Position numbers and translations under genes: made by a program. From NCBI RefSeq assembly GCF_963666525.1, contig NZ_OY762905.1, positions 372,001 to 436,000 on the forward strand: 64,000 bases of DNA, written 5' to 3'. The DNA comes from an uncultured Cohaesibacter sp. GTDB taxonomy: Bacteria; Pseudomonadota; Alphaproteobacteria; Rhizobiales; Cohaesibacteraceae. Shown here piece by piece: positions 1 to 64,000 of this stretch (the stretch's first letter is position 1; each line of letters opens with the position of its first letter). A model generated the notes under the pieces. That model searched no databases, had not been told where the DNA came from, and saw nothing but the letters and a program-made list of their open reading frames with translations.

Positions 1-374
1 GCAGCCTTCTCGATGCCCAGCAGACCACCAATACCGGACCCGATCATCACACCACTGACGATCTGGTCTTCATAGCTCTCAGGCTTCCAGTTGGCGTCGG
101 CCAAGGCTTCGTCAGCCGCTGCAATCGCGTAGACGATAAAGGGGTCGATCTTGCGCTGTTCCTTGACAGGCAGCACATCATCGGGGTTGAACGTCCCGTT
201 GGTGCCATCGCCAAAAGGCAGCTGACAAGCCACACGGCAGGCCAGATCATCCGTTTCAAAGCCGGTTGGCAGTTTCGCGCCGCTCTTGCCTGCAAGTATA
301 TTTGACCAGGTCGTTTCAACTCCATTGCCAAGCGGGCTGACCATCCCCAAACCGGTTACGACAACTCGTCTCAT
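1..374 (-). CDS. fabF: Beta-ketoacyl-ACP synthase II, 5' part (cut by window edge)
   Basis: Condensing enzyme that adds malonyl-ACP to acyl-ACP during fatty acid elongation in the cytoplasm. Only the first 124 residues lie in the window; the gene runs off the left edge. The start MRRVVVTGLGMVSPLGNG is the classic FabF opening, and SGVMIGSGIGG near residue 115 is also typical. The catalytic Cys-His-His triad would be outside the window, so it cannot be checked. It lies downstream of acpP on the same strand, separated by the acpP terminator and about 280 bases, as in most Proteobacteria. It probably has its own promoter in the stretch 375-570. Confidence 0.95.
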   Translation of the reverse strand, partial: MRRVVVTGLGMVSPLGNGVETTWSNILAGKSGAKLPTGFETDDLACRVACQLPFGDGTNGTFNPDDVLPVKEQRKIDPFIVYAIAAADEALADANWKPESYEDQIVSGVMIGSGIGGLLGIEKA

Positions 375-570
375 CCTCAGTCTCCAAATATTCTTGTTTA
401 TATCCTCGCCTCTTCCGGATTCTTTCGGGGGCGAGTGAACCTTCACACTTTTATTACCCGGAAAAGCCACAAGACGTAAGCTTTTTTCAGGAGTTATTCA
501 TTTCAGACTTACCCAGTCAGTTCAAGCAGGTAAAAAGCCCAGCTTGAGCAAACTGACACCTCAGTCGCGA

Positions 571-609
571 AAACAAAAAACCGGAAGGAGCGTGGCCCCT
601 TCCGGTTTC
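571..609 (-). terminator. Intrinsic terminator of acpP
   Basis: The bases at 579-588 and 598-607 form an inverted repeat around AACCGGAAGG, and on the minus strand the second arm is followed by a run of T. It lies 45 bases past the acpP stop codon, so it separates the abundant acpP message from fabF. Confidence 0.85.
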
Positions 610-652
610 AAAATCACCATTTGGACCACAAAAGATGGTCCCGCCAGGCAGA

Positions 653-889
653 TTAGCTGGCAGCCTTGGTCAGGAAGGAGACAGCGTCGCCGACCGTCTG
701 GATGGTCTCGGCAGCGTCATCAGGAATCTCGGTTCCGAATTCTTCTTCGAAAGCCATGACCAGCTCAACGGTATCAAGGCTGTCTGCGCCCAGATCGTCG
801 ATGAAGCTTGCAGTGTCGGTAACTTTTTCAGCGTCAACGCCGAGATGTTCGATCACGATTTTTTTTACGCGTTCAGCGATATCGCTCAT
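653..889 (-). CDS. acpP: Acyl carrier protein
   Basis: Small acidic carrier of growing acyl chains for fatty acid, lipid A and phospholipid synthesis. The 78-residue protein is the normal length and carries the DSL motif with Ser37 as the site for the 4'-phosphopantetheine arm. The surrounding [19 protein letters not shown] is nearly invariant in the family. It sits between fabG and fabF in the usual fab order. A strong terminator follows it and a 333-base leader region precedes it, which fits separate, high-level transcription. Confidence 0.98.
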
Positions 890-1223
890 TTTCTTTCCTC
901 AAAATTAGCGTTCGATCAAGTTTGGAAAAACAGCTTGCTTTGGCCAATTGCCGAACAAATCTCTTTCCCGATTTTGCACACTGCCAATTGGCCCACCAGA
1001 TCCGACCTTGAATCCTGCACAGTGAACCTGGCTGTTAAACCGCTTCCAATCAGCCAATCACAGATGGCCATCACCGGAATTCGCGCGGTTCGTAACACAC
1101 TTTCTTGCGCTTGAGAAGATCAGGAATGAGCCAGAGAAGCAATTGTTTCCTTCTTCCCATCCTTTTCCAAGCAATTAAGACCGTCTTTTCAAGAAATTCA
1201 ACCAAAAAGACGCTTCGATCTTG
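890..1223 (-). other. fabG-acpP intergenic region with a spaced inverted repeat
   Basis: This 334-base gene-free stretch must contain the acpP promoter. It holds GGCCAATTG at 942-950 and its exact reverse complement CAATTGGCC at 985-993. Each arm lies in a near-palindrome centred on CAATTG. No protein-coding signal is visible. The two sites look like paired operator sites, but no regulator is identified. Confidence 0.4.
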
Positions 1224-1964
1224 TCAGATCATTGCCATGCCACCGTTGACATGGAGAGTTTGACCCGTGACATAGGCAGCTTCGTCACTGGCCAGATAAA
1301 CTGCGGCACTTGCGATTTCTTCAGGCAGGCCCATGCGAGCGGCAGGAATCGCCGCATTGATGGCTTCCTGCTGCTTTTCATTGAGCTTGTCCGTCATCGC
1401 CGTCTTGATGAAGCCCGGTGCGATACAGTTGGCCGTGATGCCCCTGTTGGCAACTTCCTGGGCAAGGGATTTGGTCATGCCGATCATGCCAGCCTTGGCT
1501 GCGGCATAATTGCCCTGTCCCGGGTTGCCGGTCACACCGACCACCGAGGTGATCGAGATGATGCGACCATGGCGGCGTTTCATCATGCCGCGCAGAACGG
1601 CGCGCGACAAACGCATGGCCGACGTCAGGTTGACCGTCAGCACCTGCTCCCAGTCCTCGTCCTTCATCCGCATGAAGAGACCATCACGGGTGATACCGGC
1701 GTTGTTCACCAGGATGTCGAGCTGCCCCATGGCTGCTTCCGCATCGCTGGCCAACGAGGCGATGGATGCGGCATCAGACAGGTTCGCAGGTGTGACAAAC
1801 ACGCGCTCGCCACCCAGTTTCTCCGCCAGAGCCTCAAGAGCTTCCACACGGGTACCAGAGAGGGCAACGGTTGCCCCCTGAGCATGCAGGGCAACAGCAA
1901 TCGCTTCTCCGATTCCGCCGCTGGCTCCGGTCACCAGAGCGCACTTCCCGCTCAAATCGAACAT
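1224..1964 (-). CDS. fabG: 3-oxoacyl-ACP reductase
   Basis: NADPH-dependent reductase for the first reduction of the fatty acid elongation cycle. From the chosen start at 1964 the protein has 246 residues. It carries the nucleotide-binding TGASGGIG at 12-19, NNAG at 87-90, and the catalytic set Ser140, Tyr153 and Lys157 (YAAAK). I prefer the start at 1964 because GGAGG lies eight bases upstream; an in-frame start 39 bases earlier has no such site and gives a non-conserved tail. It follows fabD by about 170 bases on the same strand. Confidence 0.97.
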   Translation of the reverse strand: MFDLSGKCALVTGASGGIGEAIAVALHAQGATVALSGTRVEALEALAEKLGGERVFVTPANLSDAASIASLASDAEAAMGQLDILVNNAGITRDGLFMRMKDEDWEQVLTVNLTSAMRLSRAVLRGMMKRRHGRIISITSVVGVTGNPGQGNYAAAKAGMIGMTKSLAQEVANRGITANCIAPGFIKTAMTDKLNEKQQEAINAAIPAARMGLPEEIASAAVYLASDEAAYVTGQTLHVNGGMAMI

Positions 1965-2134
1965 AATGTCTACCTCCAAGAGCACCACCCGCTCATCCGT
2001 CATGAAATGATGGGCTCATTGTTTCAGTCAAATGAAGCCAAAGACAACATCTTCTGCGAGCAGATCCGCCGTCTTGGGCTAAAGGATATTCGAGCCTTGG
2101 ATATACGCATCCATATCGGATTTGCAAATGGCCG

Positions 2135-3076
2135 TCAGGCGAGTTTTCCAAGAGCGAGGTCGATATCGGCCGGTTCGCCCACGTTGAACGTCTCGATTCC
2201 CTTGACAATCCGCTTGGCAAGACCGGACAGCACCTTGCCGGTGCCGATCTCGAACAGGCAGTCAACACCGTTGTCGGCAAGCCATGCAACGGATTCGGAC
2301 CAGCGCACCATGCCGGTGACCTGATCAACAAGATGCTTGCGAATGGCTTCCGGTTCTTCCACAGAGCTGGCCAGAACGTTGGCAACAACCGGAACCGCAG
2401 GCTTGTGGATGGTGATGCCGGCCAGCGCTGCAGCCATGGCTTCGGCAGCAGGGGCCATAAGGGCGCAATGGAATGGAGCACTCACCGGCAGCAGCAGAGC
2501 GCGCTTGGCACCCTTCTCCTTGGCCAGCGCAGCTGCACGCTCAATGGCGTCTTTGGCACCGGAGATCACGACCTGACCGGTCGCATTGTCGTTGGCCACC
2601 TGGCAGACTTCACCATCGGCAGCTTCCTCGGTAACCGCCTTGACTTCGTCCATGGTCAACCCGAGCACGGCTGCCATTGCGCCTTCGCCGACAGGAACAG
2701 CTTTCTGCATGGCATCCCCGCGGATGCGCAGAAGGCGTGCCGTATCGCCGAGGCTCAGGGCGCCCGAAGCGGCAAGCGCGGAATATTCGCCGAGCGAATG
2801 CCCTGCGACATAGGCAACCTTCTTGGCCAGAACCACGCCCTTTTCTTCCAGCACCCGCAGTGCAGCGATGGACGCAGCCATCAACGCCGGCTGGGCGTTG
2901 CGCGTGAGGGTCAGCACATCGGCCGGGCCATTCCACATGATGTCGGAGAGCTTTTCACCCAGAGCGTCATTGACTTCTTCATACACTGCACGTGCGACAG
3001 CGAACTCGTCGGCAAGAGCCTTGCCCATGCCAACAGCCTGACTACCCTGTCCGGGAAAAGTAAAAGCTACACTCAT
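2135..3076 (-). CDS. fabD: Malonyl-CoA:ACP transacylase
   Basis: Loads malonyl groups from CoA onto acyl carrier protein, feeding FabF and the other condensing enzymes. The 313-residue protein starts with the family signature FPGQGSQ and has the active-site GHSLGEY with Ser94. A His in the PVSAPFH segment near residue 200 completes the expected Ser-His dyad. It is the first gene of the minus-strand fabD-fabG-acpP-fabF set. Length and motifs are normal. Confidence 0.97.
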   Translation of the reverse strand: MSVAFTFPGQGSQAVGMGKALADEFAVARAVYEEVNDALGEKLSDIMWNGPADVLTLTRNAQPALMAASIAALRVLEEKGVVLAKKVAYVAGHSLGEYSALAASGALSLGDTARLLRIRGDAMQKAVPVGEGAMAAVLGLTMDEVKAVTEEAADGEVCQVANDNATGQVVISGAKDAIERAAALAKEKGAKRALLLPVSAPFHCALMAPAAEAMAAALAGITIHKPAVPVVANVLASSVEEPEAIRKHLVDQVTGMVRWSESVAWLADNGVDCLFEIGTGKVLSGLAKRIVKGIETFNVGEPADIDLALGKLA

Positions 3077-3602
3077 GACGTTTCAACCTTGTTCGTTATT
3101 GCAGGCGCTTTGTTTTCTTCGCGCCCCGATACTTCCTGCGCCCGAAGCGCACTCTTCAAACAAGCCATCTGGACCGGGCAACAATCGCTCAATCGGGCCA
3201 TTTCTGACAGCTTTTTGACAGCTTTATGAAATTCATCGTTCGCTAATGGATTTATTGCTCGGCAGAGTCAAGACTTTAGCAGCAGAACGATGCGGATTCT
3301 TGAGCTTTTCAAGAAAAACAGGCACCACCAATGACGCTTATTCACGGCGCAAGTCCGCCAAATGGCCAAAAAGACCACCAGCCCCGTCCGCCGCTCAGGT
3401 AACGACTTTACCTCATTCACCGACCTGTCACACTCGAAAACACAACCCGGCACTTCAAAAGGTATTTCAAACAGCGCCCGAGCCTCACGCGCCCCGGTAT
3501 CTGCCAACAAAACGCCGGCTTTTGGCACAGCAATCGGCGGACGGAAAGACCGTGCCCATGACCAGCCGCCCGACATTTCCCGCAGAAACGTTGAATTTTG
3601 CC

Positions 3603-3630
3603 TTGCCAATCGAAAAAATTCGGCTATAAA
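3603..3630 (+). promoter_or_regulatory. Candidate promoter of the rpsF operon
   Basis: TTGCCA at 3603-3608 and TATAAA at 3625-3630 are separated by 16 bases, a good sigma-70 type pair. Transcription starting near 3637 would give a leader of about 230 bases before rpsF, long enough for leader-based control. Confidence 0.5.
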
Positions 3631-3786
3631 GCGCGGATCAGCTTGGCGAGGCCGAGGGCTGAAAGGAAGACTATTGTCCGCATTCTGCGTCATTCCACGG
3701 GATGGCCGGAATGGAGACCGATAGCAGGAAAGAGATCTTTCCGACTTCCGGTGTCTTCGCTCTTTAAAGCAATTAATTCTCAAAAG

Positions 3787-3838
3787 AGCCTTGTCTTATA
3801 AGGCTTTTTGGAGGCTTAGCGCCGGTCGGGCTGATGTG
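3787..3838 (+). promoter_or_regulatory. Structured leader of rpsF (possible attenuator and S6:S18 site)
   Basis: AGCCTT at 3787-3792 pairs with AAGGCT at 3800-3805 and is followed at once by a T run to 3809, the layout of an intrinsic terminator. The next bases hold GAGGCT, which could compete for the first arm, and a GCGCCGG segment containing CCG. S6 with S18 is known to bind a CCG-containing bulge in many rpsF leaders, so this may be that element. The pairing is read by eye. Confidence 0.4.
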
Positions 3839-3867
3839 TTGAAACTCTAATAGACAAGGCAGGAACA

Positions 3868-4335
3868 ATGGCGCTTTACGAGCACGTTTTCCTTGCTCGC
3901 CAGGACATCTCTCAGCAGCAGGTTGAGGCACTGGTTGAGCAATACAAAACCCTTATCGGTGAATATCAGGGCTCCGTCGGCAAAGTCGAATTCTGGGGTC
4001 TGAAAACCATCGCATACCGCATCAACAAGAACCGCAAGGCTCACTATGTTCTGATGAACATCGACGCGCCTTCCGAAGCCATTGTTGAAATGGAACGTCA
4101 AATGCGCATCAACGAAGACATCATGCGCTTCATGACTATTCGCGTTGAAGAACACGAAGAAGATCAGTCCGCCATGATGCAGAAACGCGACCGCGAAGAC
4201 CGTCGTGGTGGTGGCCGTGGTGAACGTGGCGAACGCAACGATCGTGGCCCTCGCGGTGATCGTGGCGACCGCGGTGATCGTGGTGACCGTCGCCCGCGTC
4301 GTGAAGATCGCGACTTTGACAAAGTAGCTGAGTAA
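3868..4335 (+). CDS. rpsF: 30S ribosomal protein S6
   Basis: Binds S18 in the platform of the small ribosomal subunit. The first hundred residues match S6 ([15 protein letters not shown], then [12 protein letters not shown] and [11 protein letters not shown]). At 155 residues it is longer than E. coli S6 because of a charged, low-complexity tail after about residue 105, built from repeated GDR and RGE/RRG units. Such tails are common in alphaproteobacterial S6. It is the first gene of rpsF-rpsR-DUF2232-rplI, with 14 bases to rpsR. Confidence 0.98.
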
Positions 4336-4349
4336 GAGGAGCAAGAATC

Positions 4350-4583
4350 ATGTCTGGAGCACGTCGTCCTTTTTTCCGTCGTCGCAAAACTTGCCCTTTC
4401 TCTGGTGAAGGTGCACCGAAAATCGATTACAAAGACGTTCGTCTTCTGCAGCGCTACGTTTCCGAGCGCGGCAAGATCGTTCCGTCCCGTATCACGGCAG
4501 TTTCTGCCAAGAAACAGCGCGAACTGGCTCGTGCCATCAAACGCGCTCGCTTCCTGGGCCTGCTGCCTTACGTTATCAGCTAA
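4350..4583 (+). CDS. rpsR: 30S ribosomal protein S18
   Basis: Small-subunit protein that pairs with S6. The 77-residue sequence has the family core [26 protein letters not shown] within its middle and a basic C-terminal helix ([12 protein letters not shown]). An AAGAGGAG-type ribosome site precedes the ATG. It lies 14 bases behind rpsF and is surely co-transcribed. Hairpins over its stop codon and just after it may tune downstream expression. Confidence 0.98.
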
Positions 4584-4608
4584 TCGCTGATAGCCTTGAA
4601 GATCCGAT

Positions 4609-4629
4609 GAAGGGCGCTTGCCGCCCTTC
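4609..4629 (+). terminator. Hairpin after rpsR (partial terminator or processing site)
   Basis: GAAGGGCG at 4609-4616 pairs exactly with CGCCCTTC at 4622-4629 around a 5-base loop. No proper T run follows, so it is more likely a weak attenuator or an RNA-stability element between rpsR and the membrane-protein gene than a full stop. Confidence 0.4.
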
Positions 4630-4741
4630 ATTCTCCCCTCTCGGGGGACCAGCAATCGATCTATCGTTGGGACAGGCAAAGCGACCTGCCTCTAACCGCC
4701 AGCAAACGGCCATGCAACGGTCAAGCGGGACAGCCAAGAGA

Positions 4742-5743
4742 ATGAACAACTACCTGATCATAGGCATTGTCGCCGGTCTCTGCACCGCGCTTCTGAACCT
4801 CTCCGGCTATGTCGGCGGGATGTTCGGCCTCGGGATCATTCTCATTATACTTTCCCCTCTTCCGCTCATGATCGCCTCGCTCGGCTGGGGATCCTTCACC
4901 GGTCTCGTTGCCGTCATCAGCTCCGGCGTTGCTCTGGCTCTGCTGATCAGCCCGCTGGCCGGTCTTCTGTTCATGCTGGTCAACAGCATCCCGCCCTGGT
5001 GGCTTTCCCGCCTGGCAACGCTCAATCAGCAGAATGCCGAAACGGGCGAAATCGTCTGGTATCCGATGAGTCGCCTGCTGATGTGGATTGCCGGAATCGC
5101 CGGCATCACCAGCCTTGCCATGTTCATCCCCTTCGGCTTCAGCATGGATCAGTATCGCGATGCGATCTCGACCATGATGAACGAGGTCTACAAGGCCGAG
5201 CGGATGGCCCTGCCACAGGGTACGGCACTGACCATCGACGATCTGGTGACCATCATTACCTGGATGGCGCCGATGGCGTCCGTGCTGACGGTGATGTTCG
5301 GCTCGATCATCAATCTCTATCTGGCAGGCAAGATTGTCCAGAAGTCCGGGCGTCTGGCGCGTCCATGGCCAGACCTGCACCAACTGACGCTGCCTCCGGT
5401 GGTTATCGCCATTTTTGTGGTCAGCCTCATTCTGATGCTGATGCTCAAGGGCCTGCCACAGCAGCTGGCGCAGATTGTCATGTCAGCGACAGGTGCATCG
5501 CTGTTTCTGGTTGGCCTGTCGGTCCTGCACTTTGCAATCAGGCGGTCGCCGGCACGACAGATCATTCTTTGGACCAGCTACTTCCTCATGGCCATTTTCC
5601 AATGGATCGGCGTGTTGCTGATTCTGCTTGGTGCCATGGAGATACTCTTCAATGTCCGCTCCCGATTGCCCAGCCTGCCCTTGCCACCGCGCAGATCCGG
5701 CACCAATGGGGCTTCCGGTGACAGGGATGACGGAGAGACCTGA
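4742..5743 (+). CDS. DUF2232 membrane protein in the rpsR-rplI interval
   Basis: A predicted inner-membrane protein of 333 residues with about eight hydrophobic segments, starting at once with a membrane helix (NYLIIGIVAGLCTALLNL). The glycine-rich segments and the position between rpsR and rplI match the DUF2232 (YybS-like) family, which is found at this place in many alphaproteobacteria. The function is not known. The start at 4742 opens directly on the first helix; frames extending upstream to 4607 add an unlikely polar stretch. The tail after residue 310 is polar and probably cytoplasmic. Confidence 0.75.
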   Translation: MNNYLIIGIVAGLCTALLNLSGYVGGMFGLGIILIILSPLPLMIASLGWGSFTGLVAVISSGVALALLISPLAGLLFMLVNSIPPWWLSRLATLNQQNAETGEIVWYPMSRLLMWIAGIAGITSLAMFIPFGFSMDQYRDAISTMMNEVYKAERMALPQGTALTIDDLVTIITWMAPMASVLTVMFGSIINLYLAGKIVQKSGRLARPWPDLHQLTLPPVVIAIFVVSLILMLMLKGLPQQLAQIVMSATGASLFLVGLSVLHFAIRRSPARQIILWTSYFLMAIFQWIGVLLILLGAMEILFNVRSRLPSLPLPPRRSGTNGASGDRDDGET

Positions 5744-5824
5744 ATACCGGGGCAACCCCGACCGAATTCAAAAATTAGACAACAGAAATCGCCATCACCT
5801 CACGATGGCTAAATGGAGACTAAA

Positions 5825-6409
5825 ATGGAACTGATCCTTCTTGAACGCGTTGCCAAACTTGGCCAGATGGGTGACATCGTATCTGTTCGCACCGGCTACG
5901 CTCGCAACTATCTTCTGCCTCAGGGCAAAGCAATCCGCGCTTCCGAAGCCAACAAGAAACGCTTTGAAGCCGAACGCGCCCAGCTCGAAGCACGCAACCT
6001 GGAAGCCAAGAGCGAAGCAGAAGCCCTCAAGGAACGCATTGGCGAAAAGACCGTCATCGTTATCCGCGCCGCTTCCGAAACCGGCCAGCTCTATGGTTCT
6101 GTTTCTCCGCGCGACCTTGCTGACGCCCTGTCCGAAGGCGGCGTTTCCCTCGCCCGTACCCAGATCTCTCTGGACCGTCCGATCAAGACCATCGGCATGC
6201 ACTCTGTAACCGTGATCCTGCATCCGGAAGTCGAGCTGATCGTCACCGCCAACGTTGCCCGTTCGCAGGATGAAGCCGAACGTCAGGCTGCAGGTGAAGA
6301 TCTGTCCCAGACCGAACGCGACGAAGCATTCGAGTTCGAAGAGGATCTGGAGCTGGACGAAGAGCTGCTCGAAGAAATTGAAGGCGAAGAAGTCGCTGAA
6401 GAAGAGTAA
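5825..6409 (+). CDS. rplI: 50S ribosomal protein L9
   Basis: Two-domain ribosomal protein that binds 23S rRNA at the base of the L1 stalk. The N-terminal domain [17 protein letters not shown] followed by [16 protein letters not shown] is diagnostic. At 194 residues it is longer than the E. coli protein (149) because of an acidic C-terminal tail from about residue 160, rich in Glu, typical of Rhizobiales. The start at 5825 is preceded by GGAG at a good distance; an in-frame ATG 12 bases earlier overlaps that site. It ends the operon and is followed by a strong terminator. Confidence 0.97.
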
Positions 6410-6463
6410 GCACTTTCTTCCCGGCGCGGTCATTCTTCTGTCGCCGAACAAAAAGCTGCTGAA

Positions 6464-6490
6464 AACCCGGCCTCTAGCCGGGTTTTTTTT
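6464..6490 (+). terminator. Intrinsic terminator of the rpsF-rplI operon
   Basis: AACCCGGC at 6464-6471 pairs with GCCGGGTT at 6477-6484 around a 5-base loop and is followed by eight T. It lies 54 bases after the rplI stop. Confidence 0.93.
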
Positions 6491-6545
6491 GTTGGTGGCC
6501 AGAGATTTTCTCTCTCTGATGATGCAGATCAAATTGGATTATATA

Positions 6546-6568
6546 TTGTATAATATATTGCATACAAG
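6546..6568 (+). promoter_or_regulatory. Candidate GntR/FCD operator upstream of the DoxX gene
   Basis: A very AT-rich stretch carries TTGTAT at 6546-6551 and its reverse complement ATACAA at 6562-6567. The right part, ATTGCATACAAG, is close to the ATTGTATACAAT type of site used by several FCD-class GntR regulators. The GntR gene ending at 7185 is a natural candidate partner. It could also overlap the promoter. Confidence 0.35.
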
Positions 6569-6636
6569 AAAGAATACTCCTTCGAACCAACAACACTGCC
6601 TGATCTCGACCACAGATCAGATCAACGGAGCCACCA

Positions 6637-7062
6637 ATGAAACCAGCGTTCGAGCTTACCCCTTTTGCCCTGCTTCGCATCGTTACCGGCCTCATCTACA
6701 TTCCTCACGTCCTGTTCAAGTTTCAGGCGTTTGACATGTTGCTGGGCTACTTCGCCAAGGTTGGCCTTCAGCCAGCTATCTTCTTCCTGCTTCTGGCCAT
6801 GGTTACCGAAACGGCCGTCGTCATAGGCCTCACATTCAACATCATGACCAAGTGGCTCGGCTTTGCCTCCACCGGCACCATGCTGGTTGCGACCTACACG
6901 ACGCTCTACACCAAGGGCGAATTCCTCTGGACATGGAACAAGGGTGGCATCGAATACATCTTCGTGCTCGGCTTCATTTCCTTCATCATTTCTTGGGAAG
7001 CATGGCGTCAGGAAAAGGCTGAATATGGCCGTTACTTCTTCCTGTGGCCAAAGAAGGCCTGA
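6637..7062 (+). CDS. DoxX-family membrane protein
   Basis: A 141-residue protein with four hydrophobic segments, near residues 8-25, 45-65, 73-90 and 103-120. The pattern RIVTGLIYIPHVLFKFQ followed by a helix with METxxxIGL-like residues matches the DoxX/DoxD-like group, whose members are associated with quinone or thiol redox chemistry but are poorly defined. The exact role cannot be told from sequence. It stands alone between terminators. The adjacent convergent GntR regulator may control it. Confidence 0.65.
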   Translation: MKPAFELTPFALLRIVTGLIYIPHVLFKFQAFDMLLGYFAKVGLQPAIFFLLLAMVTETAVVIGLTFNIMTKWLGFASTGTMLVATYTTLYTKGEFLWTWNKGGIEYIFVLGFISFIISWEAWRQEKAEYGRYFFLWPKKA

Positions 7063-7090
7063 TAGGTCGCTTCAGCATTTCAGGAAAAAC

Positions 7091-7118
7091 AAAAAGCGGG
7101 TCGCAAGCCCCGCTTTTT
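7091..7118. terminator. Bidirectional terminator between DoxX gene and GntR gene
   Basis: AAAAAGCGGG at 7091-7100 pairs exactly with CCCGCTTTTT at 7109-7118. A/T runs on both sides make it work for both converging genes. Confidence 0.9.
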
Positions 7119-7184
7119 CTGTATTTGAAACCACCGTTTAGACCAAACGCTTGGCTTGAGGCCCGGTCACTCAATCATGCCGCA

Positions 7185-7871
7185 TCAGTGGGCGGCCTTG
7201 AGATAGATCCGCCCCAGACCACGCGCGAGAGCCTTCTCCGCCTCGGATGCATCAATGGTCAGATAGTCGGCAAAAACCTTCGTCGCCTCGACCTCATCAC
7301 CGGCCAGAATCAGCTCCAGCACGGACTGCTGGTTGCGGAAATAGGCACGCTTGCAAACATACCCTTCCAGCATCACCTTGCGCAAAAAGCGGATACGAGC
7401 GGAAATGCTTCCGTTGATCTGCACCATCACCGGATTCTTGGTGAGCATGGTGATGTCGTGAAGAAACGCCTGATCCGCCCTGGCCATCTCGCATGGAGGC
7501 ATGTCATTGCCATGCGCTGCCATCTGCTGGGTTGAGGCAAGCAGAGCCTCTACCTCCGCCTTCCCGGCCCGAGCGAAGACGATCGGCAGGATGGAGAGAT
7601 GGAACGTCTTGTAGGCTTCAGCCAGATGCAGAACATCTTCCAGATCAAGGGTCCGGCAGAAAAAGCCGTAGTTTTTCCGGAAGTCGATGAGATCTTCGGT
7701 CACCAGCCGGTTCAGCGCCTCGCGGACGGGCGTGCGACTGACTCCCAGCTCCTCGGCCAGCTCGGTCTCATTGATCTTGGCGCCGGGCATGAAACGAAAT
7801 TCGATCGCCATTTCGCGCACTGCAGAAAACACATCTGTCGTTGATGAAACCGTGCCAGTTACCTGTGCCAT
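7185..7871 (-). CDS. GntR-family regulator, FCD subfamily
   Basis: A 228-residue transcription factor. The winged helix-turn-helix covers about residues 12-75, with LAEELGVSRTPVREALNRL as the recognition region that defines GntR proteins. The all-helical C-terminal FCD domain (residues 85-215) normally binds an organic acid and a metal; the His in HDITML and the Asp/His around it fit that. The ligand cannot be predicted. It is divergent from dnaB and convergent with the DoxX gene, whose upstream region has a candidate operator. Confidence 0.85.
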   Translation of the reverse strand: MAQVTGTVSSTTDVFSAVREMAIEFRFMPGAKINETELAEELGVSRTPVREALNRLVTEDLIDFRKNYGFFCRTLDLEDVLHLAEAYKTFHLSILPIVFARAGKAEVEALLASTQQMAAHGNDMPPCEMARADQAFLHDITMLTKNPVMVQINGSISARIRFLRKVMLEGYVCKRAYFRNQQSVLELILAGDEVEATKVFADYLTIDASEAEKALARGLGRIYLKAAH

Positions 7872-8309
7872 AAATCTCGTACCTTGATATCACTTTTCAC
7901 GGAAAGGTCGTAGATGGTGCATTCAGACCTTTGGTGATTGAAAAGCCGGGCGGGATCGGACAGCACTCGGAATGCAGCCATTTCACTTAGCTCCATTCCC
8001 ACTTTGCAGCCTATCAAAAGTAGAATAATCACCAATCAGGGCAATCTCAAGATCGATTGTTTCAAAAAGCGCTGCTTGACAGGTTATTACGCAAAAACCT
8101 AAACCAAATGGACATTTTTCACTGGCCAATCTGGTGGAATCGACAATGCTGAGTCGGGTTCGACAGGACTCGAAAGCGGTGGAGAGTCCAGAGAAAAACT
8201 ATGGAAAAATTTTCCGCTGTTGATTGCCGTGAATTGCAAATTGGGCGCTTCAAATTGCTGTCCCTCTGTGTCTAGTTAGTTCATCTCACAGCAAGGATGA
8301 GGTTCAGAA
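7872..8309. other. Divergent intergenic region upstream of GntR gene and dnaB
   Basis: This 438-base region carries promoters for both genes. Near dnaB, GAGTC at 8151-8155 can pair with GACTC at 8167-8171, while GGACTC at 8166-8171 can pair instead with GAGTCC at 8184-8189, giving two mutually exclusive hairpins. A palindrome GGAAAA-A-TTTTCC lies at 8203-8215. TTGACA occurs at 8077-8082 but without a good -10. No gene is visible. Confidence 0.45.
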
Positions 8310-9797
8310 ATGGAAACCGCTGCAAAGCTCGAAAAATCCGAGACCATTACCGCGCGTCAGGCTCCTCATAACCTGGAAGCCGAGCAGCAGCTGTTGGGTG
8401 CGATTCTGGTCAACAACCAGACCTATGACCGCGTCGAAGCCTTTCTGAAACCACACCATTTCTTTGATCCGAATCTGCGCGACATTTTCGAGAAGATGTC
8501 CAAGCTGATCCGTGCGGGCAAGATCGCCTCGCCCGTCACGCTCAAGACCTTCTTTCCGGCTGACTTCACTGTCGCCGACATGCCGATCGACATCTACCTG
8601 CTGCGCCTTGCCTCGCAGGCAACCTCCATCATCAATGCCGAGGACTACGGCCTGCTGATCATGGATCTGGCAACCCGGCGCAATCTGATCGAAATTGGCA
8701 CAGATGTGGTCAACGTCGCCTATGATGCCCCGATCGACACACCGCCACGCCTGCAGATCGAGGATGCCGAAAAGCGCCTGTTCGAACTGGCTGAAACCGG
8801 CGGCGAAAAGGGCGGGTTCCAGACCTTTGCGACAGCTGCAACCGAAGCCATTGAAATGGCCGAAGCTGCCTACAAGCGCGACGGCCAGCTTTCGGGCATT
8901 TCCACCGGACTGACAGACCTTGACCAGAAAATGGGTGGCCTTCAGCATTCGGACTTGATCATTCTTGCCGCCCGTCCCGCCATGGGTAAGACCTCTCTGG
9001 TGACCAACATCGCCTATAACGTGGCCTCAGCCTATCGCGCAGAGGAGCAGCCAGACGGCACCATGAAAACGATCAATGGCGGTGTTGTTGGCTTCTTCTC
9101 GCTCGAAATGAGCGCCGAGCAGCTGGCCACCCGTGTTATCGCCGAGCAGGCAATGGTGTCTTCCGAAAAGATCCGCCGAGGCAAGGTGGATCAGGATGAG
9201 TTCGCCCGCATCGCCCAGAAGGCGCAGGAAATGCAGATCACGCCACTGCATATCGACCCGACCGGCGGTATCTCCATTGCCCAGCTGGCCGCCCGTGCCC
9301 GCCGCCTGAAGCGCCAGAAGGGTCTTGATCTGCTGATCGTCGACTATCTGCAGCTGCTGTCCGGCTCCGCCTCCAAGGCCTCACAGGGCCGCGTGCAGGA
9401 AATCACCGAAATCACGACCAACCTCAAGGCCCTGGCCAAGGAGCTCAGCGTTCCGGTGATCGCCCTGTCCCAGCTTTCCCGTCAGGTGGAAGCCCGAGAC
9501 GACAAGCGGCCGCAGCTCGCCGACCTTCGTGAATCCGGCTCCATCGAGCAGGACGCCGACGTCGTGCTCTTCATCTACCGCGAAGAATATTACAAGATGC
9601 GCGAAGAGCCAAAGCCGGGCACCGAGGAGCATTTTGCCTGGCAGTCCGAAATGGAACGCTGCATGGGCAAGGCCGAAGTCATCATCGCAAAACAGCGTCA
9701 CGGTCCAACCGGTATCGTGCCCCTCGCTTTCCAGGGCGAATTCACGCGCTTCTCCGATCTGGCGCGCGACGAATACATCCCGGAAGCCTACGAGTAG
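8310..9797 (+). CDS. dnaB: Replicative DNA helicase
   Basis: Hexameric 5'-3' helicase that unwinds DNA at the replication fork. The 495-residue protein has the N-terminal primase-interacting domain (residues 15-150, starting APHNLEAEQQLLGAIL), a linker, and a RecA-like motor with Walker A ARPAMGKTS at 221-229 and Walker B LLIVDYLQLL near 340. The QLSRQVE and DLRESGSIEQDADVV motifs close the motor. About 15 extra residues near 243-257 (EEQPDGTMKTINGG) are an insertion typical of alphaproteobacteria. It leads a plus-strand run with alr and radA. Confidence 0.98.
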   Translation: METAAKLEKSETITARQAPHNLEAEQQLLGAILVNNQTYDRVEAFLKPHHFFDPNLRDIFEKMSKLIRAGKIASPVTLKTFFPADFTVADMPIDIYLLRLASQATSIINAEDYGLLIMDLATRRNLIEIGTDVVNVAYDAPIDTPPRLQIEDAEKRLFELAETGGEKGGFQTFATAATEAIEMAEAAYKRDGQLSGISTGLTDLDQKMGGLQHSDLIILAARPAMGKTSLVTNIAYNVASAYRAEEQPDGTMKTINGGVVGFFSLEMSAEQLATRVIAEQAMVSSEKIRRGKVDQDEFARIAQKAQEMQITPLHIDPTGGISIAQLAARARRLKRQKGLDLLIVDYLQLLSGSASKASQGRVQEITEITTNLKALAKELSVPVIALSQLSRQVEARDDKRPQLADLRESGSIEQDADVVLFIYREEYYKMREEPKPGTEEHFAWQSEMERCMGKAEVIIAKQRHGPTGIVPLAFQGEFTRFSDLARDEYIPEAYE

Positions 9798-10008
9798 AGC
9801 ACTCTCATCATCCCGAAGAACGCCACTTCTCCGACCGGCAGATATCTTTCCGGCGGGCGGTGGCATTCGGCTTTTTGATATTGCACGGCCCCTTGCGACA
9901 AGTCTAAGATGCCGACACATTTCAGACCTCCTCGTTCCTGACACGACCATGCGGCATCCCTCCCCGATAGACCGCCCTGTCTGCCCGGCTCCGCAGAAAA
10001 GATTGACC

Positions 10009-11172
10009 ATGCCCGAATTTTCTCTCCCCCACATTGCCCATTTGACTGCCCCCGATTCGCACCTTGCCGGCAGCCATCTGACCATTGACCTTGCTGCTCT
10101 TGCGGACAATTACCGCACCGTGGTGCAGAAGGCACCGACTGCCGAATGCGCCGCCGTCATCAAGGCCGACGCCTATGGCACAGGTCTTGAACCCGCAGCC
10201 CAGACCCTCTGGGACGCAGGTGCCAGAACCTTCTTTGTTGCCCATCCGCAGGAAGGGGCCAAAACCAGAGCGCTGCTGCCGGAAGCAACGATCTATGTGC
10301 TCAACGGCCTGGTCGGCGACGACAGCACCGCAGAGTTTGACTACTATCGCATGAACGCTCTGCGTCCAGTTCTTGGCTGTCGCGAAGAAGTCACCCTGTG
10401 GCAGGAGTATTGCGCTGACCGTGGGGAAACCCTGCCCTGCGCCATTCATTTCGACACCGGCATGAACCGCCTTGGCCTTGGCCTGGCCGATGCTGAAGAG
10501 CTTTCAACCGCCTGGCAGCAGACAAAGCCTGCCTTTGCCCTTGAGCTGATCATCAGCCATCTCGTCTGCGCCGATGAGCCAGCCCATCCCAAGAACCGCG
10601 AACAGCTGGAAAAATTCCGCGCCGTGCGCCGCCTGTTCCCCGACGTCCGGGCGTCGCTTGCCAACTCTGGTGGCGTGTTCCTTGGTCCGGACTACCATTT
10701 CGATCTCTGCCGTCCCGGGATTGCCCTTTACGGCGGCGCCGTTGTCGACGGCACGCCAAGTCCGATGAAGGTGGTAGCCACGCTCAAGACCCGCATTCTG
10801 GCCACGCGCACCGTCGCAAAGGGGCAAACCGTCAGCTATGGCGCATCGGAAACCACCAGGCGCGACAGCCGTCTGGCCATCGTCTGCCTAGGCTATGCCG
10901 ATGGCTATTTGCGCAGTGCCAGCAGCAGCGACGAGAAAAAGGGCGCAAAAGTCTCTATCAATGGTCATGCAGCACCAATCATCGGCCGTGTCACCATGGA
11001 CCTGATCATCATCGATGTGACCGACATCCCTGCCGACAAGGCAAGACGCGGCGACTGGGCGGAATTCTTCGGCAGCGAGATCGCCCTTGATGATGTTGCC
11101 AAAGCCGCCGGCACGATCAGCTATGAATTGCTGACCAGCCTTGGCTTGCGCGCCCTTCGCAACTATCTATAG
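10009..11172 (+). CDS. alr: Alanine racemase
   Basis: PLP enzyme that makes D-alanine for peptidoglycan. The 387-residue protein has the PLP lysine in IKADAYGTG (Lys52) and the catalytic Tyr277 in VSYGASET, plus HFDTGMNRLG and ISHLVCADEP motifs in the barrel. The start at 10009 gives a normal length; another in-frame ATG at 9949 would add 20 residues of unclear value. No strong ribosome site marks either. It lies between dnaB and radA, the usual Rhizobiales order, and a 212-base gap after dnaB may hold its promoter. Confidence 0.95.
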   Translation: MPEFSLPHIAHLTAPDSHLAGSHLTIDLAALADNYRTVVQKAPTAECAAVIKADAYGTGLEPAAQTLWDAGARTFFVAHPQEGAKTRALLPEATIYVLNGLVGDDSTAEFDYYRMNALRPVLGCREEVTLWQEYCADRGETLPCAIHFDTGMNRLGLGLADAEELSTAWQQTKPAFALELIISHLVCADEPAHPKNREQLEKFRAVRRLFPDVRASLANSGGVFLGPDYHFDLCRPGIALYGGAVVDGTPSPMKVVATLKTRILATRTVAKGQTVSYGASETTRRDSRLAIVCLGYADGYLRSASSSDEKKGAKVSINGHAAPIIGRVTMDLIIIDVTDIPADKARRGDWAEFFGSEIALDDVAKAAGTISYELLTSLGLRALRNYL

Positions 11173-11216
11173 TCACGAGAAACCGAACCAGACGGGATTC
11201 GCAAGAAAGGCTGTCC

Positions 11217-12623
11217 ATGGCGCGCAAGAAATCGACCTTTGTCTGCCAGTCCTGCGGTGCAGTGACCAACCGCTGGGCCGGGCGCTGTGAAGCCTGCGGC
11301 GAGTGGAACTCCATTGCCGAAGAGGCGGACAGCGCGGGCATCGGCGGATCGCCCAAGACCGTGCGCGGCAAATCAGGACGCATCGTCGAGTTGGTCCCCC
11401 TGTCCGGCGAGGAAAAACCGGCCCCGCGTATCGAGACCGGCGTCGGCGAACTGGACCGCGTCACAGGCGGCGGTTTCGTCAAGGGCTCGGTTCTGCTGCT
11501 CGGCGGCGACCCGGGCATCGGCAAATCCACCCTGCTCATTCAGGCCTCCGCTGCTCTGACCCAACACGGCCACCGCGTGGTCTATATTTCCGGCGAGGAA
11601 GCCATTGATCAGGTCCGCATGCGGGCCTCTCGTCTGGGGCTGGCCAAGGCATCGGTGCAACTTGCCGCCGAGACCAGCGTCGAGGATATTCTGGCAACCC
11701 TCACCTCGGGTCCACCGCCGGAAATGGTGGTCATCGACTCGATCCAGACCCTCTGGACCGAAGCTGCCGACAGCGCTCCGGGTACGGTTACCCAGGTCCG
11801 CGCTTCGGCCCAGGCGATGATCCGCTACGCCAAACAGACCGGTGCCGCCGTGATCCTCGTAGGCCATGTCACAAAGGATGGCCAGATCGCGGGTCCCCGC
11901 GTTGTCGAGCATATGGTGGATGGCGTATTGCATTTCGAGGGCGACGCCGGACACCAGTTCCGCATCCTGCGCGCCATCAAGAACCGTTTCGGCCCGACCG
12001 ATGAGATCGGCGTCTTCGAGATGACCGGAGGCGGCCTCTCGCAGGTGGCCAACCCGTCCGCCATGTTCCTTGGCGAGCGCAACACCTCGACCCCCGGCGC
12101 TGCAGTTCTGGCCGGGATGGAGGGCTCCCGTCCGCTACTGGTGGAAATTCAGGCGCTCGTTGCCCAGTCGCCACTTGGCACACCGCGCCGTGCGGTGGTT
12201 GGCTGGGATTCAAGCCGCCTGTCGATGATCCTTGCGGTGCTCGACGCCCATTGCGGCGTGCGCCTGTCGGGCCATGACGTCTATCTCAATGTCGCCGGCG
12301 GCATGAAGATATCCGAACCAGCAGCCGATCTTGCTGTCGCAGCCGCTCTGGTCTCCTCTCTGGCGGGCATTGCGCTTCCCTCTGATTGCGTCTATTTCGG
12401 CGAGGTCAGCCTGTCCGGAGCCATCCGCCCGGTATCGCACACGGCGGCGCGAATCAAGGAGTCGGCCAAGCTCGGCTTTGGCAAGGCGCTGCTGCCGGAA
12501 GCCTCCCTGAAGTCGATAAAAGCCACGGAACTGGAGCTTGCCAGCCTGACAACACTCACCGATCTGGTCGCCCGGATCGCATCAGGGACAGAAATCCTGT
12601 CACAGGACACACAAGACGCATAA
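11217..12623 (+). CDS. radA: DNA repair protein RadA
   Basis: RecA-like branch-migration factor in recombination and repair. The 468-residue protein has the N-terminal zinc finger (Cys10, Cys13, Cys24, Cys27), Walker A GGDPGIGKS at 97-105, the diagnostic KNRFGPTDEIGVFEM motif near residue 258, and a C-terminal Lon-like domain (residues 290-460). It begins 44 bases after alr. Length is normal. Confidence 0.97.
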   Translation: MARKKSTFVCQSCGAVTNRWAGRCEACGEWNSIAEEADSAGIGGSPKTVRGKSGRIVELVPLSGEEKPAPRIETGVGELDRVTGGGFVKGSVLLLGGDPGIGKSTLLIQASAALTQHGHRVVYISGEEAIDQVRMRASRLGLAKASVQLAAETSVEDILATLTSGPPPEMVVIDSIQTLWTEAADSAPGTVTQVRASAQAMIRYAKQTGAAVILVGHVTKDGQIAGPRVVEHMVDGVLHFEGDAGHQFRILRAIKNRFGPTDEIGVFEMTGGGLSQVANPSAMFLGERNTSTPGAAVLAGMEGSRPLLVEIQALVAQSPLGTPRRAVVGWDSSRLSMILAVLDAHCGVRLSGHDVYLNVAGGMKISEPAADLAVAAALVSSLAGIALPSDCVYFGEVSLSGAIRPVSHTAARIKESAKLGFGKALLPEASLKSIKATELELASLTTLTDLVARIASGTEILSQDTQDA

Positions 12624-12745
12624 GAACTTGGTGGAAAGGCCTTGCTCTTGCCCCTTTCTTGGCCCTATAGAAGGGCCTAAACGCAATTTTGCCGAGGTCT
12701 GACAGCACTCAGCCCCTGCTCGGCCAAACACGGGATGACTTAACG

Positions 12746-13303
12746 ATGCCCATCACGCTCCTTGACGGGATTTTTATTATCGTCTTGCTGATCTCAGCTT
12801 TTTTGGCCATGATCCGCGGCTTCGTGCGGGAAGTCCTGTCTATTGCCGCATGGCTCGCCGCCGCTTTTGCAACGCTCCGTTTCACGAGTGATCTTCTTCC
12901 TTACGTCAAAACCTATCTGCCCGAGCCGATCGTTGCCCAAGGAGCGACCGCTCTTGGCATTTTCCTGGTGACGCTGGTCGTGGTGTCCTTCATCACCATC
13001 AAGATTTCCGACTTCGTGCTCGACAGCTCCATCGGTGCGCTCGACCGCACGCTGGGCTTTGTCTTTGGCGCCATTCGTGGCGCGGTGCTGATGGCTGTTG
13101 CCATGGTCTTCTTCAACTGGTTCGTTCCGAGCGACAAGCAGCCCGACTGGATTGCCCAGGCCAAGGCCAAGCCGCTGCTCAACACGGTTGGTGATCGTCT
13201 TGTCAATCTGCTGCCGGATGATCCGGAAGTGCGGATCAAGGAGACCCTTCAGCTCAATCGCGACAACACGACCGAAGAGCCGGAAGAAGCACCACAGGAA
13301 TAA
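12746..13303 (+). CDS. cvpA: CvpA family membrane protein
   Basis: Inner-membrane protein of 185 residues with four helices (about residues 6-24, 28-45, 65-88 and 100-122) and the family pattern RGFVREVLSIAAWLAA. E. coli CvpA is needed for colicin V production and envelope tolerance; the biochemical role is unknown. The start at 12746 (MPITLLDG) is the conserved one; an in-frame start at 12689 adds a polar stretch. It lies upstream of purF as in many Proteobacteria. The tail after 165 is acidic. Confidence 0.9.
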   Translation: MPITLLDGIFIIVLLISAFLAMIRGFVREVLSIAAWLAAAFATLRFTSDLLPYVKTYLPEPIVAQGATALGIFLVTLVVVSFITIKISDFVLDSSIGALDRTLGFVFGAIRGAVLMAVAMVFFNWFVPSDKQPDWIAQAKAKPLLNTVGDRLVNLLPDDPEVRIKETLQLNRDNTTEEPEEAPQE

Positions 13304-13634
13304 CCATCATGCAGTCACGCCGTTCTGTCATGGATAAAAGACATCGGAATGACCAAAGCATAGATGACTGAAACCACCTGCTGTGGTAGACATTGCAGCA
13401 ACAAGATTGGCGGGACCCTCCCGCCATTCTGCATTCTGGAGCCACTGCATCACTTTTGAGCTCACTTGGGTGCGAGATGCTCTAGACATCAGAACAACAA
13501 GAACATCGGACCTTTCGCTCTCGAAAGTCCACATGCATTTCGCCTTGATTGGCTCATGCGCTGCCTCAGGCGGTGATGGTATCAAACAAAGACCTGAAGC
13601 GCCCCCGCGTTTCACTTGAAAGGATCTCACGCTC
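13304..13634 (+). other. cvpA-purF intergenic region
   Basis: A 331-base stretch with no gene that I can support. It probably carries the purF promoter and leader. I see no riboswitch, strong hairpin or repeat in it. Confidence 0.5.
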
Positions 13635-15194
13635 ATGTCGGAAAAGGGATTTTCTCCTCAGTCTCACTCCCTCTCCTCCATTGACCAGACCAGTCCGGCA
13701 TCAGGCGAACTATCCGCCAGCCAACCAGCCGGATCTATCGATTGTTCCTTTGATGACTGGAAGTGCGAAGGAGACACCCTGCATGAAGAATGCGGCGTCT
13801 TCGGCATCCATAATTTCGCAGATGCATCCGCTCTGGCAGCTCTTGGTCTTCATGCCCTGCAGCATCGTGGTCAGGAAGCCGCGGGCATCGCCACCTATGA
13901 CGGCAAGCACTTTCATCTGGAGCGCAAGTTCGGCCTCGTCGGCGACAACTTCTCCGACGCTGCAACCATGGCAAAACTGCCCGGCAGCAACGCAATCGGC
14001 CACAACCGCTATTCGACAGCCGGTGGTGCCGCCCTGCGCAACGTCCAGCCGCTGTTTGCCGAACTGGAAGGCGGCGGCATAGCCATCGCCCACAATGGCC
14101 AGTTCACCAACGCCATGACCCTGCGCAAGTCGCTGATCAAACGCGGCGCCATCTTCCAGTCCACATCGGACTCCGAAGTCGTGTTGCAGCTGATCGCCAA
14201 GAGCCGTGAATCCAACATCGTCGACCGCTTCATTGATGGCATCCGCCAGATGGAAGGCGGCTATGCCCTTGTTGCCCTCACCCGCAAGAAGCTCATCGGT
14301 GCCCGCGATCCGCTCGGCATTCGTCCGTTGGTTCTGGGCGATCTCAATGGTTCACCGGTGCTCGCCTCCGAGACCTGTGCGCTTGACATGATCGGCGCAA
14401 CCTTCGTTCGCGAGATCAAGAATGGCGAAGTGGTTGTCTGCACTGACGAAGGCGTAGAGAGCTACCATCCCTTCCCGGACCAGCCCGCCCGCCTCGACAT
14501 CTTCGAATATATCTACTTCTCGCGCCCAGACTCCTTCATTGCCGGCCGTTCCGTATATGAAGTTCGCAAGGCGATGGGCCGCGAGTTGGCCAAGGAACAT
14601 CCCCTTGATGTCGACGTCGTGGTGCCGGTGCCCGATTCAGGCGTGCCAGCCGCTCTGGGCTACGCCCAGGAAGCCGACATACCGTTTGAACTCGGCATCG
14701 TACGCAACCACTATGTCGGCCGTACCTTCATTGAGCCGACCCAGCAGATTCGTGCTCTTGGTGTGCGTCTGAAGCATTCGGCCAACCGCTCTCAGGTCCA
14801 GGGCAAGCGCATCGTATTGGTCGATGACAGCCTTGTGCGCGGCACCACCTCTTCCAAGATCGTGCAGATGATGCGCGATGCAGGAGCGACCGAGGTGCAC
14901 ATGCTGCTGGCCAGCCCGCCGATCACCCATTCTGACTACTATGGAATCGATACGCCGGACCGCGAAAAGCTGCTGGCAGCCCAGTATGATCTGGAAGGGA
15001 TGCGCAAATATATCGGCGCGGACTCCCTCGGCTTCATCTCGATCGATGGCATCTATCGCGCCTGTGGCTATGAAGGCCGCAACAACAAGAACCCGCAGTT
15101 CACCGATCACTGCTTCACCGGTGACTACCCGACACGACTGAAGGATCTGGAAGCCTCTGAAAACCACAGGGCACTGGGTCTGCTGGTCGACTAG
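13635..15194 (+). CDS. purF: Amidophosphoribosyltransferase
   Basis: Commits PRPP to purine synthesis by making phosphoribosylamine from glutamine. The 519-residue protein has the Ntn glutaminase nucleophile in EECGVFGI, at Cys53, so 52 residues must be removed to free it; this propeptide is longer than the 11 residues of B. subtilis. The PRTase part has VVPVPDSGVPAA and the PRPP loop IVLVDDSLVRGTTS. HRGQEAAGI and HNGQFTN are typical glutaminase motifs. An SDR gene starts 14 bases later. Confidence 0.96.
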   Translation: MSEKGFSPQSHSLSSIDQTSPASGELSASQPAGSIDCSFDDWKCEGDTLHEECGVFGIHNFADASALAALGLHALQHRGQEAAGIATYDGKHFHLERKFGLVGDNFSDAATMAKLPGSNAIGHNRYSTAGGAALRNVQPLFAELEGGGIAIAHNGQFTNAMTLRKSLIKRGAIFQSTSDSEVVLQLIAKSRESNIVDRFIDGIRQMEGGYALVALTRKKLIGARDPLGIRPLVLGDLNGSPVLASETCALDMIGATFVREIKNGEVVVCTDEGVESYHPFPDQPARLDIFEYIYFSRPDSFIAGRSVYEVRKAMGRELAKEHPLDVDVVVPVPDSGVPAALGYAQEADIPFELGIVRNHYVGRTFIEPTQQIRALGVRLKHSANRSQVQGKRIVLVDDSLVRGTTSSKIVQMMRDAGATEVHMLLASPPITHSDYYGIDTPDREKLLAAQYDLEGMRKYIGADSLGFISIDGIYRACGYEGRNNKNPQFTDHCFTGDYPTRLKDLEASENHRALGLLVD

Positions 15195-15208
15195 GGAGAA
15201 GAACATCG

Positions 15209-15961
15209 ATGACTGAACAGCGTCTCAAGGATCGCATTGCCGTTGTCACGGGAGCCTCCCGCGGCATCGGTTGGCACGCCTCTCTTGCCCTCGCACGGGA
15301 AGGCGCGCACATCATTGCCGTTGCCAAGACGGTTGGTGCTCTGGAAGAGCTCGATGACGAGATCAAGACCATCGGTGGGTCTGCCACGCTGGTCCCGCTC
15401 GATCTGATGGACTATGAAGGCATCGACAGGCTCGGCGGCGCGATCTATGAACGCTGGGGCAAGCTCGATATCCTGCTAGGCAATGCCGGGATTCTGGGTG
15501 CGGTGACGCCGATCACCCATCTTGATCCGGTCAAGGACTGGGAAAAGGTGATGGGCGTCAATCTGACGGCCAACTGGCGCCTCATCCGCTCGCTCGACCC
15601 GTTGCTGCGCCAGTCCGACGCCGGCCGGGCGCTGTTCATGACGTCAGGGTCACCGCACAAGTGCAAACCCTACTGGGGGATCTATTCGATCACCAAGGCG
15701 GGATTGGAGGCAATGATCCGCACCTATGCCGGCGAGATCGAACAGACCAATGTCCGGGTGAATTGCTTCAATCCGGGCCCGACCAGAACCGGCATGCGCG
15801 CCAAGGCCGTGCCCGGTGAGGATCCCAATGTTCTGCCGCACCCAAGCGAGCTGGCACCCCATATCGTCAACTGCCTTGTGCCGGACTGTCAGGAACATGG
15901 CCGCATGTATGATTTCCGCACCACCAGCTGGAAAACCTACGGCACTCCGGTCTACGACTAG
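15209..15961 (+). CDS. SDR-family oxidoreductase
   Basis: A 250-residue classical short-chain dehydrogenase with the cofactor loop TGASRGIG (residues 14-21), an NAG motif at about 91-93, and catalytic Tyr/Lys in YSITKAG near residue 168. The substrate is not predictable. It follows purF by 14 bases, so is co-transcribed; the same neighbour is common in Rhizobiales, which suggests a conserved but undefined link. It ends at a strong bidirectional terminator. Confidence 0.88.
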   Translation: MTEQRLKDRIAVVTGASRGIGWHASLALAREGAHIIAVAKTVGALEELDDEIKTIGGSATLVPLDLMDYEGIDRLGGAIYERWGKLDILLGNAGILGAVTPITHLDPVKDWEKVMGVNLTANWRLIRSLDPLLRQSDAGRALFMTSGSPHKCKPYWGIYSITKAGLEAMIRTYAGEIEQTNVRVNCFNPGPTRTGMRAKAVPGEDPNVLPHPSELAPHIVNCLVPDCQEHGRMYDFRTTSWKTYGTPVYD

Positions 15962-16055
15962 ACCGGCGGAAAACGGAATTGGACTCTGCACTCAAGGGCT
16001 TGGCCCGAAAAGGTGATTCAATTTCGCAGTCGAAACGGATCCGAATCAAATTGCA

Positions 16056-16094
16056 AAAAACCATCGGCAACAGCCTGTATTGCCGATGGTTTTT
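16056..16094. terminator. Bidirectional terminator between SDR gene and ABC exporter
   Basis: AAAAACCATCGGCAA at 16056-16070 pairs exactly with its complement at 16080-16094 around a 9-base loop. The A/T ends serve both converging genes. Confidence 0.92.
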
Positions 16095-16120
16095 ACTTTT
16101 CATTCCATAATCAATGCCAC

Positions 16121-18049
16121 TTACTCAGCAGGCTGGTGCTCTGGGGCATGGCCGGGCAAAAAGCCACTTTCGTCCCCCTCCACGGCCTTGCGCAGCCGCT
16201 CCTCGGCCTCACTTGCTTCGCGCTGACGATCCCACATGGATGCATAAAGCCCCCCCTGAGCCAACAGATCCGCATGACGTCCCCGCTCCTTGATCCTGCC
16301 AGCCTCAAGCACGATGATCTCGTCTGCACCAATGACCGTTGACAGGCGATGGGCGATGACCACCGTCGTCCGGTTCTGGGACACTTCATCAAGGGCAGTC
16401 TGGATTTCCTGCTCCGTGTGACTGTCCAATGCCGAGGTCGCTTCGTCGAGCACCAGAATCGGCGGAGCCTTGAGAATGGTCCGGGCAATGGCCACACGCT
16501 GCTTCTCGCCACCGGAGAGCTTCAGCCCGCGCTCACCCACTTCGGTATCAAACCCGTCAGGCAGACTGTTCACGAAGGTCGAGATCTGCGCCATGCGTGC
16601 GGCAGCCTCGATTTCCTCGCGGTTCGCTGAAGGCCGGCCATAGCCGATGTTATACAGCAGCGTGTCGTTGAACAGCACCGTATCCTGCGGCACCATCCCG
16701 ATGCTTTTGCGCAGGCTCAACTGTTGCACGTCGCGGATATCCTGATCGTCAATGAAAATCCCGCCGCCAGTGACATCGTAGAAGCGGAACAGCAGGCGGG
16801 AAATCGTCGATTTACCCGCACCGGATGGCCCGACAATGGCAACCGTCTTGCCTGCAGGCACCTCAAAACTGATGCCCTTCAGGATCGGACGCGCCGCATC
16901 ATAATGAAAATGGACATCCTCGAAGCGTACCGAGCCTCCTGAAACCGCAAGCTGCTGGGCGGCAGGTTTGTCGAGCACTTCCGGCGGCTGGCCCATCAGA
17001 TCAAACATCGCTTCCAGATCCACCAGCCCCTGCTTGATCTCGCGATGCATGGAGCCGAAGAAGTTGAGCGGGATCGACAGTTGCATAAGCAGCGCATTGA
17101 TGAGCACGAAGTCACCCACGGTCTGGGTGCCCTGCATGACGCCATAGGCTGACAGAGCCATACAGACAGCCATACCAATGGAAAAGATCACCGTCTGGCC
17201 GAAGTTGAGCCATGCAAGCGAAACCCACGTGCTGATCGCCGCCTTCTGATAGACCGCCATCGAGCTGTCATAGCGCGCCGTTTCCATAGCCTCATTGCCG
17301 AAATACTTGACGGTCTCATAGTTGAGCAGACTGTCGACGGCCTTGGAGTTCGCGTCATTGTCCGACTGGTTCATGCGACGGCGGATATCTATGCGCCAGG
17401 AGGTCACCTTGATCGTAAAGGTCATGTAAAGACCGATCATGACCACCACCACGATGACATAGACAAAATTGAACTGGAAGGCGATGACGATCGCCATGAA
17501 GAGGCACTGCAACAGGGTCGGAACCGCATGCAAAATCGTGTGGCGCACCACGCCCTCGATGGCGTGCGTGCCGCGCTCGATAACGCGCGAAAGCCCACCG
17601 GTGTGGCGCTGCAAATGGAAGCGCAGTGACAACTGATGCAGATGTTCAAATGTCTTGAAGGACAGGTTTCGCACAGCATGCTGGCCGACACGCGCGAACA
17701 GCGCATCACGCAACTGGTCAAAGCCAACATTCATGATCCGCGCCAGCCCATAGGAGGCCACCAGCAGGATCGGAATGCTCAGCCAGCCGACCACGCCAAC
17801 ACCATCCGGCGCATTGCTGTCCGTCAGGGCATCCGTCGCCCATTTGAAGAAATAGGGTGTCAGAACGTTGATGATCTTGCCAAGTGCCAGCGCGGTAACG
17901 GCCAGAGCCACCCGCATTTTCAGATCCTGCCGATTGGCTGGCCAGATATACGGCCACAGTTTGCGCAAAGTCGAAAAGGCGGATGCTTCAGCATCAATGT
18001 CCTTGGCACTTTCATTTCCCGGTCTGGAAATGGAAGGTGTTTTTCTCAT
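16121..18049 (-). CDS. Atm1/HMT1-type ABC exporter (fused permease-ATPase)
   Basis: Half-size ABC exporter of 642 residues. Six membrane helices span about residues 45-340, followed by an ATPase with Walker A GPSGAGKST at 407-415, signature LSGGEKQR at 511-518 and Walker B at 531-540. The motifs NYETVKYFGNE (243-253) and LNFGQ (281-285) mark the Atm1 group; in the Novosphingobium relative the Asn and Gln of the latter bind glutathione, and that protein exports metal-glutathione conjugates. An upstream ArsR gene supports a metal or thiol-stress role. The ATG at 18049 is preferred over a GTG at 18100. It could instead serve sulfur export for Fe-S assembly. Confidence 0.85.
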   Translation of the reverse strand: MRKTPSISRPGNESAKDIDAEASAFSTLRKLWPYIWPANRQDLKMRVALAVTALALGKIINVLTPYFFKWATDALTDSNAPDGVGVVGWLSIPILLVASYGLARIMNVGFDQLRDALFARVGQHAVRNLSFKTFEHLHQLSLRFHLQRHTGGLSRVIERGTHAIEGVVRHTILHAVPTLLQCLFMAIVIAFQFNFVYVIVVVVMIGLYMTFTIKVTSWRIDIRRRMNQSDNDANSKAVDSLLNYETVKYFGNEAMETARYDSSMAVYQKAAISTWVSLAWLNFGQTVIFSIGMAVCMALSAYGVMQGTQTVGDFVLINALLMQLSIPLNFFGSMHREIKQGLVDLEAMFDLMGQPPEVLDKPAAQQLAVSGGSVRFEDVHFHYDAARPILKGISFEVPAGKTVAIVGPSGAGKSTISRLLFRFYDVTGGGIFIDDQDIRDVQQLSLRKSIGMVPQDTVLFNDTLLYNIGYGRPSANREEIEAAARMAQISTFVNSLPDGFDTEVGERGLKLSGGEKQRVAIARTILKAPPILVLDEATSALDSHTEQEIQTALDEVSQNRTTVVIAHRLSTVIGADEIIVLEAGRIKERGRHADLLAQGGLYASMWDRQREASEAEERLRKAVEGDESGFLPGHAPEHQPAE

Positions 18050-18133
18050 AGGAATATGGTCCTGCAATTGTCGGCCATCGGCCGTGGGAAGGAAGAGCAC
18101 ACAGATCCATAAATACGGATCCAGATGCGTCCT

Positions 18134-18532
18134 TCAGTCTGAAATAACGATCCGCTCCTCCGCAAAGAACGCCGCGCTTTGCGAGAGAAACCAGGAAACC
18201 TTGTTCGAGTTGACCCGGTAGTGAGAATGCTGCCCCGCCGTCTCCCATTCGATGAAACCGCACTCGCGCAGCACCTTGAGATGTTGCGAAACAGTGGACT
18301 GGGCAAGGGGCAAAGACGAGCAGATGTCGCCACAACAATGCTGGTGAGATCCGAGCTTGGAAAGGATCATCAGGCGGGCAGGATGGGCAAGGGCCTTGAA
18401 GGCCCGGGCAAGCTCGATATGCGGCCCCATCTCGCTGGTGATGTCGGCACCGCAGCAAAAGCCATCGGCCTTTTCCTCAGGCCGGGCATCACCACAACAC
18501 CCCTGCCCGCTGCCATGCGTCTCATCGACCAT
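18134..18532 (-). CDS. Cysteine-rich ArsR-family regulator
   Basis: A 132-residue winged-helix repressor. The DNA-binding part is FKALAHPARLMIL then LAQSTVSQHLKVLRECGFIEW (residues 45-98). It is unusual in carrying three CC pairs: Cys12-13 (CCGD), Cys26-27 (CCGAD) and Cys66-67 with Cys71 in the helix before the recognition helix, where classical ArsR binds As(III). This argues for soft-metal or arsenite sensing. The start at 18532 has GGGGAG six bases upstream. The gene lies 84 bases upstream of the Atm1-type exporter on the same strand, so it probably regulates it. Confidence 0.88.
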   Translation of the reverse strand: MVDETHGSGQGCCGDARPEEKADGFCCGADITSEMGPHIELARAFKALAHPARLMILSKLGSHQHCCGDICSSLPLAQSTVSQHLKVLRECGFIEWETAGQHSHYRVNSNKVSWFLSQSAAFFAEERIVISD

Positions 18533-18632
18533 TGTCATCTCCCCTTTCACCTTCACCTGCCCAAAATCGGGCAGCCGGGTTCATCGGCATGTGCCGATCA
18601 ATAGAGCATCCCACCCCGCATGGCAAGTCTTC

Positions 18633-18648
18633 ATCGTAGTTTAACGAT
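18633..18648 (-). promoter_or_regulatory. Candidate ArsR operator
   Basis: ATCGT at 18633-18637 and ACGAT at 18644-18648 form an inverted repeat with a 6-base AT-rich spacer, about 100 bases upstream of the arsR start. The size and symmetry suit an ArsR dimer. Autoregulation is the usual mode for this family. Confidence 0.4.
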
Positions 18649-18687
18649 AAACGCCCAGATTAGCGCGCACCCAACTCGCCAAACGGA

Positions 18688-18719
18688 AAATGGCTCGAAG
18701 CGCCAGCTCCGAGCCATTT
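18688..18719 (-). terminator. Probable terminator of the LysM-protein gene
   Basis: AAATGGCTCG at 18688-18697 pairs exactly with CGAGCCATTT at 18710-18719. On the minus strand it is followed by TTTTCCGTTT, a moderate T run, 35 bases after the stop codon. Confidence 0.7.
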
Positions 18720-18753
18720 CAATGAATTCAGGACCTCCGTCCCGATGGACCAA

Positions 18754-20238
18754 TCAGCCAGCCGCCGGGGTCGGTGCGGGTGCCTCGGTCGGAGGCGTTT
18801 TCTGATCTGGCTCCTCGACCGCATCGAAATTGTTGTCCCAGCCATCCTGACCGTGTGGAAGCTCGAACACCTGGCCGGGATAGATCCAGTGTGGATCGCG
18901 GATCTGATCGGTATTGGTATCATAGATGGTGGAATAGCGGATCCCCGCGCCATAGACACGGCGGGCAATTGTCCAGAGATTATCACCGCGCCGGATGATC
19001 ACCTTCTTGGTTTCAACCGAGCCGGATTCGGCGGACGCGCTGACGCCGTGCTGATACTTGTCCCCCAGAGAGCCCTGCGCCGTAACATTGAGGATCAGAC
19101 CCGGCTGCTTGGAGAAGGAGACTTCCGCGCGGGTCAGAACCTGACCGTTGGCACCGTTCAGCATGTCCACGCGTGCGACGTGGTTTCCGTCTTTCAGACT
19201 GACCTTGTTGTCAAACAGGAAACGCCCGGTTTCACCGCTCTTGCTGTTGGCAACTTCACCATTGTCGATATAGAGCCGCAGGATGGAGCCTGCTGGTTCG
19301 GCTGCGCCAGCAACGAACAGCGTGTCACCCTCAATTTCAACAGCCTCAATCGCGACGGTCTGACCTGCAACGGCGACCACAGACGGCGCAGCGTCAACCG
19401 CAGGCGCTGTCGTCGCCGGAGCGGCTGGAGCAGCTTCAGGAGCATCTGCCGAAACGCTTGCCTGCTGGCTTTCAGCCGATGGAGCGGCGGGCTCCTGCGT
19501 TGCTGCCGGTTTCTCAGCAGAGACAGCTGGCGCAGCAGCTTCAGGAGTGGTCACGCTGGCAACTTCGGACTGCCCGGCAGCGGAAGCTGAAGCATCGGCC
19601 GCGCCCTGTTCAGGAGCCGCGTTCTCATTGGGCTTGGCGACACTGGCCAGAACCTTGGAGGCCTGCCCCGGAGCCGTCTCGACCACCAGAAGATCGCCGG
19701 AGCCATCTTCAGAACGGGAAACTGTCACGGAGCTGGCAGAAGCCACCGCCTCGCCGCCATCCTTGGCCTTCGCAGACAGGGAAAGATCGGAAACCCCAGC
19801 CCCGAGCGGGTCGCTCAGCACCATGACCCACTCGCCATTTACGTCGGCAACGGCCTTGGAAAGGGTCGCCTCGCCATTTTTCAACTCGACAGTCCAGCCA
19901 GGCTGGGCGCGTCCGGCAACAAGCGTGTTGCCGTTCGGTTCAACCCGAACGATGTCGAAGGTCGGGACCGCCTTGTTAGCGGGAGAAGTGGCCTCGGTTT
20001 CTGTCTTTGCGGTTTCCGTGGCAGCTGGCTTGTCGGCAGCGTCCTTGTTTCCGGTAGCAGCGGGCTCATCAGACTTCTGCTCTGAAGGAACAACCAGGGA
20101 TGTCACGGGCGCAAGCCCTTTCTTGATGTCGTCAGACGCACCGCTGAGACCGATCCGGTCACCAAAAACGCCAATACCGACAACAACGGCAACAATAACA
20201 CCGCAAACAATTGCGACAAATGGAGCAGCAGATTTCAT
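18754..20238 (-). CDS. LysM-domain envelope protein with Ig-like repeats
   Basis: A 494-residue protein anchored by an N-terminal membrane segment (residues 7-25, VAIVCGVIVAVVVGIGVF). Two Ig-like segments with the pattern GxTLVAGxAxPGxxVEL and its partner occur near residues 100 and 305. An Ala/Pro/Glu-rich linker fills about 180-290. A LysM domain near 415-470 (RGDNLWTIARRVYG to YPGQVFELP) should bind peptidoglycan. This layout is widespread in Rhizobiales as a LysM peptidoglycan-binding protein. The tail is again Pro-rich. Its exact job is unknown. Confidence 0.8.
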   Translation of the reverse strand: MKSAAPFVAIVCGVIVAVVVGIGVFGDRIGLSGASDDIKKGLAPVTSLVVPSEQKSDEPAATGNKDAADKPAATETAKTETEATSPANKAVPTFDIVRVEPNGNTLVAGRAQPGWTVELKNGEATLSKAVADVNGEWVMVLSDPLGAGVSDLSLSAKAKDGGEAVASASSVTVSRSEDGSGDLLVVETAPGQASKVLASVAKPNENAAPEQGAADASASAAGQSEVASVTTPEAAAPAVSAEKPAATQEPAAPSAESQQASVSADAPEAAPAAPATTAPAVDAAPSVVAVAGQTVAIEAVEIEGDTLFVAGAAEPAGSILRLYIDNGEVANSKSGETGRFLFDNKVSLKDGNHVARVDMLNGANGQVLTRAEVSFSKQPGLILNVTAQGSLGDKYQHGVSASAESGSVETKKVIIRRGDNLWTIARRVYGAGIRYSTIYDTNTDQIRDPHWIYPGQVFELPHGQDGWDNNFDAVEEPDQKTPPTEAPAPTPAAG

Positions 20239-20510
20239 CCTATAATCACACTTCAGTTGTGCCGATCAGCGGCAGCGCCACGTCAAAACCCGGATCAAAC
20301 ACCGCCTCGCGCCACAGACAACAGCGCTGCTGGGGGCGGCAAGACCGGTTTGTGCTTCAGGCACCTTGATGCACCTAAAACCGCTGAAAATCTACAGATT
20401 CTCAAACATCCAAGGCAAGTCCTAACCTTTTTTTAACACCCGGACAAGGCTGAGCAAAAAATAGCAGTAATCAGCTTGACCCAACCTTGCACGAATGCCA
20501 CACAGCAAAC

Positions 20511-21122
20511 ATGGCAACTTTACAGAAAATCTGCGTCTATTGCGGCTCGGGCTGCGGCAACAATCCCGTCTTCGCACAAGAGGCGCGCCTGCTTGGCCAG
20601 GAAATGGCAATGGCAGACATCGGTCTTGTCTATGGAGGCGGCTCGGTAGGCCTCATGGGCGTGCTTGCAAAGAGCGTGTTGGAGAATGGCGGTCACGTTA
20701 CCGGCATTATTCCCGGTTTTCTCAAGGACAGGGAAGTCATGCTCGCCGACGTCCAAGACCTGATCGTCACCAGTGACATGCATGAAAGAAAACGCAAGAT
20801 GTTTGACGCCGCACAGGCGTTCGTTGCGTTACCCGGAGGCATCGGAACCTTGGAGGAGCTGGTAGAGATGCTCACCTGGGCGCAATTGGGCCAACACAAA
20901 AAGCCGGTACTATTGGCCAATATTGATGGCTTCTGGGATCCATTGGCGGATATGCTTGATCATATGCGCGAAGAGAATTTCATCCGGCAGGACATGGCTG
21001 TTTCCTACCTTTCCGCCCGCCATGCCAGGGATATCGTGCCCTTGCTGCGCAAAGCTGTCGCCAGCCTTCCCGACGAGGACGTCGCCAGCACCACCTTGCA
21101 GGACAGTCTTTCGACCCTTTAG
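20511..21122 (+). CDS. LOG-family cytokinin riboside 5'-monophosphate phosphoribohydrolase
   Basis: Cleaves the N-glycosidic bond of nucleoside 5'-monophosphates (known for cytokinin nucleotides and AMP in the family). The 203-residue protein has both signature motifs: YGGGSVGLMG at 41-50 and PGGIGTLEE at 108-116, plus MHERK at 90-94. The start at 20511 gives MATLQKICVYCGS, the usual opening. In a bacterium the physiological role is often nucleotide salvage rather than hormone synthesis. It diverges from the LysM gene. Confidence 0.9.
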   Translation: MATLQKICVYCGSGCGNNPVFAQEARLLGQEMAMADIGLVYGGGSVGLMGVLAKSVLENGGHVTGIIPGFLKDREVMLADVQDLIVTSDMHERKRKMFDAAQAFVALPGGIGTLEELVEMLTWAQLGQHKKPVLLANIDGFWDPLADMLDHMREENFIRQDMAVSYLSARHARDIVPLLRKAVASLPDEDVASTTLQDSLSTL

Positions 21123-21259
21123 CAGCCCTGACCGATGGGCTGCGCCCGGCCCGGATTCTATCCACATGCCATGTTGCGATATTGGCAGCGATACCATAGG
21201 ATCCGCGCGCAAATTCAGACCAACTCCTACACAGCAGCCCCGACTGCCCGGACGGTACC

Positions 21260-21724
21260 ATGAATCAACCTGCAACCCTTGGCGCTCTGGCCGCACTCAT
21301 CGTTGGCGTGGTCGTTTCCTTTCAGGCGATCCTCTCTGCCCGCATCTCTCTGGCCGACAACGCCGCAGCCACCGGACTGGTGATGTATGTAGCCGGCGGT
21401 GCAATCGCCATCGCGCTCCTGGTGCTGTTCACCAACATGGGGTCTCTCGCCATCGCCCCGCTCGGTTGGCTGCGCATCGTGCAGATGCTGATGGGCGGCA
21501 TGGCTGGCATCGTCATCGTCGTCGGCTCGGCCTTCGCCTTTGCCAAGATCAACCCGGCAGCTGCCGTGGTGCTCATCATCTTCGGGCAAATGGCAATCGC
21601 CCTTATCGCCGACTATCTGGGCTGGACGGGACAGGCGCCAACCCCGATCGACTGGCGCCGAATTACAGGCCTAGCCCTGTTTGCCGCCGCAATCTGGCTG
21701 TTGATCACCCCATCAAGGGACTAA
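21260..21724 (+). CDS. YdcZ-type (DUF606) DMT-superfamily transporter
   Basis: A 154-residue membrane protein with five predicted helices. The pattern starting PATLGALAALIVGVVVSFQAILSARI and the segment FAKINPAAAVVLIIFGQM match the small DUF606/YdcZ group, half the size of EamA transporters. These usually act as dimers; the substrate is unknown. It lies 137 bases after the LOG gene on the same strand and ends 4 bases from the end of rarD, which faces it. Confidence 0.8.
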   Translation: MNQPATLGALAALIVGVVVSFQAILSARISLADNAAATGLVMYVAGGAIAIALLVLFTNMGSLAIAPLGWLRIVQMLMGGMAGIVIVVGSAFAFAKINPAAAVVLIIFGQMAIALIADYLGWTGQAPTPIDWRRITGLALFAAAIWLLITPSRD

Positions 21725-21728
21725 TCCG

Positions 21729-22700
21729 TCAGAGCGCCGGAGTTGGTTTCTTGCCCCGACGATTTCTGGAAATTGCATCATAGGAATAAACCGCCACCGA
21801 AAGCCATATCAGACAGAATGTCGCCAGCTTGCTCATCGAAATAGTTTCCTTGAGGATAAACACAGCGATCACAAACTGTATCGACGGGTTGATATATTGC
21901 ATGATCCCAACGGTTGCCATGTTGAGACGCTTTGCTGCCCCTGAGAACCAGATGAGCGGCATTGACGTCATGACGCTGGAGAAGATCAGAAGTCCCATCG
22001 TCATTGGATCAACCAGTGTGAAATGCCCCTGCCCGTTGGACTGCAGATAAAGAATGTAGAAAAAGGCAATGGGCGCAATGGCAATCAATTCAACCAGCAG
22101 CCCCAGATTGGGACCAACGGGCACGATCTTTCGCAGGTAGCCGTAGGCCCCGAAAGTTAAGGCAATGAACAGCGAGATAACGGGCACGGTTCCCAGCAGG
22201 ATCATCTGCAACAGGATGGCAGCAACCGCGAGGCAGATAGACACCAGCTGCAAGCGGGACAATCTCTCCGACAAAAGCAAATAGCCGGTCGCAACGTTGA
22301 CCAGAGGAACGATGAAATAGCCCAGGCTTGCCTCTGTCGCCTGCTCATGCACGACCGCCCAAACATAGGATAGCCAGTTGCTGCTGACGAGCGCCCCGGT
22401 TCCGATCAGGAGCCCGAAAATCCGGGGCTGCTTCAGAACCGCCCAGACTTCCCGCCAGCGCCTGTTCAAAAGAAACCACAGGGACATGAGGATCAAAGAC
22501 CAGACAAGGCGGTGCGCAACCACTTCCACTGCAGGCACATGCTTGAGCATGGAAAAATACAGCGGAAAAACGCCCCATGTCCCATGGGCTCCCAGGGCGA
22601 GAAGCAATCCGATACGCACGGACCGACTGTCCTGTTCCAGGGTCTCCCCCCCACGGGCCGCGGGCATATCCACGCCCGCCTTGTCTTGAGTCTGGTGCAT
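21729..22700 (-). CDS. rarD: RarD-like EamA-family permease
   Basis: Ten-helix drug/metabolite transporter of 323 residues. The opening GAHGTWGVFPLYFSMLKHV, then EVVAHRLVWS and the segment SNWLSYVWAV, are diagnostic of RarD (linked to chloramphenicol resistance in Pseudomonas). The native substrate is unknown. GAGG four bases before the ATG at 22700 supports the start, although the first 28 residues are polar and non-conserved. It lies 52 bases downstream of cimA and may be read through from it. Confidence 0.88.
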   Translation of the reverse strand: MHQTQDKAGVDMPAARGGETLEQDSRSVRIGLLLALGAHGTWGVFPLYFSMLKHVPAVEVVAHRLVWSLILMSLWFLLNRRWREVWAVLKQPRIFGLLIGTGALVSSNWLSYVWAVVHEQATEASLGYFIVPLVNVATGYLLLSERLSRLQLVSICLAVAAILLQMILLGTVPVISLFIALTFGAYGYLRKIVPVGPNLGLLVELIAIAPIAFFYILYLQSNGQGHFTLVDPMTMGLLIFSSVMTSMPLIWFSGAAKRLNMATVGIMQYINPSIQFVIAVFILKETISMSKLATFCLIWLSVAVYSYDAISRNRRGKKPTPAL

Positions 22701-22752
22701 AGGGCCTCAATTTCTCTCCCGCGGGAAGACACTTCGGCCCGGGGCAAATTGA

Positions 22753-24339
22753 TCAGGAATATTTGAAAAGCTTGAAGGTAATGGAATCCAACAAGGCCTG
22801 GAAGGAAGCGTCGACAATATTCTCGGAAACGCCGACTGTAAACCACCTGTGTCCGGCTCCATCCCGGCTTTCGATCAGAACGCGGGTGATAGCATCCGTA
22901 CCCCCGTTGAGGATACGCACCTTATAGTCCACCAGCTCAAGGTCATCGATCTTGCCCTGCAGACGACCCAGATCCTTGCGCAGTGCCAGATCGAGTGCGT
23001 TGACAGGACCGGTCGCCTCAGCCACCGACATCAGCTTCTCGCCATCGAGCCAGATCTTGACCACGGCTTCGGAAAGCGTCACCAACTCGCCATTGGCATT
23101 GTGCCGCCGCTCGACCATGACGCGGAAACTGTCGATCTTGAAATATTCAGGCACACTGCCCAGATGGCGGCGCGCCAACAGCTCCAGCGATGCACTCGCC
23201 CCTTCATAGGCATAGCCATGCGCTTCCCGCTCCTTGACCATGGAGAGAAGATCCACCAGCCGCGGATCGGATTTCTCCACCTGCAGGCCCATGCGCTTCA
23301 ACTCGTCGATCAGGTTCGACATGCCCGCCTGATTGGACACCAGAACCTTGCGGTGGTTGCCCACCAGTTCCGGGTCGACATGCTCATAGGTCTGCGGGTC
23401 TTTAAGGATGGCCGAGGCATGGATGCCAGCCTTGGTGGCAAAGGCACTGGCCCCGACATAGGGCTGGTGCCGGTCGGGGGCCTTGTTCAGCAGTTCGTCA
23501 AAGCCCCGCGAGATGCTCGTCAGTTCGGCCAGTTTCTCGTCAGAAACCCCGATCTCGAACATGTCGGCATATTCCTTCTTGAGCTTCAGGGTCGGGATCA
23601 GCGTGATCAGATTGGCGTTGCCACAACGCTCGCCAATGCCATTGAGCGTGCCCTGAATCTGGCGCACCCCGGCGCGGACAGCGCTTAGCGTGTTGGCAAT
23701 CGCCTGCTCGGTATCATTATGGGCATGAATGCCGACATGCGTACCCGGAACATGGGTCAGCACGTCGCTGACGATATCGAAGATCTCGTGCGGCAACGTA
23801 CCGCCATTGGTGTCACACAAAACAACCCAGCGCGCTCCGGCCTCATAGGCTGTGGTAACGCAGGAAAGCGCATAGGCACGGTTGGCCTTGTAACCATCAA
23901 AGAAATGCTCGCAGTCAACCAGAGCTTCCTTGCCAGCCGCATTGGCTGCCTTGACGGAATCTGCAATGCCTTCGAGATTTTCCTCGTTGGTGCAGCCAAG
24001 CGCCACATCGACATGATAGTCCCATGATTTGGCGACATAGCATATTGCGTCCGACGCTGCGTTGATGAGACCCTGAACACCCGGATCATTCTCCACCGAA
24101 CGCCCAGCCCGCTTGGTCATGCCGAACGCGGTGAAGGTGGCCTTCTTTGTGCGCTTCTCCTTAAAGAAGGCATCATCGGTCGGATTGGCACCAGGATAGC
24201 CGCCCTCGACATAGTCCACACCCAGATCATCCAGAATGCCAGCAATGAGAATCTTGTCTTCTACGCTGAAATCGAGGCCGTTGGTCTGCGCACCGTCGCG
24301 CAAGGTGGTATCGAACAGATAAAGACGTTCCTTGGTCAT
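22753..24339 (-). CDS. cimA: Citramalate synthase
   Basis: Condenses acetyl-CoA and pyruvate to (R)-citramalate, a threonine-independent entry to isoleucine. The 528-residue protein begins with the HMGL-like barrel (LFDTTLRDGAQT) and has the GTLNGIGERCGN and HAHNDTEQA motifs, then a C-terminal regulatory LeuA-dimer domain (about 400-520). The combination without the longer leader of LeuA matches the CimA/TIGR00977 group. The start at 24339 (MTKERLYLFDTTL) is conserved; an upstream in-frame start lacks support. It sits 92 bases after cysS, beyond a terminator. Confidence 0.93.
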   Translation of the reverse strand: MTKERLYLFDTTLRDGAQTNGLDFSVEDKILIAGILDDLGVDYVEGGYPGANPTDDAFFKEKRTKKATFTAFGMTKRAGRSVENDPGVQGLINAASDAICYVAKSWDYHVDVALGCTNEENLEGIADSVKAANAAGKEALVDCEHFFDGYKANRAYALSCVTTAYEAGARWVVLCDTNGGTLPHEIFDIVSDVLTHVPGTHVGIHAHNDTEQAIANTLSAVRAGVRQIQGTLNGIGERCGNANLITLIPTLKLKKEYADMFEIGVSDEKLAELTSISRGFDELLNKAPDRHQPYVGASAFATKAGIHASAILKDPQTYEHVDPELVGNHRKVLVSNQAGMSNLIDELKRMGLQVEKSDPRLVDLLSMVKEREAHGYAYEGASASLELLARRHLGSVPEYFKIDSFRVMVERRHNANGELVTLSEAVVKIWLDGEKLMSVAEATGPVNALDLALRKDLGRLQGKIDDLELVDYKVRILNGGTDAITRVLIESRDGAGHRWFTVGVSENIVDASFQALLDSITFKLFKYS

Positions 24340-24393
24340 GTGTCTGGTCCTGAATTGATAGGGTCTGGTCAGGGGCACGCGGGGTGCCCGGTC

Positions 24394-24422
24394 AAAAAAA
24401 GGCGGGGCTCATCTGCCCCGCC
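24394..24422 (-). terminator. Intrinsic terminator of cysS
   Basis: GGCGGGGC at 24401-24408 pairs with GCCCCGCC at 24415-24422 around six bases, and on the minus strand seven T follow. A second small hairpin, GGGCAC/GTGCCC at 24373-24389, lies just beyond. Confidence 0.92.
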
Positions 24423-24431
24423 ATGCATTCT

Positions 24432-25832
24432 TCAGCCTTCAAGACTCCATGTCGTCTCGAATGCACCGGTTTCCTTGTTCTTGCTGTCCTTGAGGACAAC
24501 ACCCATGGCGGACAATTGATCCCGCAACTCGTCGGACTTGGCGAAGTCCTTGTTGTTGCGCGCGACAAGCCGTTCATCAACAAGCGCCTGAATGGCCGCC
24601 TCGTCAACTTCACCAGCCCCAGCCGGGCGCCAGTCGGCCCAGGCTTTCGGATCCTGAGCCAATACCCCGATCAGCTGCTGCAGCGATGCCTTGAGTGCCG
24701 CCGCTGCCTGCCTGTCACCCTGCGCCGCCTTGCCACGCAAGCCGTGCAGCTCGGCAATGGCTTTCGGTGTGTTGAGATCATCCGCCAGAGCCGCCACAAC
24801 CGCAGCATCCGGCTCGGAGGCCTCGACGTCGGCCGTCAGCGCATACCACTGATCAAGCATCCGCTTTGCTTCCTTCACGCCATCGGCCGTCCAGTTGAAC
24901 GGTTTGGTATAATGCGTGGTCAGTAGCGCAAGCCGAATGGCTTCGCCCGGATATTTGTCGATGAGATCATGCACGGTGGTGAAGTTGCCAAGAGACTTGG
25001 ACATCTTCTCGCCCTCGACCTGTACAAAGCCATTGTGCATCCAGACCTTGGCCATCGCCTCGTTGCCATGGGCGCAGCGGGACTGGGCAATCTCGTTTTC
25101 GTGGTGCGGAAAGGTGAGATCGATGCCACCGCCGTGGATGTCGAAGACCTCGCCCAGATGCTTCTCGCTCATGGCCGAACATTCGATATGCCAGCCCGGA
25201 CGCCCCTCGCCCCACGGGCTCGGCCAGCGCGGTTCACCTTCCTTTGAAGGCTTCCACAGCACGAAATCCATCGGGTTGCGCTTATAGGGCGCGACCTCGA
25301 CACGGGCACCGGCGATCATGTCGTCCACAGAACGACCGGACAACTGACCATACTCGGCCATGCTGTCCACCGCGAACAGCACATGGCCTTCGGCAGCATA
25401 GGCGTGCCCCTTTTCGATCAGGGTTCCGATCATCCGCAGCATGTCCTCGATATGCTCGGTCGCCCGCGGCTCGATGGTCGGGCGCATGGCCCCGAGCGCA
25501 TCCATATCGGCATGATAAAGCGCTGTGGTCTCGTCGGTGAGTTCGCGAATGGAAATGCCACGTTCAGCCGCCCGGGCATTGATCTTGTCGTCCACGTCGG
25601 TGATGTTGCGCACATAGGTTACGTGCTCGGCACCATAGACATGGCGCAGAAGCCGGAACAGCATGTCAAAGACAACAACCGGACGGGCATTGCCGATGTG
25701 GGCTGTGTCATAGACCGTCGGCCCGCAGACATACATGCGAACATTGTCGGGATCGAGGGGCTCAAAAGCCTCTTTCCGTTTGGTGAGCGTATTATACAGC
25801 ATCAACTGAATCTGTTCAGCATGTCCGGTCAT
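24432..25832 (-). CDS. cysS: Cysteinyl-tRNA synthetase
   Basis: Class I synthetase charging tRNA-Cys. The 466-residue protein has the zinc and substrate Cys36 in YVCGPTVYD, the HIGN signature at 45-48, the zinc pair region WHIECSAM, and KMSKS in the C-terminal half ([11 protein letters not shown]). The start at 25832 is chosen because the sequence upstream (34 codons) is not conserved and Cys-rich by chance. It has its own terminator. A 940-base gene-free region lies upstream. Confidence 0.96.
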
Positions 25833-26299
25833 TGACCCATTCCCAATTCTACTGCCGCCTGAGGCGACCAACCAAAACAAAACACCAGGCAGCCTTTCGG
25901 CAGAAAGGCCGCAAACCGTCGCACAACCGCACATTCGCCGTTGGCCGGAAATCGTTTCATGTTTTCAAGGGATGAGCGAAACGGCTCCAGCCAGCAAAGG
26001 TGCTAGTGGATAATAATCAAACCAATAATGCAGCAGTTGGTAGGACGATCCGTTTTCATGCCGCCACAATGGCCAAATTGCCCTGCCACGTCAACTGCTC
26101 ATTTGCCGAATTGCCGCGAAATTCAGAGCGACTTTCCGACACAACCCGCAAACCAGCCCCGGCCTCCTGCGTCAGTTTTCCCACCCGCCAGATCAATGCC
26201 AGAGAAAGACAGGAGAAATGCCGGGAAACAGTCATTCATGAACATGAATTCAAGATGAACACCCACCTCAGCATTCATTCACGTCCCGCGCCGTAGCAT

Positions 26300-26471
26300 G
26301 ACCTTACAAAACAGACCCCCCGCAACGAGCCGGTCAACAGACCGCCTCCTGCAAGAGGCGGGCTCTAAAGGGATACGGCAAAGAACCCATCCCAAGGCTT
26401 TATGCCTTAACCAGTCGCACCCAATCTTTGCCGCATGGAAGCTCCTGACATCCAATGTCGGGAGCTTTTCC
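26300..26471 (+). ncRNA. Candidate structured small RNA with three domains and a terminator
   Basis: Three consecutive elements fold without gaps by eye. First, a three-way junction: 26327-26331 (GAGCC) with 26361-26365 (GGCTC), enclosing GGTC/GACC (26332-26335 with 26340-26343) and GCCTC/GAGGC (26344-26348 with 26355-26359). Second, a perfect 9-base-pair stem CGGCAAAGA/TCTTTGCCG (26376-26384 with 26425-26433) containing AAGGC/GCCTT (26394-26398 with 26404-26408). Third, a 13-pair terminator-like hairpin at 26439-26467 with one G-U, followed by TTCCATTTTC. The 5' end is a guess. It does not fit 6S, SRP, tmRNA, RNase P or the riboswitch classes I know. Confidence 0.5.
26439..26471 (+). terminator. 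Intrinsic terminator closing the candidate RNA
   Basis: AAGCTCC at 26439-26445 and GACAT at 26447-26451 pair with ATGTC at 26455-26459 and GGAGCTT at 26461-26467, leaving a 3-base loop and a single G-U pair. The T run after it is short and broken. Confidence 0.65.
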
Positions 26472-26773
26472 ATTTTCAGGTCAGGTGCAAGCTCCTTTTG
26501 TGCAATCAAAGCGCATCCAAGCGTGGCTCCACTCTTGTCAAATCTACCCAACACCAATTGCCAATTTGGAGAAATTTCAAAATTTCGCCGGAAAGAGCTT
26601 TTATGACGTGTGAAAATACTTCACTCTGGGCTGACAATCGGTATAGTGCGAGGCCAAACCCTCCGGCATGAGGAGCCGTTCCCTGCCGCGAGTTCGCGAT
26701 CATTTACGCTTGGGCTGACCATTCATGGCGTCAGGATTTTAGGCACCTGGCTTATATAAACTGGCAAAAGAAA

Positions 26774-27070
26774 ATGAATATACAAAAACTAGAACAAAAC
26801 TCCGAGGAAGCCGCAGGCTTTCTGAAACTCCTGGCATCCGGCCCCCGCCTGCTCATCCTTTGTCAGCTTATTGAAGGCGAGCAGAATGTCGGCACGCTGG
26901 CCGAAAAGACCGGCCTGCGCATGACCACGGTTTCCCAGCACATGGCCCTGATGCGTGCCCAGAGCATCGTTTCCACGCGCCGCGATGGCACGACGATCTA
27001 CTATTCCCTCGCCAGCCCTGTGGTTGAAGAAGTGCTAGCAGTGTTGCACAAGAGCTTCTGCGGAGCCTGA
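26774..27070 (+). CDS. ArsR-family regulator of the BigR/SqrR/YgaV persulfide-sensor type
   Basis: A 98-residue winged-helix repressor with GLRMTTVSQHMALMRAQSIV as its DNA-reading part (residues 47-66). It has two cysteines only at Cys30 (LLILCQLIEGE) and Cys96 (HKSFCGA), 66 residues apart. This is the spacing and local sequence of the cysteine pair that forms a polysulfide bridge in SqrR and BigR, and of YgaV. So a role in sensing reactive sulfur is likely. Unusually it is followed after only 14 bases by pabB, and no sulfide oxidation gene is in the window. Confidence 0.85.
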   Translation: MNIQKLEQNSEEAAGFLKLLASGPRLLILCQLIEGEQNVGTLAEKTGLRMTTVSQHMALMRAQSIVSTRRDGTTIYYSLASPVVEEVLAVLHKSFCGA

Positions 27071-27084
27071 TCCCAAGAGGCACC

Positions 27085-28617
27085 ATGGTCGCACGTTCCA
27101 GCGCAAAAGCTCCTGCACCGCCCGTCCCTGCACCACTGGTCCATGACGTGCCTTTCACAGATCCTGCGATCCTGCTTGACGCCTTAAAAAGCCAGCCTTT
27201 TGTGGCTTTTCTGGATAGCGCAGCCCCAACCCCGCATCTGGGGCGCCATTCCTTCCTGACCTTTGCGCCGTTTGCCCTGTTCAGCGCCCGGGGCGGCCGC
27301 GCCTTCTGGAACGGGGAAGCCCTTCCCGAAGCTCCTTTCATTGCCCTTGAAAAGAAACGCGCCCAGTTCGCCATGGCCTCGGCCGGGAGCGATCTGCCGC
27401 CTTTTCAGGGTGGAGCCCTTGGCTATTTCTCCTATGAGGCAGGACGCCTTCTGGAAAAGCTGCCGCTGACCTCCCGCGAGGACCCGGACGCCTGGGACAT
27501 CCTGCTGCCGTTCTACGACCTCGTGCTCGCTGTCGACCATTTCCCGGCAAGTGGCTCGATGCCGCGTGCTCGTGTCTTCTCCTCCGGCTGGCCGCATCAG
27601 GGAGCAGACAGGGAGCACCATGCCCGCGAGCGGCTCACATGGTTCTGCGAGCAACTGCAGGAGGCGAGCCGCTTGGAAGCTGAGAGATCGGTGCGCCCAT
27701 CATCCCCCAGTCCCATCCGGGGCTGGCGCTCCGATGTCAGCCGCACCGCGTTCGAAGGCTCCATCGAGAAGACCCGCCATTATATCCGGCAGGGTGACAT
27801 CTTTCAGGCCAACATAACCCAGCGCTTTTCGGCTTCCGTACCTCAAGCCGACCGGTCAAGCCCGCTTGCCTATTATCACGCCATGCGCAAGCACAACGCG
27901 GCCCCCTTTGCCGCCTATCTTGATTGTGGTGATCATGTCATTGCCTCGAGTTCACCGGAACGCTTCATCATCCTGAGCGAGGCCGGAGAGGTCGAGACCC
28001 GCCCGATCAAGGGCACCGCACCACGCGATCTTACCGATCCAGCGAGAGACAAAGCCCTTGCCGATGCCCTTGCCGCGAGCGAGAAGGATCGGGCCGAGAA
28101 TGTCATGATCACCGACCTGATGCGCAACGATCTCTCCCGTGTCTGCGAACCAGGCAGCATTCAGGTGCCCCAGTTGTGCGGGCTGGAAAGCTATGCGCGG
28201 GTGCACCATCTGGTCTCGACAGTCACCGGCAGGCTGCAAGAGCCGAACGGCGCCGTCGCTCTGCTCAGCGCCACCCTGCCCGGCGGTTCCATCACCGGTG
28301 CACCGAAGATCCGCGCCATGGAGATCATCACCGAGCTGGAAGACCTGCCTCGCGGCGTCTATTGTGGAGCCATAGGCTACATCGGCTTTGACGGTACCAT
28401 GGACTCCAACATCGCCATCCGCACCGTGACCTTCAGGGATGGCATGGCCCATTTCAACGTCGGCGGCGGCATCACCATCCTCTCCGACCCGGCGGAGGAA
28501 TATGAGGAGTGTCTGCACAAGGCCTCAGCCCTGTTCCGCGCCTTTGGCACCACGCTCGAAGCGGAGCGACAGACGCTGGAACAAGGCCCGCAGCCCGACG
28601 AGGAACAGCAACCATGA
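27085..28617 (+). CDS. pabB: Aminodeoxychorismate synthase component I
   Basis: Uses chorismate and ammonia from PabA to make 4-amino-4-deoxychorismate, the first step to p-aminobenzoate and folate. The 510-residue protein has GDIFQANITQRF (237-248), the PIKGT motif at 307-311 whose Lys309 distinguishes PabB from TrpE, MITDLMRNDLSR, and SITGAPKIRAMEII in the C-terminal half. The N-terminal half is more variable. Its stop overlaps the pabA start (ATGA). It starts 14 bases after the ArsR gene with AGAGG upstream. Confidence 0.93.
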   Translation: MVARSSAKAPAPPVPAPLVHDVPFTDPAILLDALKSQPFVAFLDSAAPTPHLGRHSFLTFAPFALFSARGGRAFWNGEALPEAPFIALEKKRAQFAMASAGSDLPPFQGGALGYFSYEAGRLLEKLPLTSREDPDAWDILLPFYDLVLAVDHFPASGSMPRARVFSSGWPHQGADREHHARERLTWFCEQLQEASRLEAERSVRPSSPSPIRGWRSDVSRTAFEGSIEKTRHYIRQGDIFQANITQRFSASVPQADRSSPLAYYHAMRKHNAAPFAAYLDCGDHVIASSSPERFIILSEAGEVETRPIKGTAPRDLTDPARDKALADALAASEKDRAENVMITDLMRNDLSRVCEPGSIQVPQLCGLESYARVHHLVSTVTGRLQEPNGAVALLSATLPGGSITGAPKIRAMEIITELEDLPRGVYCGAIGYIGFDGTMDSNIAIRTVTFRDGMAHFNVGGGITILSDPAEEYEECLHKASALFRAFGTTLEAERQTLEQGPQPDEEQQP

Positions 28618-29216
28618 TCCTCATTCTCGACAATTACGATTCCTTCGTTTTCAACCTCGCCCGTTACTGCGAGGAGCTGGGCGAACAGATCACCGTCTAC
28701 CGCAACGATGCGCTTGAGGTGGCCGACATAGCCCGTCTAGACCCGGACATCATCCTCTTGTCACCCGGCCCCGGCAGGCCGGAGGATGCAGGCATCATGA
28801 TTGACCTGATCCGGCATTTCTCGGGCCACATCCCCATTCTCGGCATCTGCCTTGGCCATCAGGCCATCGGTCATGCCTTCGGGGCCGATGTCGTCCTTGC
28901 CCACCATCCCATGCATGGCCGGTCAAGCCACATCAGCCACGGAGGCACCGGCATTTTCGAGGCGATAGAAACGCCGCTGCAGGTGGGCCGCTACCATTCG
29001 CTGGTACTCGATCCGGCGACACTCCCCGCCGCGTTGAGGGTCACCGCCCTCTCCGAGGAAAATGAAATCATGGCCATCGAGCATGTCACGCACCCAACGA
29101 TCGGGTTGCAGTTTCATCCGGAATCGATCCTCACCGATCGGGGGCACGATCTCATCAGCAATTTTCTGCATTTGGCCCGCACAAGCACCATCCGAACCGG
29201 AGGGCAAGCCCGATGA
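28614..29216 (+). CDS. pabA: Aminodeoxychorismate synthase component II (glutamine amidotransferase)
   Basis: Class I glutaminase that gives ammonia to PabB. The 200-residue protein starts LDNYDSFVFNLARY and has the nucleophile Cys79 in GICLGHQAIG and the His-Glu pair in GLQFHPES near 173-175. The same sequence type can serve anthranilate synthase (TrpG), but translational coupling to pabB and pabC at both ends by ATGA overlaps points to folate use. The start is fixed by the 4-base overlap with pabB. Confidence 0.92.
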   Translation: MILILDNYDSFVFNLARYCEELGEQITVYRNDALEVADIARLDPDIILLSPGPGRPEDAGIMIDLIRHFSGHIPILGICLGHQAIGHAFGADVVLAHHPMHGRSSHISHGGTGIFEAIETPLQVGRYHSLVLDPATLPAALRVTALSEENEIMAIEHVTHPTIGLQFHPESILTDRGHDLISNFLHLARTSTIRTGGQAR

Positions 29217-30073
29217 AAGCTGCAATCCTCAACAGCACTCTCTACCAGGGCGACGCCTGCGACAGCCTCACCTTGTCCGCATCTGATCGCGGCTTCCTGC
29301 TTGGCGATGGCCTGTTTGAAACCCTGCCTGTCCTCAATGGTCAGCCGCTCTGGTGGTCCGACCACAAAGACCGCCTGACCCGAAGCGCCCGGATGATCGA
29401 CCTGCCGCTGGATTTGGAGCTGCTGGACCAGACAGTCGCGCGCCTCAGAGCGGTATCCAATGGGCAAAGCGCTATCTTGCGCATCGCCGTTTCGCGCGGT
29501 GCTGGCGGGCGCGGTCTGCTGCCGCCCGACACTCCCAAGATAACGCTTCTGGCAACGCTCGCCCCATTGCCCGCTGGCCTTGCCTTTGCGGATGTGACCC
29601 TTGCCACCAGCACGATCCGACGCAACGAGCATTCAGTCACAGCCCGCATCAAGAGCAACAACTATCTCGACAATATCCTCGCCGCCCGCGAGGCAGAAAA
29701 AGCCGGCGCTGGCGATGCCCTGTTGCTCAACACTGCTGGCAATGTCGCCTGCACGACCATCGGCAATCTCTTTGCCCTCAAGGGCAACAGGCTGACAACC
29801 CCGCCCATTACCGATGGCGTCCTGCCCGGCATCCTGCGCGGCCAGTTGCTCACGCTTGCCAGCCGGTGGGGGTTTGACTGTTGTGAGGCCCCGATCGACC
29901 CTGAGGCAATAAAAAAGGCTGATGGCCTATTGATGACCAACAGCCTTCGTTTCATCCGGCGGGTGACCGAACTGGACGGTCATCGCTTCACAAGCACACC
30001 CGATGACGAGATTGCCCGCTTGCAATCGAGCCTCAGACAGCATGTGGCGACGATAACGGGCACAGCTTCCTGA
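29213..30073 (+). CDS. pabC: 4-amino-4-deoxychorismate lyase
   Basis: PLP fold-type IV enzyme that releases pyruvate to give p-aminobenzoate. The 286-residue protein has DRGFLLGDGLFETLPV (25-40), the PLP Lys147 in RIKSNNYLDNILA and a conserved TIGNLF near 182. It overlaps pabA by 4 bases (ATGA) and completes the pabBAC operon. Related D-amino acid and branched-chain aminotransferases share the fold, but the operon makes the lyase role much more likely. Confidence 0.9.
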   Translation: MKAAILNSTLYQGDACDSLTLSASDRGFLLGDGLFETLPVLNGQPLWWSDHKDRLTRSARMIDLPLDLELLDQTVARLRAVSNGQSAILRIAVSRGAGGRGLLPPDTPKITLLATLAPLPAGLAFADVTLATSTIRRNEHSVTARIKSNNYLDNILAAREAEKAGAGDALLLNTAGNVACTTIGNLFALKGNRLTTPPITDGVLPGILRGQLLTLASRWGFDCCEAPIDPEAIKKADGLLMTNSLRFIRRVTELDGHRFTSTPDDEIARLQSSLRQHVATITGTAS

Positions 30074-30091
30074 TCCACGACAGTCTTGCGG

Positions 30092-30598
30092 CTATTTCAG
30101 CCAGTCCGCACAGCGCGGCGCTTCCTGAGTTCCCCACGGCATGATGGGCACGGTCGAAGTCGAGTTCTTCGGGCTGCCCTCGATCAGCTTGTCGGAGTAG
30201 CTCAGATAGACCAGCACGTTCCGCTTCTTGTCGCAGCCACGTACGATCCGCATCTTCTTGAAAAACAGCGACCGGCGCTGTTCGAACATCTCGTCGCCCT
30301 GCTCGAACTTGTCCTTGAAGGAGATCGGACCGACCTGCCGACAGGCCAGAGAAATGTCGGAAACTTCCTCTGCAACCCCAAGCATCCCGGAAACCCCGCC
30401 CTTTTCCGGCACGGTGTAGTGGCAGGCAACCCCGTTGACCAGAGGATCATCGATGGCATAGGTCGCCAGTTTGTGATCCGGCGTCAGAAGCTTCCAGACG
30501 GTGGATTTCTTGAAAATCAGTTCCGGATCATCGGAGGCAAATGCCGCCGCTGTTCCCAAGACCAGAGCCAGAGCGGCTCCTGTGATAGTGCGAAGCAT
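30092..30598 (-). CDS. creA: CreA family protein
   Basis: A 168-residue secreted protein with a signal peptide (about residues 1-22, LRTITGAALALVLGTAAAFA) and the CreA core: DDPLVNGVACHYTVPEKGGVSG, DISLACRQVGPI, and the tail pattern STVPIMPW. Four conserved Cys may form disulfides in the periplasm. The function of CreA is unknown. The start at 30598 has AGGA seven bases upstream; a TTG two codons earlier is less likely. It converges on the pabC gene with 18 bases between stops. Confidence 0.88.
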   Translation of the reverse strand: MLRTITGAALALVLGTAAAFASDDPELIFKKSTVWKLLTPDHKLATYAIDDPLVNGVACHYTVPEKGGVSGMLGVAEEVSDISLACRQVGPISFKDKFEQGDEMFEQRRSLFFKKMRIVRGCDKKRNVLVYLSYSDKLIEGSPKNSTSTVPIMPWGTQEAPRCADWLK

Positions 30599-30949
30599 CG
30601 TCAAATCCTGTTGCTGTCAGTCCCCGGCCCGCACGACCTGCACGGCAGCGAGCCCCTCAATCCCATCACACTGGACAGGGTTCCGTTCGAGCATCCAAGG
30701 GACATCCGCGTCCCCTGCTCCTCAAAGCAACATATAGGGCATCAAACAGCAAATGCGAGCCCTGCAAGCAAGATCATTGCCGGTCTCCTAGCCCAATGAG
30801 CGAGAAGTACAGCTTGAGGCATAAGCTATTTCTATGGGGTCTTCACCTTGTTTTGGCGGGCATTTTGCTATAGGAAGGGCACAAATCAGTCAATTTACGT
30901 ATTTCGATCGGTTCCGACCGATCAAACTCCTCCCAAGGAAACCTGACTT
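30599..30949. other. Divergent region between creA and the SulP gene
   Basis: A 351-base stretch without a gene. TTGTTT at 30848-30853 and TATAGG at 30869-30874 are a weak promoter pair (15-base spacer) toward the SulP gene. GATCGGT at 30906-30912 pairs exactly with ACCGATC at 30917-30923 around TCCG, listed separately. Confidence 0.5.
30906..30923 (+). promoter_or_regulatory. Palindrome/hairpin in the SulP gene leader
   Basis: A perfect 7-base inverted repeat with a TCCG loop ends 26 bases before the SulP start codon, just upstream of the ribosome site. It could be an operator for a dimeric repressor or an RNA hairpin that affects translation. Confidence 0.45.
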
Positions 30950-32548
<1,599 letters not shown>

Positions 32549-32590
32549 ATCCGATCAAGGCCGCACCTCTGCGGACCAATCAGCAAAAAG

Positions 32591-32626
32591 AAAACCCCGA
32601 AAGCCTTTGAAAGCTGTCGGGGTTTT
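32591..32626. terminator. Bidirectional terminator after the SulP gene
   Basis: AAAACCCCGA at 32591-32600 pairs exactly with TCGGGGTTTT at 32617-32626. It serves the SulP gene and the converging flavin reductase gene. Confidence 0.92.
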
Positions 32627-32657
32627 TGTTTGTCCCGCCCTGCAATCGGGCGAGCCA

Positions 32658-33128
32658 TCAGGCCAGATCGCGATAGGCTCCGCCGTAATAAATGAGCGGC
32701 TCGCCGTCCTTTACCGCAATGTCGACCACACGGCCCAACAGGATGACATGATCACCTGCATCGATGATCTGTTCGGTAGTGCAATCGATCTGCGCCAGCG
32801 CACCGTCAATCATCGGGGCGCCGGTTTTGCGCGCCTGCCATCCGGTCCGCTCAAAACGATCTTCGGCGATCATCGCAAACAGGTTGGACGTCTCTTCCTG
32901 CTCACGGCTCAGAATGCTGACACCATAAAAGCCACTGGCCTTGAAGCCATCAAGCTGGATGGAGTTCTTGTCAAGCGACCAGAGCACCAGCGGCGGATCA
33001 AGCGACACCGAGTTGAAACTGTTGACTGTCAGCCCCAGCGGCTCACCATTCTTGCCAAGTGTTGTGACGACGGCAATCCCGGTGGCAAAACGGCCAAGGG
33101 CCTGGCGAAACTCTGTTGCTTCAATCAT
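32658..33128 (-). CDS. Flavin reductase-like domain protein
   Basis: A 156-residue FMN-binding split-barrel protein (HpaC/RutF group). The opening FRQALGRFATGIAVVTT and the segment LTVNSFNSVSLDPPLVLWSLDKNS are typical; GDHVILLGRVVDI and PLIYYGGAYRDL form the C-terminal half. Such proteins supply reduced flavin to a monooxygenase, but no partner oxygenase is nearby. I use the ATG at 33128; a TTG four codons earlier lacks support. Confidence 0.85.
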   Translation of the reverse strand: MIEATEFRQALGRFATGIAVVTTLGKNGEPLGLTVNSFNSVSLDPPLVLWSLDKNSIQLDGFKASGFYGVSILSREQEETSNLFAMIAEDRFERTGWQARKTGAPMIDGALAQIDCTTEQIIDAGDHVILLGRVVDIAVKDGEPLIYYGGAYRDLA

Positions 33129-33512
33129 CGAACATTCCAAACAATAAAGCCTCCGGCCAAAGCGGTTGAACCACTTGCCAGGAGACCGACTTCACAATAT
33201 TTTCCCGGTCTCTTACCGTAGTTTTCCATAACAGGACAAGAAAAATCGGCCAAAAACCGCCACTCTTTCGTCTTGGGTTTCCGACTTTCCTGCACAAAAG
33301 ACAATTTTGGCGCAATTTTCCCTTCATTTTCATGGCCAGCCAAAGGACAGGATGGAAAAATTGACTATAATTTCGCCTCATTCGGAGGTGATTCTGAAGC
33401 GGCATTGGCTTCAGGCACGCGCCTCGGGTTTGCCTGTTTCGGGCCGGTTGGCTACCTTGAGCGCAAGCCCCCTTTGATAGATCAGTAAGATAAACGGATT
33501 TGGGACCTGACA
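33129..33512. other. Divergent region upstream of flavin reductase and DUF2865 genes
   Basis: A 384-base stretch with no gene. An exact TATAAT occurs at 33366-33371, without a clear -35, and may serve the DUF2865 gene. No repeat stands out. Confidence 0.45.
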
Positions 33513-34625
33513 ATGAAAAGGCGTATAAGTCTAGCCGGTTTGCTTTTCACGGCACTCTTCACCGCGCAACCGGTCATGGCCCAAACCTCCTGGTCTCCCA
33601 ACGACCAGATGTGCGCCCAGCTCGAGGGCGATCTGGCGCGCCTGCAGCGGGGGGGGAGTTCCGCATCTTCGCGCAATTTCGAGAAATATGACGCCGCCGT
33701 CCACAAACAGCAGGCAGAACTCGACACCGCCATGCTGCGCTCCAAAAGAGACGCCTGCGATGGTGGTCAGTTCTTCCTCTTCCGCAAGACGCCGAAGGCA
33801 TCCTGCCCTGCACTGCAGAAGCGCATTCAGGAAATGCAGCGCAATCTGGCAGCGCTCGAACGCAAGCGGGCCCAGTTCGCTCCGGCTACCGGCAACAACG
33901 ACCAGATGAAGGCACAAATCCTGCAGCAGTTGGCACAGGCCCGCTGTGGCGAACAATATGAACGCTTTGCCCAACCCGTGCGCCAGCAGCGCCGGGGGCT
34001 GTTCGGTTCCCTGTTCGGAGGCAATGATTCCGTTCGCGAGTATAACCTCAAGCAATATGACATGCCGCAGATCGGCACATTCCGTACGGTCTGTGTCCGC
34101 GCTTGCGATGGCTTCTTCTTCCCGGTCAGCTTCTCGACCACGGAAAGCGGCTTTGCCCGCGACGCCCAAATCTGCCAGTCGAGCTGCCCCGGCACCGACG
34201 CCGAGCTCTACGTCTATCACAATCCCGGCGAAACCTCGGACGAGATGGTTTCCCTCTCCGGTCGCCCCTACCAGTCACTGGAAACAGCCTATCTTTACAA
34301 GAAGGAATTTGTACCGGGATGCTCCTGCCAGCGACCGACAAGCCAGCTTGCAACGATTGGTAACAGCGGCAACGTCCAGCGTCCGTCAGCAGACGTGAAC
34401 CTGCTACCCAACAGCCCGAGACGAACAGAAACCGCGCCGAGCATTCCCCTGCCTCTGCCCAAGCAGACCGCGATGATCGACCCGGACACGCAGGATCTGG
34501 CGCGCTATTCGATGAAATTCGAGCCCTACCAGCCACCGGAAGTCAGTGCGGTCACCAATTCTGTCCGCACTGCCGACGGTCGTTCGATCAGGATAGTCGG
34601 TCCAAAGTTCTTTGGTAACCAATGA
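33513..34625 (+). CDS. DUF2865 secreted protein
   Basis: A 370-residue exported protein with a signal peptide (residues 1-23, ending VMAQ). A helical, coiled-coil-like part (35-150) is rich in Gln, Arg and Ala. Then comes the DUF2865 core: [22 protein letters not shown] near 190 and [20 protein letters not shown] near 220, with paired cysteines likely in disulfides. The tail is Pro/Ser-rich. The family is largely confined to Rhizobiales and its function is unknown. Its last 38 bases overlap the end of gltX on the other strand. Confidence 0.8.
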
Positions 34626-35928
34626 ACGGCAGGAAAGCCGCCAGTTCCGGACCATGTGAATAGCCAGTAAGCGCCACACGCAGCGGCATGAACAGGGATT
34701 TGCCCTTGCGGCCCGTCTCTGTCTTGAGCGCGGTTGTCCATGTCTTCCAAGTCATGGCGTCCCACGGCTCCTGAGGCAACAGCGCGATCGCCTTGGCATA
34801 AAAATCGGCATCCTCCGGATCACGAGCAACCGCATCGCTCGGCAGTCCCTCATGGGCGACATGCCACCATGCCTTGACTTCCGGCAGGCGTTCGATATTG
34901 CCCCGCACCGCGTGCCAGAAGGATTCCCCCCCGGCAACGCCCATCGCCTTGAGCCGATCCTCGACACTCGCAAAATCGGTCTCGTGCAAGATGCGGGCAT
35001 TGAGATGGCCAAGATCTGCCATATCGAATTTCGAAGCAGATCGGGACACCTTGTCGAGGGCAAACAGCTCGGCCAGCGCCTCCATGTCGGCAAGCGGCTG
35101 GACCGGATCGGATGTGCCGTTGAGCACGGCAAAAATCGCCACCGCGAGAGGTTCATAGCCCTCTTCACGCATGGTCCGGATGGAAAGCGACCCGAGGCGC
35201 TTGGAAAGCCCCTCGCCGCTGGCATTGATGATCAGGTTGTGATGGGCAAACTTCGGGCTTTTGCCCGAGAGCAATTCGAACAGCTGGATCTGAACCGCCG
35301 TGTTAGTCACGTGGTCATCACCACGAATGACATAGGTGATCCCCATGTCGATGTCATCGATCACCGACGGCAGGGTGTAGAGATAGGTTCCATCTTCGCG
35401 AACAAGAACCGGATCAGAGACGCTGTCGCACTCGATGCTCTGCTCACCACGGATGCCATCCTCCCAGCGGATGGTCTTCTGGTCCAAGAGGAAGCGCCAA
35501 TGCGGCTTGCGTCCCTCGGCTTCATAGGCGGCAATTTCCTCGGCGGTCAGATTGAGGCCGGAGCGATCATAAACCGGTGGCAAACCGCGCGCCCTGAGGC
35601 GCTTGCGTTTGCGGTCCAGTTCGTCCGGGGTTTCATAGCAGGCATAGAGACGCCCCATCTGCCTCAGGCGATCAGCAACGCTGTCATAAAGCCCCATACG
35701 CTCGGACTGGCGTTCGATCCGATCCGGCTTGATCCCGAGCCAGGCGAGATCCTCGGCGATATTGTCTGCATATTCCCTGCGGGAGCGTTCCTGATCCGTA
35801 TCGTCATAGCGCAGAATGAATTGCCCGTCCGTCTTCATGGCCACCAGCCAGTTGATCAGCGCGGGACGCGCATTGCCAATATGGATATTCCCCGTTGGAG
35901 AGGGTGCGAAACGAACGATCTCAGCCAT
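34588..35928 (-). CDS. gltX: Glutamyl-tRNA synthetase (divergent type)
   Basis: Class I synthetase that charges tRNA-Glu, and possibly tRNA-Gln. The 446-residue protein has [17 protein letters not shown], a HIGN variant of the HIGH motif (residues 16-19), and GLSKR in place of KMSKS near residue 240. Alphaproteobacteria often have two GltX copies; this shorter, variant form resembles the second copy. With gatCAB in the same window, misacylated Glu-tRNA-Gln followed by amidation is plausible. The start at 35928 gives [13 protein letters not shown]. Its end overlaps the DUF2865 gene. Confidence 0.9.
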
Positions 35929-35973
35929 CAGGCAGACTTCCTTCAAATGGATTGATGGGTCGGCGGAGCTTGA

Positions 35974-37632
35974 TCAGCCCCGGTCACGGAACCCGTTGGT
36001 AATCGGATAGCGACGATCCCGGCCGAAGTTCTTCTCGCTGAGCTTGACACCCGGCGCAGACTGTCGACGCTTGTATTCGGCGATATAGAGCAGATGCTCG
36101 ATGCGGCGCACCAGCGCAGCGTCGTGGCCACGCTCGGCGATCTCGTCGATGCTCATTTCCTTCTCGACCAGGCATTCCAGAATATCGTCGAGAACCGGGT
36201 ATTCCGGCAGGCTGTCCTGATCGGTCTGGTTCTCGCGCAGCTCGGCGGTCGGCGCCTTGGAAATGATGTTGGCAGGGATCACCTCGCCCGCTGGCCCCAT
36301 GGCCCCATCTGGCTTGTTGGCGTTGCGCCACTCGGCCAGATGATAGACCGCCATCTTGTAGAGGTCCTTGATAGGGTTGAAGCCGCCGTTCATGTCGCCA
36401 TAAAGCGTGGCATAGCCAACCGACATTTCGGACTTGTTACCCGTGGTGACCACCATGTGGCCGAACTTGTTGGAAATGGCCATCAGAATCGTCCCGCGGG
36501 CGCGTGACTGCAGGTTCTCCTCGGTCACACCCTCGTTGGTGCCCTCGAACAGCCCCGACAGAGCACTGGCAAACCCTTCAACCGGCTTGACGATATCGAC
36601 GATATCATAGCGCACACCGAGCGCCTTGGCGCAATCGGCGGCATCCTTGAGGCTCGCCTCGGAGGTGTAGCGATAGGGCAGCATCACGCAGTGAACGCGC
36701 TCGGCGCCCAGCGCATCGACGGCCAGAGCCGCGCAGATTGCCGAATCGATACCGCCTGAAAGCCCCAGCACCACGCCGGGAAAACGGTTCTTGTTGACAT
36801 AGTCCCTCAGCCCCAGCATGCAGGCAGACCATGCGCTGGCATCCCGGTCCATGACCGGTTCGATTGGGCCGGACAGCTTCCATTTGCCATCGATCCGCTC
36901 GGCGACCAGTACCTTCTGGTCTTCCTCGAACCCGACCATCTGCATGGCCAGGGAGCGATCCCCATTGAGCGCAAAGGAAGCGCCGTCAAACACCAGCTCG
37001 TCCTGTCCACCAACCTGATTGAGATAGACCAGCGGCAATTCCGTTTCGATCACCCTTTGCAGGGCAACCTGCTGGCGCACTTCCCATTTGTCGAGATTGA
37101 ACGGCGATCCATTGGGAACCACCAGCATCTCGGCGCCGGTTTCGGCCAAACATTCGCAGACCTCGATATCCCAGATATCCTCGCAGATAGGCACCCCGAC
37201 AGCGACACCGCGCAGGTTGATCGGCCCCGGCATCGGCCCGGCAGAGAAGACACGCTTTTCATCAAACACGCCATAGTTGGGCAGATCGGCCTTGTAGCGA
37301 ACGGCCTGAACTTCGCCGTTATCGAGAAGACAGACCGCGTTATAGAGCCGCTCGCCATCGACCCATGGCGACCCGATCAAAATGGCAGGAGCATCCCCTT
37401 CGGTAATTTCCGCAAGCTTTTCAACGTGCTCGCGGCAGGCTTCCTGAAAAGCGGGTTTCAGAACGAGGTCTTCGGGAGGATAACCGGAAATGAACAGCTC
37501 ACTGAGCACCAGACAGTCGGCTCCCTGCTCGGTTGCCACTTTGTGCGCTGCGCGGGCCTTTTCGGCGTTACCCGCAATATCCCCCAGCAGGGGATTGAGT
37601 TGAGCAAGGCTGAAAACAAGTCTTTCGGTCAC
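35974..37632 (-). CDS. nadE: Glutamine-dependent NAD+ synthetase
   Basis: Makes NAD+ from nicotinate adenine dinucleotide. The 552-residue protein joins an N-terminal nitrilase-type glutaminase, with the triad Glu45 (LSELF), Lys114 (YKADLPNYG) and Cys150 (VPICED), to a C-terminal NAD synthase with the ATP loop LSGGIDSA at 291-298. The start codon is GTG at 37632, supported by AGGA upstream and by MTERLVFSLAQLNP being the normal opening. It lies 45 bases upstream of gltX on the same strand and is probably co-transcribed. Confidence 0.94.
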   Translation of the reverse strand: MTERLVFSLAQLNPLLGDIAGNAEKARAAHKVATEQGADCLVLSELFISGYPPEDLVLKPAFQEACREHVEKLAEITEGDAPAILIGSPWVDGERLYNAVCLLDNGEVQAVRYKADLPNYGVFDEKRVFSAGPMPGPINLRGVAVGVPICEDIWDIEVCECLAETGAEMLVVPNGSPFNLDKWEVRQQVALQRVIETELPLVYLNQVGGQDELVFDGASFALNGDRSLAMQMVGFEEDQKVLVAERIDGKWKLSGPIEPVMDRDASAWSACMLGLRDYVNKNRFPGVVLGLSGGIDSAICAALAVDALGAERVHCVMLPYRYTSEASLKDAADCAKALGVRYDIVDIVKPVEGFASALSGLFEGTNEGVTEENLQSRARGTILMAISNKFGHMVVTTGNKSEMSVGYATLYGDMNGGFNPIKDLYKMAVYHLAEWRNANKPDGAMGPAGEVIPANIISKAPTAELRENQTDQDSLPEYPVLDDILECLVEKEMSIDEIAERGHDAALVRRIEHLLYIAEYKRRQSAPGVKLSEKNFGRDRRYPITNGFRDRG

Positions 37633-37841
37633 GGCGCGATCCTGTATTGCTGATAGTGAGAAGCCGAGAGCTTACAAACTCTCGGGTAGAGATATAAAGC
37701 CAGTGAATGCGATAATCCAATGTAAAGTGATGGCATCAGCTACCCGTAGTCCGATCACAGGCGGTTATTCACCCGCCAATGCAGCAAGACCACAGAGGCA
37801 GGTCCGTCTTTCAGGGATCTTGGCAACCGCAGACAAAAGAA

Positions 37842-37864
37842 AAGCCCGACAGGATGCCGGGCTT
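37842..37864 (-). terminator. Intrinsic terminator of the DAHP synthase gene
   Basis: AAGCCCG at 37842-37848 pairs with CGGGCTT at 37858-37864, and the minus strand continues TTCTTTTGTC. It lies 28 bases past the stop codon. Confidence 0.85.
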
Positions 37865-37892
37865 CTCGCAATGGTCTTCAATCGGAACCGGC

Positions 37893-39275
37893 CTAGTAAG
37901 GCGCAATGGCGCTTGCCTGACGGCTGGCGCGGTCCTTCTTTATGTTGTCGGCGATGAGGAATGCCAGTTCGAGAGCCTGATCGGCATTGAGCCGCGGATC
38001 GCAGACCGTATGGTAGCGGTCAGACAGATCATCCTCGGAGATGGCGTGGGCACCGCCGGTGCATTCGGTGACATTCTTGCCGGTCATTTCCACATGGATA
38101 CCGCCCGGATAGGTGCCTTCCGACCGATGAACCGCAAAGAAGCTCTCGACTTCCTTGAGGATCCGTTCGAATGGACGGGTCTTGTAGCCGTTGGCGGCCT
38201 TGACCACGTTGCCATGCATCGGATCGCAGGACCAGAGCACCTTGTAGCCTTCCCGCTTGACGGCCTTGACCAGACCCGGCAGGTGATCGAACACCCTGTC
38301 CGCCCCGAAACGGGTGATCAGCGTCAGACGGCCCGCTTCATTCTCCGGATTGAGCACGTCAATCAGACGCAACAGCTCGTCTGGAGTCAGGCTTGGGCCG
38401 CACTTGAGGCCAACCGGATTCTCGATGCCGCGGAAGAACTCCACATGGGCATGATCAAGCTGACGCGTCCGATCGCCGATCCAGAGCATATGACCGGACG
38501 TGGCGTAATGCATGCCGGTCGTTGAATCGACGCGTGTGAAAGCCTGCTCATAGCCAAGCAGCAGAGCTTCATGGCTGGTGAAGAAATCGGTCGACCGCAG
38601 GGCCTCGGTCGTGGAAGGATCCACGCCGCAGGCGCGCATGAAGGCCATGGCTTCCGTGATCCGCTCTGCCAGCTCGCGATAGCGCGGACCTTGCGGACTG
38701 TCCTTGAGGAAATCCATTGTCCACTGCTGCACGTGATCAAGGTTTGCGTAGCCACCCTGCGCAAAGGCACGCAGAAGATTCAGCGTGGCAGCAGACTGAC
38801 GATAGGCCATGACCATGCGCTGCGGATCCGGAATGCGCGACTCGGCCGTAAACTCGGTATCGTTGATGATGTCGCCGCGATAGCTTGGCAGTTCCACACC
38901 GTCAACAGTCTCTGTCGGCGAGGAACGCGGCTTGGCGAACTGACCAGCAATACGACCAACCTTGACCACCGGAGAAGCGGCGGCAAAGGTCAGAACGGCT
39001 GCCATTTGCAGGAACACACGGAAGAAATCGCGAATATTGTCAGGATGATGCTCCACGAACGCTTCAGCGCAATCGCCGCCCTGAAGCAGGAAGCCTTCAC
39101 CCTCAGCAACTCGCGCCAACTGCTTGCGCAGCTTGCGCGCCTCGCCAGCAAAAACCAGAGGCGGATAGGTTGCAAGCGTGCTTTCAACAGCTTTGACTGC
39201 TTCGGCATCGGGATAATCCGGCACCTGCTGGATCGGTTTTGATCTCCAGCTGTCCGGTGTCCAGGTCTTGCTCAT
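37893..39275 (-). CDS. aroG: 3-deoxy-7-phosphoheptulonate synthase, class II
   Basis: First enzyme of the shikimate pathway: erythrose 4-phosphate plus PEP to DAHP. The 460-residue protein is the plant-like class II type, shown by [35 protein letters not shown] and [15 protein letters not shown]. Class II enzymes of bacteria are usually inhibited by aromatic amino acids. The symbol is variable in databases (aroF/aroG/aroH). The leader (39276-39420) carries an attenuator-like hairpin and a small open frame, listed separately. The aromatic flux fits pabABC and the chorismate mutase elsewhere in the window. Confidence 0.92.
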
Positions 39276-39301
39276 TTTGTCCTCTTTTCGCTTTGCTGAA
39301 T

Positions 39302-39409
39302 GCCTGACTACAGGCTTCTAAAACAAGCCGGCCCCACTGTCCTGACGAGAGGATCGTAAAGAGGGGGCCGGTCGCTCGTGTTATACACACCAAGGTAGGT
39401 GGATGCCAT
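39302..39409 (-). promoter_or_regulatory. Attenuator-like leader of the DAHP synthase gene
   Basis: On the minus strand CCGGCCCC (39371-39364) pairs with GGGGCCGG (39335-39328), with an inner TCCT/AGGA hairpin, and is followed by CTTGTTTTAG, the form of a terminator. A second hairpin GCCTG/CAGGC spans 39302-39315. A 33-codon frame (39409 to 39308, opening MASTYLGVYN) runs through both and stops in the second loop. It has three Tyr codons and no Trp. Its ribosome site is weak, so translation is uncertain. Confidence 0.4.
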
Positions 39410-39533
39410 AGATGTTTGCCAAAAGCCGTGAAAAAAGACGTCATCAATTGGTCATAAAATGACAATTCGACAACGATATTCGGCATCTTATTACCGAAAC
39501 GAGATCACATCTGACAAAATCCGGCAAGAACCG

Positions 39534-40985
39534 CTAGTAAATCTTGCGCTTGGCCGCCTTTGCTGCAAAGGGGTTATCCCCTCTGCGCATCAGCATCCGA
39601 ACAGGAACGGCCGGAATATCAAAGGTATCCCTCAAATCGTTGAGAAGATAGCGCTGATAGCTGTCCGGCAGATCCTCGGGCCGCGAGCACATGACCACGA
39701 AGGTCGGCGGGCGCGCCTTGATCTGCGTTGCATAGCGGATCTTGATGCGACGGCCACCAACGGCGGGCGGCGGATGCCCCTGAGTGGAGTCGTTGAGCCA
39801 GCGGTTGAGACGGGAGGTGGAAACGCGCCGGTTCCAGACCTCGTAAATGTCGAGCACCGCCTTCATCAACCGATCCAGATTCTTGCCCGTGAGACCGGAA
39901 ACCGGAATGAGCGGAACATTGCGCATCTGCGGCAGCAGCCGCTCGGCCTTCTCGCGCAGATCGGCCAGCATTTCCTGAGGGTTCTCGACCAGATCCCACT
40001 TGTTGAGGGCAATGACGATGGCCCGCCCTTCCCGCGCCACCAGATCGGCGATCTGCAGGTCCTGCTTCTCGAACGGCTTGGTCACGTCAAGGGTCACCAC
40101 CACCACTTCGGCAAACTGGATAGAACGCAGGGCGTCGGAAACGGACAGCTTCTCAAGCTTTTCCTGCACCCGTGCCTTGCGGCGCATGCCTGCGGTATCA
40201 AACAGCTTGAACTTGCGATCCCGGAATTCCCAGTTCACCGAGATGGAGTCGCGCGTGATGCCGGCCTCGGGGCCGGTCAACAGACGGTCCTGCCCGATCA
40301 GATGGTTGATCAGGGTCGATTTGCCAGCATTCGGACGACCGACGATCGCCACCCGCAGCGGCTTGGTCGGATCATAGAGCGGCGTTTCGGCTTCATCATC
40401 CTCGATGTCGACATCAACGAGCGGCCCTTCATCGTCAGCCAGCGCGGCCTCTACATCATCGTCTTCAGCAAGGCCCAGCTCGATCTTCTTGGCATCATCA
40501 TACTTGACGAGTTCTTCGTAAAGATCAGACATGCCTATGCCATGCTCGGCAGAAATCGGCATGGGTTCGCCAAGCCCCAGCGAAAAGGCTTCATAATAGC
40601 CTGCATCCGACGCCTTGCCTTCGGACTTGTTGGCGAGCAGAATGGTCGGTTTGCCGGCCTTGCGCACCATCGCCGCAAAATGCTCATCCATCGGGGTGAT
40701 GCCCGCACGGGCATCCATCATGAACAGCACCACGTCCGCCATGCCGATGGCTTCTTCTGTCTGCAGGCGCATGCGTGTTTCCAGCGCATCTTCCTCGGCA
40801 ACTTCAAGCCCGGCGGTGTCGATGATGTTGATATGCAAATCGCCCAGTTGCGCGTCGCTCTCGCGCCGGTCACGGGTCACCCCGGGGCGGTCATCGACAA
40901 GCGCCAGCTTCTTGCCAACCAGTCGGTTGAACAGCGTGGATTTGCCTACATTGGGTCGGCCGACAATGGCCACATTCAGTTTCAT
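39534..40985 (-). CDS. der: Ribosome-biogenesis GTPase Der (EngA)
   Basis: Double-GTPase needed for 50S subunit assembly. The 483-residue protein has two G1 motifs, GRPNVGKS at 9-16 and GRPNAGKS near 200, each with downstream DTAG and NK(S/W)D elements, and a C-terminal KH-like domain after about 385. An acidic linker (about 160-190) separates the domains, common in alphaproteobacteria. It is the last gene of the TPR-bamB-der set. Confidence 0.97.
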
Positions 40986-41202
40986 TTCATCTCGTCCAAA
41001 TCAGATCGATCCTATGTCGCGTCACCGGAATTGACCGCAATCCTGCAGCGTTTTCCCGACAGATCGAATGGGGCAGACCAGGCTCGGAACCGCTCCTTGC
41101 CGACTGTCCCCCAAATAGCACGGCACCCCGGAGCTGCCAAAGCAACCCCGGGGTATCCGGTGAATTCTCAAGAGCGCACCAGCCCAGACAGGCCGAATTC
41201 TC

Positions 41203-42570
41203 TTAGTTGTAAGCAGCCAGACGACCCGATCCGCTCAGTGTAATCAGACGCCCGCTGACAGCAATTGGCGGAATGAACACGGGGTCCTTGGTTTCCCGCG
41301 TCAACGTGATCTGACCATTTTTCGGATCGACCGCAGCCATCTTGCCGTCACTGGACGTCACCCAGAGACGGTTTCCTGCCAGAACAGGACCGGCCCAACT
41401 GGTACTCGTTTTCTTGCTTCTAACGGTAGGAAGCTGACTTGACCAGCGAATTTTGCCATTTTGCCGGTTGAGAGCAACCACACGATCATCCAGATCGACC
41501 AGAAACAGCGTATTGCCCGACACGACAGGCGTGTGAATGGACCCAAGAGATCGATCCCAGATCCGTTCGCCATCCCGTGTTCGCACAGCAATCGTATTGC
41601 CGCTCACACTGGCCGCAAAGACAACGCCATCGAACACGACCGGACCACCGGCAATGGCCGAAATACCCGAAATGGCATAGCGACGGGAACCCTGAACGAT
41701 CGTATCGGACCAACGGCTTTCGCCGGTCTTGAGATCGATCGCGACCAGTTCACCCGAGGTACCGGAGAAAAAGACCATATTGCCGCTGACCGCCGGTGCA
41801 CCTGAGCCCAGAAGGCCGGTGCCCTGAGGGATACCCTCGAAGGTCCAGACTTCCTTGCCGTCCGAAATATTGACAGCAAACAACGAGTTGGTGGCAGAAA
41901 CAGCCAGAACCAGATTGCCCGCCACAATCGGCGCGCCGCGTGCCGGTGCGTCCATCTGGAAAGTCCAGAGACGGCGTCCCGTACCTGCATCAAGCGCGAC
42001 CAGCTCGCTAAAGCCGGTCGAGGCAAATACCCGGGCGCTGTCCATGGCCACAGCACCGCCAAGGGCTGACCCCTTCTCGCTTTCGGGCCGGACTGACTGG
42101 TTCCAAAGGCGGCTGCCGTTGGAAACATTATAGACCGAGACCTGTCCATCCGGACTGTAAACCGCGACACGACCACCGACCGAAACCGGGCGCGCAGCTG
42201 CGCGTTCATCCGAATCCCCGCCGCGAATGGCAGCATTGACACTCCAGACCCGGTTGCCCTGTCCGCTGAAAGAGACGTTCGGGGGATTGTTGGTTGCCGT
42301 TCCGCCGGCCTGTGTCCAGGACGAGAAATCGACAGCTCCAGAAATGGAAACAGGAGACTGATCTTCGACCGTAGCCACAGCAGCGGTGTCGAACAGGGTC
42401 TGTCGCTCACCGGGCAGAATGTCTTCTGGTGTCTTGAACGGGTTCATGTCGCCCGCAAAGTCAGATACGCTGGAGCAGCCGACCAGACCGGCGACCAGCG
42501 CCAGCATCGCAGCCTTGCCAGCATATCCCAGAAAACGCGTCCCGGTTCTCACCCCCGTTGCTGTCCTCAT
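41203..42570 (-). CDS. bamB: Outer-membrane assembly lipoprotein BamB
   Basis: PQQ-like beta-propeller subunit of the BAM complex that inserts outer-membrane proteins. The 455-residue protein has an N-terminal export helix and a lipobox LVGC (Cys about residue 32), then repeated blades with patterns like WTFQMDAP, GDRVYAV-type WSD and GxPVVAGNxL. The start overlaps the stop of the upstream TPR gene by 4 bases (ATGA), showing translational coupling. The order TPR-bamB-der is conserved across Proteobacteria. Confidence 0.9.
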   Translation of the reverse strand: MRTATGVRTGTRFLGYAGKAAMLALVAGLVGCSSVSDFAGDMNPFKTPEDILPGERQTLFDTAAVATVEDQSPVSISGAVDFSSWTQAGGTATNNPPNVSFSGQGNRVWSVNAAIRGGDSDERAAARPVSVGGRVAVYSPDGQVSVYNVSNGSRLWNQSVRPESEKGSALGGAVAMDSARVFASTGFSELVALDAGTGRRLWTFQMDAPARGAPIVAGNLVLAVSATNSLFAVNISDGKEVWTFEGIPQGTGLLGSGAPAVSGNMVFFSGTSGELVAIDLKTGESRWSDTIVQGSRRYAISGISAIAGGPVVFDGVVFAASVSGNTIAVRTRDGERIWDRSLGSIHTPVVSGNTLFLVDLDDRVVALNRQNGKIRWSSQLPTVRSKKTSTSWAGPVLAGNRLWVTSSDGKMAAVDPKNGQITLTRETKDPVFIPPIAVSGRLITLSGSGRLAAYN

Positions 42571-43265
42571 TGGGCAGTCTCCTTGGCATCTTTGCCAGCC
42601 GTTGCAGGTTCTTCATACTGCGAGCGGATGTAGTTCACGTAGACCTGCGCGCGCTGACGCAATTCCGGCGGCGTTTCCGCATCCTGCGAAATACGCTCTG
42701 CAATCGGCATCGCCTTGGCGTAATCCTTCTTCTCCAGATAGGCCAGCATCACTAACTCCCGGGCCGAATGACGGAAGCCGTCATTGTCCATCAGGGCAGT
42801 CAGTTCGTTGATGACCTCATCGGCCTTGCCCTGATCCAGCATCAGCGCGTTGGCGCGGATCCGTGCAAGGCTCTGGATGACAGCAGGAAGATCGGCGTTG
42901 CTTGCGGCGTCCTTGAACAGGGCAATCGCCGCGTCCACATCGCCCTGCGCAGCCTTCTCGGAAGCAATGCGCATTTCCGCAAGCACCGGATAGCCACCGT
43001 TGCCGTCAGCCTTGATGGCTTCCAGGGCAGCCATGGCTTCGTCCTTCTTGCCTTCGTCCGACAATTGCAGCGCCTGAATGAACGCATCCCCCGACTTGGC
43101 AGCCTGTGTCTGGCGCCAATATTCGTAGCCTTTGTCCGCGGCAGTTCCCAAAACGACCAGAAGAGCGAAGCCAATTACATAGGGACCAAACTTGTCCCAG
43201 AGTTTCTTGATTTGCTCGTGGCGCAGCTCTTCATCGACTTCACGAATAAAATCGGACTCAGACAT
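42567..43265 (-). CDS. YfgM-like TPR membrane protein
   Basis: A 232-residue protein with one membrane segment near 27-43 (GPYVIGFALLVVLGTAA) and a periplasmic helical part with tetratricopeptide-like repeats (residues 50-210). The opening EVDEELRHEQIKKLWDKFG is typical of the YfgM / TPR_21 family found upstream of bamB and der. In E. coli YfgM works with SecYEG and periplasmic chaperones. Two ATG codons stand in tandem at 43268 and 43265; GAGG fits the second better. Confidence 0.85.
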   Translation of the reverse strand: MSESDFIREVDEELRHEQIKKLWDKFGPYVIGFALLVVLGTAADKGYEYWRQTQAAKSGDAFIQALQLSDEGKKDEAMAALEAIKADGNGGYPVLAEMRIASEKAAQGDVDAAIALFKDAASNADLPAVIQSLARIRANALMLDQGKADEVINELTALMDNDGFRHSARELVMLAYLEKKDYAKAMPIAERISQDAETPPELRQRAQVYVNYIRSQYEEPATAGKDAKETAQ

Positions 43266-43580
43266 CATTCCTCGCTTGCACCGGACAATTGGACCGGCAG
43301 ACTTTCTTTTCGACTGCCCGCAGGCAGACCAATATTCCGTTTCTGTTGCGGGACATTAGCCGGTCCCAGTGCATGACGCAATCATGCAATGCGGCGCAAT
43401 TGCTCTCCCAAGCGGGAAAAACGCGAAAAACCCCCAAGAGGAGCAACACGGAGGCGACTTTCGCGGGATGGGGGCCGATTTTTTCGACAATTGCCCAGCC
43501 TTCTCAGCTCTTTGGCAAGCAATCATGGCCGCAATGGGACTGCCTGTCAGGCCAGCCCGATTTTGCCCCGTTTATCCGCA

Positions 43581-44150
43581 TCAAAACAGCGGACTGACAC
43601 CAAACGCCCACTGGTGTAGGCCAAAGATCATGGCGCAATAGAAGGCTAGCCCGAGACCGATAGCATAGAGATCGCCCATCATGCTCCCTTCGGGAACAAC
43701 CACCAGCCCTGCCCGGATCCGGCGCTTGAGCGAAATGCGATAACTGACGGCATAGAGCAGGAAAAAGCCGAACAGGATCACGTCCGACAGTTCGCCGTTG
43801 GCCAGCAGATGCGCAAACGCCCATGTCTTGATGGCAATAGAGAGAGGAGAAGTCAGCTTCTGCTTGATCTTGCCCTTGAACATCGCAGCAAACAGGAAAA
43901 CCACAGCAAACAGCATCAGAGTCGCCGCCAGATGCCTGGTCCAGATCGGTGGATACCAGAGAATGAACGTGCCCTTGGATGCAAAATAGCCAACATAGAC
44001 CAGCGCAATGGCAACAAGAGCAACAACACCATGCATCATGCGATAGCCCGTCACCCCGATCCGGCTGACGAACCCTTCCTTGAGCGACACATTCTGTGGA
44101 ACCAGATGGATGGCCAGAAAGACAGCCAGCCCGACACAAAGCAATATCAT
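43581..44150 (-). CDS. NnrU family membrane protein
   Basis: A 189-residue membrane protein with five to six helices. The motif FLAIHLVPQN and the later TWAFAHLLANGELSDVILFG identify the NnrU family, first linked to nitric oxide/nitrite respiration in Rhodobacter; related isomerases act in carotenoid and methylamine pathways. The role here is unknown. The start at 44150 opens directly on a helix (MILLCVGLAV). A second, quite different NnrU-family protein is encoded at 59601-60197. Confidence 0.85.
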   Translation of the reverse strand: MILLCVGLAVFLAIHLVPQNVSLKEGFVSRIGVTGYRMMHGVVALVAIALVYVGYFASKGTFILWYPPIWTRHLAATLMLFAVVFLFAAMFKGKIKQKLTSPLSIAIKTWAFAHLLANGELSDVILFGFFLLYAVSYRISLKRRIRAGLVVVPEGSMMGDLYAIGLGLAFYCAMIFGLHQWAFGVSPLF

Positions 44151-44527
44151 GAACCAATGAACTCCAGCTTGAAAACAGGTTGCAGACGGCAAAAGAGCGC
44201 TCGCCCGCATTAAGGAATAGTACCTAAACAGTGCGAGCGGTAGCCCGCGGCACTGCAAAAGTCAAATCTTGAATGTCAAATTCAAGACACCATACCCGTC
44301 AAATCTGCGTCAAAATCGCCCATAAGCAGCCCTTTCGGGATCATCCATTGGGCCTGATAGACAAATAATTGATTGACCTTCATGAGCAGTTGCCGCAGGC
44401 TCTGATCTGGAGTTTTGGCCAAAATCCGGGCTCGACCACTGCGTAAGCTTGCAAACACCCAATTTCAATCAGCAGAAACTGTCACCAACGACGCGCTTGC
44501 CCATCGTTGCAACAACAGGAGTCACCC
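44151..44527. other. nnrU-dksA intergenic region with GTCAAAT repeats
   Basis: A 377-base stretch between divergent genes. TCTTGAAT at 44267-44274 pairs exactly with ATTCAAGA at 44280-44287. GTCAAAT starts at 44261, 44275 and 44298, and GTCAAAA at 44309, so four related half-sites lie within 55 bases. This looks like a multi-site operator, with no regulator identified. No gene is visible. Confidence 0.4.
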
Positions 44528-44881
44528 ATGCCCATTTCGCCCAAAACAGCGATGGAGTTGCTAGAAGGCCGGCGTATCGAAATCAACGCATTGAGCAACC
44601 TGTCAAAGGAGGCGCGCGGCGTCGTGCCGCTTGATCAGCAGAGCATCGGGCGGCTTTCCCGGATGGATGCCCTACAGGGGCAGGCCATGGCAGAGGCAAC
44701 CCAGAGGCGCCGCATACTCGAGCTTCAGAAAATCGAGCAGGCCATCAAGCGCCTTGAAAACGGCGACTTTGGCTATTGCGTCGAGTGTGACGAGAAAATT
44801 CCCCTGGAGCGACTGGAGCTGGACCCGACAGCGACTCTCTGCGTCGCCTGCGCAACCAAAAAGGAAAAGTCCGGAAAATGA
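44528..44881 (+). CDS. DksA/TraR-type zinc-finger regulator
   Basis: A 117-residue protein with a long helical N-terminal part and the C-terminal C4 zinc finger (Cys84, Cys87, Cys105, Cys108) with the family pattern GYCVECDEKIPLERL. DksA proteins bind RNA polymerase through the secondary channel and act with ppGpp. This one is shorter than canonical DksA (about 140-150) and lacks the DDAxxA tip motif at the expected spot, so it may be a DksA paralogue. AGGAG seven bases upstream fixes the ATG at 44528. Confidence 0.87.
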   Translation: MPISPKTAMELLEGRRIEINALSNLSKEARGVVPLDQQSIGRLSRMDALQGQAMAEATQRRRILELQKIEQAIKRLENGDFGYCVECDEKIPLERLELDPTATLCVACATKKEKSGK

Positions 44882-45144
44882 CCGTGCGCGAAGGCGCGCG
44901 CCCTCGCAGGCAGTCACATTTCAGGCGGCAAGACCGGCAAAACAGCCCCAAGTGAGACTCAAAGGTTACACTGCACATTTTTTTGATGGGTAAAACCACG
45001 TGGCAAGGATCACAACACTTCTTATTCGATCAGGAATTCGTATTCTGCTCTTGTAATTTTCAAGACCTGTGCTTATCGACACGATCTTAGCAAGCACACG
45101 CATTCACATTTCAGACAAGTGATACATCCGGAAGGGACACCATC

Positions 45145-45636
45145 ATGCTGGCTCAGGGCAGTTTGATCATTTCTACACTCAAGACGATCCTCATATCGCC
45201 TGCAATCAGGGCCGCAGCCATCGGCGCGACATTGATGACCCTGGCAGGGACAGCCCCCGGCCATGCCACTTCCGATAACGCGGTGCAGATCAGGATCGAC
45301 CTGTCCAAGCAGCAGATGTTCGTTTCCGTCAACGGTTGGCGCAAATACACCTGGCCGATCTCTTCGGCCCGTGACGGCTTCAACACGCCGGAAGGTCTCT
45401 ATCGCCCGGTACGGATGTATGAGGACTACCGGTCCAAGGAATACAACAACGCCTCGATGCCCTATTCCATCTTCTTCTATCGTGGCTACGCGATCCATGG
45501 CACGACGGCCATCAAGTCGCTGGGGCAGCCAGCCTCGCACGGCTGCGTACGCCTGCATCCGGACAACGCCAAGGAGCTTTACGAACTGGTGGAGCTGAAC
45601 GGCAAGGACAACACCCGCGTATTCATCACGGAATAG
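45145..45636 (+). CDS. L,D-transpeptidase (YkuD), first of a pair
   Basis: Periplasmic enzyme that makes L,D cross-links or attaches proteins to peptidoglycan. The 163-residue protein has an N-terminal hydrophobic export segment and a YkuD domain with HGT and SHGCVRL motifs; the catalytic Cys is 134. It lacks any extra peptidoglycan-binding domain. A GGAAGGGA ribosome site precedes the ATG. A second, similar gene follows after 208 bases, each with its own terminator, so the two can be regulated apart. Confidence 0.9.
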   Translation: MLAQGSLIISTLKTILISPAIRAAAIGATLMTLAGTAPGHATSDNAVQIRIDLSKQQMFVSVNGWRKYTWPISSARDGFNTPEGLYRPVRMYEDYRSKEYNNASMPYSIFFYRGYAIHGTTAIKSLGQPASHGCVRLHPDNAKELYELVELNGKDNTRVFITE

Positions 45637-45670
45637 TCCGGATCACATCATCGACTGCAATGAACACAAG

Positions 45671-45697
45671 AAGCCCGCAAAATTTGCGGGCTTTTTT
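45671..45697 (+). terminator. Terminator of the first L,D-transpeptidase gene
   Basis: AAGCCCGCAAA at 45671-45681 pairs with TTTGCGGGCTT at 45683-45693 and is followed by T. Confidence 0.93.
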
Positions 45698-45844
45698 CGT
45701 AACAATGGCTACACCATTTCTTTACCATAGAAGATAAAATTTAAGTCAAATCAAAACCATCCCAACCATAATAGAACAATATTAAGATTCAGAGGCAAAA
45801 CTCGTAGTAAAGCAAACAAATCCACTAAACAGGGATACGGGATC

Positions 45845-46405
45845 ATGATGCTGCGACGAGTATTCATTTCTTTGGCCTGCTCACTGGCCTGCATGGCTGC
45901 TTTCGCCGGCAGTGGCTTTGCCTCGACAACCAAGGCAACACCGAAGGAAGAAACCATAATCGATGCGATGAGAAGCCAACCCATCTTTGGTCAACTTCGC
46001 CTGCTTGGCGACACCGCATCAATGACGAAGGCCTCAACCAGGAAGCCGATTGTTGCCAAGATCGATATTTCCGAACAGCGCATGAATGTCTATGTCAACG
46101 GCCACATCACTCATAGCTGGAAGGTCTCGACAGCGCGCAGCGGCTATTACACACCACGCGGGGAATATGCCCCCTACCGCATGCACACCATGTGGCGCTC
46201 GCGGAAATACAACAACGCGCCGATGCCTTATGCGGTCTTCTTTCACAAGGGTTGGGCAATCCACGGAACAACGTCCATTTCGCGCCTTGGTCGCCCGGCT
46301 TCCCATGGCTGTGTGCGCCTGCACCCGGACAACGCCAAGACCCTCTTCAAGCTGATCAAATCGGCCGGCGGTATGAAATCTGCCCGGGTCATCATTTCCA
46401 ACTAG
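45845..46405 (+). CDS. L,D-transpeptidase (YkuD), second of a pair
   Basis: A 186-residue relative of the previous protein, with a signal peptide (residues 1-27, ending GFAS) and the catalytic Cys156 in SHGCVRL. The two share the segment from about NAKTLF/NAKELY and YNNAxMPYxxFF, clearly paralogous by duplication, but this copy has a longer N-terminal part. Members of this type in Rhizobiales include enzymes that attach outer-membrane proteins to peptidoglycan, which could apply here. Confidence 0.9.
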   Translation: MMLRRVFISLACSLACMAAFAGSGFASTTKATPKEETIIDAMRSQPIFGQLRLLGDTASMTKASTRKPIVAKIDISEQRMNVYVNGHITHSWKVSTARSGYYTPRGEYAPYRMHTMWRSRKYNNAPMPYAVFFHKGWAIHGTTSISRLGRPASHGCVRLHPDNAKTLFKLIKSAGGMKSARVIISN

Positions 46406-46450
46406 CGCGCCTCCAGCCCTCCTCCCGGGCACTCTCCTCACGGAGGCATC

Positions 46451-46492
46451 AAAAGCGCGACCGGCGTCTCCTCCCAATGGCCGCGCTTTTTT
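46451..46492 (+). terminator. Terminator of the second L,D-transpeptidase gene
   Basis: AAAAGCGCG at 46451-46459 pairs with CGCGCTTTT at 46482-46490, then T continues. The loop is long (22 bases) but contains a small CCGG/GGCC element. Confidence 0.8.
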
Positions 46493-46548
46493 CTTGCCCG
46501 AATGGACCACGAGGACATGACCTGCGCCACCTGGCAAGCAAGAGCCCC

Positions 46549-46968
46549 CTACCTCAGGAGCTTGAGCGACCCTGTCAGGGAACGAATCCACTTCGTCCGC
46601 CCAACCAGCCCCAGACCATCGATCAGCTCACCAGAAAGATCCCTGTCCGGGAAAGCCTTTTCATAGTCGGCATAATCATGCAGCGAGCGGGCAAAAGCCG
46701 GAAACGGCACCACGGCTCCCTCATCTTCGCGACTTCCCAGCGCCTTGAGCAACAAAACCCCCATCGTCTCCTGCGTTGCCTGCAGGATGGGAACCGGCAG
46801 GCATGAACTGACGTCAACCGAACGGCCAGCCTGATCGGCAAGACTGCGCGCGGCAAGCAATGGCTGCCTTGCGCCAAGACCAATGGCAATGGCGCTGGCC
46901 GTGTTGGCGATCAGACCAACAGGCATATCCGGATTGATGACAATGGCAAGGCGAAGATCACTTAACAT
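46549..46968 (-). CDS. DUF2000 domain protein
   Basis: A 139-residue protein with the DUF2000 opening LRLAIVINPDMPVGLIANTASAIAIGLG, related in fold to peptidyl-tRNA hydrolase 2. The function is unknown. The start at 46968 gives the conserved N-terminus; a longer frame adds an unlikely stretch. It is divergent from the Lrp/AsnC gene across a palindrome that could control both. DUF2000 genes are often found beside Lrp-type regulators in Proteobacteria, suggesting amino acid related control. Confidence 0.8.
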   Translation of the reverse strand: MLSDLRLAIVINPDMPVGLIANTASAIAIGLGARQPLLAARSLADQAGRSVDVSSCLPVPILQATQETMGVLLLKALGSREDEGAVVPFPAFARSLHDYADYEKAFPDRDLSGELIDGLGLVGRTKWIRSLTGSLKLLR

Positions 46969-47060
46969 AACGGACTTGGCTCCTTCTAATTTGAACGCGC
47001 CGATCCTAGGCTGGTTGTCAGGTAATTTTCTGCCTTTTATTGCCAATTCCCACCCAATCA

Positions 47061-47075
47061 AGGTAGAGTCTACCT
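47061..47075. promoter_or_regulatory. Palindromic operator between DUF2000 and Lrp/AsnC genes
   Basis: AGGTAGA at 47061-47067 and TCTACCT at 47069-47075 form a perfect 7+1+7 palindrome, 31 bases before the regulator start and about 93 bases before the DUF2000 start. The size suits an AsnC-family dimer site. A CAGGTAATTTTC half-site lies near 47020. Confidence 0.6.
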
Positions 47076-47105
47076 GAAAATTAATAAATCGGGAAATTTG
47101 TGACC

Positions 47106-47576
47106 ATGTCTTATTCGTCAGCCGACACCCGCATCCTCAAGGCACTACAGGAAGATGGTCGTCTGACCAATCAGACACTTGCCGACAAGGTCGGGCTCTC
47201 CACCTCCCCCTGCTGGCGCAAGGTACGGCAGCTGGAAGACAGCGGTGTCATTGATGGCTATTCGGCCCGGATCAATCGCCGCGCGGTCGGGCTTGGTGTT
47301 CTGGCGTTCATTCGAGTCAAGATCGACAGCCATAGCGAGGAAGAATCCGAACAATTCGCCCGGCAGGTTCAGACCCTTGACAGCGTGGTTGCCTGCTACA
47401 GCCTTGCGGGCGACGCAGATTTCCTGCTGCAGGTCGTCGCGAAGGATCTGGATGACTATGCCGACTTTGCGATGGACGAAATCCGTCGCCTGCCCCGTAT
47501 CAAGGAAATGCAATCATCGATGGTGTTGCGGGAAATCAAGCCATTTGCAGGCTATCCCCTCGGCCAGCTGAAGTAG
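47106..47576 (+). CDS. Lrp/AsnC-family regulator
   Basis: A 156-residue transcription factor with the N-terminal helix-turn-helix (DTRILKALQEDGRLTNQTLADKVGLSTSPCWRKVRQLE, residues 6-43) and a RAM amino-acid-binding domain (62-140; VACYSLAGDADFLLQVVAKDL). It is divergent from DUF2000 and the palindrome between them is a likely target. The ligand is probably an amino acid. The ATG at 47106 is used; a GTG two codons earlier is also possible. Confidence 0.9.
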   Translation: MSYSSADTRILKALQEDGRLTNQTLADKVGLSTSPCWRKVRQLEDSGVIDGYSARINRRAVGLGVLAFIRVKIDSHSEEESEQFARQVQTLDSVVACYSLAGDADFLLQVVAKDLDDYADFAMDEIRRLPRIKEMQSSMVLREIKPFAGYPLGQLK

Positions 47577-47590
47577 GCTGCAATCAAAAC

Positions 47591-47616
47591 AAAAGGGGCG
47601 CCTTGCAGCGCCCCTC
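47591..47616 (-). terminator. Terminator of guaA
   Basis: GGGGCGC at 47595-47601 pairs with GCGCCCC at 47608-47614. The minus strand ends in TTTTGTTTTG, so it stops guaA; it may weakly serve the regulator gene from the other side. Confidence 0.85.
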
Positions 47617-47656
47617 AAAAATCTCGTCATACGGCCGCGGCATCAAACTGCCACTC

Positions 47657-49204
47657 CTATTCCCACTCGATCGTTCCTGGGGGCTTGGAGGTTACGTCAT
47701 AGACGACGCGGTTGATGCCCTTCACTTCGTTGATGATGCGGGTGGCCGCCTTGGAGAGAAACTCCATGTCGAAGTGGTAGAAATCGGCGGTCATGCCGTC
47801 GACCGAGGTCACCGCACGCAGGGCACAGACGAACTCATAAGTGCGGCCATCGCCCATCACGCCAACGGTCTGAACCGGCAGCAGCACGGCGAACGCCTGC
47901 CAGATGGCATCATAAAGGCCAGCCTTGCGGATCTCGTCGAGATAGATCGCATCAGCTTGCCGCAGAATATCCAGTTTCTCGCGAGAAATTCCGCCCGGAC
48001 AACGGATCGCAAGACCCGGTCCCGGGAACGGATGACGCCCGACGAAGCTGGCTGGCAGACCAAGCTCGCGGCCAAGAGCACGAACCTCGTCCTTGAACAG
48101 CTCACGCAGAGGCTCAACCAGCTCCATGTTCATGCGTTCGGGCAAGCCGCCCACGTTATGGTGCGACTTGATGGTGACCGAAGGGCCTCCTGTAAAGGAA
48201 ACCGACTCGATCACGTCAGGATAGAGTGTGCCCTGTGCGAGGAAGTCAGCACCGCCGATGCGGTTGGCTTCATCCTCGAACACATCAATGAACAGCCCGC
48301 CAATGATCTTGCGCTTGCGTTCCGGATCGGTCTGGCCTTCAAGGGCCGTAATGAAAATCTCGGAGGCATCCACATGCACCAGCGGAATGTTGTAGTGCTC
48401 GCGGAACAATCCGACGACCTGCTCGCTCTCATTCTGGCGCATCAGGCCGGAATCGACATAAATGCAGGTAAGCTGATCACCAATGGCTTCGTGAATGAGC
48501 ACGGCGGTCACGGATGAATCGACACCGCCGGACAGGCCGCAGATCACCTTCTTGTCACCAACCTGATCCTGAATGCGCTTGATCGCGGCAGCGCGGAACT
48601 GCGCCATCGACCAATCCGCCTCACAGCCACAGATCTTGTGAACGAAGTTCGAAAGCAGCTGCGCCCCATCGGGGGTATGCACCACTTCCGGATGGAACAT
48701 CACGCCATACTGGCGCTTTTCCTCATTGGCATAGGCGGCAAATGGAGCATTTTCGGAAACCCCGATGACTTCGAAGCCGGGCGCGAGTTCAACAACGCGG
48801 TCGCCATGGCTCATCCAGACCTGATGACTGCTGCCCATTTCCCAGATACCATCGAACAGCGGACTCTTGCCGACAACCTTCACATAAGCGCGGCCAAATT
48901 CACGATGATCAGAGCTTTCAGCCTTACCGCCAGTCTGCACACACAAGGTCATCTGACCATAGCAAATGCCAAGAATAGGAACCCCGGCATCAAATATTTC
49001 CTGCGGCGCACGAGGAGACCCTATTTCGTGAGTGGAAGCCGGTCCGCCAGAAAGAATGATACCATTTGGTTTCATTTCCCGAAAAGCCTGTTCGGCATTC
49101 TGAAATGGCACAATCTCGGAATAGACACCCGCTTCGCGCACCCTGCGAGCAATAAGCTGAGTGACCTGAGATCCAAAGTCGATTATGAGAATCTTGTCCG
49201 TCAT
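47657..49204 (-). CDS. guaA: GMP synthase (glutamine-hydrolysing)
   Basis: Converts XMP to GMP. The 515-residue protein has an N-terminal class I glutaminase with Cys81 in GICYGQM and FHPEVVHT, then a PP-loop ATPase with [11 protein letters not shown] near 222 and a C-terminal dimer domain (PPGTIEWE end). guaB, the preceding pathway enzyme, is 4 kb away on the same strand but not in the same operon. Confidence 0.97.
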
Positions 49205-49443
49205 GCGTCCCTTTCCCTAAAGGCTACAAGCTGGCAAAACAGCCTTGATAGAATTCATCCCCCCTCTTATGCCGAAGCCATGGCAAAGGCAATCTCTGTG
49301 TCGACATTTTGCGACCACAGAAAGCCAAAAAAGGCAACTTTTCCAAATGAGGAGCCCGGCGCTTGCCAGAAGGGTGCATGGCAGGCCGCAAAGCGCCTAG
49401 CCGCCCGGCATGAACAGCCACGCCAGCGGTTCGGACGCAGACT

Positions 49444-50013
49444 TCAGCGCAAGGTCTTCAAGAGCTGCGACAGGCGAATCCGGTCCTGCACATTCATGCC
49501 CTTGAGAAACTCGATCTCCATGTTCATGACGAAATGACCGATCTCCGAGGCGACATCACGCCCCTTCTTGGTCGTCTTGAGCACCACCAGGCGCTTGTCC
49601 TGCTTGTTGACGTCGCGCTTGATCAGCTTGCGGTCAGTCAATCGCTTGGCCGCACGGGAGACAGCCACCGTGTCGAGCAGCGTCTTGGGCTCGATCTCAC
49701 GCACAGAAACCTCGCCGTCCCGCGCCAGACTGGCCAGCACCTGCCACTCGGCCATGCTCATGTCCCACTCGTCATGCAGCACCTTTCCGATACGGCGCGA
49801 AATCCCCTGAGCCACTTCCAGAATGCGATAGGGCAGGAAATTTTCCAGCGTAAAGGCCTCGTCATTGGCAAGGGCCGTCGCCGGTGTTGTCCGAGCCTTT
49901 GACCGGACCGGTGCTGCATCGGCCTTTTCTGGCTTGCCCAGATCCCTCTTCGGGGCCAGCTCCGGCAAGGTGTCGAACATGGAAACCTGAATGGCATCAC
50001 CAGACTTGGACAT
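49444..50013 (-). CDS. MarR-family regulator
   Basis: A 189-residue winged-helix regulator. The MarR part runs from about residue 60 (YRILEVAQGISRRIGKVLHDEW) through MAEWQVLASLARDGEVSVREI and DTVAVSRAAKRLTDRKLIKR to the basic wing. A 50-residue polar N-terminal extension is unusual for the family. The target is not evident: guaA and the RsmB-family gene lie at either side, both on the same strand. Confidence 0.85.
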   Translation of the reverse strand: MSKSGDAIQVSMFDTLPELAPKRDLGKPEKADAAPVRSKARTTPATALANDEAFTLENFLPYRILEVAQGISRRIGKVLHDEWDMSMAEWQVLASLARDGEVSVREIEPKTLLDTVAVSRAAKRLTDRKLIKRDVNKQDKRLVVLKTTKKGRDVASEIGHFVMNMEIEFLKGMNVQDRIRLSQLLKTLR

Positions 50014-50144
50014 GACTTCATTTCACTCGTTATGATTCTTGTTGGCACGATTATGCCACAGGAACGTCGAAAGACAACTTTGATTCACTGGATATGAAAT
50101 TTCATCAACCACCTGAAATGGATGACCAAATACCAAATCAGCAA

Positions 50145-51440
50145 TCAGTCAGGCCGATATTCCATCACCGAGAAGAAGAAGCCGTCGGTATCCGTCGAAT
50201 GTGGCGTCAGGGTAACGCTCATCATGTCCGAAGACCATGGCTTGGGCGCATCAAAACCATAAAGGTCCTGCCAGACTTCACCGGCAGAGACCAGCTCGAA
50301 GTCAGGATTGTTGGCAATGAAATGATAGATCTGCTCTTCATTCTCAGCCGGCAGAACCGAACAGGTGATATAGACAAGGTAGCCGCCTGGGCGCACGAAC
50401 TGACGGGCCTCTGCCAGCGCCAGCTGTTGCTCCTCGATACGCTTGTCGAGTTGCTCCTCATTGAGCTTCCACTTGGTCTCTGGCCGACGGCGCCATGTGC
50501 CGGTACCCGTGCAAGGAGCATCAACGACAACACGATCCATGCGACCGATGAGATCATTTAGCGCCCCTTCATTGGGCGTCCGGGTCTGAACATTGCGCAC
50601 GCCGTTGCGGGTCAACCGGTCAACGATCGGTGCCAGACGGGACGCATCGATATCGAAGGCATAGATCTGGCCCTTGTTTTCCATCTGGGCAGCCATCGAC
50701 AGGGTCTTGCCGCCAGCTCCGGCGCAGAAGTCGAGGACCTGATCAGATTTCTTTGGAAAGATCAGACTGGAAACGATCTGGCTGCCCTCGTCCTGAATTT
50801 CATAGAAGCCCTTGCGGAACGCCGGATCGCCCTGAATGTTCGGCTGGCGATAGTCTCCACCCTCAGCCGGGAAGCGCAGACAGTCGTGGCTCAGTTTGGT
50901 GCGCCGCGGCTTGAAGCGCGACAGCTCCTTTTCCACTTTCTCGATATCGGCCTTGAGTCGGTTCACCCGGATGTCAACCGGTGGGCGGCGCGAGAAGGCC
51001 TTGGCCTCCAACAGAGCATCATCCTCGAAGGTCTCCATGAAAGTACCTTCGAGCCACTCGGGGATATCGCCCTTGACCCAGAAAGGAGCATCCTTGAGCG
51101 AACGGGCCTCGATTGCGGCCACTTCCTTTTCGCTCAGCGCTTCGGGTGAATGCGGATCGTCAGCGAGAACAGCGGCCAGCTTGTCGGCGGAGTGATTCCA
51201 GTCAAACGCCAATGCGGCAAGGCCAAGGGAACGAGCACTGTCATCGCCCATCCGCCAGGCGTGGGAAGCACGGCTGCGCAGGGCGTCATAAACGATGTTG
51301 CCGATAGCGGATCTGTCGCCGGATCCGGCAAACCGATGCGACCGTCCCCAGTCCTTGAGCGCCTCGGCGACCGGACGCTTGCGGCCCTCCACTTCTTCGA
51401 GCACTTCAATAGCGGCTTGCAGACGTCCACCCAGTTTCAT
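50145..51440 (-). CDS. RsmB/NOP-family rRNA cytosine-C5 methyltransferase
   Basis: S-adenosylmethionine-dependent RNA methyltransferase of 431 residues. The Rossmann core has LDFCAGAGGKTLSMAA (near 240), DAPCTGTGTWRRRPE (near 310) with the motif IV Cys that releases product, and YITCSVLPAENE with the motif VI catalytic Cys near 365. An N-terminal helical NusB-like part covers about 1-130. It probably methylates 16S rRNA, but the exact site cannot be told. Confidence 0.87.
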   Translation of the reverse strand: MKLGGRLQAAIEVLEEVEGRKRPVAEALKDWGRSHRFAGSGDRSAIGNIVYDALRSRASHAWRMGDDSARSLGLAALAFDWNHSADKLAAVLADDPHSPEALSEKEVAAIEARSLKDAPFWVKGDIPEWLEGTFMETFEDDALLEAKAFSRRPPVDIRVNRLKADIEKVEKELSRFKPRRTKLSHDCLRFPAEGGDYRQPNIQGDPAFRKGFYEIQDEGSQIVSSLIFPKKSDQVLDFCAGAGGKTLSMAAQMENKGQIYAFDIDASRLAPIVDRLTRNGVRNVQTRTPNEGALNDLIGRMDRVVVDAPCTGTGTWRRRPETKWKLNEEQLDKRIEEQQLALAEARQFVRPGGYLVYITCSVLPAENEEQIYHFIANNPDFELVSAGEVWQDLYGFDAPKPWSSDMMSVTLTPHSTDTDGFFFSVMEYRPD

Positions 51441-51706
51441 GTCGTTCCATCCTGACTCATTCTATTGGCGGAAACCCCGCCTTTGGATAGTTGGATGTAA
51501 ACGATCAGGCGCCGGAGTCCAAGCCTGCATTTGGAGTTTTTTCGCCGCGAAAGCCGTTTTGGCAGAAATTATTTCAAATGACATGACCCTGCCCTTTCTT
51601 GCAGTGCGCAAGTTGCGACGATTTGCATGATCCCAAGGGCCAAGCGATCTGGCAAACACCCGCCGGAGAATGTTAAAAGGAATCTCGTCAACCAAGGGAG
51701 GAACCA

Positions 51707-52186
51707 TTGGACCAACACTACCCCCTCACCGGAGGCTGCAGCTGCGGTGCAATCCGCTATCAGATCGAAACCGCACCGATGATCGTCCATTGCTGCCATT
51801 GCACCTGGTGCCAGCGCGAGACCGGATCGGCCTTCGTCCTCAACGCCCTCATCGAGGCGGAACGTGTCACACTCCTCAAGGGCGCCCCGGTCTGCGTTGA
51901 TACACCTTCGGCCAGCGGCAAGGGGCAGAAAATCTGGCGCTGCCCCCATTGTCAGGTCGCGCTCTGGAGCAATTATGCCGGCAGCGGAGAAAAGGTACGT
52001 TTCGTCAGGGTCGGAACACTGGACAAGCCCGGCGCCCTGCCCCCGGACATCCACATCTACACCTCGACCAAGCTCGACTGGGTCAGCCTGCCCGACGATG
52101 TTCCCGCAATGGAGGAATATTACAGATTGTCTGAGGTCTGGAGCCCGGAAAGCATCGAGCGCAAGCAGCAATTGTTTCCGAAATAG
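51707..52186 (+). CDS. GFA-family (glutathione-dependent formaldehyde-activating-like) protein
   Basis: A 159-residue zinc protein with TGGCSCGAIRY near the start and HCCHCTWCQRETGSAF plus RCPHCQVALW, the paired-Cys set of the GFA/CENP-V family. Only a few members have shown S-hydroxymethylglutathione synthase activity; most are uncharacterised. The start codon is TTG at 51707, clearly marked by GGGAGGA immediately upstream. It converges with zntB, 21 bases from its end. Confidence 0.88.
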   Translation: MDQHYPLTGGCSCGAIRYQIETAPMIVHCCHCTWCQRETGSAFVLNALIEAERVTLLKGAPVCVDTPSASGKGQKIWRCPHCQVALWSNYAGSGEKVRFVRVGTLDKPGALPPDIHIYTSTKLDWVSLPDDVPAMEEYYRLSEVWSPESIERKQQLFPK

Positions 52187-52207
52187 ACTGTCAGCCAATT
52201 TGACTCG

Positions 52208-53179
52208 CTAGAACCACTTCAGCCACTTGAAGACAAACAGCTGCGCCAGTACAAGCATCAACAGCAGACCGCTGAAGATCCAGAAAGCATAGCCGAAGCT
52301 TGCCCCAGGAATACCGGCCACGTTGATTCCCAAAAGGCCGGTCAGAAAGCCCAGCGGCATGAAGATCGCTGCGATCATCGACAGGATATACATGTGCTTG
52401 TTGAGCCGGTCGGCCTGCACATGGGATATCTCGTCCTTGACGATCTGCGCCCGCTCGCGAATGGAATCGAGGTCTTCGACATAACGAACAAGGTGGTTGT
52501 AGACTTCCTGCAGATGACGCCGATGGATGGTGTTGAGCCATTCGAAATCAGCCATGCGGAAACTGTCTATGGCGTCCTTTTGCGGTGCCATGTAGCGACG
52601 GAACATGATCGCCTGAATGCGCACATCGATGATGGCCCCGCGCAAATCTGGGTTGCTTTCCACCAGCACCTGTTCCTCGATATCGTCGGTGCGCTCATCA
52701 AGCGCGATGAGGATCGGCTCCATGCGCGCAAACAGCCGCTCGCACAGCATGGTCACAAAATGGCCGGTATCCTTGGGACCGCTGCCAGCCAGCAGCTTGT
52801 CCTCGATGTCGCCGGCCGCGCGAATGCGACTGCGACTGACGAGAATGATCCGGTCCTTCTCCACCCACAGACAGATAGAGACCATGTCTTCCGGATCCTC
52901 GTTTTCATTGAGATTGACCCCGCGCAGAACAAGCACGGACCCGCCGCCGATCTGCGTCATGCGCGGACGGCTTTCCTCATCAAGCAAGGCATCGATGGTG
53001 AAGGGATCCAGAGAGCCGATCTCAGCCTCAAGACAACGTCGGGCTCCGGCGTGGTTGCCATCCAGATGAAACCAGACAAGTCCCTCGGGCCGTTTGTCCT
53101 TGGAGATGCGGTCAGCAGGCAAGGCAGTCGCTCCGCCTTGCCCATTGAGCAGATATGCCCGCAAAAGATGGTCTGTCAT
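52208..53179 (-). CDS. zntB: ZntB-like CorA-superfamily metal transporter
   Basis: A 323-residue protein with a large cytoplasmic N-terminal domain and two C-terminal helices (about 260-280 and 295-315). The loop between them has GINVAGIPG rather than the GMN of CorA; this is the ZntB form, associated with zinc import driven by protons. FLTGLLGINVAGIPGASFGYAFW is characteristic. It lies between the GFA and guaB genes. Confidence 0.88.
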   Translation of the reverse strand: MTDHLLRAYLLNGQGGATALPADRISKDKRPEGLVWFHLDGNHAGARRCLEAEIGSLDPFTIDALLDEESRPRMTQIGGGSVLVLRGVNLNENEDPEDMVSICLWVEKDRIILVSRSRIRAAGDIEDKLLAGSGPKDTGHFVTMLCERLFARMEPILIALDERTDDIEEQVLVESNPDLRGAIIDVRIQAIMFRRYMAPQKDAIDSFRMADFEWLNTIHRRHLQEVYNHLVRYVEDLDSIRERAQIVKDEISHVQADRLNKHMYILSMIAAIFMPLGFLTGLLGINVAGIPGASFGYAFWIFSGLLLMLVLAQLFVFKWLKWF

Positions 53180-53237
53180 GTAGGCCCCCGAATTATTCGC
53201 TTTCGAAAGAACTACGACAGACCATTCAATGCGTCAA

Positions 53238-55353
<2,116 letters not shown>

Positions 55354-55941
55354 ATGTCAAACGGAACCGTGCGCAGCTTTCCGCCATTTGTCGCGCGCGT
55401 CACGCGCTTTCTGCCGCTCCTGCCCCTAGAGCGCCTGATCTCTGAAGTTGCCAACCGAGTCGCAAGTCAGCATCCGGAATTCTTCGATCGTCTGGATGAC
55501 TATGCCAGCAAGTCCTTTGTCATTGTCCCGACCGATCTGGACTGGGTCGCAAGCCTGACCTTTCACAACGAAAAGGTTCAGTTGCGCCTCGCCCGCTCTC
55601 TCGACAGCTTCCCCAATCGCGACGTCACGGTGACGGCCCCCTTCTTTACGCTTGTCAGCCTGCTGGACGGCGAAGAGGATGGCGACGCGCTGTTCTTCTC
55701 CCGCGACTTGACCATCGAAGGTGACACCGAAGCCGTGCTGGCCCTGCGCAACGCGCTGGATGATGCCGAAATCGACTTCATCCACGAATGCTCGGCCATT
55801 GCCGGACCGCTCAGCCGTCCACTCGAAGCCGGAGGCAAGAAGGCCATCGGCCTGCTCAAGGCCAGCCCCTTCATGCGCGCCCGTCAGCAGGAGAACGCCG
55901 AGCCGTCGATGGATGGCATGCCCGGCGCCTTTCCGACCTGA
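55354..55941 (+). CDS. ubiT: UbiT, SCP2-domain protein for oxygen-independent ubiquinone synthesis
   Basis: A 195-residue SCP2 lipid-binding protein that is required, with UbiU and UbiV, to make ubiquinone without oxygen in E. coli and Pseudomonas. The segment SKSFVIVPTDLDW and the central DVTVTAPFFTLVSLLDGEEDGDALFFSRDLTIEGDTE mark the SCP2 domain (about residues 45-160). The start at 55354 (MSNGTV) has GGGGGA upstream. It leads ubiT-ubiU-ubiV. Confidence 0.9.
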   Translation: MSNGTVRSFPPFVARVTRFLPLLPLERLISEVANRVASQHPEFFDRLDDYASKSFVIVPTDLDWVASLTFHNEKVQLRLARSLDSFPNRDVTVTAPFFTLVSLLDGEEDGDALFFSRDLTIEGDTEAVLALRNALDDAEIDFIHECSAIAGPLSRPLEAGGKKAIGLLKASPFMRARQQENAEPSMDGMPGAFPT

Positions 55942-55973
55942 TCGAACCAATCGCAAGCTTTGGAAAGCACCCA

Positions 55974-56969
55974 ATGACCCAAAAAGCCATGGAGCTGGTT
56001 TGCCCAGCAGGAACGCCCGCAGCACTGCGCACGGCAGTGGATGCAGGGGCCGACACCATCTATTGCGGTTTCCGCGACCAGACCAACGCCCGCAACTTTC
56101 CCGGCCTCAACTTTTCTCGCAAAGAAATGCAGCAGGGCATTGAATACGCTGGCAAAAATGGTGCAAAAGTGCTCGTGGCCGTCAACACCTTCGCCCAGGC
56201 GGGAAACATGGACCTGTGGTATCGGGCCATCGACGACGTCGCCGCATCCGATGCGCACGCCATCATTCTGGCCGATATCGGCCTGCTCGATTATGCCGCC
56301 AGCAAACACCCGGACTTGCGTGTTCATCTATCAGTGCAGGCAGCGGCCGCCAATGCCGACATGATCAACTATTACGCCAGCGAGTTCGGGGCCAAACGGG
56401 TGGTTCTGCCGCGCGTTCTGACGGTTCAGGAGATCGCGGCCATCAACAGGGAAATCAGCTGCGAGACGGAAGTCTTCATCTTCGGAGGCCTCTGCGTCAT
56501 GGCCGAAGGGCGCTGCTCCCTGTCGTCCTATTGCACCGGAAAATCACCCAACATCAACGGCGTCTGCTCGCCTCCCGGTTCGGTCAAATATGAAGACCAC
56601 GGCACCCATCTGGAAAGCACACTGGAAGGCATCACCATCAATCAGTATCCCAAGGGGGAAGCTGCCGCCTACCCGACCCTGTGCAAGGGCCGCTTCGAAT
56701 CGCTTGGCGAAACCGGCTATGTGTTCGAGGATCCGGTGAGCCTCAACGCCGCCCAGATCCTGCCTCAGCTACAGGAAGCCGGCGTCACCGCTCTCAAGAT
56801 CGAGGGGCGCCAGCGCGGCAAGGCCTATATGGCACAGGTGGTCAAGAGCTTCCGCAAGGCCGTCGATGCCGTTGCCAAGGGGCAGAGTGTCGATCTCGAT
56901 GCCCTGCTGGCACCCTTGACCGAAGGCCAGAAGAGCACCAAGGGCTCCTATCAGAAGACATGGCGCTAG
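55974..56969 (+). CDS. ubiU: UbiU, U32-peptidase-like 4Fe-4S protein for anaerobic ubiquinone synthesis
   Basis: Forms a complex with UbiV that hydroxylates the ubiquinone ring without O2, using prephenate as oxygen donor in known systems. The 331-residue protein has the four cluster ligands Cys174, Cys181, Cys198 and Cys237; the spacings (7, 17, 39) equal those of E. coli UbiU. GLCVMAEGRCSLSSY is diagnostic. It starts 32 bases after ubiT. Confidence 0.94.
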   Translation: MTQKAMELVCPAGTPAALRTAVDAGADTIYCGFRDQTNARNFPGLNFSRKEMQQGIEYAGKNGAKVLVAVNTFAQAGNMDLWYRAIDDVAASDAHAIILADIGLLDYAASKHPDLRVHLSVQAAAANADMINYYASEFGAKRVVLPRVLTVQEIAAINREISCETEVFIFGGLCVMAEGRCSLSSYCTGKSPNINGVCSPPGSVKYEDHGTHLESTLEGITINQYPKGEAAAYPTLCKGRFESLGETGYVFEDPVSLNAAQILPQLQEAGVTALKIEGRQRGKAYMAQVVKSFRKAVDAVAKGQSVDLDALLAPLTEGQKSTKGSYQKTWR

Positions 56970-56997
56970 AGAGCGCGCAAGGAAAAGGGAAACAGAG

Positions 56998-57906
56998 ATG
57001 AACACCGAACTGACCCTTGGTCCGTGCCTATTCAACTGGTCGGAAGCCGACTGGCGTGATTTCTATTTCAGGATGGCCGACGAATCCGATTTCGACATCA
57101 TCTACCTTGGCGAGGCCGTCTGCTCCAAGCGCCTGCCTTTCCGCAACAATGTCCTGCCGGATATCCTCGAACGGATGGAATCGGCAGGCAAGACGGTCAT
57201 CATTTCCACGCTGGCACTGGTGACCACCAAACCGGAACGCAAAGTGCTCAGGGACCAGTGCGAGCAAGAGATGTGGACCGTCGAAGCCAATGACCTCACG
57301 GCACTGGCCTTCCTCAAGGACCGCAAGTTCGTCATCGGCCCCTATGTCAACATCTACAACGAGGCCACCATCCACTCACTGGCCGCGCGCGGCGCCGAGC
57401 GGTTCGTTCTGCCGCCGGAAATTCCGGCAGAGACCATCGCCCAGCTGATCAAGGCAGCCCCGGAGCCCAAATATGAAATGCAGGTGTTCGGACGCCTGCC
57501 TCTGGCTCTTTCGGCTCGCTGCTATCACGCCCGCCTGCACAACCTGCACAAGGACAGCTGCCGCTTTGTCTGCGATCAGGACCCAGATGGCCGTGACGTG
57601 ATGAGCCTTGCCGGTCAGCCTTTCCTGGCAATCAACGGCATTCAGACCATGTCCTATGGCAGCCAGTTGCTGCTGGAGGAGCTGCCTGCTCTCGCAGACG
57701 CCGGCGTCAATGCCTTCCGCCTGTCACCGCACACCGGCGACATGCTCGGCGTGGCGCGCCTGTTCCGGGCAGTCATGAAGGAAGAAATGGATGCCGTAGA
57801 AGCGCGCGCCAAGATCGGCGAACTGATGCCGGGGCACAGCTTCATCAACGGCTACAGTCACGGCGCACCGGGCATGGCCCAGATCGAGGAAGCTCTGGCG
57901 CTCTAA
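56998..57906 (+). CDS. ubiV: UbiV, U32-peptidase-like 4Fe-4S protein for anaerobic ubiquinone synthesis
   Basis: Partner of UbiU. The 302-residue protein has Cys42, Cys175, Cys188 and Cys192; the last three have the same spacing (13, 4) as in E. coli UbiV. LGPCLFNW and IYLGEAVCSKR open the fold, and LSPHTGDM lies near the C-terminus. It begins 28 bases after ubiU. All three genes share the operon and the FNR-type box upstream. Confidence 0.94.
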   Translation: MNTELTLGPCLFNWSEADWRDFYFRMADESDFDIIYLGEAVCSKRLPFRNNVLPDILERMESAGKTVIISTLALVTTKPERKVLRDQCEQEMWTVEANDLTALAFLKDRKFVIGPYVNIYNEATIHSLAARGAERFVLPPEIPAETIAQLIKAAPEPKYEMQVFGRLPLALSARCYHARLHNLHKDSCRFVCDQDPDGRDVMSLAGQPFLAINGIQTMSYGSQLLLEELPALADAGVNAFRLSPHTGDMLGVARLFRAVMKEEMDAVEARAKIGELMPGHSFINGYSHGAPGMAQIEEALAL

Positions 57907-57944
57907 CGACCAACGCCACGGTGGCGATGGGCAGACAAACAAAA

Positions 57945-57970
57945 ACGGGCACCAGCAAACTGGTACCCGT
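57945..57970 (-). terminator. Terminator of the SEL1-like gene
   Basis: ACGGGCACCAG at 57945-57955 pairs, with one mismatch, with CTGGTACCCGT at 57960-57970; on the minus strand TTTTTGTTTG follows. It also lies 38 bases after ubiV. Confidence 0.75.
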
Positions 57971-58071
57971 CAAATCCAAATGGTCATCTTGATGTCCGTC
58001 TACACGCGATCTTTCGAAAGTGTCACCTGTCCGGAACCAGTCGCTTTGTTCCGCAAGGCATAACGAAAAAT

Positions 58072-58338
58072 CTAGTGCAGTCGAATCCACTCCCGTGCTT
58101 CACGCAGCGCCTTGGCAACTTCCAGCGAAGACATTTCCTCAGCCAGTTCCTGACGGCGGATCGCCGCTTCCACAACACCCTTCATCGCAGCCAGATTGAA
58201 CCATTTGTGCGCAGCGATCAGATCCGGCTCACCATTGTCACCAATCGAGTGGGATAGTCCCAACTGAAAGAAAACCTCGCCGGTAGCTTCCATGCCCGAG
58301 CCGTGCAGCTCACTTGCATCAAATTCCATACGTGCCAT
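58072..58338 (-). CDS. SEL1-like repeat small protein
   Basis: An 88-residue protein with one SEL1-type repeat (FFQLGLSHSIGDNGEPDLIAAHKWFNLAAMKGV, residues 23-55) followed by a helical tail. SEL1 repeats mediate protein contacts. The partner is unknown. A similar short protein is common in Rhizobiales. It converges on ubiV. Confidence 0.75.
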   Translation of the reverse strand: MARMEFDASELHGSGMEATGEVFFQLGLSHSIGDNGEPDLIAAHKWFNLAAMKGVVEAAIRRQELAEEMSSLEVAKALREAREWIRLH

Positions 58339-58681
58339 TTTGCTTCCCCATTTAACTCATCAAGAGCCCCTATTCGAGGCCGGTTCCAAAGAGGCGTTAT
58401 CGCCTGCTCTTATGAAGCCAATGGTGGAAGAAATCTCTCAATTCGACGTAAATGCAATTGGTTACCGCAATAAAAACAAAAGGTTACACGCCCGTAAACT
58501 TTACTTTTTCTCAACCCTGGCTTTGGCGGGTTTCTGCCGGGATAGCGTAAAATTCGCGACAAATATGAACAAACGCACTAACCCTTTTGTAACCATGGAA
58601 TTGTTTTTCAACATGCCAATCCTAAGGATATTACCGTTTTCCACGCGCCTCTACTCCGGAATTGAATTGCACCGACACAAC
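58339..58681. other. Region between SEL1-like and GST genes
   Basis: 343 bases with no credible gene. It must hold the promoter of the SEL1-like gene on the minus strand. I see nothing else. Confidence 0.5.
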
Positions 58682-58688
58682 CAAAAAA

Positions 58689-58706
58689 GGCACCCCGAAG
58701 GGTGCC
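58689..58706 (-). terminator. Terminator of the GST gene
   Basis: GGCACCC at 58689-58695 pairs with GGGTGCC at 58700-58706 around a CGAA tetraloop; the minus strand continues in six T. Confidence 0.93.
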
Positions 58707-58731
58707 TCTGCATAGTGGATGCCGGGCCCTT

Positions 58732-59433
58732 TTAGCGCTGGTTGAACAGCACGGACTGGGCGGCCTTGTCCTTGGAAAGATCAAACCGGGCGCGTTCATC
58801 CTTGCCGATAGCCAGACCGGTTGCCACGGCCTCCCGTGCCTTCAACGCCTCGAACCAGCGTTTGACATTTGGAAACTCGTCCAGATCGATAGCCTGCCGT
58901 TCGTGCGATACGACCCAGCCGACAATCGCCATGTCGGCAATCGAGTAATCACCCGCAACATAGTCCCGCCCTTCCAGCGCCTTGTTCAGGACACCATAGA
59001 GACGATGGGTCTCATCGCGGTAACGCTTGATGGCATATTCGATCTTCTCCGGCGCGTAGACGGCAAAATGATGGTTCTGCCCGAGCATCGGGCCAAAGCC
59101 CCCCATCTGCCACATCAACCACTGTTCCACCTCGACACGTCCCCGCTCATCCTGTGGCAGGTAGCGGCCGAACTTGCGCGCCAGATAGAGCAGGATGGCA
59201 CCCGACTCAAACACCGAAATCGGCTCGCCGCCCGGTCCTTCCGGATCGACGATGGCTGGCATCTTGTTGTTGGGAGAAATCGCTAGAAACTCCGGCTTGA
59301 ACTGATCCCCAGCTCCGATGTTGATATAGTGGAGATTGTAGGGCACACCCAGCTCTTCCAGCAGAATGGTGATTTTCCAGCCGTTGGGTGTCGGCCAGTA
59401 GTAGAGATCAATCGGTTTGGTCTGTTCAGTCAT
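58732..59433 (-). CDS. Glutathione S-transferase, Nu-class (YghU/YfcG-like)
   Basis: A 233-residue protein with a thioredoxin-like N-terminal domain (LYYWPTPNGWKITILLEEL) and an all-helical C-terminal domain. The TPN/TPNGWK active region and VFESGAILLYLARKFG (ESG glutathione contact) match the YfcG/YghU group, which reduces disulfides and hydroperoxides with glutathione. It could serve oxidative stress. It is followed by its own terminator. Confidence 0.9.
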   Translation of the reverse strand: MTEQTKPIDLYYWPTPNGWKITILLEELGVPYNLHYINIGAGDQFKPEFLAISPNNKMPAIVDPEGPGGEPISVFESGAILLYLARKFGRYLPQDERGRVEVEQWLMWQMGGFGPMLGQNHHFAVYAPEKIEYAIKRYRDETHRLYGVLNKALEGRDYVAGDYSIADMAIVGWVVSHERQAIDLDEFPNVKRWFEALKAREAVATGLAIGKDERARFDLSKDKAAQSVLFNQR

Positions 59434-59600
59434 TGGTGTTCCTCACAAACGGCCCCACAGGGCCTGCAATCTGATGTAAGTGGCAATAAACGCGCGTCAC
59501 GCGGACAGCCGTGCGACAGGGTTGTCCATAATGTAGGCGGTCACCGGTCGATGCTCAATCCGCATCATGCGATTGTGATCTCAGCTTTCTGTCGGCGATA

Positions 59601-60197
59601 TCAGAATATCGATGGCAGGAAGCCGAGGTCCATGGCTTCCATGCCCGTGAAATACGGGTGCACCACGATGAGCACGACATAGACGACAACCGAGATCAGC
59701 ACGATTCGCACCTCGGTTGCCCAGCTCTTCACGGCAGGCGGCACATAGGCCCCATCGCGGCGGTTCGTCCCGATGATGGAAAGCACCGACCAGATCAACA
59801 TACCGCCAAACAGCACCAGCGAACGTGGGTCATTGTTGACCAGCAGATGGCCGATGGACCACAGCACCATGCCCGTCAGCATCGGGTTGCGGATGATGCG
59901 CCGGATGCGGGTCGGCGCCTTGGCTGCTCCGAACAGGATGATCGCAAAGAGCAACAACAGATGCGTCAGATGGCGCGGCCAGTCCTCGTTGTAGATATCC
60001 CCCACATAGCCAGCCTCACCCGCCCAGCGCCAGCCAAACACGATCATCACCAGCGACAGCACGATCAGCAGGGTGAACAGCCCCTTGTAGGGACCTTCCC
60101 CCAGACGTGCCAGACCATCGGCCCGGGCAGATGGCATAAAAATGGGAAAGAGATGCACCACGGACCAAAGCAGCACACCCAGTAGCAAAATGGTCAT
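59601..60197 (-). CDS. NnrU family membrane protein (second copy)
   Basis: A 198-residue membrane protein with six predicted helices. SVVHLFPIFMP near the start and RRIIRNPMLTGMVLWSIGHLLVNND in the middle identify the NnrU/isoprenylcysteine methyltransferase-like fold. It is clearly different from the copy at 43581. Some members are carotenoid or retinal-type isomerases, so the link to denitrification is not secure. Confidence 0.82.
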   Translation of the reverse strand: MTILLLGVLLWSVVHLFPIFMPSARADGLARLGEGPYKGLFTLLIVLSLVMIVFGWRWAGEAGYVGDIYNEDWPRHLTHLLLLFAIILFGAAKAPTRIRRIIRNPMLTGMVLWSIGHLLVNNDPRSLVLFGGMLIWSVLSIIGTNRRDGAYVPPAVKSWATEVRIVLISVVVYVVLIVVHPYFTGMEAMDLGFLPSIF

Positions 60198-60332
60198 CGT
60201 CAGGTCCTTTCATGGATTTTAGTTATTGCAATAACTTTATGATCTTGCCCTGCCCGCGCCAAGCCCCGGAAAGCACGTATGTGCACAGCCCTTGGCATGT
60301 CCGCTCGCCATCCGCCACTGCAGAACGCAAAA

Positions 60333-60360
60333 AAGGTGCGATGGCAAACCATCGCACCTT
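60333..60360. terminator. Terminator after gatB
   Basis: AAGGTGCGATGG at 60333-60344 pairs exactly with CCATCGCACCTT at 60349-60360 around CAAA, with T/A runs at both ends. It lies 45 bases past the gatB stop and could also act on the other strand. Confidence 0.93.
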
Positions 60361-60404
60361 TCCATGACAGTTGTTTGCAAACCCGTCAATCGACGGAACA
60401 GGCC

Positions 60405-61868
60405 TCAAAGGCCCAGCTTGTCCTTGAGGATCTGGTTGACGGCCTGCGGGTTGGCCTTGCCCTGCGAAGCCTTCATCACCTGACCAACGAACCAGCCGAT
60501 CAGACTCGGCTTTTCCTTGACCTTTTCGACCTGATCCGGATTGTTGGCAATGATCTCGTCGATGATGGCCTCGATGGCGCCGGTGTCGGTCACCTGCTTC
60601 ATGCCCTTCTCTTCGACGATCTTTGCCGGATCACCACCTTCAGTCCATACGATTTCGAACAGATCCTTGGCAATCTTGCCGGAAATGTCGCCGGACTTAA
60701 TCAGATCAACGATCGCACCGAGTTGATCGGCAGAAACCGGACTCTGGTCGATATCGAGTGATTCCTTGTTGACGCGGCCGAGCCATTCGTTGATGACCCA
60801 GTTGGCGGCGAGCTGGGCGTCGCGGCCAGCGGCAACCTTCTCGAAGAAGGCGGCAAGACGCTTGGAAGCCACCAGCACCGAAGCATCATAAGGCTTCAGG
60901 CCCAGTTCGGAGATGAAGCGCTCGCGCTTGTCATCCGGCAGTTCCGGCAGATCCTTGCGCAGTTCTTCGACATAGGCATCATCGAATTCGAGCGGCAGCA
61001 GGTCGGGATCCGGGAAGTAGCGATAATCGTGCGCTTCTTCCTTGGAACGCATGGAGCGGGTTTCGCCCTTCTTGGGGTCGTAAAGGCGCGTTTCCTGATC
61101 GATGGAACCACCATCTTCAAGAATGCCGATCTGGCGGCGAGCTTCATATTCGATCGCCTGACCGATGAAGCGGATCGAGTTCATGTTCTTGAGCTCGCAA
61201 CGGGTGCCCAATGGCTCGCCCGGACGACGCACGGAAACGTTGACGTCGGCGCGCATGGACCCTTCTTCCATGTTGCCATCCGAGGTGCCCAGATAGCGAA
61301 CGATGGTCCGCATCTTGGTCATATAGGCCTTGGCTTCCTCGGAAGTGCGGATATCCGGCTTGGACACGATCTCCATCAGCGCCACACCAGAGCGGTTGAG
61401 ATCCACAAACGACATGGTCGGATGCTGATCGTGCATCGACTTGCCCGCATCCTGTTCCAGATGCAGACGCTCGACGCCGACGTGCACTTCCTCGCCATCC
61501 AGCATGTAGAGAACAACTTCGCCCTCGCCGACGATCGGATCCTTGTACTGCGAGATCTGATAACCCTGCGGCAGATCGGGATAGAAATAGTTCTTGCGAT
61601 CGAACAGCGAACGATTGTTGATCTTGGCCTTGAGGCCAAGGCCGGTCCGGATCGCCTGACGCACGCACTCCTCGTTGATCACGGGCAGCATGCCGGGCAT
61701 GGCCGCATCAACGAAGCTCACATGGGCGTTGGCCTCGCCACCGAACTTGGTGGAAGAACCTGAGAAAAGTTTTGCTTCGGAGGCGACCTGGGCATGGATT
61801 TCCATGCCAATGACGACTTCCCAGTCGCCGGTAGCCCCCTTGATCAGTTTGCTGGACGCTTCAGCCAT
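60405..61868 (-). CDS. gatB: Asp/Glu-tRNA amidotransferase subunit B
   Basis: Subunit of GatCAB that phosphorylates and amidates misacylated Glu-tRNA-Gln and Asp-tRNA-Asn. The 487-residue protein has the cradle domain ([21 protein letters not shown], near residues 16-36; [17 protein letters not shown] near 160) and a C-terminal YqeY-like tail ([20 protein letters not shown]) that contacts the tRNA. The start at 61868 gives MAEASSKL. Together with gltX and gatCA in this window it supports indirect Gln-tRNA formation. Confidence 0.96.
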
Positions 61869-61937
61869 ATTCTCGTCCTCAGCTTTCAATATCGGAGCGC
61901 GATGCGCTGCTCCTGATTGCAATGGCGGCGCGTTGCA

Positions 61938-62261
61938 TCACGCGCCAGATGTCTCATTCCCCTCGCCATGAAGGGCGGCAATAGCCATCTCCTCATAGGC
62001 GATGTTGACCTCGATCAGGTCTTCCCAGAACTGCATGTAGAGATCAGGAGCCAGCTCATGTGTCTCCAGTTCGGCCAGAACCTTGTCCAGCACCGCCTTG
62101 ACGCGATCATCATCACGCGCCTCGGACGGGTCGGTCTTCAGTTCCGCCATGCGTCGTACATAGGAATCCCGCTCGGAAAACAGCGCCACCAACGCCCGAT
62201 CAAGACGATCGATTTCGTCGCGGATATGAGCCTTTTCCGTGCATTCTTCTGGTTTACGCAT
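61938..62261 (-). CDS. Chorismate mutase-like (AroQ) small protein
   Basis: A 107-residue all-helical protein with the AroQ pattern: IRDEIDRLDRALVALFSERDSYVRRMAELK, then a second half DRVKAVLDKVLAELE and a last helix IEVNIAYEEMAIA. Charged residues that would bind the dianion (Arg near 14, Arg 37, Lys 43) seem present. It lies between gatA and gatB, 29 bases after gatA, and should be co-transcribed. Whether it makes prephenate or has another role is unclear. Confidence 0.8.
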   Translation of the reverse strand: MRKPEECTEKAHIRDEIDRLDRALVALFSERDSYVRRMAELKTDPSEARDDDRVKAVLDKVLAELETHELAPDLYMQFWEDLIEVNIAYEEMAIAALHGEGNETSGA

Positions 62262-62290
62262 TGGTTCGACCTTGTCGTTTCACTGTCTGG

Positions 62291-63763
62291 TTACCACCAT
62301 TTGGCCGGGGCTTCGAGGATGCCGGCAGCATCTTCCAGCACACCGGCGGTCCGGAACAGGGTTTCCTCGTCAAAAGCCTTGCCGATCAGCTGCAAGCCCA
62401 TGGGCAAGCCCTGTCCGTTCTTGCCGGACGGAACAGAAATGCCAGGCAGCCCGGCCATGTTCACGGTGACAGTGAAGATATCGTTGAGATACATCTCGAC
62501 CGGATCGGTGATTTCCTTGTTGAGCTCGAAAGCGGCTGAAGGCGTTGCCGGGGTAAGGATGGTATCAACTGTCTGGAATGCCTTGTCGAAATCCTGCTTG
62601 ATCAGCGAACGGATCTTCTGGGCGCGCAGGTAATAGGCATCATAGTAGCCGGCCGACAGCACATAGGTACCGATCAGGATACGGCGCTTGACCTCGGAGC
62701 CAAAACCGGCAGCGCGGGTCTTTTCATACATGTCGACGATGTCGTTGCCATTGACCCGCAGGCCATATTTCACGCCATCATAGCGAGCCAGGTTGGAAGA
62801 CGCCTCTGCCGGAGCCACGATATAGTAGGCGGGCAGCGCATATTTGGTCATCGGCAGGGAAATGTCGACGATCTCGGCACCAGCGGCCTTCAACCAGTCG
62901 ATCCCCTGCTGCCAGTTGGCTTCCACTTCCTCTGGCATGCCATCAACGCGATATTCCTTCGGAATGCCGATCTTCATGCCCTTGATGTTGCCCGTCAGAG
63001 CAGCCTCATAGTCGGGCACCGGCAGATCAACGCTCGTGGTATCCTTGGAATCGACCGAAGCCATCGACTTCAGCATGATGGCGGCGTCGCGCACGGTGCG
63101 GGCAATCGGGCCAGCCTGATCAAGCGAAGAGGCAAAGGCGATCATGCCCCAGCGAGAGCAGCGGCCATAGGTTGGCTTGATGCCGACAGTACCGGTGAAG
63201 GCGGCGGGCTGACGGATCGAACCACCGGTATCAGAAGCGGTTGCTCCGGCGCAGATGCGAGCAGCAACAGCGGCAGCAGACCCACCCGAAGAGCCGCCCG
63301 GAACCCGGTCGATGGTCTCGCCTTCGGCGCGCCACGGGTTCTTGACCGGACCGAAATAGCTGGTCTCGGTGGTCGAGCCCATTGCGAATTCGTCCATGGC
63401 CAGCTTACCAAGCATGACAGCGCCATCGTCCCAGAGATTCTGCGAAACGGTGCTTTCATATTCCGGCTTGAAGCCATCCAGAATATGCGAGCAGGCATAG
63501 GCGCCAACGCCCTTGGTGCAATAGAGATCCTTGATGCCGAGCGGAATGCCTTCCAGCGGACGGGCTTCGCCCTTGGCGAGCCGTTCGTCAGATGCCTTTG
63601 CCATCTCAAGCGCCTTTTCCGGCGTCTTGGTCACATAGGCATTCAGCTGATCAGCACCATCAATCGCCTTGATGTAGCTGGTCGTCAGCTCGGTCGCGGT
63701 GAATTCTTTCTTTGCCAGCCCTTCGCGGGCCTCTGCAATAGTCAGAGACGTGAGATCTGTCAC
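62291..63763 (-). CDS. gatA: Asp/Glu-tRNA amidotransferase subunit A
   Basis: Amidase subunit that releases ammonia from glutamine or asparagine for GatB. The 490-residue protein has the Ser-cisSer-Lys triad: Lys78 (GIKDL), Ser158 (GGSSGGS) and Ser182 (TGGSIR); the 24-residue spacing of the serines matches S. aureus GatA. The start codon is GTG at 63763, with GAGGA eight bases before it. It follows gatC by about 110 bases. Confidence 0.96.
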
Positions 63764-63874
63764 GTGGCTATCCTCACATTTTGCAGGACTGGAACCAGCG
63801 AGGTCCCCTCATCCCGACACTCTTCAATAAACGGGTTCTGATGCGGCTCGACAATCTGTCGATGCCAGCGGGGT

Positions 63875-64000
63875 CTATTCGATGACCTTGGGAACCATGA
63901 AATAATTTTCTTCGGAAGCAGGCGCATTGCTGACCACCAGATTGGCATAATTGCCATCGGTTACAACATCATCCCGCTTCTTCATTTCCTGGGTAACGAC
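63875..64000 (-). CDS. gatC: Asp/Glu-tRNA amidotransferase subunit C, C-terminal part (cut by window edge)
   Basis: Only the last 41 residues lie in the window; the gene enters from the right edge. The sequence ends with [18 protein letters not shown], the usual GatC C-terminus (APxxxxxxFxVPKV). GatC stabilises the GatA-GatB assembly. It is the first gene of gatC-gatA-(chorismate mutase)-gatB. Confidence 0.92.

Follow-up and report, generated by a model that had tools for sequence, protein, structure and literature searches.

A conserved, structured RNA gene, well supported by genome comparison, was identified on the plus strand between cysS and arsR-pabB in a window of 64,000 nt, originating from the genome of an uncultured Cohaesibacter species that consists of a single contig of 5.18 Mb. 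The element constitutes a new RNA family and probably belongs to an established type, the regulatory small RNAs (sRNAs). With somewhat better than even confidence, it is interpreted as a free-standing sRNA of approximately 165 nt that is activated by a FeuP-like regulator and acts on mRNAs through its C-rich loops. The gene is present as a single copy, as deduced from a search of the own genome with a 201-base query of the RNA region. It is flanked by the following genes:

24432 to approximately 25832, minus strand: cysS, the divergent neighbour (TIGR00435, 490.3 bits; cut-off 340)
26774-27070, plus strand: gene encoding an ArsR-family regulator (arsR; Pfam HTH_5, NCBIfam HTH_metalloreg above cut-off)
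27085-28617: pabB/trpE-type gene, located beyond arsR

The distance between the cysS start (~25832) and arsR (26774) amounts to 941 bases, in agreement with the gene-free region noted in the initial annotation of this DNA. The order cysS, RNA, arsR and pabB-type gene is the same in all 14 loci carrying the RNA. The conserved promoter of the RNA gene (26245-26299) was missed initially, the annotated interval ending short of it. The following features were assigned to the RNA gene and its downstream region:

26245-26281, plus strand: promoter box TGAA-N7-TGAA-N7-CTCA-N7-TTCA, whose four half-sites are spaced by 11 bp; putative binding site for a regulator of the FeuP/PhoP type
26294-26299, plus strand: -10 element TAGCAT; its TA lies exactly 12 nt past the box in all 14 copies, ten of which have T as the sixth base
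approximately 26306-26472, plus strand: predicted transcript of about 165 nt, its start deduced from the -10 element and its end from the terminator
26306-26375, plus strand: variable 5' domain including a three-way junction (26327-26365), as seen in the fold; not conserved
26376-26433, plus strand: conserved core with P1 (26376-26384/26425-26433) and P2 (approximately 26394-26398/26404-26408), based on covariation and model match
26385-26394, plus strand: first C-rich loop, ACCCATCCCA (alignment A1)
26409-26424, plus strand: second C-rich loop, AACCAGTCGCACCCAA (alignment A1)
26436-26476, plus strand: terminator hairpin with TTTTCCATTTT tail; covarying helix with invariant outer GG/CC
26620-26647, plus strand: separate promoter-like site before arsR, TTCACT-N16-TATAGT, found by scan and, in a looser version, at 13 of the 18 loci

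For positions 26298-26471 of the plus strand, a minimum-energy fold of -64.1 kcal/mol was obtained, far below the dinucleotide-shuffled controls (-42.9 +/- 4.0 kcal/mol; z = -5.26), none of 200 shuffles being as good. Three consecutive structures had been predicted, and all of them appear in this fold at the places assigned to them, that is, the three-way junction (26327-26365), the 9-bp stem enclosing an inner hairpin (26376-26384/26425-26433) and the terminator-like hairpin, which comprises 15 pairs (26437-26469) including the 13 pairs originally described. The reverse strand folds about equally low (z = -5.72). Since z-values are below -5 on both strands, energy alone cannot assign the strand and comparison is needed; accordingly, fold energy was dropped as proof of the strand.

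Alignment A1 comprises 14 rows, and the structure evaluated in it consists of 30 named pairs corresponding to 411 cells, of which 97.8% were paired. The comparison of relatives upstream of cysS, which had been proposed as a check, revealed changes on both sides in 15 of the 30 pairs (36 cells). The covariation score was 0.324 versus 0.177 +/- 0.013 for shuffles, none of 500 shuffles being as high, and controls with slid partners scored 0.06-0.10 with one to four pairs changed on both sides; because the aligned sequences are related to one another and one of them supplied the structure, these controls are not to be read as probabilities. P1, P2 and the terminator were also obtained independently by RNAalifold. 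Among the pair cells of the plus strand, 31 G-U were counted versus 3 A-C, and 402 of 411 cells are able to pair on this strand versus 374 on the minus strand. Both the G-U excess and the larger number of pairing cells indicate that the RNA is read from the plus strand. The explanation that no RNA gene exists at this site, the structures being chance inverted repeats or a DNA-level element, is in line with the equally low energy of the opposite strand; however, it is very improbable given that covariation exceeds the shuffled and slid controls, that the G-U excess is strand-specific and that a conserved promoter and a terminator are present in order.

The full conserved core including the terminator extends over positions 26376-26472 and consists of the 9-bp P1, the inner hairpin P2 and the terminator. 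In A1, P1 pairs in all cells, the terminator in 97% and P2 in 95% of them; the exceptions in P2 are L013, in which an insertion is accompanied by another inner hairpin, and L014, whose hairpin is formed in a shifted register. In single-sequence folds, P1 was part of the minimum-energy structure in 11 of 14 copies and was absent from L009, L011 and L015. Hardly any variation was seen in A1 within the unpaired stretches ACCCATCCCA and AACCAGTCGCACCCA, most deviation being observed in L013 and L014, and the conserved C-rich sequences represent the two loops of the second domain, inside P1. The 5' domain, on the other hand, varies between species, both in its length and in the way it folds. The three-way junction was found in only one of 14 single folds, namely the window's own, and was therefore rejected as a functional part; the two closest relatives form other, long hairpins in this domain. 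In the same two relatives, CCTCCT, a supposed anti-ribosome-site motif, is replaced by CCGCCA and CTATCT, and it is thus not a conserved motif of this kind. The initial claim of a new structured RNA consequently stands as regards covariation and the missing Rfam match, and was abandoned as regards the three-way junction and CCTCCT, neither of which is conserved.

Screening against Rfam 15 yielded no match at the gathering score, neither in the whole 64,000-nt window nor in 13 relative loci, and at E <= 10 only two weak matches were recorded within 25800-26800, both outside the element. This agrees with the initial view of the element as a new structured RNA. The 6S RNA (RF00013) was also considered and rejected as an identity of the element: no RF00013 match was obtained here, and the 6S RNA of this genome is encoded elsewhere (C1:1545800-1545960; 55.9 bits, cut-off 46.4).

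In order to describe the distribution of the RNA, genomes of relatives were searched with model R1, with which the window's own core (26376-26433) scores 124.5 bits. The core was detected in 14 of 18 Cohaesibacter genomes. At E <= 1, matches were obtained in 14 of 61 genomes, all belonging to the genus, and in none of the 43 others. In a sample of the order searched at E <= 0.1, 13 of 297 genomes matched, nine within and four outside the genus. R1 scores were computed for 58 (61-genome set) or 12 (order sample) candidates per genome, out of the several hundred picked up at first look, so that diverged copies may be missed in these counts. Of the four alignments from outside the genus (L166-L169), three cover little more than the terminator; the fourth, L166 (E 2.1e-5), combines the terminator with a short stretch at an apparent gene end and was judged to be a chance match. 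Two weak matches in genome G016 (24.0 and 22.1 bits), L164 and L165, were likewise excluded from the copy count; L164 overlaps that genome's true copy, on the opposite strand. Results of blastn with a 301-base query are in line with this distribution: strong matches (E 1.6e-100 to 8.8e-11) were obtained in 13 of the 17 remaining Cohaesibacter genomes, and the best match outside the genus spans 27 bases (E 5e-4).

In four genomes of the genus (G001, G002, G009 and G013), no R1 match was obtained even at E <= 10, and cysS and arsR are retained at the locus without the RNA (L170-L173). The RNA was lost from these genomes or was never present in them. They are placed close together in a CysS tree, the best version of which requires two changes; a single change may also account for the absence. 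Regarding members of the same family outside the genus, an ArsR relative (65%) with no RNA nearby was found in G018, and no ArsR match at E 1e-10 was found in G019.

Two side observations were made in the course of these comparisons. On the minus strand, ahead of cysS (26003-26059), lies the coding sequence of a conserved leader peptide, MKTDRPTNCCIIGLIIIH, with Cys codons in tandem. Its form MKT...CCIIG.III(H/R) occurs in 16 of 18 loci of the genus (all except L008 and L015), including the four without the RNA, and a terminator-like hairpin was found at 25912-25889. Together, peptide and hairpin suggest cysteine-responsive attenuation of cysS. Moreover, among the 80 of 117 matches listed for the pattern CATCCC-N-ACCAGTCGCACC, many derive from unrelated bacteria (L036, L044, L064, L085 and others), several Pseudomonas rows sharing the same 28-base span; in these bacteria the pattern is perhaps a conserved coding stretch.

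The architecture of the promoter of the RNA gene is well supported by sequence comparison. All 14 copies are preceded by TGAA-N7-TGAA-N7-(C/A)TCA-N7-TTCA, followed after 12 nt by the TA of the -10 element; the third half-site is CTCA in ten copies and ATCA in four. Together with the covarying terminator hairpin, box and -10 element in 14 of 14 copies represent the features of a free-standing gene at the sequence level. At 13 of the 18 loci, among them all four without the RNA, a further promoter-like site precedes arsR, downstream of the terminator; two of the 13 have a short 13-nt spacer, and the pattern was not found in the remaining five of the 18 (L010-L013, L015). This separate site argues for a free-standing RNA. 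It weakens the alternative of a cis-acting leader (riboswitch or attenuator), in which the P1/P2 core would sense a ligand or protein and the terminator would set read-through into arsR-pabB. Such a leader would agree with the arrangement of RNA, terminator and arsR one after another on a single strand at all 14 loci, and with the highly conserved, aptamer-like loops; however, approximately 300 bases separate the terminator from arsR, and the four genomes mentioned above retain cysS and arsR in the absence of the RNA. A leader is considered improbable.

The box is shared with other genes. Within the own genome, the exact box (third half-site YTCA) was found at three places, namely the RNA gene (C1:398245), C1:3930397 and C1:5153799, and 12 sites were recorded when up to two mismatches were allowed; the reversed control gave none in either case. 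A looser pattern was detected in 18 of 21 genomes, versus 0 of 21 for the reversed control. Each of the two further exact boxes (L200 and L201) is again followed by TA after 12 nt, and the same spacing was observed at L238.

At L200 (C1:3930397), which in the own genome lies between glyQ and a YitT-family gene, the box is followed by another conserved noncoding stretch, approximately 250-330 bases long and observed in ten genomes of the genus (L200, L204, L206, L211, L213, L214, L220, L224, L225, L227). It features a 13-pair long-range stem near its end with several compensatory changes, and no Rfam match was obtained for it in the five loci scanned. At L201 (C1:5153799), the box precedes a gene for a small protein that looks exported, contains two Cys and carries a tail rich in Ser and Gly, and the own copy of which has no Pfam or NCBIfam match; box and such a protein also occur together at L210, L222, L223, L226 and L229. 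Box-like sites were furthermore observed in other genera of the order (L215, L217, L218; also L216), with TA 12 nt on in three of the four examined. The next frames look like those of exported proteins, one showing curlin-like repeats by eye.

The regulator of the RNA is likely FeuP-like, as suggested by the box and by an operon of the own genome. In Sinorhizobium meliloti, TTCA-N7-TTCA (Motif 3) precedes 12 genes, five of them known to be FeuP-dependent, and was proposed as the FeuP site in the passages of PMC3616915 dealing with this motif. The 11-bp repeat of the RNA box matches this candidate site: upstream of the RNA, TTCA-N7-TTCA is present exactly as its inverted copy TGAA-N7-TGAA, and the -10-proximal pair (C/A)TCA-N7-TTCA deviates from the S. 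meliloti motif by a single letter in each of the 14 copies. Among seven matches to PhoP at E <= 1e-30 in the own genome, the best one, encoded at C1:4435337-4435978 (44% to E. coli PhoP, E 4.1e-55; next 39%), belongs to a feuNPQ-like operon encoding a small PepSY-like protein, the regulator and a PhoQ-like kinase. The small protein is exported-looking (PepSY 23.8 bits, cut-off 24.0), the best NCBIfam models of the regulator are PmrA (225 bits) and then PhoP (214.7), both under cut-off, and that of the kinase is PhoQ, also under cut-off; likeness of the regulator to FeuP was judged by comparison with E. coli PhoP and with these NCBIfam models. Upstream of the operon, TTCA-N7-TTCA is followed after 12 nt by TAAATT.

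An alternative, regarded as rather unlikely, assigns the box to a different regulator of the OmpR family and leaves the rest of the interpretation unchanged. Seven PhoP matches offer a choice of regulators, and the four-half-site box extends a short published motif that is itself a candidate FeuP site in the relevant passages of PMC3616915. However, when 1.5 kb ahead of each of the seven regulators was searched, TTCA-N7-TTCA turned up before the best PhoP match alone, and there with the 12-nt spacing. ChvI was considered in particular and rejected, since the consensus forms quoted in PMC9731502 do not fit the box.

Based on these findings, the following mechanism is proposed for the preferred reading, a FeuP-like-activated sRNA. 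A membrane kinase would sense envelope stress and signal to a response regulator of the PhoP/FeuP type, which would bind the 11-bp-spaced half-sites at 26245-26281 and activate the promoter. The resulting RNA would consist of the variable 5' domain, the core with its 9-bp stem presenting the loops ACCCAUCCCA and AACCAGUCGCACCCA, and the terminator. The C-rich loops would most likely pair with G-rich ribosome-binding regions of mRNAs, probably those of envelope genes and probably with the help of Hfq. With a regulated promoter of its own, a terminator and C-rich loops that are exposed, the gene fits a trans-acting antisense sRNA.

Seeds of both loops were searched in 21 genomes (13 of the genus). 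The complement of the second loop, with at most one mismatch, gave 94 matches, nine of which are the RNA gene itself, and the reversed pattern, the composition of which differs from that of the true one, gave 52. One seed word recurs in five genomes; in the own genome and two relatives it is located in different contexts, inside frames. Among eight sites inspected (six non-self sites in the own genome and two in relatives, most of them within open frames), no convincing ribosome-site target was found; since the search was short and strict, this result says little about the existence of targets. The result bears on a further explanation, according to which the invariant loops hold a specific protein for sequestration or as a scaffold, with no pairing to mRNAs and with the promoter reading unchanged. 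Both loops are more constant across 14 species than pairing with drifting mRNA sites usually requires, and the lack of a convincing mRNA match points in the same direction, although the strictness of the seed search gives it little weight. Exposed C-rich loops are usual in antisense sRNAs, which counts against protein binding, and this explanation is regarded as unlikely.

On a broader level, the alphaproteobacterial FeuP/FeuQ (PhoP/PhoQ-like) envelope system may possess an RNA arm, in which the strongest four-half-site promoters of Cohaesibacter would drive two unrelated, undescribed RNAs (the RNA described here and the L200-type stretch) as well as tiny exported proteins, in a layout that would have arisen independently of MgrR of E. 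coli. This proposal is tentative, and its chance is put at slightly less than even. The RNA described here would by itself provide a possible RNA output for FeuP/FeuQ, a system important for host interaction in rhizobia, and the sharing of the box makes the prediction directly testable. The genus Cohaesibacter would gain a structured RNA family.

A literature search found no publication naming both Cohaesibacter and sRNA. Regarding known systems, the Alpha-r sRNA families of the Rhizobiales, members of the same order, feature C-rich unpaired stretches (e.g., CCUCC seeds) and a terminator. The Cohaesibacter element differs from them in having no Rfam match, at the gathering score or at E <= 10. 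No sequence relation of the element to MgrR of E. coli was found either, as indicated by the missing Rfam match, and the box TGAA/TTCA-N7 is not known as an E. coli PhoP box. Transcription of MgrR depends on PhoP/PhoQ, the two-component system that most resembles the one envisaged for the element, and together with Hfq this sRNA acts on envelope-related mRNAs such as eptB, according to passages of PMC6239178. ChvR of Caulobacter crescentus, an alphaproteobacterial sRNA activated by the envelope two-component system ChvGI, differs in its regulator and in the box quoted in PMC9731502 (TTGC-N3-GCAA); its sequence was compared by Rfam scans alone. For FeuP, sRNA and meliloti, the promoter-mapping study PMC3616915 was the only publication found. 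The FeuP regulon described in its passages shares the 11-bp repeat, and Motif 3 also precedes feuN, cotranscribed with feuPQ, just as the operon in the own genome is headed by the motif; in contrast, the Cohaesibacter box consists of four half-sites in inverted pairs and precedes an RNA gene, whereas these S. meliloti passages name protein genes.
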